Source: a bacterium
Lineage (GTDB): Bacteria > Actinomycetota > Acidimicrobiia > Acidimicrobiales > CATQHL01
Direction of reading: 5' to 3'
NCBI GenBank assembly: GCA_026706565.1
Contig: JAPOYM010000098.1
Location: forward strand, 1 to 43,007
Length of the DNA: 43,007 nt
Positions 1 to 43,007 of the stretch are shown one piece after another. A program made the translations under genes and the position numbers. The notes under the pieces were generated by a model. It saw nothing but the letters and a program-made list of their open reading frames with translations, was not told where the DNA came from and searched no databases. Position 1 is the first letter of the stretch. Each line of letters starts with the position of its first letter.

Positions 1-161
1 ACCGGCGCGCTCAGCGACTCGCTCGTGGGCGGCAGCAGCGGCGTCCGGGGCGCCAAGTGCGCCTCGTCGGACTCGAAGTAGCCGCACCCGACGAGCAGAG
101 CTGCCAGTAGCAGCACGCCCGCCGCGAGCGCCGCCCGGCGCGTCGGAATCACGATGGTCAA
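1..161 (-). CDS. N-terminal fragment of a lipoprotein, cut off by the window edge
   Basis: Minus strand from TTG at 161 (or GTG at 152) reads (M)TIVIPTRRAALAAGVLLLAALLVGCGYFESDEAHLAPRTPLLPPTSESLSAP: positive n-region, hydrophobic h-region, LVGC lipobox, open to the window edge. Not in the ORF track because it is truncated. Confidence 0.6.
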   Translation of the reverse strand, partial: MTIVIPTRRAALAAGVLLLAALLVGCGYFESDEAHLAPRTPLLPPTSESLSAP

Positions 162-206
162 GCTACCCGCCGCCCCTGTTCGAGCCGATCCCGGCCCGAG
201 GGCGGC

Positions 207-746
207 TCACGTCGACGGTTCGGCGTCGGGCGCCCCCGGCGGCGTGAAGGCGGGGAAGTCGCCTCCCGCTATCCAAGTGTCGTAGGCCGGCTTGCGGGCG
301 AGGTCCACGAGCTCGACCCACAGGCCGCTGTGCAGGCGGTGATAGCTGAACCCTGCGGGCCGGCCGTCGGGCGTGGCGGCGGTGGCGCCGCACGGGTAGC
401 CGGCGGCCTCTAGGCGGGCGGCGTCGCCGGTCACGTCCTCGGACCAGAATCCCAGGTGGTGGACGCCGCCGTGGGCCGTCGCCGGGTCCCACAGCGTGCC
501 GGGCGACGACTCGAGGATCTCATAGTGCGGCGGCCCCTCCACCGAGTAAGTGAGGCGGAAGTTCACCGTGACCGTGCCGTCGGGCTGGCGCAGGTCGAAC
601 TCCCGGCGCATGGGCTTGGCCCAGGTCAGGCCGCAGACCGCGCCGAGCTCTTCGCAGGTGGCGTCGAAGTCCGCCGCCACGATGCCCCAGTGGTAGAAGC
701 CGTCGGTCGGCAGGAGGCCGGTCGGCGCTGAGGTGCGGGTCGACAC
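207..746 (-). CDS. VOC/glyoxalase-like family protein
   Basis: 179 aa, FYHWGIVAADFDATCEELGAVCGLTW...GGVHHLGFWSEDVTGDAARLEAAGYP, typical VOC fold sequence pattern. Confidence 0.8.
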   Translation of the reverse strand: MSTRTSAPTGLLPTDGFYHWGIVAADFDATCEELGAVCGLTWAKPMRREFDLRQPDGTVTVNFRLTYSVEGPPHYEILESSPGTLWDPATAHGGVHHLGFWSEDVTGDAARLEAAGYPCGATAATPDGRPAGFSYHRLHSGLWVELVDLARKPAYDTWIAGGDFPAFTPPGAPDAEPST

Positions 747-753
747 CGGAGGG

Positions 754-1464
754 TCAGGCGCCGAGGTAGGAGCGGACCAGGTCGTGGGACTGGCGCAGCT
801 CCGCCGACGGGCCGGAGATGTCGTTGTTGCCCACCTTGAACACGTAGGTGCGGTCGGAGATGTCCAGCACTTGGGCGTTCTGCTCGATGAGCAGGAACGT
901 GTTGCCCTCAGACCGCAACTCGGTGACCAGAGAGAACAGCTCGTCCACTAGGAACGGCGCCAGCCCGAAGGACAGCTCGTCGATCATCAGCAGCTCGGGG
1001 CGCGTCAGCATGGCCCGCGCCAGCGCCAGCATCTGCTGCTGACCGCCTGACAGCGAGGAGGCCCCGTCGCGGATCTTCTCGGCCAAGTCGGGGAAGATCC
1101 CCAGCAACCGCTCCCGGTCGGCGTTGATCGCAGCGGCGCCGTCGCGGCGCAGCACGGTCCCTAAGTCGAGGTTCTCGCGCACGGTGAGGTTCTGGAACAC
1201 GCCCCGGCCCTCGGGCAGGTGGCCCAGGCCGGCGGCGGCGCGGCGCTCGACGGACAGGCCGGCCAGGTCGGCTCCGGCGAGGCGCACGCTGCCGGACCAG
1301 GTGTCCAGCACGCCCGAGACCGCCCGCAGGAACGTGGTCTTGCCGGCCCCGTTGGCCCCTAGCACCGAGACGATCTCGCCCTCGGCCACGTTCAGGGAGA
1401 TGCCGTGCAGCACCTCCAGGCTCCCGTAGCCGCTGACCAGGCCGTCTACTTCCAGCAGGGCCAT
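754..1464 (-). CDS. livF: Branched-chain amino acid-type ABC transporter ATP-binding protein (LivF-like)
   Basis: Walker A GANGAGKTT, signature LSGGQQQMLALARA, LivF-like length; ATGA overlap with upstream livG-like gene. Confidence 0.9.
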   Translation of the reverse strand: MALLEVDGLVSGYGSLEVLHGISLNVAEGEIVSVLGANGAGKTTFLRAVSGVLDTWSGSVRLAGADLAGLSVERRAAAGLGHLPEGRGVFQNLTVRENLDLGTVLRRDGAAAINADRERLLGIFPDLAEKIRDGASSLSGGQQQMLALARAMLTRPELLMIDELSFGLAPFLVDELFSLVTELRSEGNTFLLIEQNAQVLDISDRTYVFKVGNNDISGPSAELRQSHDLVRSYLGA

Positions 1465-2291
1465 CAGTCCGCTCCCGCTGCGGCGTCGGCCATGGCGACC
1501 CCCAGGCTCTCGGCCTCGAGCCGGGCGGCGAAGCCGTGCCCCAGGTACGCCTCGATCACGGCCGGGTCGTGCGTCACGTCGTCGGGGCCGCCCTCGGAGA
1601 TGATGCGCCCGAAGTCCAGCACGGCGATGTACGGGCAGAGGCTGGTCACGAGCTGCAGGTCGTGCTCGATGATGACGATGCAGAGCTCGGACTCCGCGGC
1701 GATGCCGCGCAGCCCGCGCAGCAGCACGGTGACGTCGTCGGCGCCGAGGCCGGCCGCGGGCTCGTCCAGCAGCACCACCTGCGGCTCGGCCACCAGTGCC
1801 CGCGCCACCTCCACGAGCTTCTGGCTGCCCAGCGGCAGAGAGTCGGCCTCGGCGTGGGCCGCGTCCGCCAAGCCGAAACGCTCCAGCATGTCCATGCAGG
1901 TCTGCCGGGCCTGCCGCTCCTCGGCGCGGGCCCAGGGCAGGCGCAGCAGCTCCGCCAGGTGCCCCCAGCGGTAGCGCTGCTGCAGCCCCAGCAGCGTGTT
2001 CTCCATGACGCTGGCGTCGAGCACCAGCCGGGGGGCCTGGAAAGTCCGCCCGATGCCGGCGGCCACGCGGGCGCTCTGGCCGCGGTTCGCCAAGTCTTCG
2101 CCCGCTAGGAGGACCGCGCCCTGAGACGGGGCCACGTAGCCCGAGACCACGTTGAAGATAGTCGTCTTGCCGGCGCCGTTGGGCCCGATGAGGCCGTTGA
2201 ACCCGCTGCCGAAGCCGAGGTCGACGCCTTCCAGCACGCGGTTGCCGCCGAAGGCGACATGCAGGTCGCGCAGCTCCAGGGCGGCGCTCAT
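1464..2291 (-). CDS. livG: Branched-chain amino acid-type ABC transporter ATP-binding protein (LivG-like)
   Basis: Start trimmed from the 472-aa ORF to MSAALELRDLHVAFGG (ATG at 2291); GPNGAGKTT Walker A; 4-bp overlap with the livM-like stop. Confidence 0.88.
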   Translation of the reverse strand: MSAALELRDLHVAFGGNRVLEGVDLGFGSGFNGLIGPNGAGKTTIFNVVSGYVAPSQGAVLLAGEDLANRGQSARVAAGIGRTFQAPRLVLDASVMENTLLGLQQRYRWGHLAELLRLPWARAEERQARQTCMDMLERFGLADAAHAEADSLPLGSQKLVEVARALVAEPQVVLLDEPAAGLGADDVTVLLRGLRGIAAESELCIVIIEHDLQLVTSLCPYIAVLDFGRIISEGGPDDVTHDPAVIEAYLGHGFAARLEAESLGVAMADAAAGAD

Positions 2292-3343
2292 GGCGTGAAC
2301 AGCCTGGCGAGGGGCATATTGCGCAGCTGCGTCCCGAAGCGGCTGTCCTGGATGCGCTTGGGGAGCGAGGCGAAGCCGTACGGCAGGGCCAGGATGGCGA
2401 TCATCAGGGCGATGCCGATGATGATGAGGCGCAGGATCTGGAAGCTGGCGAGCTGCTCGCGGATGAGGATGTAGAACATTGCGCCCAGCAGCGGCCCCCA
2501 GATGCGCCCGACGCCGCCGAGCACCAGGATGACCAGCATGAACACCAGCATGTTGTCCTTGAACGAGGCCGGGCTCAGGAAGCGGATGTCCTGGGCGTAG
2601 AGGCCGCCGGCGATGGCGGCTACGAACCCCGAGATGCCGAACGCCACCAGCTTGTAGCGCGTCGAGGGGATGCCGATCGGCCCAGTGGCCACGTCGATGT
2701 CCTTGATCGCCTTGAGGGTGCGGCCCATGCGGCCCCGCGTCAGCACCAGCATCACGAGGTAGGTGACCAGCAGGATGATCAGCGCCGTGAAATAGAGAGT
2801 GAGGGGGCCGTTGCTCTCGCCGATGGAGAACACCTTCTTGACGCTGCGCCCGCCGCTGGCGCCGGTGTCGAGCCAGTCCCACATCTCGGGTCCCAACTCG
2901 ATCAGCTTCACGAGCAGCTCCCCGAAGGCGAGGGTGGCGATGGCCAGGAAGAACCCCTTCAGGCGCGCCGCCGGGAAGGCGATCACGATGCCCACGACGG
3001 CACAGACCGCGCCCAGGATGACCATGGCCACTAGGTAGGGCACCCCGTCCTCGTACAGGAGCGTGGTGCCGTAGGCGCCGAGGGCGAAGAAGCCGGCGTG
3101 CGCCAGACCGAGCTGCCCGGCCCAGCCCACGAGCAGGTTGAACCCCATGGCCGAGATGGTGTGGATGAGGATGCCGGTCAGCACGCCGTGCCAGTAGGGG
3201 CCGTTGAGGCCGCCGTAGGGGAGGTGCGGCAGCAGCGCTGCGACACCGAACAGCAGCGCCACCGCAGCTGGCTCGCTGTAGCCCAGGATTCCCTTGGCCC
3301 GGGGCGCATACAGCGGGCGAGGTGGGGCCGCGGCGTCGCTCAT
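2288..3343 (-). CDS. livM: Branched-chain amino acid-type ABC transporter permease (LivM-like)
   Basis: 351 aa multi-TM, GWAGQLGLAHAGFFALGAYG and GGVGRIWGPLLGA motifs. Confidence 0.9.
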   Translation of the reverse strand: MSDAAAPPRPLYAPRAKGILGYSEPAAVALLFGVAALLPHLPYGGLNGPYWHGVLTGILIHTISAMGFNLLVGWAGQLGLAHAGFFALGAYGTTLLYEDGVPYLVAMVILGAVCAVVGIVIAFPAARLKGFFLAIATLAFGELLVKLIELGPEMWDWLDTGASGGRSVKKVFSIGESNGPLTLYFTALIILLVTYLVMLVLTRGRMGRTLKAIKDIDVATGPIGIPSTRYKLVAFGISGFVAAIAGGLYAQDIRFLSPASFKDNMLVFMLVILVLGGVGRIWGPLLGAMFYILIREQLASFQILRLIIIGIALMIAILALPYGFASLPKRIQDSRFGTQLRNMPLARLFTP

Positions 3344-3347
3344 CGCC

Positions 3348-4463
3348 TCAGACCTCCCGCGCCGAGCGCTCGCGGGTCAGGCCGCCCGGCACCACCAGCA
3401 GCACCACGACGACGACCATCAGGGCCACGGCGGCCTGCACGCTGGTGGAGATCTGCCCGCCGACGAGGCTCTCGCCCACGCCGATGACCATGCCCCCGGC
3501 GAAGGTGCCCAGCAGCGACGTGAAGCCGCCCAGCACCGCGGCGATGAAGCCCTTCAGGATGATGACGTTGGCGGTGGAGACGTCCAGCACCGCCGAGGTG
3601 GTGCGCAGGATCAGCGCGATGGCGCCGATGGCGACACCCATCGCCCAGGCCAGCAGCGAGATGCGCCCGCTGTTGATGCCCAGCAGGCGGGCGGTGGTGC
3701 CGTCCTCGGCGATGGCCCGCATGCGCACGCCCCACTTCGACTTGAAGAACACCCCCACGGCGATGGCGATGGCCAGGCCGGTGCCGATGGCGACGACCTC
3801 GTCGGCGCCGATGATGAGGCGCACCGAGCCGTCGGGGTTCGTGAGCTTCAGCGGCGTCTTGTCGTCCCACGGGGCGTCGAAGGCGCGGGCCTGCACCCCC
3901 CAGAGGAGCTGGTTGCCCGACAGCAGCGCCCAAGTCATGCCGATGGTCAGCAGCAGCAGCGGGAAGTGGTCCACCTTGGCCAGCGGCTTGACCCAGGCGC
4001 GGGCGGCCAGCAGCGTCAGCACCCCGGCGAGGATGCCGAGCGGGACCGCCGCGCCCCACGACCAGCCGCCGTCGGGGGTGGGGAACCAGTCCAGGAAGGT
4101 CGGCAGCCCCTCGCGGTGCAGGAAGTCGATGGACAGGTAGCACATGACGGCGGCGACGGCGTACGCCAGCGGCCGGTTCGAGAGCCCGACGAGGGGGCGG
4201 ATCAGCAGGAACTGCGTGGCCGCGCCGAAGACGCCGGCGAACAGCAGGGCGACGATGATGGCCGCCCAGAACGGCCAGCCGACGCCCCCGTCGCCGGGGT
4301 CGGCCGACAGGAACCAGCCCAGGTAGGCGCACATGATGCCCATCTGCGCGATGGCGAAGTTGGGCACGTCCGTGGACTTCATGATGACCACGATGGCGAG
4401 GCCGATGAGGCTGAAGACGCTGCCGTCCTCAAGCCCGGCGATTATCTGCTGCAGTACCTGCAC
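3348..4463 (-). CDS. livH: Branched-chain amino acid-type ABC transporter permease (LivH-like)
   Basis: 371 aa multi-TM, GLEDGSVFSLIGLAIVVIMKSTDVPNFAIAQMG; RAIAEDGTTARLLGIN. Confidence 0.88.
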   Translation of the reverse strand: MQVLQQIIAGLEDGSVFSLIGLAIVVIMKSTDVPNFAIAQMGIMCAYLGWFLSADPGDGGVGWPFWAAIIVALLFAGVFGAATQFLLIRPLVGLSNRPLAYAVAAVMCYLSIDFLHREGLPTFLDWFPTPDGGWSWGAAVPLGILAGVLTLLAARAWVKPLAKVDHFPLLLLTIGMTWALLSGNQLLWGVQARAFDAPWDDKTPLKLTNPDGSVRLIIGADEVVAIGTGLAIAIAVGVFFKSKWGVRMRAIAEDGTTARLLGINSGRISLLAWAMGVAIGAIALILRTTSAVLDVSTANVIILKGFIAAVLGGFTSLLGTFAGGMVIGVGESLVGGQISTSVQAAVALMVVVVVLLVVPGGLTRERSAREV

Positions 4464-4529
4464 TGGTGATTCCTGAGCTGCACGCGAACCGGCCCGCCCG
4501 AGGGGTCCTGGCTAGCCGGGAAAGTGTAG

Positions 4530-4590
4530 GCGGCGAACCGCCGTGCGCGGAGCGGGGGGACGCTCCTCGTTGCGCACGGCGGTTCGCCGC
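4530..4590. promoter_or_regulatory. Strong intergenic hairpin between binding-protein gene and livH
   Basis: Perfect 19-nt arms GCGGCGAACCGCCGTGCGC (4530-4548) and GCGCACGGCGGTTCGCCGC (4572-4590), plus inner GGAGCG/CGCTCC; no T-tract. Confidence 0.8.
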
Positions 4591-4624
4591 TGAGTCGAGC
4601 CGGATTGGGGGACCCGGCTCAGAT

Positions 4625-6352
4625 CTAGGACTTCGGCGCCCGGAACTCGCGGATCTGAGTCCAGGTCTGTGTCTCGTAGTCGTACTCCGAGAGCCCCGCA
4701 CCGGAGGCGCAGGCGTGGCCGCCGTCGGCCCGCGGGCCGCAGGCGATGGGCGGCATCGCCCCCGTCTCGATGGGGTTGGCCCAGAGGTTCTCGGCTGTGG
4801 CGTGGAAGTTGTCCCAGCTCAGGTCACCGTCGAGGCGGTCGATCACCTCGAAGAAGGTGATGGAGTGCAGGTAGGTCTGCTCGCTGAAGTTGGGGGCCCG
4901 GCACTCGTCGCTGATCGAGTCGCAGTAGGCGTTGCGCAGGGCGCGCCACTGGCTCATCAGCGGGGAGTCGGTGTCGGGCAGGGCCACCTGCAGGCCGCCC
5001 AGGAAGCCGTCGGCGGCCTCCTCGGCGGGGCCGACGGCGTTCTGGCCGCCGGAGCCGGCGGCGCCCTGGTCGGAGCACAGCAGCGCGTCGCTGTTGTTCT
5101 CGGCCAGGATCTGCAGGATGAGGGCGTTCTGGATGTTGTCCACGCCGGCGACGATGCCTTCAGCGCCGCTGGCGATGACGTTCAGCACGGCCGGCCCCAC
5201 GATCTCCGAGGCCGACTCCACCGTCTCCTGCGCCACGATCTCCATGCCGTTGATGGGCGCCTGGATCTCCACGCCGGCGACGACCTCCTCGCCCAGCGGG
5301 TTGGTGGCGCCGATGGTGGCGACCGTGGAGAAGCCCAGGTCGTCGAAGTGGTCGACGCAGATGCGGGCCTGCTCGGTCCGGCTGCTGGCCAGCCAGTAGA
5401 CCTCTTGGCGCTCGATCTCGAACGGGGGCGAGATGGGCGCCCACATGATCACGCCGCTCTCGGCCAGGAAGTCGAACGTCCCGGGGATGGCCCGGCTGTC
5501 GGCGGGGGAGAGGATGGCCCACACGCCGTCGCGGTCGATCATGCGACGGGTCTGGTTGATGAGCTCCTCCACCTCGTACTGGGAGTTGTAGTCGACCAGC
5601 TCGATCGTGCAGCCGTCGATGCCGCCCTTGGCGTTGATCTCCTCGACGGCGATCTTGATGCCGCCGAGCAGCTCGATGCCGGCCACGACGGCGGCGCCGC
5701 CGACCGGCTGGACGGTGCCGATCTTCAGCACGCCGTTCTCGCTGTCCACGCCCTGGGGCAGGTCGCCTGCGGTGTTGCCGCCGCAGACGGGGCCTGCGGC
5801 AGCGGCGGCGGCCTCGGCGGCGGCGGCCTCGGCGGCCCGCGCCTCGGACTCGGCGGCGGCGGCCTCTTGTTGCGCGGCCTCGGCCTCGGCCTTGGCGGCG
5901 GCGGCCTCTTGTTGCGCGGCCTCGGCCTCGCCCTGGGCGGCAGCGGCCTCGCTCTGCGCGTCGTCGGCTGCGGCCTGCGCGGCGGCGGCGGCGTCCTGGG
6001 CGTCGGCCAGAGCGGCCTCGGCCTCGGCCACGGCGGCCTCGTTCCCGGAGGCCGTGGCCTGCGCCAGGTCGGCGGCGGCCAGCGCCTCGGCGGCGTCGGC
6101 GGCAGCGGAGGCTGCTGAAGCGCTGGCGGCTTCAGCGGCTGCTGAGGCCGCTTGCGCCTCGGCCATCGCGGCGGCGATGTCGGCGCCCGCGGCCGAAGCG
6201 GCCTGCGCCTCGCTCATGGCAGCGGCGGCTGAGGCGGCGGCGGCCTGTGCCTCCGCGAGCGCTTCGTCGGCCGCCTCGCTGTCGGCGGCGCACGCGGCGG
6301 CCACGAGCCCGAAGACGGCCAGAAGTACGAGTGTGAGCCGAAGCTTGCGCAT
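4625..6352 (-). CDS. HAAT/Liv-type substrate-binding lipoprotein with long Ala-rich helical linker
   Basis: Lipobox VAAACAAD, about 165-residue Ala/Glu/Gln-rich segment, then periplasmic-binding domain (VLKIGTVQPVGGAAVVAGIELLGGIKIAVEEINAKGGIDG); upstream GGGGAGGA ribosome-binding site. Confidence 0.88.
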   Translation of the reverse strand: MRKLRLTLVLLAVFGLVAAACAADSEAADEALAEAQAAAASAAAAMSEAQAASAAGADIAAAMAEAQAASAAAEAASASAASAAADAAEALAAADLAQATASGNEAAVAEAEAALADAQDAAAAAQAAADDAQSEAAAAQGEAEAAQQEAAAAKAEAEAAQQEAAAAESEARAAEAAAAEAAAAAAGPVCGGNTAGDLPQGVDSENGVLKIGTVQPVGGAAVVAGIELLGGIKIAVEEINAKGGIDGCTIELVDYNSQYEVEELINQTRRMIDRDGVWAILSPADSRAIPGTFDFLAESGVIMWAPISPPFEIERQEVYWLASSRTEQARICVDHFDDLGFSTVATIGATNPLGEEVVAGVEIQAPINGMEIVAQETVESASEIVGPAVLNVIASGAEGIVAGVDNIQNALILQILAENNSDALLCSDQGAAGSGGQNAVGPAEEAADGFLGGLQVALPDTDSPLMSQWRALRNAYCDSISDECRAPNFSEQTYLHSITFFEVIDRLDGDLSWDNFHATAENLWANPIETGAMPPIACGPRADGGHACASGAGLSEYDYETQTWTQIREFRAPKS

Positions 6353-6443
6353 CGGTGTCCTCCCCAGTGATCGATCAAACGCGACGCCCGCCGCCTCTAT
6401 GGGCTGACAGGCCGAATCACGCTAGCGCTCTCCCGGGGGGTTT

Positions 6444-6459
6444 CCAACCGACCGGTTGG
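6444..6459. promoter_or_regulatory. Palindromic operator-like site (TetR-type appearance)
   Basis: CCAACCG-AC-CGGTTGG, 7-nt perfect arms, about 90 nt upstream of the binding-protein start. Confidence 0.5.
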
Positions 6460-6532
6460 GCGAATTGTCCGCCGGGCGTCCGGAGGGTCGGGCGGCCCGC
6501 TGCCGCCGGTCTCGGGGACGGCCGGGGTTGGT

Positions 6533-6640
6533 GGCTCAGGATTCTCCCGGGCGCCCGAGCAGCAGCAGCGACACCCTGCGGGCTGACCGCGGCCTGCTCG
6601 GTGAGGCTCAGGATTCTCCCGGGCGCCCGAGCAGCAGCAG
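6533..6640. repeat. 36-bp perfect direct repeat, period 72
   Basis: GGCTCAGGATTCTCCCGGGCGCCCGAGCAGCAGCAG at 6533-6568 and 6605-6640; the second copy is the 3' end of the 6608..7516 CDS. Confidence 0.9.
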
Positions 6641-7516
6641 GGCGGCCTCAGGGCAGGCCATGCCGATCTCGACGCCGCGGGCGGCGGCGAGGGCGTTTGC
6701 CGCGGAGATGATGCCGTCGCGGTAGTGCGACAGCCCGCTGCCCATGCGGGCGCGGCGGGCGTCCGCGGTGGCGCCGGCCAGGCCGTCGGCCTCCACGATG
6801 AACAGCCCCGCCGTGCCCGAGTCGTCCATGCCGCGCCCCCCGTCGGAGCAGATGAACCCCCAAGGGCTCGCCCGGCGCAGGTACGGAACCGCGCTGCGCC
6901 CGGTGTGCCCGGCGGTAACCAGCACGTTGCGGCCCCGGTCGGCGGGGGTGGCGAAGGCGATGGAGTCGGTGGCGACCACCTGCCGCCCGTCCGGTGCGGT
7001 GTGCATCACGGTCCGGTTCGTGATCTCACCGGCTGCCGCCGGTACGGGGTCGTTCTCGAGCATCACCCGGGCCGCCTCGGCCACCGCCATGCCCGCCCGC
7101 ACCCCGCAGTCGGCGGCCAGCTGGTTGAAGAAGCTGATGACGCCGTTGCGGTACAGGTGTACCCCGTCGCCGAGGCGGGCGCTCATCACGTCGGCGACCG
7201 CGGCGGGGATGTCCAGCGCCTCCAGGTACCAGAGGCCCGCGATGGCCGATCCCTCGGGGCCGATGCCGCAGTCCATGCCGATGGCGCCCCGCGGGGCGGC
7301 CTCGGCGATGAACCGGGCCGGCAGCACCCCGCAGTAGGAGGAGTTCACGCAGACGTCCCGTCCGTGATTCGACGGGTCGACGTGATAGGCGGAGTCCATC
7401 GCGCAGACCCGCCCCCGCCCGGTCGTCGACGTGAACACGACGGTCTGCTGCACGGGCGCCTGCTCGTCCCGCGGGTTATGGCTCATGATTTCTCCCCGAG
7501 GTGTGTGCTCCGTCAT
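6608..7516 (-). CDS. Uncharacterised internally duplicated protein, paralogue 1
   Basis: 302 aa; two halves align without gaps over about 100 residues; paralogous to 14427..15299. Confidence 0.75.
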   Translation of the reverse strand: MTEHTPRGEIMSHNPRDEQAPVQQTVVFTSTTGRGRVCAMDSAYHVDPSNHGRDVCVNSSYCGVLPARFIAEAAPRGAIGMDCGIGPEGSAIAGLWYLEALDIPAAVADVMSARLGDGVHLYRNGVISFFNQLAADCGVRAGMAVAEAARVMLENDPVPAAAGEITNRTVMHTAPDGRQVVATDSIAFATPADRGRNVLVTAGHTGRSAVPYLRRASPWGFICSDGGRGMDDSGTAGLFIVEADGLAGATADARRARMGSGLSHYRDGIISAANALAAARGVEIGMACPEAALLLLGRPGES

Positions 7517-7547
7517 CAGCGGCAGACGCGGCCGGATCCCCGGGCAT

Positions 7548-7577
7548 GGATTCCGGCCTGCGCCGGAATGACGAATG
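7548..7577. repeat. Interspersed palindromic repeat (IPAQAGI-type)
   Basis: GGATTCCGGCCTGCGCCGGAATGACGAAT; minus strand reads FVIPAQAGIH; ATTCCGGC/GCCGGAAT arms. Confidence 0.7.
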
Positions 7578-7633
7578 TGGGCGACCGGAATGACCGTTGC
7601 GGGAGTATGGCTCTGGCACCACGGTTGCCCGTC

Positions 7634-9364
7634 TCATGTTCGGCGACCTCCTCGCCGCGGCGCGGGACCCCGATCGTGGGTGCCGGTGGCGACCCCGGCG
7701 GCCCGCAGTTCCACCTTGCGCACCTTCTCCGAGGGCGTCTTGGGGAGCGCGGCGACGAAACGCAGGTAGCGCGGGACGGCGAAGTAGGGCAGCCGGCGGT
7801 CGGCGTACTCCCATATCGCCGCGGCGGAGATCTCGACACCCGGCTCGGGCACGATGACGGCCAGCACCTCGTCCTCGCCCGCCTCCTCGTCGGCGGGGAC
7901 GGCGACCACCGCCACCTCGGCCACGGCGGGATGCGCCAGGAGGGCCTGCTCCACCTCGTAGGAGCTGATGTTCTCGCCGCGGCGGCGGATGGCGTCCTTC
8001 AGGCGGTCCACGAAGTAGTACCAGCCGTCGGCATCGCGCCGCAGCCCGTCGCCGGTGTGCCACCAGAGGTTGCGCCAGGCCTCCTGGGTCGCCTCGGGCA
8101 TGTTGTAGTAGCCGACCGACTGCGTCCAGGGACAGCGGGCGCGCACCACGAGCTCGCCCAGCTCGCCGACGGGGACCTCCTCGTCGGTCTCGGGGTCCAC
8201 GAGGCGAACGTCGAACCAGTCGCTGTTGGCGAGGCCGGCGGCGCCGGGGGGACGGTCCTCGCCGTAGGGGCTCAGGATCGCCATGCAGGTCTCGGTCAGC
8301 CCGAACACCTCCACGAACGCCTCGACGCCGAACCGCTGCTTGAACCCCTCGAGAATGCTGGAGGCCGTGGGGGCGGCGAAGATGCAGCGCAGGTCGTTGT
8401 CGGCGTCGTCGGGCCGTGCGGGCTGCTGCCAGACGAAGTCCATCATCACGCCGACGAAGTTGGTGACCGTGGCGCCGCTGTCGCGGATCTGGCGACCCCA
8501 GGCGCGGGCGCTGAACCGCTCCTGCAGGACGTAGCGGGCGCCGGCGATCAACGCCGGATGGGCGGCGAGGAAGTGGCTGTTGCCGTGGAACAACGGCCCG
8601 GCCGACATGTAGGTGTCGGCGTCGCTGAGCCGGGTGAGCGACACGCACTGGTCGGCGAAGAGGTGCATGTGGGCGTGCGGCATCATCACGCCCTTGGACA
8701 GGCCCGTCGTGCCCGAGGTGAAGAAGACCGACGCGAGGTCGGAATGGCGCACGGGGGGCAGTTCGAGGGCGGGCCCGCTCGGGTCGCCCGCTCCGCCGGC
8801 CGGAGAGTCGGGGCCGGGGTTCCCGACCGGGGCGGCCAGCAGTTCCTCCCACTCCGAGACCGCGAATCCCGCCTGTTGCAGGGTCGTGGCGGCGGCGTCC
8901 CGTGCGGCGGCGTCGCCTCCGGCCAGCCAGAAGCGTTCCACGCTGCGCACCGACTCGGCGCTCTCGGCGAAGCGCCCGGCATAGTCCGGATGGGTGACCA
9001 CCATGCGGGGCGTCACGGTTGAGGCCTGATGTTCCAGGAAACTGCCCCGGTAGGCGGTGTTGATGGGGACCTCGGCAATCCCCGCCAGCGAGGATCCCAG
9101 CCAGGCGAGCACGTAGGCCGAGCAGTTCGGCAGCATGATGAGCAGCCTGTCCCCCGGGACGCCCCCCGCCCCGAGCAGGCCGCGGGCGACCCGCTCGGCC
9201 AACTCGAGGGTCTCGGCGTAGGTGTAGGACTCACCGGTGAACGGGACGTCGAGGTAGATGCGATCGCCGTGCGTCTCGGCCCGGTGGCGCAGCACGTCGG
9301 GCGTGTTCCAGCGTCGCCGGTCGGCGAACGTCGGCTGGTAGTGGTCGTAGCTGCGGGGGGCCAT
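7634..9364 (-). CDS. AMP-dependent acyl-CoA synthetase/ligase (CaiC-like)
   Basis: 576 aa, FFTSGTTGLSKGVMMPH AMP-binding motif, WWHTGDGLRRDADGWYYFVDRLKDAIRRRGENISSYEVE. Confidence 0.9.
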   Translation of the reverse strand: MAPRSYDHYQPTFADRRRWNTPDVLRHRAETHGDRIYLDVPFTGESYTYAETLELAERVARGLLGAGGVPGDRLLIMLPNCSAYVLAWLGSSLAGIAEVPINTAYRGSFLEHQASTVTPRMVVTHPDYAGRFAESAESVRSVERFWLAGGDAAARDAAATTLQQAGFAVSEWEELLAAPVGNPGPDSPAGGAGDPSGPALELPPVRHSDLASVFFTSGTTGLSKGVMMPHAHMHLFADQCVSLTRLSDADTYMSAGPLFHGNSHFLAAHPALIAGARYVLQERFSARAWGRQIRDSGATVTNFVGVMMDFVWQQPARPDDADNDLRCIFAAPTASSILEGFKQRFGVEAFVEVFGLTETCMAILSPYGEDRPPGAAGLANSDWFDVRLVDPETDEEVPVGELGELVVRARCPWTQSVGYYNMPEATQEAWRNLWWHTGDGLRRDADGWYYFVDRLKDAIRRRGENISSYEVEQALLAHPAVAEVAVVAVPADEEAGEDEVLAVIVPEPGVEISAAAIWEYADRRLPYFAVPRYLRFVAALPKTPSEKVRKVELRAAGVATGTHDRGPAPRRGGRRT

Positions 9365-9467
9365 GGGGGTCGGTCTCCGGTGCCTCTCGTCGCCCCGGCG
9401 GCTCAGCGGGGACGTGGTTTCTGGGCTGTTGGTCGCCCGTCGGGCGCCGCGGCGGCCCCGGGCGGGC

Positions 9468-10238
9468 TCAGCGGGAGTCGCGCGGCGGGAACCGCGGTTT
9501 GCGCTTCTCCAGGAAGGCGTTGGCGCCTTCCAGCATGTCGGGCGAGCCGACGGCCTGCATCAGCATCCCCAGGCCGGCCTGCATGTTGTCGCGCAGCTGG
9601 TGCCACCACACGTTCGTGCTGATCTTGGCGATCTCCATGTAGCGCGCCGAGTGGGCGCAGATCTCGGCGCACCAGCGTTCCACCTCGCTGTCCAGCTCGT
9701 CGTGGGGCGCCACGGCGTTGATCCAGCCCAGCTCCAAGGCCTCGGCGGCGCTGTAGGGGCGGCACAGGTAGACCACTTCCTTGGCCTTCTTCTCGCCCAC
9801 GGTCATCGCCAGCAGGTTCGTGCCGCCGAGCACGGGCGCGCTGCCGACCTTCACGCCGGTCTGGCCGAAGCGGGCTCTCTCCGAGGCGATCGCCAGGTCG
9901 CACACCACAACCAGTTCGTTGCCGCCGCCGAAGGCGGGACCGTTCACCGCGGCGATGACGGGCATGGGCGCCGAGCGGATGGCGTCGAAGAGTTCCAGGC
10001 TGCCGGTGAACATGGCCCGCAGTTCCCAGAAGTCCGGCTCGGCCAGGTTCGCCAGGTAGCCGCCCGCGCAGAACGCCCGACCCTCGCCGGTGATCACAGC
10101 GACTCGGGCGTCGGCGTGCTCCCGCAGCCCCGCGATGATCTCGTCGATGGTCGTGCGGTCGTAGGCGTTGAGCCGTTCGGGGCGGTTCAGCCGCAGCCGA
10201 AGCACCTCGTCGCGGCGCTCGGTGATCACGTCGGCCAT
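9468..10238 (-). CDS. Enoyl-CoA hydratase/isomerase family (MenB/BadI-like crotonase)
   Basis: Start trimmed to MADVITERRDEVLRLRLNRPERLNAYD (ATG at 10238); FGQTGVKVGSAPVLGGTNLLAMTVGEKKAKEVVYLCRPYSAAEALELGWIN resembles MenB-type crotonases. Confidence 0.85.
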   Translation of the reverse strand: MADVITERRDEVLRLRLNRPERLNAYDRTTIDEIIAGLREHADARVAVITGEGRAFCAGGYLANLAEPDFWELRAMFTGSLELFDAIRSAPMPVIAAVNGPAFGGGNELVVVCDLAIASERARFGQTGVKVGSAPVLGGTNLLAMTVGEKKAKEVVYLCRPYSAAEALELGWINAVAPHDELDSEVERWCAEICAHSARYMEIAKISTNVWWHQLRDNMQAGLGMLMQAVGSPDMLEGANAFLEKRKPRFPPRDSR

Positions 10239-10407
10239 GGTGCTCTCGCTCCTCTCCCCCCGGTGCTCGCCGGGGCGCGCCATTCTGCCAGTGTTGCTCG
10301 CCGCCCCGGGCTCCGTTCTCGATTCAGGGCTCAGAGCATGAGCGGGTAGGCTCTGACCAGGCGCTTCGCAGTCGAATACGGCGGCGCGAATCGTGTCGCC
10401 GGTGCTT

Positions 10408-10523
10408 GGATCCCGGCTTTCGCCGGTGCGACGGGCCGGGGTGTCGGCGGCGTTGCTCAGCAATCACCTAGATTCCGGCGTCCGCCGGTGTGACGGGTCG
10501 GAGCGTCGGCGGTATTGCCCAGC
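10408..10523. repeat. Two degenerate copies of the CCGGC..GCCGG repeat in a divergent intergenic region
   Basis: GGATCCCGGCTTTCGCCGGTGCGACGGGCCGGGGTGTCGGCGGCGTTGCTCAGC (10408-) and AGATTCCGGCGTCCGCCGGTGTGACGGGTCGGAGCGTCGGCGGTATTGCCCAGC (10470-). Confidence 0.7.
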
Positions 10524-10591
10524 GGGCCGCTAGGCGCTCGGGGCGAGCCGGCGCGTCGACCCGTCGAGAGATCCAATGAGGAGGCCGGGCC

Positions 10592-11785
10592 GTGGCAGAC
10601 TTCGAGCTTCCCGGGCGTTATCGGGATTTGCGGGAAGAGGCGCTGGCGGTAGCGGCGGCGGTGGGGCCGTTCGCGGTGGAGGCCGACGAGAGCTCGGACC
10701 TGCACCGGCCCACGCTCGAGGCGCTCCGAGCCTCGGGGCTCTGCGACCTGATGGTGCCGGCGGCCTACGGCGGGCGCTTCGAGCGGGTGGACCCGCTGGC
10801 GGTCTGCGTGGTGCGCGAGGTGTTCATGAAGGCTTCGGCGCACCTCGACGCGCTGTTCGCCTTGCAGGGGATCGGCGGCTATGCCGTCTCCCGAGCCGGC
10901 ACGCCCAGCCAGTGCCGCCGGTGGCTGCCGAAGGTGGCCGCGGCCGAGGCCCTGGCGGCGCTGGCGTTGACCGAGCCCGAGGCCGGGTCGGACCTCAAGT
11001 CGATCACCACGGTCCTGCGGCCCGGCGAGGGCGGCGGCCTGGTGCTCGAGGGCCGCAAGTCGTTCATCTCCAACGCCCCGGTGGCGGACTTCTTCACTGC
11101 CCTGGTGCGGGAGCCGGCGCCCGCCGGAGCCCCCGGGGACGTCTACTCGCTGGTGCTGGTGCCGGCGGCGGCCGCGGGGGTGACCGTCTCGCCGTCGCCG
11201 GAGATCATCGCCCCGCATGTGCTCGGAGAGGTGCGTTTCGACGGGGTGCCGCTGGGTGCCGAGCACCGCCTCGGCCCGCCGGGGAGCGGTTTCCGCCACA
11301 CGCTGGCGACGCTGTCGGTGTTCCGCGCCACCGTGGCGGGCGCCGCGGTGGGGCTCATGCAGGGGGCGCTGGAGATCGCCGCCGCGCACACCGCCGAGCG
11401 TCGCCAGTTCGGGCGCCCGCTGGTGCGCCTCGGTCCGGTGGCCGCCCTGCTGGCCGACTCGTGGGCCGAGGTCGAGGCCGGACGCCTGCTGGCCTACCGG
11501 GCCGCCGAGGCCGCCCGAGACGACCCCGCCGGCAGCCTCGACTACTCGTCGCTGGCCAAGCTGGCCGCCACCGAGGCCGCCTGCCGGGTGGTGGACCGCT
11601 GCGTGCAGGTGATGGGCCGCTGGGGGCTCGTCCGGGGTTCCCGCATCGAGCAGTACTACCGCCAGGCCCGGCCCATGCGCATCTACGAGGGCGCCAGCGA
11701 GGTGCTGAGGCTGGGCATCGCCGCCCGGCTCTGTCGGGATATCGTCGGGCCCGCCGAGGCGGCGTCCCCCGAGGCGGCTCGCTGA
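10592..11785 (+). CDS. Acyl-CoA dehydrogenase
   Basis: 397 aa, GTG start; ALTEPEAGSDLKSITT, AAHTAERRQFGRPL, QVMGRWGLVRGSRIEQYYRQARPMRIYEGASEVLRLGIA. Confidence 0.92.
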   Translation: MADFELPGRYRDLREEALAVAAAVGPFAVEADESSDLHRPTLEALRASGLCDLMVPAAYGGRFERVDPLAVCVVREVFMKASAHLDALFALQGIGGYAVSRAGTPSQCRRWLPKVAAAEALAALALTEPEAGSDLKSITTVLRPGEGGGLVLEGRKSFISNAPVADFFTALVREPAPAGAPGDVYSLVLVPAAAAGVTVSPSPEIIAPHVLGEVRFDGVPLGAEHRLGPPGSGFRHTLATLSVFRATVAGAAVGLMQGALEIAAAHTAERRQFGRPLVRLGPVAALLADSWAEVEAGRLLAYRAAEAARDDPAGSLDYSSLAKLAATEAACRVVDRCVQVMGRWGLVRGSRIEQYYRQARPMRIYEGASEVLRLGIAARLCRDIVGPAEAASPEAAR

Positions 11786-11816
11786 GCGCACGACCGGAGG
11801 AGGCGACGCCGAGCCC

Positions 11817-12569
11817 ATGGACCTGCAGCTGACCGACACCGTGGCCGTCGTCACCGGCGCCAGCCGGGGCTTGGGGCGGGCCGCGGCGCAGGCCCTCGCC
11901 GACGAGGGCGCCCGGGTGGTGGCCGCGGCCCGCTCGACCGGCGACCTCGAGGAGCTGGCCGACGGCTCGGGCGGGCGCATTCACCCCGTGTACTGCGACA
12001 TGCGCCACGCCGGCGAGGCGGCGAGCCTCACAGCCGCGGCGCTCGAACGGTTCGGCCGGCTGGACTGCGTGGTCAACAACGCTGGTATAGCGCCCGCAGG
12101 AACGTTCCTGGAGCAAGACCTCGACGTGCTCGCCGAGGTGGTGGCGGTGAACGTCACCGCGCCCGCCGTGCTGGCGCAAGCCGCCGCCCGACACTTCGTA
12201 GCCGAAGGGGTCGCCGGCGCCATCATCAACATCGGTTCGACGTCCAGCCTCAAGGGCAAGCCGCTGCTGGCGGCCTACAGCGCCTCCAAGGGTGCGCTGG
12301 CCCGCCTCACCGAGGCGCTGGCGGCCGAGTGGGCCCGCTACGGCATCAGGGTGAACATGATCGCACCCGGCGCCTTCGCCACCGAGGCGCAAGCGCAGGT
12401 ATTGGCCGACGAGAAGACGCTCGCCGCTCGCCTGCGCAAGATCCCGATGCGCCGCATGGGCGAACCGGCCGAGTTGGGGCCGCTGGTGTGCTACCTGGCG
12501 TCGCCGCTGTCGGCGTTCGTCACTGGGTCGTGTTTCGTGATCGACGGCGGCGAGGTGTCCAAACTCTGA
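11817..12569 (+). CDS. SDR family oxidoreductase
   Basis: VVTGASRGLGRAAAQ, NNAG, YSASKGALARLTEALAAEW. Confidence 0.93.
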   Translation: MDLQLTDTVAVVTGASRGLGRAAAQALADEGARVVAAARSTGDLEELADGSGGRIHPVYCDMRHAGEAASLTAAALERFGRLDCVVNNAGIAPAGTFLEQDLDVLAEVVAVNVTAPAVLAQAAARHFVAEGVAGAIINIGSTSSLKGKPLLAAYSASKGALARLTEALAAEWARYGIRVNMIAPGAFATEAQAQVLADEKTLAARLRKIPMRRMGEPAELGPLVCYLASPLSAFVTGSCFVIDGGEVSKL

Positions 12570-12641
12570 CCGGCCGCTGTGGCCGGGTGTCCGCAGGCGG
12601 ACGCCTCGACGAACCGCTTCCCGTCACTCCGAGGAGGTCCC

Positions 12642-13382
12642 ATGCAAGCTGAGCCCGCCACTGCGACCGGCGCCGACCGGGGCGCCCTGGGCAGCGCCGC
12701 CTTGGCGAGCGGCCAGATCGACGCCGTCTCGCCCAAGTTCGCCGAAGGTCTCGCCCGGGTGCGCGAAGTGACCGACACCGACGGCGCCTGCCCCGCCTGG
12801 GCGAAGGCCCTGTACATGGCGGCTGCGGCGGCGGTGAAGGGCCACCGGCGCATGCTCACCGCGCAGATGGAGCGGTCGCGCAGCCTGGGCCTCGGGATCG
12901 AGGCGGCCCGCGGCGCCGCCCTGACGGTGCTGATCTCCCGCGGCGAGGCCGTCTACGCCACCTTCAACGCGGCCATCGACGAAGTGTTCGGCCACACCCT
13001 CGGGCCGCCCGACGCCGCGGCCTGCGAGTACCCGATCGACCGCCAAGGGTGCCTCGACTACTTCGAGGACTACTTCGGGTTCGTGCCCGACTACGTGGAG
13101 CTCATGGCCGACGACGCCCCCCGCGCGCTCGAGGGCTACGTGCTGATGCGGGAGTGGTCCCTAGCGGAGAACGTGCTCGGCGCCGGCCACGCCGAGTTGC
13201 TGCTGCTGACCATCAACGCGGCGGAGTTCTCGTCGCGGTTCGTACACGTCCACGCCAACGGCGCCCGCCGGGCGGGGTGCAGCGAAGCGCAGATCGTCGA
13301 GGCGGTCGTCTGCGCCATCCCCGTCTCCGGGGTGGCGTCGTGGCTGCCGGGCGCCGACGGCATCATGGAGGGCCGCCCGTGA
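12642..13382 (+). CDS. Carboxymuconolactone decarboxylase/AhpD-like two-domain protein
   Basis: ATG at 12642 preceded by GAGGAGG; two CMD-like helical halves (GIEAARGAALTVLISRGEAVYATFNAAIDEVFG; AELLLLTINAAEFSSRFVHVHANGARRAGCSEAQIVEAV). Confidence 0.65.
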   Translation: MQAEPATATGADRGALGSAALASGQIDAVSPKFAEGLARVREVTDTDGACPAWAKALYMAAAAAVKGHRRMLTAQMERSRSLGLGIEAARGAALTVLISRGEAVYATFNAAIDEVFGHTLGPPDAAACEYPIDRQGCLDYFEDYFGFVPDYVELMADDAPRALEGYVLMREWSLAENVLGAGHAELLLLTINAAEFSSRFVHVHANGARRAGCSEAQIVEAVVCAIPVSGVASWLPGADGIMEGRP

Positions 13383-14395
13383 GCGCCGCCGGCGGCCTCA
13401 TCGACGTACACGGCCACATCGTGCTGGAAGGGTCGATGGGCCGGGCGGGCGCCTGCGGCCCCGAGATCGGCCGCCACCCCGACGGCAGCCCGTGGTTCCG
13501 GGTCGGCAACTACCGGCTCGACGGCGTGGCCTACCGAGGGTCGCTGTTCATCGACGTGGACATGCGCCTCGCCGCCATGGACGCCGCGGGCATCAGGGTG
13601 CAGGCGCTGTCGCCGAACCCCCTCACCTACCTGCACTTCATCGACGCAGCCGCCGCGGTGGACTTCTGCCGGGCACACAACGACAGCCTGGCCGAGGTGG
13701 TGGCCGCCCATCCCGACCGCTTCGTGGGCCTCGGCGCCCTGCCCATGCAGGACATCGAGGCGGCCTGCGCCGAACTGCACCGCATCGTTGCCGACCTCGG
13801 GCTGCTCGGCGGCTACGTCGGCACCGACTTCGGGACGCCCCTGGACGCGCCCGCGATGGATGCGCTGTACGAGTCCTGCACCGAACTGGACGTGCCGCTG
13901 TTCCTGCATCCGACCCAGTCGGGCATCGACGGCCCGCTGCTGGACGGGCGCCTGCGCCGCTGGGACCTGGACCTCGTGCTGGAGTACTCCCTTGAGGAGG
14001 CGCTCGCGGCGGCGACGCTGATCTTCGGCGGGGTGCTGCGCCGCCACCCGGCGCTCGACGTGTGCCTCAGCCACGGGGGCGGGTCGCTGGCCCTGGCCTC
14101 CTCGAAGCTGGCGAAGCTGGCCGAGCGGCGGCCCGCCTCCCCGGAGTGGCTGAAACCCGAAGGCGTCTTCGGCCGCCAGCTCGACCGTCTCTGGTTCGAC
14201 TGCCACGTCACCGGGGCGCGCGAGTTCGCCTTCGTCACCGGCGCCCTGGGGACCGACCGGCTCGTGTACGGCACCAACTTCGGAGGCTGGGACCGGGGCG
14301 CCGGGCCCGACGTAGCCGACGTGGCCGACGCGCTCAACGACAATGCGGCCCGGCTCCTGCGGTTGGCCCAGCGGGTGCCCCGCCTGCTGAGCTAG
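13379..14395 (+). CDS. Amidohydrolase 2 family (ACMSD-like) protein
   Basis: GTG at 13379 overlapping upstream TGA; LIDVHGHIV, DRFVGLGALPMQD, PLFLHPTQSG, CLSHGGGSLAL, LVYGTNFGGWD. Confidence 0.85.
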   Translation: MSAAGGLIDVHGHIVLEGSMGRAGACGPEIGRHPDGSPWFRVGNYRLDGVAYRGSLFIDVDMRLAAMDAAGIRVQALSPNPLTYLHFIDAAAAVDFCRAHNDSLAEVVAAHPDRFVGLGALPMQDIEAACAELHRIVADLGLLGGYVGTDFGTPLDAPAMDALYESCTELDVPLFLHPTQSGIDGPLLDGRLRRWDLDLVLEYSLEEALAAATLIFGGVLRRHPALDVCLSHGGGSLALASSKLAKLAERRPASPEWLKPEGVFGRQLDRLWFDCHVTGAREFAFVTGALGTDRLVYGTNFGGWDRGAGPDVADVADALNDNAARLLRLAQRVPRLLS

Positions 14396-14426
14396 CCGCC
14401 GGTCCCGACCGCACAAGGAGCCGATC

Positions 14427-15299
14427 ATGGTCACAGAGGCGCCCCTGCTGGCGAACGAGGCGGATCACCCCCAGGAGGTCATCGCCACCCACGGCGACCG
14501 GCGGATCGTGGTCATGGACTCGGCCCGCTACGTGGACGCCCGCAACCGCGGCAGCGACGTGGTGGTGGCCGCCTCGTACCTGGGGGTGCTGCCCGCCCGG
14601 CTGATGGCGCCGCAGAAGCCCCGGGCGGTCATCGGCCACGACGGCGCCGTGGGCATGGACGGGGCGGGCATCGCCGGGCTCTGGTACCTCGAGGCGCTCG
14701 GCATCCCCGCCGCCACCGCCTCGGCGGCATCCTCGGAGTTGGGCAACGGCAGGGACCAGTACGCCTGCGGGGTGATTAGCCGGCTCAACATCTACGCCGA
14801 GCGCTGCGGCGTGACCGAGGGGATGACGGTGACCGAGGCCGCCCGGCTGCTGGCCTGCCACGACCCGGCTGGCGAGGTGGAGGTGGGCACGAAGATCCGC
14901 CGCGAGGTGATGGCCACTTCGCCCACCGGGCGGGAGTTGGTAGTGACCGACTCCATTGTGTTCGCCCAGCCAGCCGACTCCGCCAACGTGCTGGTCACCG
15001 CGGGCCACACCGGGCGCAGCGGCGCCGGCTTCCTGCTGGAGGTGTCGCCGCACGGCTTCATCTGCGCCGATGGGGGCCGCGCCAAGAACGACTCCGGCAT
15101 CGCCGGCCTGGCCGTCGTGGAGCAGCACGGCCTCGCCGGCGGCTCCTTCGACGCTTGGACGGCGCCCATCGGCGACGCCTTCAAGGCGTACGAGATCGGC
15201 AAGGTCGGCGCCTGCAACCGCTTGGCGGCGGCCCGGGGCGTCGAGGTGGGGATGGCGGTCTCGGACGCCGCCGCGGCGCTCCTGATGCACGAGGACTGA
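14427..15299 (+). CDS. Uncharacterised internally duplicated protein, paralogue 2
   Basis: 290 aa; same architecture as 6608..7516 (GVLPARLM...IAGLWYLEALGIPAA; NVLVTAGHTGRSG...GFICADGGR...DSGIAGL). Confidence 0.75.
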   Translation: MVTEAPLLANEADHPQEVIATHGDRRIVVMDSARYVDARNRGSDVVVAASYLGVLPARLMAPQKPRAVIGHDGAVGMDGAGIAGLWYLEALGIPAATASAASSELGNGRDQYACGVISRLNIYAERCGVTEGMTVTEAARLLACHDPAGEVEVGTKIRREVMATSPTGRELVVTDSIVFAQPADSANVLVTAGHTGRSGAGFLLEVSPHGFICADGGRAKNDSGIAGLAVVEQHGLAGGSFDAWTAPIGDAFKAYEIGKVGACNRLAAARGVEVGMAVSDAAAALLMHED

Positions 15300-15306
15300 G
15301 CCGCCG

Positions 15307-15732
15307 ATGCAGCCGCCGGACCGCGCCGACCGCGAGCTGACCGGCGAGTTCTGGGCGGGCGTGGACCGCGGCGAACTGCTGCGGCCCGTCTGCGGGCGCT
15401 GCGGGCGGAGCTTCTTCTGCCCCCAGGTGGTCTGCCCCCACTGCGCCGGCGCGCAGTGGAGCTACGAGCCGAGCGCCGGGCTCGGGGTGGTCTACAGCTT
15501 CACGGTGGTGCATCGGCCTCCCGAGCCGGCCTTCGAGGCGCCTTACGTGCTGGCCATCGTGGACGTGGCCGAGGGCTGGTCGCTGCTGACGTGGATCGTG
15601 GACTGCCCGGCCGACGAGGTGCGGATCGGGATGCAGGTGCAGGTGCGATTCGTGCCCGGACCCGACAGGGCGCTGCTGCCGGCGTTCGCGCCGCGCCCCG
15701 AATCCGCCGGTGCCGGCGAGGCGGCGGCATGA
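15307..15732 (+). CDS. Zn-ribbon/OB-fold (DUF35-like) acyl-CoA-associated protein
   Basis: CGRCGRSFFCPQVVCPHC rubredoxin-like zinc ribbon followed by OB-fold-like region; next to thiolase-like gene as is typical. Confidence 0.85.
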   Translation: MQPPDRADRELTGEFWAGVDRGELLRPVCGRCGRSFFCPQVVCPHCAGAQWSYEPSAGLGVVYSFTVVHRPPEPAFEAPYVLAIVDVAEGWSLLTWIVDCPADEVRIGMQVQVRFVPGPDRALLPAFAPRPESAGAGEAAA

Positions 15733-17282
15733 GCGTCGGCCTGGCCTTTCGGCGCAACGCGCTGCGTTACCCGGCCGAGACCGCGCTCTTCGACGTGGGC
15801 CCGCAGCGCCGCGACGTCACCTGGGCGGAGTTGGAGGAGCGGACCAACCGCATCGCCAACACCCTCTCCGGCGCGCTCGGCGTGGCGCCCGGCGACCGGG
15901 TGGCGCTGCTCGTGGCCAACCGCCCCGAGGTCGTCGAGGTGCTCGGCGGGACAACCAAGGCCGCCGCCGTCTACGTGGGGCTCAACTTCCGCCTCGGCCC
16001 CGCCGAACTCGACGCGATCATCGACAACGCCGAGCCGCGGCTGCTGCTCTGTGACACCGAGCATCTCCCACAGACCGCCGAAGTGGCCGAGAAGCACGGC
16101 CTCGAGGTGCTCGACATCGACGCCGAGCCGTACTGCTCCCTGGTGGCCGCTGGATCCTCGGCCTCACCGCCCCCGCTGCACGAGGTGCGATCCGATGATG
16201 ACTTCTGCATCGTCTACACCAGCGGCACCACCGGGCGGCCCAAGGGCGTGCTGTTCGACCACGCCCGGGTGCTGCAGCACGCCACCGTCGCGGCCCTGGA
16301 GTACGAGATCAGAAGCCGCAGCCGCTACCTGCTGCAGATCCCGCACAACTCCAGCGTCAACATCACCATCATCCCGACGCTGCTCATGGGCGCCGCCCTC
16401 GGATTCGGCGACAGCCGCAGCTTCGACCCCCGCCGTTTCGCTGAGACCGTGGACCGCCAGAGCGTCACCCATTCCTTCCTGGTGCCCACGCAGCTGATGC
16501 GCCTGCTGGACCGCCTCCCGCCGGCAGACGACGGCCTGCTGGGCGGGCTGGTGACGCTCGGCTACGGCGCCTCCCCGATCTCCCCGGAGCGCCTCGGCGA
16601 GCTGGTCGGGCGTTTCGGCAACGTCTTCAACCAGCTCTACGGCATGGCCGAGATCGCTTCCATCGGCACGATGCTGCGCAAGGAGGACCACCGTCGGGGT
16701 CTCACCGAACGTCCCGAGTTGCTGAGCTCGTGCGGCCAGCCGTCCTACGTCACCGCCGTGCGCGTGGTCGACCCCGACGGCGACGATGTGGCGCCGGGGG
16801 ACCGGGGCGAGGTCGTCTTCGGCGGTCCCTACGTCATGAATGGCTACTACCGCGACCCTCAGCGCACCGCCGAGTCGCTGCGCGGTGGCTGGATGCACTC
16901 CGGCGACGTGGCCACCGTCGACGACGAGGGCTTCGTCTACATCGTCGACCGGCTCAAGGACCTCATCATCCGCGGCGGGCTGAACATCGCCCCTACCGAG
17001 ATCGAGAAGGTGCTGTACCGCCACCCGACGGTCCTGGAGTGCTCGGTGGTGGGGGTGCCCGACGCCGACTGGGGCGAGGCCGTCGTGGCCGTCGTAGCGC
17101 TCAAGGACGGAGCGACCGCCGGCCCCGCCGAGCTGCGCGAGCACTGCCGCCGCTCGGAGCTCACCTCGATCAAGGTCCCCGAACGGGTCGAGCTGGTCGA
17201 TGCTCTGCCCCACAACGCTGTCGGGAAGATCGCCAAGGACGAGATCCGCAAACGCTACTGGGGCGAGGGGCGCCAGGTGTGA
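15729..17282 (+). CDS. AMP-dependent acyl-CoA synthetase/ligase
   Basis: Start trimmed to MSVGLAFRRNALRYPAETALFD (ATG 15729); IVYTSGTTGRPKGVLFDH, GWMHSGDVATVDDEGFVYIVDRLKDLIIRGGLNIAPTEIE. Confidence 0.92.
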   Translation: MSVGLAFRRNALRYPAETALFDVGPQRRDVTWAELEERTNRIANTLSGALGVAPGDRVALLVANRPEVVEVLGGTTKAAAVYVGLNFRLGPAELDAIIDNAEPRLLLCDTEHLPQTAEVAEKHGLEVLDIDAEPYCSLVAAGSSASPPPLHEVRSDDDFCIVYTSGTTGRPKGVLFDHARVLQHATVAALEYEIRSRSRYLLQIPHNSSVNITIIPTLLMGAALGFGDSRSFDPRRFAETVDRQSVTHSFLVPTQLMRLLDRLPPADDGLLGGLVTLGYGASPISPERLGELVGRFGNVFNQLYGMAEIASIGTMLRKEDHRRGLTERPELLSSCGQPSYVTAVRVVDPDGDDVAPGDRGEVVFGGPYVMNGYYRDPQRTAESLRGGWMHSGDVATVDDEGFVYIVDRLKDLIIRGGLNIAPTEIEKVLYRHPTVLECSVVGVPDADWGEAVVAVVALKDGATAGPAELREHCRRSELTSIKVPERVELVDALPHNAVGKIAKDEIRKRYWGEGRQV

Positions 17283-18484
17283 GCGCCGCGGGGCGCCGCT
17301 GCCCGCTCGCCGGGATCGCCGTGGCGGGAGTCGCGGCCACGCGCCAGGCCCGGCGCCTCGAAGTGGGCTCGGTGGAGATCTGCCTCGAGGCGGCCCGCGC
17401 CGCGCTGGACGACGCCGGGATGAGCCTCGACGAGGTGGACGGCATCTCGGCCCCCTGGCCGGGTCCGGGCGGCGCCGTCTTCCATCCCGGCTCTGCGGAC
17501 TGGACGGCCGTCTTCGGCAAGGGGTTCGACTGGGTGGGCGACACCTACCCCCAGGGCGCCCCCGGCCTGCTCGACGCCGCCGGCGCCATCCTCGCCGGCC
17601 AAGCCCGCACGGTGCTGGTGTTCGGGGGCCGCGCAAGCGGCGCCGCGAGCGCCGGGTCGCCCTCTGGCGGCGGCGCCAAGAGCGTCGTCGCTTACACACG
17701 GCCCGACAACGAGTTCGTGTCGTGCTGGGGGTCGCTCACCGCTGCGCAGTTCGCCCTGGTGGCGCAGGTGTACTTCCACCGGTTCGCCCCCGACCCCGAA
17801 CGGGTGGCGCTGGTGGCTGCCACGATCCGCAACGCCGGGTCCGCCAATCCGGCGGCGGTGATGCACGGGCGTGGCCCCTACCGGCCCGCCGATGTGCTGG
17901 CCTCGCCGCCGGTGGCCGAGCCGTTCCGACTGCTGGACCTCTGCCTGGCCACCGAAGGGGCCGCCGCCATGGTGGTCACGAGCCTCGAGCGCGCCCGCGA
18001 TTGCCCCTCGGCGCCGGCGGTCATCCTCGGCGGGGGCTCGGAGTGGTACCGCCAGCAGTACGTGGACCCGCCGCGCTACGACGACGCGGCCCGGATCGGC
18101 GCCGCCGCCTTCCGGCGCAGCTTTGCCATGGCCGGACTCGTTCCCGGCGACGTGGACGTCTTCGAGCTCTACGACATCTGCACCTTCGAGGTGGTCCGTC
18201 AGTTCGAGACGCTGGGGTTCTGCGCAGAGGGCGAGGGTGCCGACTATCTGGCCGAGGCCGGCATCGGAGCGGACGGCCGGCACCCCACCAACACCGACGG
18301 GGGGCTCATGGCGTACTCGCACGTCGGCTGGGGCGGGCCGACGCTGAAGATTGTCGAGGCGGTCCGCCAGATCCGCGGCACCGCCGGGCCCGGACAGGTG
18401 CCGGGCACCGAGGTAGCCCTAGTCACCGGCGCCGGCTCGGGCGCCCAATACCACAACGCGGCACTCCTGGGCGCCGACCGCTGA
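17279..18484 (+). CDS. Thiolase-like / lipid-transfer (SCP-x-like) protein
   Basis: GTG at 17279; AGVAATRQARRLEVGSVEICLEAARAALDDAGMSLDEVDGIS; FELYDICTFEVVRQFETLGFC; TNTDGGLMAYSHVGWGG. Confidence 0.85.
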   Translation: MSAAGRRCPLAGIAVAGVAATRQARRLEVGSVEICLEAARAALDDAGMSLDEVDGISAPWPGPGGAVFHPGSADWTAVFGKGFDWVGDTYPQGAPGLLDAAGAILAGQARTVLVFGGRASGAASAGSPSGGGAKSVVAYTRPDNEFVSCWGSLTAAQFALVAQVYFHRFAPDPERVALVAATIRNAGSANPAAVMHGRGPYRPADVLASPPVAEPFRLLDLCLATEGAAAMVVTSLERARDCPSAPAVILGGGSEWYRQQYVDPPRYDDAARIGAAAFRRSFAMAGLVPGDVDVFELYDICTFEVVRQFETLGFCAEGEGADYLAEAGIGADGRHPTNTDGGLMAYSHVGWGGPTLKIVEAVRQIRGTAGPGQVPGTEVALVTGAGSGAQYHNAALLGADR

Positions 18485-18552
18485 GCCCGAATCACCGTGG
18501 CGCGCAGCCGGTCGATCTCCACCAGCCGGCCCTTCGTGACCCGGAGGGTGCC

Positions 18553-18619
18553 GAAAATGCCGTCGAAACGGTTCAGAAAATGCCGTCGAAACGGTTCAGA
18601 AAATGCCGTCGAAATGGTA
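18553..18619. repeat. 23-bp tandem repeat, about 2.9 copies
   Basis: GAAAATGCCGTCGAAACGGTTCA units starting at 18553, 18576 and 18599. Confidence 0.95.
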
Positions 18620-18778
18620 CGGTGAGGCCGCGGAGATGGTGTGACGCGATGCGCTGACCGGGAGGGGCGGCATGGGAGCGGGGGCGCTGCCCACCGCCCC
18701 CGCTACCGCCTCCCGCGACTTCCGCTGAGCCCGCGCCGCACCGCGCGCCGGCGGCCGGCGACGGGTAGCCTCGGCGCC

Positions 18779-19702
18779 ATGGCACACCACGGCCACGGCT
18801 CGCCGCGCTTCGGCCGCGTGCTCTGCGCCATGGTCACGCCGTTCACCAGCGACGGCGCCCTGGACCTCGACGGCGCCGCCGAGTTGGCCCGCTGGCTGGC
18901 GGCCTGCGGCAACGAGGGCCTCGTCGTGGCGGGCACCACCGGCGAGTCGCCGACGCTCAGCCACGACGAGCAGATCGACCTCATCGCCGCGGTCACCGAG
19001 GCCGCCGACGTGCCGGTCCTGGCCGGGGCGGGCAGCAACGACACCGCCGCCGCCGTCGAGCTGACCGAGCGGGCCACCGCAGCGGGCGCCGACGGCATCC
19101 TGTCGGTCGCCCCCTACTACAACCGCCCGCCGCAGGCCGGCCTGTACGACCACTTCCGGGCTGTCGCCGCCGCCACGCACCTGCCGATGATCATCTACGA
19201 CATCCCGGTGCGCACCGGCCGCAAGGTGGACACCGCCACGCTGCTGTCGCTGGCGCACGACACCGAGAACATGGCCGGCATCAAGGACGCCGCCGGCGAC
19301 CCCGCCGAGACGGGCCGCCTCATCGCCGCCGCCCCGGAGGGCTTCGAGGTCTACAGCGGCGACGACGCCCTCACCTTGCCGCTGCTGGCGGTCGGCGCCG
19401 TCGGGGTGATCGGCGTGGCGACGCACTGGACCGCAGCCGAGCACCTCGAGATGTTCGACGCCTGGGAGCGCGGCGAGGTGGCCGCCGCCCGGGCCGCCAA
19501 TGCGGCTATGGGCCCCTCCTTCGACTACGAGACCGGGCTCGCCGCGCCGAACCCCATCCCCACCAAGGCGCTGCTGCGTGTGCTGGGCCGCCCGGCGGGG
19601 CGCTGCCGGCCCCCGATGGACGCCGAGCCGGCGGGCCTGGCCGACGACGCCAAGGCCACCCTCGCCACCACTCGCCTGGGCCGGGAACTCGGCTTTGGCT
19701 GA
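18779..19702 (+). CDS. dapA: 4-hydroxy-tetrahydrodipicolinate synthase
   Basis: AMVTPFTSDGALDLDG, GTTGESPTLSHDE, SVAPYYNRPPQAGLYDHF, MIIYDIPVRTGRK, AGIKDAAGD. Confidence 0.93.
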   Translation: MAHHGHGSPRFGRVLCAMVTPFTSDGALDLDGAAELARWLAACGNEGLVVAGTTGESPTLSHDEQIDLIAAVTEAADVPVLAGAGSNDTAAAVELTERATAAGADGILSVAPYYNRPPQAGLYDHFRAVAAATHLPMIIYDIPVRTGRKVDTATLLSLAHDTENMAGIKDAAGDPAETGRLIAAAPEGFEVYSGDDALTLPLLAVGAVGVIGVATHWTAAEHLEMFDAWERGEVAAARAANAAMGPSFDYETGLAAPNPIPTKALLRVLGRPAGRCRPPMDAEPAGLADDAKATLATTRLGRELGFG

Positions 19703-21362
19703 CGAGGTACGGGTCACCTTCCTCGGCGGCCTCGGCGACATCGGCCGCAACTGCGCGGCCATCGAGACCGGCGATGCTCTGCTGCTGCTGGACTGCGGGC
19801 AGATGTTCGCCGGCGAGGACCGACCCGGCGTGGACTCGGTCCTGCCCGACCTGTCCTACGTGTTCGAGCGATCCCGGAAGGTCGTGGGCTGCGTCGCCAC
19901 CCACGGCCACGAGGACCATGTGGGGGCGCTGAGCCACCTGCTGGCCAGGGTGCGCTGCGACATCTACGGCACGCCGTTCACCCTGGGACTGGCGCGGCGG
20001 CGCATCGCCGAGTCGGGCTACGGCGACAGGGCCCGGCTCATCCCGGTGGCCGACGGCGACACGCGGCGCATCGGCCCGTTCGAGTGCGAGTTCATCCCCG
20101 TCACCCACTCGGTGCCCGGCGGCGTCATCACGGCGATCGGCACGCCGCAGGGCGTGCTGCTGCACTCCTGTGACTTCAAGCTGGACTTCTTCCCGGTGGA
20201 CGGGCGGCGCACCGACCTGGCCCGCATCGGCGCCATCTCCCAGGACCCGGGTGTGCGCCTGCTGCTGGCCGACTCCACCAACGCCGAGCGGCCCGGCAGT
20301 TCGCGTTCGGAGAGCGACATCGGGCCTGTGCTGGCGGGGGTGTTCGCCGCCAACGCGGGACGGCGCATCGTGGCGGCGTGCTTCGCCAGCCACCTGCACC
20401 GGGTGCAGCAGATCGTCAGCGCGGCGATCGCCGACGGCAGGCGCGTCGCCACCCTCGGGCTCTCGATGAAGAAGAACGTGGCGCTCGGCCGGGAGTTGGG
20501 CCTGCTGGCGGCGCCGGACAGCGCCTTCGTCGACATCGCGGAGACCGCGGGCATGGCGGCCGGCGAACTGTGCGTGGTCTCCACGGGATCGCAGGCCGAG
20601 GAGCGCTCATCGCTGGCCACCGCCGCAGCCGGCGACGGCCGCTGGATCGACATCGGCCCCGACGACACCGTGGTGCTCAGCTCCAACCCCATTCCCGGCA
20701 ACGAGGTCCGTGTGAGCCGCATGATCAACGACCTCATCGGGCGCGGCGCCCGGGTGGTGCACTCCGGCGAGATCGAGATCCACACCTCCGGGCACGGGCG
20801 CCAGGACGAGCTGGCGGCGCTGCACCAGGCCGCCTCGCCGGAGTGGTTCGTGCCGGTACACGGCGAGCTGCGCCACCTGCGCGCCCACGCCGGCTTGGCC
20901 CGCCGCCTGGGAATGCCCCCCGAGCGGGCACTCGTGGCCCGCGACGGCGACCAGCTGGTGCTTGCCGACGACGGCCTGCGGGTGGAGCCCGCCGTGTGCG
21001 CCGGCGACCATGTGCTGGTACACGGCCCGTTCACCGGGCCCGACCGCGGCGTGCTGGACGAGCGTCTGACCCTGGCTCAGCAGGGGATCGTGGTAGCGAC
21101 GCTGGCGGTGGACCTCGAGGCGGGCGCCATCGTCGGCGAGCCGCAGGTCACCAGCCGGGGCTGGCTGGACGAAGCCGACGCCGACGGCCTCGAGGTCGAG
21201 ATCGAGAAGGAACTGGCCGGCGCGGTGGCCGAGTTCCTGAGCGCCGAACCCCAGGCCACCGCCACCGACGTGCGCCGCGTCGTGCGCCGCACCACGGGCG
21301 CCCTAGTAGCCAACCGCTCCCAACGCCGCCCCACCATCCTCCCCGTAGTAGTCCCCGCCTGA
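19695..21362 (+). CDS. rnj: Ribonuclease J
   Basis: TTG start overlapping dapA stop; FLGGLGDIGRNCAAIE, THGHEDHVGAL metallo-beta-lactamase motif, DSTNAERPGSSRSE, HTSGHGRQDEL. Confidence 0.93.
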   Translation: MADEVRVTFLGGLGDIGRNCAAIETGDALLLLDCGQMFAGEDRPGVDSVLPDLSYVFERSRKVVGCVATHGHEDHVGALSHLLARVRCDIYGTPFTLGLARRRIAESGYGDRARLIPVADGDTRRIGPFECEFIPVTHSVPGGVITAIGTPQGVLLHSCDFKLDFFPVDGRRTDLARIGAISQDPGVRLLLADSTNAERPGSSRSESDIGPVLAGVFAANAGRRIVAACFASHLHRVQQIVSAAIADGRRVATLGLSMKKNVALGRELGLLAAPDSAFVDIAETAGMAAGELCVVSTGSQAEERSSLATAAAGDGRWIDIGPDDTVVLSSNPIPGNEVRVSRMINDLIGRGARVVHSGEIEIHTSGHGRQDELAALHQAASPEWFVPVHGELRHLRAHAGLARRLGMPPERALVARDGDQLVLADDGLRVEPAVCAGDHVLVHGPFTGPDRGVLDERLTLAQQGIVVATLAVDLEAGAIVGEPQVTSRGWLDEADADGLEVEIEKELAGAVAEFLSAEPQATATDVRRVVRRTTGALVANRSQRRPTILPVVVPA

Positions 21363-21427
21363 CCGAGGGGACTGGCCGAGAGAGTGCGCGATCCGCTGCT
21401 CGTGGGCTTCGTGCCAGGTCAGACAGC

Positions 21428-22540
21428 TCAGGGAGCGAGGCGATCGGGATAGGCGCGGTCTGCAGAAGCGGTGTCGTGCAAGGCATCCAGCCTCTCCAAG
21501 GGCGGCACCGAGGCCGCGGCGGGGGCAGGCTCGCCGGGAAGCGGGAAATGGCAGGCCACGAACTGGCCCGAGGGGGCCGGGCGCAGCTCCGGCGCCTGCT
21601 CTGCGCAGAGGTCGGCGGCCCGGTCGCAGCGGGTGCGGAAGCGGCAGCCCGAGGGCGCCTCGAAGGGCGAAGGCGGGTCGCCGCGGAGCACGTCCTCGCC
21701 GCCCTCGGCGGCTGGGTCGAGTTGCGGTATCGAGGCCAGCAGGGCGGCGGTGTAGGGGTGGGCGGGCCGGTCGAAGACCGCGTCGGTCGGGCCGATCTCG
21801 CAGATCCGCCCCAAGTACATCACGCAGACCCGGTCGCTGATGCTCTTCACCACCGCCAGATCGTGGGCGATGAACAGCATGGTCAGGCCGTAGCGGTCCT
21901 TCAGGTCCTCGAGGAGGTTCAGGATCTGGGCCTGGATGGACACGTCGAGAGCTGAGACGGGCTCGTCGCAGATCAGCACGCGCGGGCCCAGCGCCAACGC
22001 CCGGGCGATGCAGATGCGCTGGCACTGGCCGCCGGAGAACTCGTGCGGACGGCGGTCGCCCACCTCGTCGAGGTCCATGCCGACGCTGTCCAACACGGCG
22101 CGCACGCGGTCGGTCGCCGAGGGGCCTCCGCCGGCTCGGGGGCCGGGGCGCTCGGGCCAGATGTCGAGACCCTCCCGCACGATGTCGGCGACCCGCCGGC
22201 GGGGGTTCAGCGAGGAGACCGGGTCCTGGAAGATCATCTGCACGCCGGTGCGGACCCGGCGCAGCTCCTCGCCGCGCAGCGCCGTCAGGTCGACGCCGTC
22301 GAAGACGACGCGCCCGGAGGTGGGGCGCGGGAGCTGCAGCACTGCCCGGGCGGTCGTGGACTTGCCGCAGCCGGACTCGCCGACCAGCCCCAAGGTCTCG
22401 CCCTCGGCCACGTCGAAGCTGACGCCGCTGAGCGCGCTCACCCGCCGGCCCCGGCCCGCCGGGTACCTCACGTGGAGGTCGGTCGCCTGCAGCAGCACCT
22501 CGCCGGTGGGCCGCAGGTGGGCGGCGCCGACTCCGGCCAT
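21428..22540 (-). CDS. Oligopeptide/dipeptide ABC transporter ATP-binding protein (OppF/DppF-like)
   Basis: Start trimmed to MAGVGAAHLRPTGE (ATG 22540); GESGCGKSTTARAVL, FSGGQCQRICIARAL, C-terminal oligopeptide ATPase Cys-rich region. Confidence 0.9.
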   Translation of the reverse strand: MAGVGAAHLRPTGEVLLQATDLHVRYPAGRGRRVSALSGVSFDVAEGETLGLVGESGCGKSTTARAVLQLPRPTSGRVVFDGVDLTALRGEELRRVRTGVQMIFQDPVSSLNPRRRVADIVREGLDIWPERPGPRAGGGPSATDRVRAVLDSVGMDLDEVGDRRPHEFSGGQCQRICIARALALGPRVLICDEPVSALDVSIQAQILNLLEDLKDRYGLTMLFIAHDLAVVKSISDRVCVMYLGRICEIGPTDAVFDRPAHPYTAALLASIPQLDPAAEGGEDVLRGDPPSPFEAPSGCRFRTRCDRAADLCAEQAPELRPAPSGQFVACHFPLPGEPAPAAASVPPLERLDALHDTASADRAYPDRLAP

Positions 22541-23604
22541 CAGGCCGCGCCCGCGGCGTCGCTGAGAGCCAGGCCGGCCGCGGTCCGACCGGCGTCGCGG
22601 TTGGCGGCCAGGGCGGCCTCGCCGTCGCTGGTGCCGGCGGGGTAGAAGCACGCGAAGCGGTGCTCGGCGGCGGCGTCGGCTGACAGCGCGGGCGACTCGG
22701 CGAGGCAGCGCGGTCGGGCGTGCGCGCAGCGCGGCGCGAAGGCGCAGCCGCCGGGCAGGGCGGCCAGGTCGGGCGGGCGCCCCGGAATGATCCGCAGGCG
22801 AGTGTGGCTGGGCTGGGCGACCTTGGGGATCGACTCGAAGAGAGCCTTCGTGTAGGGGTGGCGCATCACCGCGAAGAGCCGCGGCGTGGGCGCCTGCTCC
22901 ACGATCCGCCCGGCGTACATGACGACCACCTCGTCGGTCCGCCCCGCCACCACGCCGAGGTCGTGGGAGATGAGGATCATCGCCATGCTGTGCTGTCGCC
23001 TCAGCCGGTCCAGCAGGTCGAGTATCTGCTTCTGCACGGTGACGTCGAGCGCCGTGGTGGGCTCATCGGCGATCAGCAGCTTCGGCTCGCAGGCGAGGGC
23101 GATGGCGATGGCCGCCCGCTGCCGCATCCCGCCGGAGAGCTGATGGGGGTACTCCCGCAGTCGCCGGTCGGGATCGGCGATGCCGACCTGCTCCAGCAGC
23201 TCCCGGGCCCGTCGCATGGCCGCGCGGCGCGGCATCCTGCGGTGGTAGCGGAGCCCCTCGGCTATCTGCCGGCCGACCTGCATCACCGGATTCAGCGAAC
23301 CCGCGGGGTTCTGGAACACCATGGAGGCCTCCACGCCCCAGACGTGGCGGCTCTGGGAGCGCGGCAGGCTGCGCACGTCGCGGCCGTCGAGCAGCACGCG
23401 GCCGGTGGTCGCCGACACTCCCGCCGGCAGCAGGTCCATGACCGAGCGCGCCGTTGCGGACTTGCCCGAACCGGACTCGCCCACGACCCCCAGCGTCCGG
23501 CCGCCGCGCAGGCTGAACGACACGCCGTCCACCGCCTTGAGCTCTCCCCGGTCGGTGGCGAAGGACGTGTGCAGCTCCTCCACGACGAGCACGGGGCGGT
23601 TCAT
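22540..23604 (-). CDS. Oligopeptide/dipeptide ABC transporter ATP-binding protein (OppD/DppD-like)
   Basis: GESGSGKSATARSVMDLLP, LSGGMRQRAAIAIALACEPKLLIADEPTTALDVTVQKQILDLL. Confidence 0.92.
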   Translation of the reverse strand: MNRPVLVVEELHTSFATDRGELKAVDGVSFSLRGGRTLGVVGESGSGKSATARSVMDLLPAGVSATTGRVLLDGRDVRSLPRSQSRHVWGVEASMVFQNPAGSLNPVMQVGRQIAEGLRYHRRMPRRAAMRRARELLEQVGIADPDRRLREYPHQLSGGMRQRAAIAIALACEPKLLIADEPTTALDVTVQKQILDLLDRLRRQHSMAMILISHDLGVVAGRTDEVVVMYAGRIVEQAPTPRLFAVMRHPYTKALFESIPKVAQPSHTRLRIIPGRPPDLAALPGGCAFAPRCAHARPRCLAESPALSADAAAEHRFACFYPAGTSDGEAALAANRDAGRTAAGLALSDAAGAA

Positions 23605-23638
23605 CTGCGCCCCGTCGGGGCCTTCGGCCGGCGAAGTG

Positions 23639-23989
23639 TCAGAACAGCGAGAGGACGGTGCGCGGCGGGCGGGCGATCACGGCCCGCCGTCCGCGCACCA
23701 CGACGGGACGCTGCATGAGCCGCGGGTGCGCCGCCAGCAGGTCGGCCACTTCGGCGGGGCCGGCAACGTCCTCCTCGGTCAGCCCCAAGTCGCTGAAGTG
23801 CTTGTCGCGGCGCACCAGGTCGGAGGGGTCGTTCTCCAGGATCTCTACGAGGTGCGCCAGCTCTGCGCGGTCGAGGGGGTTCTTGAGGTACTGGACGACG
23901 TCGAACTCGACGCCTCGCTCCGCCAGCACGTCGAGGGCGGTGCGGGAACTGCCTCAACCGGGGTTGTGGTACACAAGGGTGTCGGCCAT
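23639..23989 (-). CDS. arsC: ArsC/Spx-family arsenate reductase-like selenoprotein candidate (in-frame TGA at 23954-23956 read as Sec12)
   Basis: MADTLVYHNPG-U-GSSRTALDVLAERGVEFDVVQYLKNPLDRAELAHLVEILENDPSDLVRRDKHFSDLGLTEEDVAGPAEVADLLAAHPRLMQRPVVVRGRRAVIARPPRTVLSLF; the ORF track gives only the part after the TGA (96 aa from 23929). Confidence 0.82.
23906..23935 (-). promoter_or_regulatory. Bacterial SECIS-like hairpin
   Basis: CUCGACG-U-GCU-[GGCGG]-AGC-GAGG-CGUCGAG; 7-bp lower stem, 3-bp upper stem, loop starting GG, 29 nt between UGA and loop. Confidence 0.6.
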
Positions 23990-24038
23990 GGGCGAACTTT
24001 AGCGGACAGCCCCCGGGCGACCGCCGCGCCGCCTCACC

Positions 24039-25538
24039 TCAGCCGTCCAGTCCCCAGGCGGGGCCGATCGCATCCCAGACCGCCTCGGCGAGGCGGTTCC
24101 CGCCCGCGACGGTGAGATGGACGCCGTCCCCGCGGCGCAGCCGGACGCCGTCGATCTCGTCGGTGTAGCCGCCGTCGGCGTCGCTGAACAGTGCCCAAGT
24201 GTCCACGTAGGCAACCTGGGGATGCTCGGCTGCCGCCGCTTCGTAGACCTCGTTCATGCGGGCCAGCCCGCCCGACAGCCGCGACTCCCGGACCGGGGGC
24301 TGGCCCACCCACACAGTCTGGGTGTCCGGTTGGCCCAGCAGCGTCATGATCCGCCCGACGCGCCGGCGGTACAGATCGAGCCACTCCTCGCTGTAGCGGT
24401 CCAGGATCTCGCCCTCGTGCTCCACGTTCTGGAAGTCGTTGGCGCCGAAGAGCACCACGATCACGTCGGGGAGGCTCTCGGTCAGCACGCCGGCGAGGTG
24501 CTGCGACCAGTCGAAGAAGTCCGGGCGTGAGAGTCCCGTAGCCGGCCGCGGGTCCAGTTCGATGCGGACGAGGGCGGCGGGGGTGGCCCGCGCCAGGCCC
24601 TCGCCCAGGTCGCGGCTGATGGAGTCGCCGCCCACGTACATCCGCAAGGGCTCGTCCGCATCGGGTGTCCGGGGCGCGTCGAACAGCACCGGTTCGGCGG
24701 TCTCCCCCTCCGGCGCAGCCCCGTCGGTCGCCCCAGCGCCGGGGCGGGCCACGACGTAACCGGCCGGGCACGCCGTCGGATCGTCCGACAGAGCCTGGGT
24801 CTCATCGGCGCCCTCGGGCAGTGCCGCCTCGGGCCCCGGGTCCTCGACGCCGCCGGCGGTCGTCGTGGGCGCGGTCGCGTCCTCCAGGACGCAGTCCACC
24901 CCCTCGATCGGCGTGATCAACCCGTCGGGCGGCGGGCCCCCACCCCAAGGGACCTCCCCGAACTCCCCGGCGTCCCCCTCGGGTTCGTCGTCCCCCGCCA
25001 CGCCCCCCTCGTGCTCGTCGCCCCTCGGCGGCGCGGCGTGCCGCTCCGGCTCGGAGGGCCACGCCGCCGGTTCGGCGCCCGCCTCGGGTTCGGCGGGCGA
25101 CAGGGCCCCTTCCCCCTCGGGCGCCCCGGCGACCGGAGCGGGCCGAGGCTCGCCCCGGCGGGCCGCGGTGGCCCGGGCGCGGGCGATCAGGGCATCCACG
25201 TCGTAGACCTCCTCCTCTCCGTCGAGCGCTCTCGCGAGGCTCTCGGCGGGGCGGTTCAGCGACAGTCCGCGGGCCACGCGGTCGGCGGCCTCAGCGGCTC
25301 CTAGGGCCACGTCGCGCTGGGTGCCGAGGGGCTGCCGCTCGGCGAGGCCCACCAGGGCGCCGGACCCCAGCAGCGCCCCCGCCCCGAGCGCCAGCAGACC
25401 AGCCGCCACGATCTGGCTCGGGCGAAGCGGCGGCCGCCGGTCCGGGGGCGGGCCGCGGGACTCGAGGGCCTCGACGGGCGGCCAGGGCGGCTGCCCAGCA
25501 GCGGCGGGCGGGCGGTCTCGGGCAGAGTCGGCGGCCAT
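24039..25538 (-). CDS. Membrane-anchored SGNH/GDSL hydrolase-like (DUF459-like) protein
   Basis: N-terminal TM, low-complexity acidic/Pro linker, then YVGGDSISRDLGEGLA, VVLFGANDFQN, DGVHLTVAGGNRLAEAV. Confidence 0.85.
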   Translation of the reverse strand: MAADSARDRPPAAAGQPPWPPVEALESRGPPPDRRPPLRPSQIVAAGLLALGAGALLGSGALVGLAERQPLGTQRDVALGAAEAADRVARGLSLNRPAESLARALDGEEEVYDVDALIARARATAARRGEPRPAPVAGAPEGEGALSPAEPEAGAEPAAWPSEPERHAAPPRGDEHEGGVAGDDEPEGDAGEFGEVPWGGGPPPDGLITPIEGVDCVLEDATAPTTTAGGVEDPGPEAALPEGADETQALSDDPTACPAGYVVARPGAGATDGAAPEGETAEPVLFDAPRTPDADEPLRMYVGGDSISRDLGEGLARATPAALVRIELDPRPATGLSRPDFFDWSQHLAGVLTESLPDVIVVLFGANDFQNVEHEGEILDRYSEEWLDLYRRRVGRIMTLLGQPDTQTVWVGQPPVRESRLSGGLARMNEVYEAAAAEHPQVAYVDTWALFSDADGGYTDEIDGVRLRRGDGVHLTVAGGNRLAEAVWDAIGPAWGLDG

Positions 25539-25541
25539 GGC

Positions 25542-26927
25542 TCAGAACTGGAAGTAGATGAAGGGCGCCACGCCCTCGGGGCCGAACTGCTCGAGGACCA
25601 CCAGCCAGAAGGCGAAGGCCAGGGCGGTGACGGCGACGGGGAGGTAGCTGGCGGCCCAGACGGCGCGCTCGCTCGCCGCCGGGGGCCAGAAGTGGACGGC
25701 CAGTGCTGCGGCTATCAGAGCTGCCGGCACCCAGGAGAGCCCCGCCGACGCCGGCGCCGTACTGAAGAGCCGTCCCAGCACCGAACCGGCGGCGCTCAGC
25801 GACTCGGCGCGGAACAGGATCCAGCCGAAGCACACGAAGTGGAACGTGACTAGGCGGGCGACGATGCCGGGCAGCCGGCGCCCGAGGCGGCGCTCGGCCA
25901 GCAGGCCGAGGCCGTGCAGGGCGCCCCACAGCACGAACGTCCAGGCGGCGCCGTGCCACAGCCCGCCGAGCAGCATGGTCACGAGCAGGTTGCGGTCGCG
26001 GCGCCGCTCGCTGCCCCGGTTGCCCCCCAGGGGGATGTACACGTAGTCCCGAAGCCACCTTGACAGCGACATGTGCCAGCGGCGCCAGAACTCCTGCAGC
26101 GACGCAGCCCGGTAGGGCTGATCGAAGTTGTCCGGCAGGCGGACGCCCAGAAGCAGCGCCAACCCGATGGCGATGTCGGTGTAGCCGCTGAAGTCGGCGT
26201 AGATCTGGACGGCGTAGCCGTAGACCCCCAGCAGCACCTCCAGGGGCCCGAAGCGGTCCGGGAAGGCGAACACGTCGTCCACTAGCGCCTCGGCCAGATA
26301 GGTCGCCACGACCATCTTCTTGAACAGGCCCGCGGCGATGAGGGTGAACGCCCGCGTGAAGTCGGTGCGGCGAAGGTCCCGCGGCTCGTTGAACTGGGGT
26401 ATCAACTCGTGTGCCCGGACGATAGGGCCGGCGACGAGCTGCGGGAAGAACGCCAGGTAGACGGCGAAGTCCAGCGGCTTGGCCGGTTCGCTGTCGCCCC
26501 GGTACACGTCTACCACGTAGCTGACGGCCTGGAAGGTGAAGAACGAGATCCCCACTGGAAGGATGATGTTCAGCAGCGGGAGGTCGGCGGCGAGGCCCAG
26601 GCCCGCAAGCGCGCTCTCGGCGCTGTCGACGAAGAACCCCGCGTACTTGAAGAACCCCAGCGAAGCCAGGTTCGCTGCCACGGCGATGCTCACGACCGCT
26701 CGCCGGGCGCCCGGTCGCCTGAGGCGCGCCAGCCACGCCGCCGCGGTCTGGTTCAGCACCGTGGAGGCCGCGATGAGCGCCACGAACCGCACGTCCCAGT
26801 AGCCGTAGAAGAAGTAGCCGGCCGCCAGCATGAACAGCTTCCACCAGGCGCGCCGCCCCGGCACGAGCCACCCCACCGTCAGCACCACCATGAAGAACAG
26901 GGCGAACGTGAAGGTGGGGAACAGCAT
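25542..26927 (-). CDS. MBOAT family O-acyltransferase (AlgI-like)
   Basis: 461 aa multi-TM; PVGISFFTFQAVSYVVDVYRGD, FFPQLVAGPIVRAHELIPQF, FWRRWHMSLSRWLRDYVYIPLGGNRG, GLWHGAAWTFVLWGALHG. Confidence 0.93.
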   Translation of the reverse strand: MLFPTFTFALFFMVVLTVGWLVPGRRAWWKLFMLAAGYFFYGYWDVRFVALIAASTVLNQTAAAWLARLRRPGARRAVVSIAVAANLASLGFFKYAGFFVDSAESALAGLGLAADLPLLNIILPVGISFFTFQAVSYVVDVYRGDSEPAKPLDFAVYLAFFPQLVAGPIVRAHELIPQFNEPRDLRRTDFTRAFTLIAAGLFKKMVVATYLAEALVDDVFAFPDRFGPLEVLLGVYGYAVQIYADFSGYTDIAIGLALLLGVRLPDNFDQPYRAASLQEFWRRWHMSLSRWLRDYVYIPLGGNRGSERRRDRNLLVTMLLGGLWHGAAWTFVLWGALHGLGLLAERRLGRRLPGIVARLVTFHFVCFGWILFRAESLSAAGSVLGRLFSTAPASAGLSWVPAALIAAALAVHFWPPAASERAVWAASYLPVAVTALAFAFWLVVLEQFGPEGVAPFIYFQF

Positions 26928-27053
26928 GAGGGGTCGGGTCTGGGGAGGGAGAACGGCGCGTCGGGCGGCGGTTCACACCACCGCTCAGCAAGCTACTAGC
27001 GCCGCGCCGGCCAGCGGCGGCTTGGGCTCTAGGGCCGAGTCCAGTGGTCGGTG

Positions 27054-27240
27054 GTCCGGTCGGGGACGCCGGTGGTCGTTCGCTCCTTCGGCGCGGGCGC
27101 AAGGCGTCGCGAAGCGCTCCCGTGCGTCGCCTCCCTCGGGTGTCTGTCTGTCCGGTCGGGGCCGCCGGTGGTCGTTCGCTCCTTCGGCGCGGGCGCAAGG
27201 CGTCGCGAAGCGCCCCCCGGCGTCCCCTCCCTCCCCTTCT
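27054..27240. repeat. Tandem duplication, 96-bp period, 2 copies
   Basis: GTCCGGTCGGGG(A/C)CGCCGGTGGTCGTTCGCTCCTTCGGCGCGGGCGCAAGGCGTCGCGAAGCGC starting at 27054 and 27150. Confidence 0.92.
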
Positions 27241-27275
27241 GTCATGCTGGCTGAGGCCGGAATTCAGTGGTGGCC
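27241..27275. repeat. Divergent IPAQAGI-type interspersed repeat copy
   Basis: GTCATGCTGGCTGAGGCCGGAATTCAGTGG; reads VMLAEAGIQW, compare VIPAQAGIH. Confidence 0.5.
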
Positions 27276-27336
27276 GCGAGACCGGCGGAGCCTGTGGATT
27301 ACTCGGCACGCTCCTAGACTTCAGCCTGATGCACGT

Positions 27337-27349
27337 CCCCCCCCCCCCC
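27337..27349 (+). repeat. Poly-C homopolymer tract (13 C)
   Basis: Direct count, upstream of the giant gene. Confidence 0.9.
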
Positions 27350-27542
27350 TGCTGGACTCAGTGCAGAACTTGCTGGTGCGCCTCGCAGGCGCCGCCGTTT
27401 GGAATTTCGCTATCTCCGCTGACACCCGTACTATGTTCCGGGACTATCGGTATTTTCGGCCTGCCGAAACCAATTGCAAAACCAACTGCAGGAGCGCTGC
27501 CCCATTCATTCCCGACCTTCTGGATTGCGATCGGCGCACGGG

Positions 27543-30500
27543 ATGAGGCCCGTTCGCGCCATCCGTCGTGTCGGGTTGTGGTGCGGGGTGGCGGTGGCGC
27601 TGCTGGCTGCCGGCAGCGCCGTGACGGACCCGGCGGCGGCCACGGGCGGCCGGGTGGGTTCGTTGTTGGCGATGTCGATCACGTCGTCGAGCGTGGAGTT
27701 CCGCTGGCCGGAAGTGGCGGGCGCGGACGGTTACATGGTGTCGTGGCGGGAGGGCGGCGCTGACCGCTCGGCGGCGCGTTCGGTCTACTCATCGGTGAAC
27801 CGTCGAATGGTGTCGGGGCTGGCGCCGTCGTCGACGTATGTGTTCGAGGTGGCGGCGACGCGGGCGGGCGTTGTGGACGAGGGGTCGACGAGCACGCCGT
27901 TGTGGGCGACGACCCTGGCCAGAGAGGGCGCGGCTCCTCAGGCGGTCGGGAGTTCAGGTCCGTTCGTGCCGACGCGTGCGGGGGCGCCGGTGGCGGTGTC
28001 GGTGACCCGCACGGCCGTGGCGCTTCGATGGCCCGCGGTGCCGGGCGCGGAGGGGTACGTGATCTCGTGGTGGCGGGTGAGGGGCGCCCGTGCGTCGGCG
28101 TCCACCGTGTTCGTCTCGGGGACGACGCACACGGTGGCGGGCCTCTTGGCGGGCACGGAGTACTTCTTCGATCTGGCTTACACCCGCGGCGGTGTGGTGC
28201 AGCGCGAGTGGACCAGCGAGCGGTCGCGGGTGACGACCCTGGGCGCCTTGATCGGCGGCGGCGGCTCGTCGTCGCCGCCTTCCCCGCGGCCCTCGCCGCC
28301 TTCGCCCCCGCCCTCGCCGCCTTCGCCGCCGCCTTCGCCGCCTTCGCCCCCGCCCTCGCCGCCCCAGCCGCCGGCGCAGGTCCCGGTAGTCAGTGTGACT
28401 GCGGGTGCGGGTGTGACCGAGGGCACCTCCGCGGACTTCACGGTCTCGGCGTCTCCGCCGCCGTCGCAGAACCTGGTGGTGAAGGTGACGGTGGGTCAGA
28501 GCGGCGACGTGATCTTGGCCCAGCAGCTCGGCAAGAAGTCGGTGACGGTGCCGCCGTCGGGGTCGACGGTCTTCTCGGTGGCGACGGAGAACGACAAGAT
28601 CGACGAGCTGGCGGGGGCGGCGACGCTGACGGTGGACAGCCACACGGGTTACACGGTGGCGGCGCCGCCGAAGAATGCGGCGTCGGTGCCGGTGCGGGAC
28701 GACGACGCGACGCCTGTGGTGTTGGCGGCGGCGGCCGCCGCGGTGGCCGAGGACGGCGGTTCTACGGAGGTGACGGTCACGCTGGGCCGCACATTGGGGG
28801 CGGGCGCTCAGATCATGGTGCCGTTGACGGTCACCGGCGCCACCGTGGCCACGCACTACACGCTGGCGGCCAAGACGGGCGCGGGCGTGAACACGGGCGT
28901 GTCGGTGAGCACGTCCACCCCGAACAGCCAGCAGAACCCGGCGGTGACTTTCACCGCGGGGGCGCGGGTGGCGAGGCTGGTACTGACGGCGGTGCCGAAC
29001 ACCGACACGACGGCGCGGACGGTGTCGGTCGCCTATGCCACGGACCGTCAGACGCAGGCGTCGGGCCTGGAGGGCGGCGGGATCTCTACTTCCGGGTCGG
29101 CTTCGGTGAAGATCGCCAACGACGACGGCACGGCGCAGTCGCCGGTGGTGGTCGTCAAGGCTGGCCCGGCGGTGACCGAGGGCACCGCGGCGACCTTCAC
29201 GGTCTCTGCTTCGCCGGCGCCGACGTCGGCGTTGACGGTGTCGCTGACGGTCACTCAGACGGGGGCGTTCGTGGCGCAGACCCACCTGGGGCAGAAGACG
29301 GTGAGTGTGCCCACCGGCGGGTCGGCCACCTACCCGGTGCCCACCGTCGGCGACGGCACCGCCGAGGCGGACGGGTCGGTCACGGTGACCCTCGGCACCG
29401 GTTCGGGCTACACGCCTTCGGAGGCGCCGTCCAACGCGGCGACAGTGAAGGTCGCCGACGACGACACCCCGGCTGGTCCGGTGGTGAGCGTGGCAGCGGG
29501 CTCGGAGGTCACCGAGGGCGGTGCTGCGTCGTTCACGGTCACGGCCACCCCGCCGCCGCCGCAGGACCTCACAGTGAAGTTGACGGTGACCCAGACGGGG
29601 AGTTACGTGGGGGCGGGCGACCTCGGCTCCGACACCGTCACCGTGCCCGCCGGCGGGTCTGTCGCCTACACGGTGGCGACGGTGAACGACGATGCCGACA
29701 AGGCGGCGGGGTCGGTGACGGTCACGCTCAACGCCGGCCCGGGCTACACGGTCGCCGCCCCGACCGCGAACGCAGCGACGGTGGCGGTGAAGGACGACGA
29801 ACCGACCAGCGTGGTCTGGGCGGCCGCCTCGGGGGCGATCGCCGAGGACGGCGGCACGAAAGACATCACCATCACGCTGGGCCGCACGCTGGGGGCCGCC
29901 GGGCACATCATGGTGCCGCTGAAGGTGACCGGCGCTGTGGTGGGCACGCATTACACGCTGACCGCCAAGACGGGCCAAGGCGTGAACACCGGGGTGACGG
30001 TGAGCACGTCGAACCCGCACAGCGCGCAGAACCCGGGCGTGACGTTCGGCGCGGGGGCGCGGGTGGCGACGTTGGTGCTCACGGCGCTGCCGAACAGCGA
30101 CTACGACACTCGGACGGTGGTGGTGACCCTCGACCCGGATCGCGCGAAGGAGGCCCGCGGGCTCGGCGGCGGCGGCATCGGCACCTCCGGCAGCGCCTCG
30201 GTGACTATCACCAACGACGACGTCGGCTCGCCGTCGGATCCGGTGATCAGCATCACGGCGGGCTCGGCGGTGACCGAGGCCACCGCGGCGAGCTTCACGC
30301 TCACCGCCTCCCCGAACCCGTCGTCGGCGCTGACAGTGAAGCTGACGGTCACCCAGACAGGGAATTACGTGGCGTCGGGCGACTTGGGCTCAGACACCGT
30401 CACGGTGCCAACGTCGGGTTCGAAGACCTACACCGTGGACACCGTCGGCGACGGCGTCGACGAGGCGGACGGGTCGGTGACGGTCACGCTGAACGCCTCC

Positions 30501-33500
30501 TCGGGCTACAGGGTGGCGAACTCGCCGAACAACGCGGCCACGGTGACGGTGAGAGACGACGACGTGCCCGAGATCAGCATCGCGGCGGGCGACGATGTGA
30601 TCGAGGGCACGGGGGCGTCGTTCACGCTGTCCGCCTCGCCCGCGCCGGCGGCGGAGTTGACGGTGAAAGTGACCGTGACGCAGACCGGGTCGTTCGTGCA
30701 TGCGGACGACTTGGACGCCCAGACCGTGACGGTGCCCACGGCGGGGCTGAAGACCTATGAGGTGCCGACGGTGGGCGACCTCACCGACGAGGCGGACGGG
30801 TCGGTGACGGTCACGCTGAAGGCCGGAGAGGGCTACACGGTGTCGTCGTCGAAGAACGCGGCCACCGTTGACGTCAGCGACGACGACTTGCCGGGGCAGG
30901 TCCCGGTGGTGAGTGTGGCTGCGAGTCTGGGGGTGGTTGAGGGCACCTCCGCGGTCTTTACCGTCTCGGCGTCTCCGCCGCCGTCGCAGAACCTGGTGGT
31001 GAAGGTGACGGTGGGCCAGAGCGGCGACGTGATCTTGGCCCGGCAACTGGGCAAGAAGTCGGTGACGGTGCCGCCGACAGGGACGGCCATCGTCTCAGTG
31101 GCGACGGAGAACGACAAAGTCGACGAGCCGGCGGGGGCGGCGACGCTGACGGTGGACAGCCACACGGGTTACACGGTGGCGGCGCCGCCGAAGAATGCGG
31201 CGTCGGTGCCGGTGCGGGACGACGACGCGACGCCTGTGGTGTTGGCGGCGGCGGCCGCCGCGGTGGCCGAGGACGGCGGTTCGACGGAGGTGACGTTGAC
31301 GCTGGGCCGCACGTTGGGGACCGCCGGGCACATCATGGTGCCGTTGACGGTCACCGGCGCCACTGTGGCCACGCATTACACGCTGGCGGCCAAGACGGGC
31401 ACGGGCGTGAACACCGGGGTGACGGTGAGCACGTCCACCCCGAACAGCCCGCAGAACCCGGCGGTTACTTTCGGCGCGGGGTCGCGGGTGGCGACGTTGG
31501 TGCTCACGGCGGTGCCGAACACCGACACGACGGCGCGGACGGTGTCGGTCGCCTATGCCACGGACCGTCAGACGCAGGCGTCGGGCCTGGAGGGCGGCGG
31601 GATCTCTACTTCCGGGTCGGCTTCGGTGAAGATCGCCAACGACGACGGCACGGCGCAGTCGCCGGTGGTGGTCGTCAAGGCTGGCCCGGCGGTGACCGAG
31701 GGCACCGCGGCGACCTTCACGGTCTCTGCTTCGCCGGCGCCGACGTCGGCGTTGACGGTGTCGCTGACGGTCGCTCAGACGGGGGCGTTCGTGGCGGCGA
31801 CCCACCTGGGGCAGAAGACGGTGAATGTGCCCACCGGCGGGTCGGCCACCTACACCGTGCCGACGCTGCCCGACGGCACAGACGAGGCGGACGGGTCGGT
31901 CACGGTGACCCTCGGCACCGGTTCGGGCTACACGCCGTCGGAGGCGCCGACGAACGCGGCGACAGTCAAGGTCGCCGACGACGACGACGGCGGCACGCCG
32001 TCGGATCCGGTGATCAGCATCACGGCGGGCTCGGCGGTGACCGAGGGCACTGCGGCCAGCTTCACGGTTTCTGCTTCGCCGGCGCCGACGTCGGCGTTGA
32101 CGGTGGCGCTGACAGTCACCCAGACGGGGGCTTACGTGGGGTCGGGGGACCTCGGCTCCGACACCGTGATTGTGCCCACCGGCGGGTCGGCCACCTACAC
32201 CGTGCCGACGCTGCCCGACAACACAGACGAGGCCGACGGGTCGGTGACGGTCACGCTCACCGCCGACACGGGCTACACGGTGTCCTCGTCGAACAACGCG
32301 GCCACCGTGACGGTGACCGACGACGACTCGACGGGCGTGGTGTTGGCGGCCGGCGCGGGGGCGATCGCCGAGGACGGCGGCACGAAAGACATCACCATCA
32401 CGCTGGGCCGCACCCTGGAGGCGGGCGCACAGGTCACGGTGCCGCTGACGGTCACCGGCGCTGTGGCCGGCACGCATTACACGCTGGCGGCCAAGACGGG
32501 CCAAGGGGTGAACACCGGGGTGACGGTGAGCACGTCGGGCTCGCACAGCGCGCAGAACCCGGCGGTGACCCTCGCCTCCGGGGCGCAGGTGGCGACCTTG
32601 GTGCTCACGGCGCTGCCGAACCTCGACACGACGACCCGCACGGTGTCGATCGCCTACGGCACCGGCCAGCGGGCGCCCGCCGCGGCGGGCCTCAGCGGGG
32701 GCATCTCAACCTCCGGCAGCGCCTCGGTGACCATCACCAACGACGACCCCGTCACGCCGTCGGACCCGGAGATCAGCATCACCGCGGGCTCGGCAGTGAC
32801 CGAGGGCACCGCGGCGAGCTTCACGGTCACCGCCTCCCCGGCCCCGTCGGAGGCGTTGACGGTGCAGGTGACGGTGACGCAGACGGGGTCGTTCGTGGCG
32901 GCGGACCACCTCGACGCCCAGACCGTCACGGTGCCCACCGGCGGGTCGGCCACCTACACCGTGCCGACGCTGCCCGACAGCACAGACGAGGCGGACGGGT
33001 CGGTGACGGTCACGCTCAACGCCGGAGACGGCTACACGGTGTCGTCGACGAACAACGCGGCCACGGTGACGGTGAGAGACGACGACGTGCCGCAGATCAG
33101 CGTCCGCAAGGGTAAGGACGTGAACGAGGGCAGCCCCGCGAGCTTCACAATCACCGCCTCCCCGGCGCCGGCGGCCCCGTTGACGGTGAAGCTGACGGTG
33201 ACGCAGACGGGGGTGTTCGTGGCGCCGGGTGACCTCGACGCTCAGACCGTGACGGTGCCCACGTCGGGGATCAAGGCCTACACGGTGGCCACCGTGGGCA
33301 ACGCCGTCAACGAGGCGGACGGGTCGGTGACGGTGACGGTCAACGCCGGAACGGGCTACACGGTGGCGAACTCGCCGAACAACGCCGCCACCGTCAAGGT
33401 GAAAGACGACGACATACCAGAGATCAGCGTCACCGCGGGCTCGACGGTGATCGAAGGCGGGGGCGCGGTGTTCACGGTCAGCGCCTCTCCGGTTCCGGCG

Positions 33501-36500
33501 GCCCCGTTGACGGTGAAGTTCACAATGGCGCAGACGGGGATGTTCGTGGCGGCGGGCGCCCTCGGTCCCAAGACGGTGTCGGTGCCCACGTCGGGGTCGG
33601 TGGACTACCCGGTGGCGACGGCGAACGACAACGTGGGCGAGGTGGCCGGATCGGTGACGCTGACCCTCGGTGCCGGAGACGGCTACACGGTGGCGGCGTG
33701 GCCGAACAATGCGGCGACGGTGGAGGTGACCGATAACGACACCACCGAGTTGGTGCTGGCGGCGGCGGCCGCCTCGGTGGCCGAGGACGGCGGCTCGACT
33801 GAGGTGACCCTCACGTTGGGGCGCGCCTTGGGGACCGACGCCCGGGTCGAGGTGCCGTTGACGGTGACCGGCGCCACGGTGGGCGAGCACTACAGGCTGG
33901 CGGCCAAGACAGGCACGGGAGTCAACATCGGCGTGTCGCTCAGCCACTCGGGTCGCAACAGCGCGCATCACCCGGCGGTGGTCTTCCGAGCGGGGGCGCG
34001 GGTGGCGAGGCTGGTGCTCACGGCCGTGCCTAACAACGACATGGTCGCTCGCACCGTGGCGATCACCCACGCCACGGACCGTCAGATACAGGCGTCGGGG
34101 CTGGGCGGCGGCCGGCTCTCCGCCTCTGGGTCCGCTTCGGTGGGGATCGTCAACGACGACGGCACGGCGTCGGACCCGTTGGTGAGCGTCAAGGCGGGCT
34201 CGGCGGTGACCGAGGGCACTCCGGCGACCTTCACCGTGACCGCTTCCCCGGCGCCGTCGGCGGCGTTGACGGTGTCGTTGACGGTGGCCGAGACGGGGGC
34301 TTTCGTGGGGGCGGGCGACTTGGGGCAGCAGTCGGTGACGGTGCCTGTGGGGGGGTCGGTCACCCACACCGTGGCCACGACCCGCGACAACACCGGCGAG
34401 GCCGACGGGTCGGTGACGGTGACCGTGGGCACCGGGTCGGGCTACACGCCCGCGGGCGCCCCGGCGAATGCGGCGTCGGTGGCAGTCATCGACGACGACG
34501 GCCCGGTGGTGAGCGTGACGGCGGGCTCGGCGGTGACCGAGGGCGAATCGGTGTCGTTCACGGTGACGGCCAGCCCGGCGCCGACGGCACCGTTGGCGGT
34601 GAAGGTGGCCGTGACAGAGGCGGGGTCGTTCGCCGCTCCGGGGAGCCTGGGAATCCACACGGTGACGGTGCCCACGACGGGGTCGACGGTCTATGGGGTG
34701 CCGACGGTGAATGACCGCACCGACGAGTTGCCGGCGGCGGTCAAGCTGACGTTGGCGGACGCTTCGGGTTACAGGGTGGCGGCGCCGCCGAACAACGCCG
34801 CGTCGGTGAACGTGGGCGACGACGACCCGATGGTAGTGGTCGTGGCGGCGGCCGCGGAGGAGATCGCCGAGGACGGCGCCACGACGGAAGTGACGGTCAC
34901 GCTGGGTCGCGCGTTGGGGAACGCCATGCTGGTCAACGTGCCGTTGACGGTCACCGGCGCCACTACGGACACGCATTTCACGTTGACAAAGAAGACCGGT
35001 TTCGGTGTGAACACCGGCGTAGGTCTGAACAAGGGGTCCTTCGTCGGGGGCGCGCAGAACCCGGTGGTGACCTTCGCTGGGACTCAGCGGCAGCCGTCGG
35101 CGCGGGTGGCGAGGTTCGTGTTGACGGCTGTGGCGAACACCGACAGGACGGAGCGGACGGTGTCGATCACGCCTTCCATGGGCCGCCTGCGCGCCTCCTC
35201 GGTGGGCCTCGGCGGCGGCGGGGTAGTCGCCACCGGGGGCGCTTCGGTGAAGATCGCCAACGACGACGGCACGGCTTCGAACCCGGTGGTGATCGTCACG
35301 GCGGGCCCGGCGGTGACCGAGGGCACCCCGGCGACCTTCACCGTGACCGCTTCCCCGGCGCCGGCGTCGCCGTTGGCGGTGTCGTTGACCGTGACGCAGT
35401 CGGGGGCTGTCGTGGCGGCGATCGACCTGGGTTCCAAGACGGTGACGGTGCCCGTGACGGGGACGGTGACCCACACCGTGCCGACGGCGAGCGACAACAC
35501 CGACGAGGCGGTCGGGTCTGTGACGGTGACCGTCGGCGCCTCGGCCGGCTACACGCCGTCTGCGGCGCCGACGAACGCGGCCACCGTGCGCGTGCGCGAC
35601 GACGACCCGACGAGCGTGGTGTTGGCGGCGACGGCAGCGTCGGTGGCCGAGGCTGGCGGCGCCACGGAGGTCACGCTCACGCTGGGCCGCGCCCTGGTGG
35701 GCGAAGGCGCCCGGGCCACAGTCCCGTTGACGGTGACCGGCGCCAATGTGGGCTGGCACTACACGCTGGCAGCGAAGACGGGCGCGGGTGTGAACACCGG
35801 CGTGACGGTGAGCACGTCGCACCCGCACAGTGCGCAGAACCCGGCGGTGATCTTCACTCCGGGGGCGCGGGTGGCGACGCTGGTGCTGAAGGCTCTGGCG
35901 AACACCGACACGGCGTCCCGGAGAGTGTCGTTCGCCTACGGCACCGGCGGGCGGGCGCCCACGTCGACACGCATGGGCAGCGGCGGCTTCGCCACCTCCG
36001 GCACCGCCTCGGTGGAGATCACCAACGACGATGTGCCGCAGATCAGCATCTCGGCGGGTGCGGGCGTGGCCGAAGGGAACGCCGCGACCTTCACGGTGAC
36101 CGCCTCCCCGACCCCGGCGGCGGCGTTGACGGTGAAGCTGACGGTGACGCAGACGGGGGACTACGTGGCGACGAGCAACCTGAACGCCCAGACGGTGACG
36201 GTGCCCAAGTCGGGGTCGAAGACCTACACGGTGGGCACCGTTGAGGACAGCGTCGACGAGGCGGACGGGTCGGTGACGGTGACGGTCGATGCCGGGCAGG
36301 GCTACACGGTGGCGAAGACGCCGGCGAACGCTGCCACCGTCGTGGTGAGCGACGACGATGTGCCGGAGATCAGCGTCACGAAGGGTGCGGACGTGGCCGA
36401 GGGGACCGCCGCGAGCTTCACTGTCAGTGCCAACCCCGCGCCGGCGGCGCCGTTGACGGTGAAGCTGACGGTGACGCAGACGGGGGACTACGTGGCGACG

Positions 36501-39500
36501 AGCAACCTGAACGCCCAGACGGTGACGGTGCCCAAGTCGGGGTCGAAGACCTACACGGTGGGCACCGTTGAGGACAGCGTCGACGAGGCGGACGGGTCGG
36601 TGACGGTGACGGTCGATGCCGGGCAGGGCTACACGGTGGCGAAGACGCCGGCGAACGCTGCCACCGTCGTGGTGAGCGACGACGATGTGCCGGAGATCAG
36701 CGTCACGAAGGGTGCGGACGTGGCCGAGGGGACCGCCGCGAGCTTCACGATCAGCGCCTCCCCGACCCCGGCGGCGCCGTTGACGGTGAAGCTGACGGTG
36801 ACGCAGACGGGGGACTACCTGGCGCCGACCGCCGTGCGTTCCGACACCGTCACGGTGCCCACGTCGGGGTCGAAGACCTACACGGTGGGCACCGTCGACG
36901 ACAGCGTCGACGAGGCGGACGGGTCGGTGACGGTGACGCTCAAAGCCGGGCAGGGCTACACGGTGGCGAAGACGCCGGCGAACGCTGCCACCGTCGCGGT
37001 GAGCGACGACGATGTGCCGGAAGTCAGCATCGCTGGGCTCTTGGATGTGACCGAGGGGGCGCCGGCGAGATTCAGGCTCACGGCCTCCCCGGCGCCGGCG
37101 GCGGCGTTGACGGTGAAGCTGACGGTGGCCCAGACGGGGGACTACGTGGATGACGACGACTTGGGTTCCCAGACGGTGTCGGTGCCCACGGGCGGGGCGG
37201 TGATCTATGAGGTGGACACCGACGGCGACGACGCCGACGAGGCGGACGGGTCGGTGACGGTGACGCTCAACGCCGGGGAGGGCTACACGGTGGCGGACTC
37301 GCCGAACAACGCCGGCAGCGTCGACGTCAGCGACGACGATGTTCCCCAGATCAGCGTCACGAAGGGCGCGGACGTGACCGAGGCGACCGCGGCGCGCTTC
37401 ACGATCAGCGCCAGCCCCAAGCCCGCGGCGGCATTGACGGTCAAGTTCAGGGTGACGCAGTCGGGGGACTACGTGGCCACCGACGACCGGGGCAACAAGA
37501 CGGTGACGGTGCCCACGTCGGGGTCGGTGACCCACGAGGTGCCTACCAAGGACGACATCGTCGACGAGGCGGACGGGTCGGTGACGGTGACGCTCAGAGC
37601 CGGCACGGGCTACACGGTGGCGAACTCGCCGAACAACGCTGCCACCGTCGCGGTGAGCGACGACGACGTGCTGTTGATCAGCGTCTCGGCGGGGTCGGGT
37701 GTGACCGAGGGGACCGAGGCGCGCTTCACGGTCAGCGCCAGCCCCCGCCCCGCGGCCCCCTTGACGGTGAAGTTCACGGTGACCCAGTCGGGGGACTACG
37801 TGGACTCCGACGATCTGGGTTCCAAGACGGTGACGGTGCCCACGTCGGGGTCGGTGACCTATGACGTGGACACCGACGGCGACGACGCCGACGAGGCGGA
37901 CGGGTCGGTGACGGTGACGCTCAACGCCGGGGAGGGCTACACGGTGGCGAACTCGCCGAACAACGCCGCCAGCGTCGCGGTGAGCGACGACGACGATTCA
38001 CTTCCGGAGATAAGTGTCGAGGCGGGCGATGCGGTCACCGAGGGCGCCGCGGCGAGCTTCACCATCACTGCCGACCCGGCGCCGGCGGCGGATTTGACGG
38101 TGAAGCTGCGCGTCGAGACAACGGGGGCGTTCGTGGTGGGCAAGCACAAGGGTTCCAAGACGGTGACGGTGCCCACGGGCGGGTCGGTGACCCACGAGGT
38201 GCCTACCAAACCCGACAGCGACGACGAGCCGAACGGGTCGGTGACGGTGACGATCAGGGCCGGCCAGGGTTACGAGGTCGCCGACGAGCCGGACAACGCG
38301 GCCACGGTGACCGTGAACGACGACGACGACCCCATCCCGGAGATAAGCGTCGAGGCGGGCGATGCGGTCACCGAGGGCGCCGCGGCGAGCTTCACGATCA
38401 CGGCCGACCCGGCGCCCGCGTCGGCGCTCGAGGTGAAGATCGACCTCACCGCGCAAGGGAATGTCGTGACACGACGGAACCTGAACCGCAAGAAGGTGAC
38501 AATCCCGACGGCGGGGTCGTTGACCTTCACGGTGAAGACCGAGGACGACCGCGTCGACGAGGCGGCGGGGTCGGTGAAGCTGGCGCTCAAAGCCGGGAAC
38601 GGCTACACGGTCGCCAAGTCGCCGGCCGACGCGGCGGAGGTGACCGTCAACGACGACGATCCGACGGTGAGCGTCACCGCAGGCAACACCGTGCGGGAGG
38701 GGACGGCGGCGAGCTTCACGATCAGCGCCAGCCCCAAGCCCGCGTCGGCGTTGACGGTGGAGTTCACGGTGACCCAGACGGGAGGTTTCGCGGACAAGAG
38801 GGATGAGGGCGCCAAGACGGTGGATGTGCCCACGTCGGGGTCGGTCGTATACGAGGTGCCCACCCTGGACGACAACGTCGACGAGCCGGCGGGGTCGGTG
38901 ACGGTGACCCTCGACGAGGTCGTGGGCTACGGGCTGGGAACCGACAGCGAGGCGACGGTGGCGGTGCAGGACAACGAGAGGACGGTCGTGAGCCTCGCAG
39001 TGCCCGCGGGCGCCGTGGCCGAGAACCGCGGCACCAAGGAGCTGACGTTCACGCTGACCCACACGCTGGCGACGGGCGCTCGGATCGAGCTGCCGTTGAA
39101 AGTGGCCGGCGCTACAGCGGGCACGCATTACACGTTGGCGCTCAAGACGGGCCAGGGGGTGAACACCGGGGTGACGCTCAGCACCTCCTCGCCGCACAGC
39201 GCGCAGAACCCGGCGCTGGTCTTCGCGGCGGGGGCCCGGGTTGCGACGCTGGTGCTGACGGCGCTGCCGAACATGGACACGACCATGCGGACGGTGTCGG
39301 TGGAATGCACCGACGAGGGCAGCAACGGCCGCAGGCCGAAGTTGCAAGGCAGCGGCGGCGGCGGCATCACCAGGTGTCGGACCGCATCGGTGGTCATCGC
39401 CGACGACGACGCACCGACGGTGAGCGTGGCGGCGGGTCCGACTGTGACCGAAGGCACTGCGGCCACGTTCACCGTCACCGCCACCCCGGCGCCGTCCTCC

Positions 39501-41174
39501 GCGCTGACGGTGAATCTGACGGTCGCCCACACGGGCGCTCATGTGGCCTCAGGGAATGTGGGCACCGGCAAGACGGTCACGGTGAGCACCGCCGGGACCG
39601 GCACCTTCACGGTGCCCACGGTGGGCGACAGCACCGACGAGCAGGCGGGGCTGGTGACGGTGACGCTGGAGGCCGGCTCGACCTACCACGTGGCCGCGGC
39701 GCCCGACAACGCGGCGTCGGTCATCGTCAACGACGACGACACCGGCCCGTTGGATCCGGAGGTGAGCGTCGAAGCGGTCAATGTCGGCGGTCGGGCGACC
39801 GAGGGGAGCCCTCTCCCTGTGATCTTCCGGCTCAGAGTCGCCCCCTCGCCTGCGCAGGAACTCACGGTGCAGGTGAAGGTGACCCAGACAGGCGATTTCG
39901 TAGCGCCCGAAAACATCGGCACCGTGGAAGTGAAAGTGCCGCGCAACACACAAAATGTCCGCTTCAACGTGCCGGTAGAGGATGACAGCGTCGACGAGCC
40001 GGCGGGGAAGGTGACCGCGACCGTCCTCCCCAGCGGGACCATCTACAAGGTGGCCGGCGCCCCCGACAACGACGCCGAGGTCACCGTCGCCGACGACGAG
40101 CCGACGATTGTCACCTTGGCCGCTGCCTCCGGCGGCATCGCCGAGGCCGGCGGCAGCAAGGAGATCACCATCACGTCCGCTAGGACGCTGCCGGCGGGCG
40201 CCACGATCACGGTGCCGTTGACGCTGACGGGCGCCACGGTGGCGACCCATTACACGCTGGCGCTCAAGACGGGGCAGGGCGTCAACACGGGGGTGACGCT
40301 CAGCACCTCCTCGTCGCACAGTGCGCAGAACCCGGCCGTGGTTCTCGGGGCAGGGGCCGCGGTGGCGACGTTGCTGCTGACGGCCGTACCGAACTCCGAC
40401 TCGGATTCCCGGACGGTCTCGGTCACCTACGGCACAGGCAGTCGGGCGCCGGGCGCTCAGGGGATCGGCGGCGGCGGCATCGCCCCCACCGGCGCCGCCG
40501 CGGTGGCCATCACCGACGACGAGAACGCCTCGCAGTCACCGGTCGTGAGCGTGACCGCGGGTCCGCCTGTCACCGAGGGCGCCGCGGCGAGCTACATCAT
40601 CACCGCCAACCCGGCGCCCACCTCGGATCTGACGGTCACCTTGACGGTCGCCCAGACGGGCAACTACGGAGACCCCGCCCGCGTGGGCGCCAACAAGACG
40701 GTGACGGTGCCCGCGTCGGGCTCAGTCGCCTACACGGTGGGAACCGTGGACGACGCTGACGACGAGGCGGACGGGTCGGTGTCGGTGACGGTCGTCGCAG
40801 GCTCGGGCTACAGGGTCACCGCCGCGGCCAACAGCACAGCCTCGGTGTCCGTCAGAGACAACGACGAGCTGCGGCCCCCCACGGAGCTGAGCATGGTCTG
40901 CAACAGCGGCCCCGAACTCGTGGCCTCCTGGACCGCCGTCAACTACGACGGCGACTACGGAGGCAGATACTTGGTGTTCTTCGGCCAGAACGGCCGTGCC
41001 TTGGGCTCCGCGAGCACGAGTGCAACGACGGTCAGCAGTGACGACCGCCAGTTAGGTTGGCCTGCCGGGCCGCAATCGGGTCAGGTCTACTCCGTGAGGG
41101 TCCGGGCCAGCGGGACGGGCGGTGTCCCGTCCTCGGGCTTCACCCCCTGGGCGACGGCCAACGCCTGCCCATAA
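27543..41174 (+). CDS. Giant secreted repetitive protein: signal peptide, FN3-like domains, Pro-rich linker, about 35 Calx-beta-like modules
   Basis: 4543 aa from ATG 27543 (MRPVRAIRRVGLWCGVAVALLAAGSAVTDPAAA); recurrent xVSVTAGxxVTEGTAASFTVxASPAPxxxLTVxLTVTQTG...VTVPxxGSxTYTVxTxxDxxDEADGSVTVTLxxGxGYTVAxxxxNAATVxVxDDD. Confidence 0.92.
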   Translation: MRPVRAIRRVGLWCGVAVALLAAGSAVTDPAAATGGRVGSLLAMSITSSSVEFRWPEVAGADGYMVSWREGGADRSAARSVYSSVNRRMVSGLAPSSTYVFEVAATRAGVVDEGSTSTPLWATTLAREGAAPQAVGSSGPFVPTRAGAPVAVSVTRTAVALRWPAVPGAEGYVISWWRVRGARASASTVFVSGTTHTVAGLLAGTEYFFDLAYTRGGVVQREWTSERSRVTTLGALIGGGGSSSPPSPRPSPPSPPPSPPSPPPSPPSPPPSPPQPPAQVPVVSVTAGAGVTEGTSADFTVSASPPPSQNLVVKVTVGQSGDVILAQQLGKKSVTVPPSGSTVFSVATENDKIDELAGAATLTVDSHTGYTVAAPPKNAASVPVRDDDATPVVLAAAAAAVAEDGGSTEVTVTLGRTLGAGAQIMVPLTVTGATVATHYTLAAKTGAGVNTGVSVSTSTPNSQQNPAVTFTAGARVARLVLTAVPNTDTTARTVSVAYATDRQTQASGLEGGGISTSGSASVKIANDDGTAQSPVVVVKAGPAVTEGTAATFTVSASPAPTSALTVSLTVTQTGAFVAQTHLGQKTVSVPTGGSATYPVPTVGDGTAEADGSVTVTLGTGSGYTPSEAPSNAATVKVADDDTPAGPVVSVAAGSEVTEGGAASFTVTATPPPPQDLTVKLTVTQTGSYVGAGDLGSDTVTVPAGGSVAYTVATVNDDADKAAGSVTVTLNAGPGYTVAAPTANAATVAVKDDEPTSVVWAAASGAIAEDGGTKDITITLGRTLGAAGHIMVPLKVTGAVVGTHYTLTAKTGQGVNTGVTVSTSNPHSAQNPGVTFGAGARVATLVLTALPNSDYDTRTVVVTLDPDRAKEARGLGGGGIGTSGSASVTITNDDVGSPSDPVISITAGSAVTEATAASFTLTASPNPSSALTVKLTVTQTGNYVASGDLGSDTVTVPTSGSKTYTVDTVGDGVDEADGSVTVTLNASSGYRVANSPNNAATVTVRDDDVPEISIAAGDDVIEGTGASFTLSASPAPAAELTVKVTVTQTGSFVHADDLDAQTVTVPTAGLKTYEVPTVGDLTDEADGSVTVTLKAGEGYTVSSSKNAATVDVSDDDLPGQVPVVSVAASLGVVEGTSAVFTVSASPPPSQNLVVKVTVGQSGDVILARQLGKKSVTVPPTGTAIVSVATENDKVDEPAGAATLTVDSHTGYTVAAPPKNAASVPVRDDDATPVVLAAAAAAVAEDGGSTEVTLTLGRTLGTAGHIMVPLTVTGATVATHYTLAAKTGTGVNTGVTVSTSTPNSPQNPAVTFGAGSRVATLVLTAVPNTDTTARTVSVAYATDRQTQASGLEGGGISTSGSASVKIANDDGTAQSPVVVVKAGPAVTEGTAATFTVSASPAPTSALTVSLTVAQTGAFVAATHLGQKTVNVPTGGSATYTVPTLPDGTDEADGSVTVTLGTGSGYTPSEAPTNAATVKVADDDDGGTPSDPVISITAGSAVTEGTAASFTVSASPAPTSALTVALTVTQTGAYVGSGDLGSDTVIVPTGGSATYTVPTLPDNTDEADGSVTVTLTADTGYTVSSSNNAATVTVTDDDSTGVVLAAGAGAIAEDGGTKDITITLGRTLEAGAQVTVPLTVTGAVAGTHYTLAAKTGQGVNTGVTVSTSGSHSAQNPAVTLASGAQVATLVLTALPNLDTTTRTVSIAYGTGQRAPAAAGLSGGISTSGSASVTITNDDPVTPSDPEISITAGSAVTEGTAASFTVTASPAPSEALTVQVTVTQTGSFVAADHLDAQTVTVPTGGSATYTVPTLPDSTDEADGSVTVTLNAGDGYTVSSTNNAATVTVRDDDVPQISVRKGKDVNEGSPASFTITASPAPAAPLTVKLTVTQTGVFVAPGDLDAQTVTVPTSGIKAYTVATVGNAVNEADGSVTVTVNAGTGYTVANSPNNAATVKVKDDDIPEISVTAGSTVIEGGGAVFTVSASPVPAAPLTVKFTMAQTGMFVAAGALGPKTVSVPTSGSVDYPVATANDNVGEVAGSVTLTLGAGDGYTVAAWPNNAATVEVTDNDTTELVLAAAAASVAEDGGSTEVTLTLGRALGTDARVEVPLTVTGATVGEHYRLAAKTGTGVNIGVSLSHSGRNSAHHPAVVFRAGARVARLVLTAVPNNDMVARTVAITHATDRQIQASGLGGGRLSASGSASVGIVNDDGTASDPLVSVKAGSAVTEGTPATFTVTASPAPSAALTVSLTVAETGAFVGAGDLGQQSVTVPVGGSVTHTVATTRDNTGEADGSVTVTVGTGSGYTPAGAPANAASVAVIDDDGPVVSVTAGSAVTEGESVSFTVTASPAPTAPLAVKVAVTEAGSFAAPGSLGIHTVTVPTTGSTVYGVPTVNDRTDELPAAVKLTLADASGYRVAAPPNNAASVNVGDDDPMVVVVAAAAEEIAEDGATTEVTVTLGRALGNAMLVNVPLTVTGATTDTHFTLTKKTGFGVNTGVGLNKGSFVGGAQNPVVTFAGTQRQPSARVARFVLTAVANTDRTERTVSITPSMGRLRASSVGLGGGGVVATGGASVKIANDDGTASNPVVIVTAGPAVTEGTPATFTVTASPAPASPLAVSLTVTQSGAVVAAIDLGSKTVTVPVTGTVTHTVPTASDNTDEAVGSVTVTVGASAGYTPSAAPTNAATVRVRDDDPTSVVLAATAASVAEAGGATEVTLTLGRALVGEGARATVPLTVTGANVGWHYTLAAKTGAGVNTGVTVSTSHPHSAQNPAVIFTPGARVATLVLKALANTDTASRRVSFAYGTGGRAPTSTRMGSGGFATSGTASVEITNDDVPQISISAGAGVAEGNAATFTVTASPTPAAALTVKLTVTQTGDYVATSNLNAQTVTVPKSGSKTYTVGTVEDSVDEADGSVTVTVDAGQGYTVAKTPANAATVVVSDDDVPEISVTKGADVAEGTAASFTVSANPAPAAPLTVKLTVTQTGDYVATSNLNAQTVTVPKSGSKTYTVGTVEDSVDEADGSVTVTVDAGQGYTVAKTPANAATVVVSDDDVPEISVTKGADVAEGTAASFTISASPTPAAPLTVKLTVTQTGDYLAPTAVRSDTVTVPTSGSKTYTVGTVDDSVDEADGSVTVTLKAGQGYTVAKTPANAATVAVSDDDVPEVSIAGLLDVTEGAPARFRLTASPAPAAALTVKLTVAQTGDYVDDDDLGSQTVSVPTGGAVIYEVDTDGDDADEADGSVTVTLNAGEGYTVADSPNNAGSVDVSDDDVPQISVTKGADVTEATAARFTISASPKPAAALTVKFRVTQSGDYVATDDRGNKTVTVPTSGSVTHEVPTKDDIVDEADGSVTVTLRAGTGYTVANSPNNAATVAVSDDDVLLISVSAGSGVTEGTEARFTVSASPRPAAPLTVKFTVTQSGDYVDSDDLGSKTVTVPTSGSVTYDVDTDGDDADEADGSVTVTLNAGEGYTVANSPNNAASVAVSDDDDSLPEISVEAGDAVTEGAAASFTITADPAPAADLTVKLRVETTGAFVVGKHKGSKTVTVPTGGSVTHEVPTKPDSDDEPNGSVTVTIRAGQGYEVADEPDNAATVTVNDDDDPIPEISVEAGDAVTEGAAASFTITADPAPASALEVKIDLTAQGNVVTRRNLNRKKVTIPTAGSLTFTVKTEDDRVDEAAGSVKLALKAGNGYTVAKSPADAAEVTVNDDDPTVSVTAGNTVREGTAASFTISASPKPASALTVEFTVTQTGGFADKRDEGAKTVDVPTSGSVVYEVPTLDDNVDEPAGSVTVTLDEVVGYGLGTDSEATVAVQDNERTVVSLAVPAGAVAENRGTKELTFTLTHTLATGARIELPLKVAGATAGTHYTLALKTGQGVNTGVTLSTSSPHSAQNPALVFAAGARVATLVLTALPNMDTTMRTVSVECTDEGSNGRRPKLQGSGGGGITRCRTASVVIADDDAPTVSVAAGPTVTEGTAATFTVTATPAPSSALTVNLTVAHTGAHVASGNVGTGKTVTVSTAGTGTFTVPTVGDSTDEQAGLVTVTLEAGSTYHVAAAPDNAASVIVNDDDTGPLDPEVSVEAVNVGGRATEGSPLPVIFRLRVAPSPAQELTVQVKVTQTGDFVAPENIGTVEVKVPRNTQNVRFNVPVEDDSVDEPAGKVTATVLPSGTIYKVAGAPDNDAEVTVADDEPTIVTLAAASGGIAEAGGSKEITITSARTLPAGATITVPLTLTGATVATHYTLALKTGQGVNTGVTLSTSSSHSAQNPAVVLGAGAAVATLLLTAVPNSDSDSRTVSVTYGTGSRAPGAQGIGGGGIAPTGAAAVAITDDENASQSPVVSVTAGPPVTEGAAASYIITANPAPTSDLTVTLTVAQTGNYGDPARVGANKTVTVPASGSVAYTVGTVDDADDEADGSVSVTVVAGSGYRVTAAANSTASVSVRDNDELRPPTELSMVCNSGPELVASWTAVNYDGDYGGRYLVFFGQNGRALGSASTSATTVSSDDRQLGWPAGPQSGQVYSVRVRASGTGGVPSSGFTPWATANACP
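28378..29465 (+). repeat. Segmental duplication copy 1 within giant gene
   Basis: Collinear with 30898-31985 at offset 2520 nt; 28986-29252 identical to 31506-31772 by reading. Confidence 0.85.
30898..31985 (+). repeat. Segmental duplication copy 2 within giant gene
   Basis: See copy 1 (offset 2520 nt = 840 codons). Confidence 0.85.
36125..36421 (+). repeat. 297-bp perfect direct repeat copy 1
   Basis: Identical by reading to 36452-36748; period 327 nt = 109 codons. Confidence 0.9.
36452..36748 (+). repeat. 297-bp perfect direct repeat copy 2
   Basis: See copy 1. Confidence 0.9.
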
Positions 41175-41184
41175 CCCCCCCCCC
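41175..41184 (+). repeat. Poly-C homopolymer tract (10 C)
   Basis: Direct count, immediately after the TAA of the giant gene. Confidence 0.85.
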
Positions 41185-41194
41185 AGCAGTCTCC

Positions 41195-41200
41195 TAGACT
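41195..41200 (+). promoter_or_regulatory. Putative -10 (TAGACT) for a leaderless transcript
   Basis: TANNNT hexamer 8 nt before GTG at 41209; overlaps inverted repeat CAGTCT-CCT-AGACTG (41187-41201). Confidence 0.45.
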
Positions 41201-41208
41201 GGGCGCCT

Positions 41209-41679
41209 GTGACAGAGCTTTCCGCCGCCTTCCTTGATGCCGAGGACCGCTCCGCTATCGCTGACCTGCTTTACGGCTACGCCTGGCACCTTGACCGCAA
41301 CGAGCCTGAGGAGTTGGGCGGGCTGTTCTGCGAGGACGCCTCGCTCGACTACGGGCCGGAGGTCCCCACCCTCGTGGGGCACCGGGCCATCGTCGAGGCC
41401 GTGGCGGCTGGCCAGCGGGAGATTTTCGCCGCCTGCTCCCACCACATCTCCAATGTCCGGATCAGCCCCGACGGCCCCGACCGAGCCTCATGCACGTCCT
41501 ACGTCTACTCGTGGACCAGTTACCGCAGCGGCGCGCCCGACGGCGACATGTGGGGCCAGTACCACTGCCGCTTCCGGCGCAGCGCCGACGGATGGCAGAT
41601 CGCCGAGATGGTCCTGCGCGTGGCGGGCATGAAGAACTTCCACCGAGGATCCATGCACCCCATCGGCCGCCGCCCCTGA
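41209..41679 (+). CDS. SnoaL/NTF2-like domain protein
   Basis: MTELSAAFLDAEDRSAIADLLYGYAWHLDRNEPEELGGLFCEDASLDYGPE...HHISNVRI...YHCRFRRSADGWQIAEMVLRVAGM. Confidence 0.85.
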   Translation: MTELSAAFLDAEDRSAIADLLYGYAWHLDRNEPEELGGLFCEDASLDYGPEVPTLVGHRAIVEAVAAGQREIFAACSHHISNVRISPDGPDRASCTSYVYSWTSYRSGAPDGDMWGQYHCRFRRSADGWQIAEMVLRVAGMKNFHRGSMHPIGRRP

Positions 41680-41763
41680 ACACCCCCGACCCCCGGCCAC
41701 CGGGTGTCCCGGCACTCGTTCCCCGCCCAGACCCGAAGAGCCGGATTGCGTCGGCGGCGGGGG

Positions 41764-43007
41764 CTAGTCGGCGGTGAGTAGGTTCGCGAACCGGTGGTAG
41801 CGCTGCTCGGCGGGGCCTGTCCAGCGCGGGTCGGGCTCGACGATGCGCGCCGTGGCGGCCCAGCGGGCGCCGTCGGCTAGGTCGGTCTCCAGCCCGGCGA
41901 CGAGGCGGGCAGCGAAGGCGGCGCCCAAGGCGGCGCTCTCGGGCGCCGCCCCGACGTGAACCGGCAGGTCGCAGCAGTCGGCCAGGGCCTGCATCCACGG
42001 TCTGAGCGCGGTGCCGCCGCCGGTCGCCACGATTCGCCGGGGGGCGATTCCCGCTGCCTCGATGTGGCGGCGCACCACGAAGCCGGCGGTCTCCAGCGCC
42101 GCCCGGTGCAGGTGCGCGCGCCGGTGGGTGGCCTCCAGGCCCAACAGTGAGGCCGAACGGGCCCTGCCGGCCACAGGGGTGCGCTCGGGGTGGATCGACG
42201 GCACCCACAGGGGCAGGTCGCCTGGTTCCAGTGCCGCCAGCGCGGCGTCGAAGCCCTCGCCGGCGGCCGGGTCGCCCAGCATGGCCCGCACCCGGTCCCA
42301 GAAGAGTCCCCCGGCGTTGCTCGGGCCGCCGACGCAGAACCGGTCGGCGGCGACGTGGGGGATACACCAGAGACCGTCGATTTCAAGCCACGAATCGGTC
42401 ACGATCCAGCACACCAGCGTGCTTCCGACCGTGACGATGACATCGCCCACGGCGGTGGCCCCGGCGACGGCGAGCTCCGCGAGGCCGTCGGGGATGCCCG
42501 CGCCCAGCGGGGCGCCGTCCACGTCGCCGGCCGCGGCCCAGCCCGCCACGAGCCGCGGCAGCCGCTCGGGCCCGACGCCGAGTCGGCCGCACAGCGCAGG
42601 ATCCCAGCCGGTGCCGTCGAACAGAGGCACCGCCGTCATGGCGGTGGCCGTGTCGAGCGCCGCGGTGCCGGCGAGCGCAGCGTTGGCGACGCTCTGCGCG
42701 GGCCAGAACCCTGCCGCGTCCCGGTGGCGGCCGGCCAAGCAGCGCACGAACCCCAGCCACTCCTCGTTGCCCACAGGCGGCAGCCCGGCGACCGCCTCGC
42801 CGCGGGCGTCGCCGTACAGCAGGCCGGGACCGAAGGGCACGCCCCGCTCGTCCACCGCGGTGAGCGACGGCACCATGGCCGCCACGCAGAGCGCCTGCGG
42901 GTCGCCCGCGTGGCGCACGTCGGCCCACGCCGCCGCCGGCCCGGCGCGCCAAGCGCTCGCGGCGTCGTGCTCCAGCAGTCCCGGCGCCGGGAAGCGCAGC
43001 TCGTGGG
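41764..43007 (-). CDS. FGGY-family carbohydrate kinase, 5' end cut off by the window edge
   Basis: HELRFPAPGLLEHDAASAWRAG... open to window end; VGSTLVCWIVTDSW, IVATGGGTALRPWMQALADCCDLPVHVGAAPESAALGAAFAA. Confidence 0.88.
   Translation of the reverse strand, partial: HELRFPAPGLLEHDAASAWRAGPAAAWADVRHAGDPQALCVAAMVPSLTAVDERGVPFGPGLLYGDARGEAVAGLPPVGNEEWLGFVRCLAGRHRDAAGFWPAQSVANAALAGTAALDTATAMTAVPLFDGTGWDPALCGRLGVGPERLPRLVAGWAAAGDVDGAPLGAGIPDGLAELAVAGATAVGDVIVTVGSTLVCWIVTDSWLEIDGLWCIPHVAADRFCVGGPSNAGGLFWDRVRAMLGDPAAGEGFDAALAALEPGDLPLWVPSIHPERTPVAGRARSASLLGLEATHRRAHLHRAALETAGFVVRRHIEAAGIAPRRIVATGGGTALRPWMQALADCCDLPVHVGAAPESAALGAAFAARLVAGLETDLADGARWAATARIVEPDPRWTGPAEQRYHRFANLLTAD

Follow-up and report, generated by a model that had tools for sequence, protein, structure and literature searches.

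A gene of the ArsC family in an uncultured member of the Acidimicrobiia very probably encodes a selenoprotein, in which an in-frame UGA at codon 12 would be read as selenocysteine. The predicted protein belongs to the glutaredoxin-dependent ArsC family (COG1393/TIGR00014-like) and has a UxxS motif. The sequence-only reading had proposed that selenocysteine replaces Cys12, and the analysis supports this. Residue 12 is best read as selenocysteine, with strong support, because the corresponding column of homologues contains only TGA or cysteine codons, the TGA is conserved in the genus, genes of the selenocysteine machinery are present in the genome, and RNA structure follows the TGA in these genes as a class. 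We are much less sure that arsenate reduction is the true role of the enzyme, and "arsenate reductase" serves here as a family name. The window, meaning the whole stretch of 43,007 nucleotides that was analysed, contains the following features of the gene and its surroundings.

23639..23989, minus strand: predicted selenocysteine-containing ArsC-family gene (ATG at 23989, terminal TGA at 23641-23639, 116 residues with U12)
23954..23956, minus strand: in-frame TGA (UGA) as codon 12, where the catalytic cysteine would be, probably read as selenocysteine
23913..23946, minus strand: candidate bacterial SECIS hairpin from fold prediction, about 10-43 nt past the first base of the UGA
22540..23604, minus strand: oligopeptide/dipeptide ABC transporter ATPase, dppD type (Pfam ABC_tran and oligo_HPY), located 34 bp 3' of the ArsC gene
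21428..22651, minus strand: second oligopeptide ABC transporter ATPase, dppF type (Pfam matches and congener context)
24039..25538, minus strand: DUF459/SGNH-hydrolase family gene (Pfam DUF459, 1.2e-51), the upstream neighbour

Translation of 23639-23989 on the minus strand gives MADTLVYHNPG[TGA]GSSRTALDVLAERGVEFD...TVLSLF followed by the terminal TGA, in agreement with the earlier description of a single ArsC-family frame with TGA as codon 12. This codon occupies 23956-23954, the stretch after it reads GSSRTALDVLAERG..., and the rest of the frame is open up to the terminal TGA. The frame has no cysteine codon. As had been anticipated, standard ORF finding yields only a 96-aa remnant with a GTG start (23639-23929). 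Such calling drops the active site, so that the enzyme is easily overlooked in this group. The read-through frame was set aside as evidence in itself, because a mechanical count over the six frames of this GC-rich window gives 60 cases in which a long open frame follows an in-frame TGA. The case for a selenoprotein thus rests on the comparison with homologues.

Profile matching was done with the codon-12 TGA read as cysteine. The protein passes the gathering cut-off of 24 for Pfam ArsC (PF03960; 46.5 bits, E 4.8e-12), and TIGR00014 (arsC) is by far the best-scoring family (2.5e-28), at 98.9-99 bits against an equivalog cut-off of 106.05. Alignment with R773 ArsC (PDB) places residue 12, R60, R94 and R107 in register, with the nucleophile position 12 coded by UGA; the three arginines carry the numbers of the R773 catalytic arginines, as the sequence-only reading had stated. 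The AlphaFold2 model has a pLDDT of 95.3, and a fold search with it ranks arsenate reductases as the best PDB matches, above Spx and YffB.

Codon 12 was compared across 110 homologous loci, which are those that cover the codon among the results of searches of relatives and GTDB genomes, a few of them being one locus retrieved by both searches. It is TGA in 44, TGC in 55, TGT in 11 and never another codon; the cysteine expected in this column is thus present in 66, with TGA in all the remainder. H8, S15, R60, R94 and R107 are retained in every one of the 44 TGA members, as is the UxxS motif with Ser15, which is U12-G-S-S15 in this gene. The TGA members come from metagenome-assembled genomes labelled Acidimicrobiia, Gammaproteobacteria (including Pseudomonadales) and Deltaproteobacteria/Myxococcota. 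The earlier remark that the type appears rare needs qualifying, since 44 TGA loci from several phyla show that it is not very rare. In a survey of the class, 67 of 198 genomes had a match and 19 of these an internal TGA, the position of which was checked individually for the loci that were retrieved.

Within the genus, all seven ArsC-bearing members, this gene included, have a single internal TGA, and it lies at codon 12. The six congener homologues are 72-82% identical to this gene; an ArsC copy was not detected in one further congener draft (G004). Between this gene and its congeners dN is 0.11-0.17 and dS 0.43-0.57 (dN/dS about 0.26-0.37), there is no second stop, and pN is well below pS 3' of codon 12. 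These comparisons indicate that the ArsC-bearing congeners retain the TGA under purifying selection. Read as a stop, a TGA where the catalytic cysteine belongs would inactivate the enzyme, and the gene could then be a decaying ArsC gene with a nonsense mutation in its active-site codon. Such decay was looked for in close relatives and was not seen. Six congeners and many further lineages share the TGA, no second lesion is present and selection acts downstream, so a pseudogene was rejected as exceedingly improbable. The conservation bears equally on a sequencing or assembly error that turned TGC or TGT into TGA. Independent assemblies of different species have the same TGA, and this explanation, too, was rejected, the chance of it being minute.

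A tree was built from 105 distinct proteins, and its TGA members all fall in one half, alongside 21 Cys members. The best tree has to switch between TGA and Cys six times, and bootstrap trees 6-9 times, which makes changes in either direction, or recurrent loss, likely; the well-supported branches, taken alone, are compatible with a single origin.

The source genome is a draft of 187 contigs, 75.6% complete, and its near relatives are labelled Acidimicrobiia. It encodes a canonical tRNA-Sec with anticodon TCA (64.3 bits, cut-off 47) and, on the same contig (C127), SelA (345 bits; L010:1339-2895). SelD (349 bits; L016:1492-2500) has an in-frame TGA of its own, at HGAGUAGK, and the genome therefore has at least two selenoprotein genes. 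Formate dehydrogenase was considered as an additional selenoprotein and dismissed, the only matches being weak molybdoenzyme matches without a TGA. The search for selA, selB, selC and selD that had been proposed thus recovered selC, selA and selD, but not selB: a TIGR00475 profile search did not find SelB in the 75.6%-complete draft, and the matches inspected were EF-Tu, IF2 and LepA. Contig C127 ends 96 bases beyond the selA stop. In the congeners inspected (G001, G003, G006) selB directly follows selA, and all seven congeners have SelB, that of G006 with a winged-helix domain. Since the contig breaks where selB starts in congeners, and since these have SelB, an assembly gap likely explains why SelB is missing from the draft. 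In a set of 60 genomes, tRNA-Sec or SelB was found in 18/18 genomes with TGA-ArsC versus 13/19 with Cys-ArsC, and both together in 16/18 versus 8/19 (p=0.0035, ignoring relatedness).

UGA is decoded as another residue in some organisms, and homologues have cysteine in the codon-12 column, so a suppressor or recoded tRNA might insert cysteine or tryptophan at this codon. This is very improbable for a genome with a canonical tRNA-Sec, SelA and a UGA-coded SelD. All five identified neighbours (dppF, dppD, DUF459, MBOAT and RNase J), like the ArsC-family gene itself, terminate with TGA; UGA is a working stop here, and the earlier exclusion of a global reassignment is borne out. RNA structure after codon 12, moreover, is confined to the TGA members.

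This structure is a clear signal for the TGA members as a class. Relative to synonymous shuffles, positions +18 to +60 after codon 12 have a mean z of -1.66 in 39 distinct TGA members, which are related and so do not amount to 39 independent tests, versus a mean z of -0.04 in 66 Cys members. In TGA members these positions have the strongest structure along the gene. Stem scoring with a G-in-loop rule did not discriminate in three of four groups. Taken singly, the hairpin of this gene is weakly supported as a SECIS element. Its predicted apical loop is GACGU, beginning with G at 23932. Its stability is not above that of dinucleotide shuffles, the best p against synonymous shuffles is a marginal 0.043 over several segments tried, and the pairing register differs slightly between congeners.

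The reading of codon 12 as selenocysteine suggests the following mechanism. SelA and SelD would make the Sec-tRNA, SelB would deliver it, and tRNA-Sec(UCA) would decode UGA-12, guided by an mRNA hairpin just 3' of the codon; the final UGA would terminate translation normally. In the thioredoxin-like fold, the Sec12 selenolate is predicted to lie just ahead of helix 1, with R60, R94 and R107 close by, and would most likely attack an oxidised substrate, which may be arsenate, another oxyanion or a thiol substrate. Because the frame has no cysteine codon, an external thiol would have to resolve the intermediate, for example glutathione or mycothiol working with a (myco/gluta)redoxin. Mycothiol is a plausible external reductant: MshC-like ligases occur in five of the six congeners searched, at 407-418 bits, below the 485 cut-off. 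Incorporation, substrate and reductant are the parts of this explanation that we infer.

The earlier label of a probable selenocysteine arsenate reductase is upheld for selenocysteine; the arsenate part is left short by a score below the TIGR00014 cut-off and by a context that is not an ars operon. Chances are about even that the selenoprotein is a thiol/selenol oxidoreductase with the ArsC fold whose substrate is not arsenate but perhaps an organic disulfide or protein thiols, a view that differs from the explanation above in substrate only and has the selenocysteine in common with it. Besides the shortfall from the equivalog cut-off of NCBI arsC, it is favoured by the pumps and the neighbours. 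Neither pump, Acr3 or ArsB, turned up in this genome or in six congeners, although that result comes from seven drafts and concerns these two pumps alone. Such a resistance context is the usual one for an arsenate reductase of this type, though not a strict requirement. The identified neighbours are unrelated to arsenic, the gene being placed between the DUF459 and MBOAT genes and the dppD-dppF peptide transporter. The dppD and DUF459 neighbours are kept beside ArsC in six congeners. Genes for dppDF lie near Sec-ArsC in two separate Acidimicrobiia lineages (L051:5001-8323 and L047:5001-7562), in the lineage other than this genus with an RDD-family gene between; a dppD-like gene adjoins the ArsC homologue in G043, and secDF lies upstream of TGA-ArsC in the gammaproteobacterial locus examined. 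We know of no functional link between dppDF and the Sec-ArsC gene. Against a different substrate, the residues of the catalytic site favour ArsC-type chemistry, as the R773 positions (residue 12, H8 and the three arginines) are kept throughout the TGA members, and arsenate reductases outrank Spx and YffB in the fold search. A narrower proposal, in which the Acidimicrobiia enzyme is no arsenate reductase but has a redox role in peptide uptake, with mycothiol as reductant and selenocysteine as the sole chalcogen nucleophile, is speculative and rather unlikely.

Several repeats were observed besides. In the window, a 4566-aa open frame on the plus strand (27474-41174), rich in Thr, Ala and Val and built of tandem repeat units of about 327 bp, looks like a gene for a giant secreted repeat protein. 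It is preceded by a 96-bp tandem duplication with 94% matches (27054-27233). At 18553-18618 there is a nearly perfect 23-bp tandem repeat of 2.9 copies, GAAAATGCCGTCGAAACGGTTCA. A REP-like, palindrome-bearing short repeat, CCGGCGAAAGCCGGGATCCA, occurs at 10406-10429 on the minus strand and at the end of the selA contig C127 (L010), which breaks right after this copy. The SelA protein (L010:1339-2895) has three copies of a 24-residue tandem repeat, YSNPESDTEDRQATAAAERPPPIR, before its YSNLEFD motif. The repeat is absent from three congeners, whose length varies at that place, and may be a real expansion or an assembly artefact.

Among known systems, the predicted protein resembles the glutaredoxin-dependent ArsC of R773 and E. 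coli (PDB 1jzw, 1i9d) in fold, with a model TM-score of 0.85 normalised to the query, and in the aligned positions of the residue-12 nucleophile, H8, R60, R94 and R107. It differs from R773 ArsC in having about 32% identity to it, UGA for Cys12, no ars operon and only 116 residues, without the C-terminal extension. Spx and YffB belong to the same fold family and have lower sequence and fold scores. The Spx motif is CxxC, unlike the UxxS found here. The UxxC selenocysteine ArsC-like protein ("Arsenate reductase 2", cd03032/NF041106) shares the ArsC superfamily and the place of the selenocysteine; in contrast to it, the TGA members collected here all have Ser15.

The closest counterpart is the UxxS selenocysteine arsenate reductase, described in 2005 from 14 Sargasso Sea sequences (PMC1088965), counted 77 times in the GOS data in 2008 as "ArsC 1" (PMC2398784) and listed in tables of 2022 and 2026 reviews (PMC9312934, PMC13188914). 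The functions of such selenoproteins are still largely uncharacterised according to the 2026 review (PMC13188914). This gene is therefore not of a new kind, as the sequence-only reading had allowed. In the literature searched, Acidimicrobi- together with selenoprotein gave only incidental mentions. The likeness to the UxxS enzymes extends to selenocysteine at the catalytic cysteine position, the U-G-S-S sequence, widespread Cys homologues and, as a candidate here, a bacterial SECIS-like hairpin downstream. With both Sec and Cys forms of the same small enzyme available from nature, the contribution of selenium to an ArsC-type reductase would become directly testable. What is new is a well-documented representative in uncultured Acidimicrobiia. 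Unlike the UxxS members from metagenomes, this gene lies in a genome with genes of the selenocysteine machinery, in a named class and beside conserved peptide-transporter neighbours, and a selenoprotein family known mainly from unassigned marine metagenome fragments is thereby tied to a defined class of bacteria.
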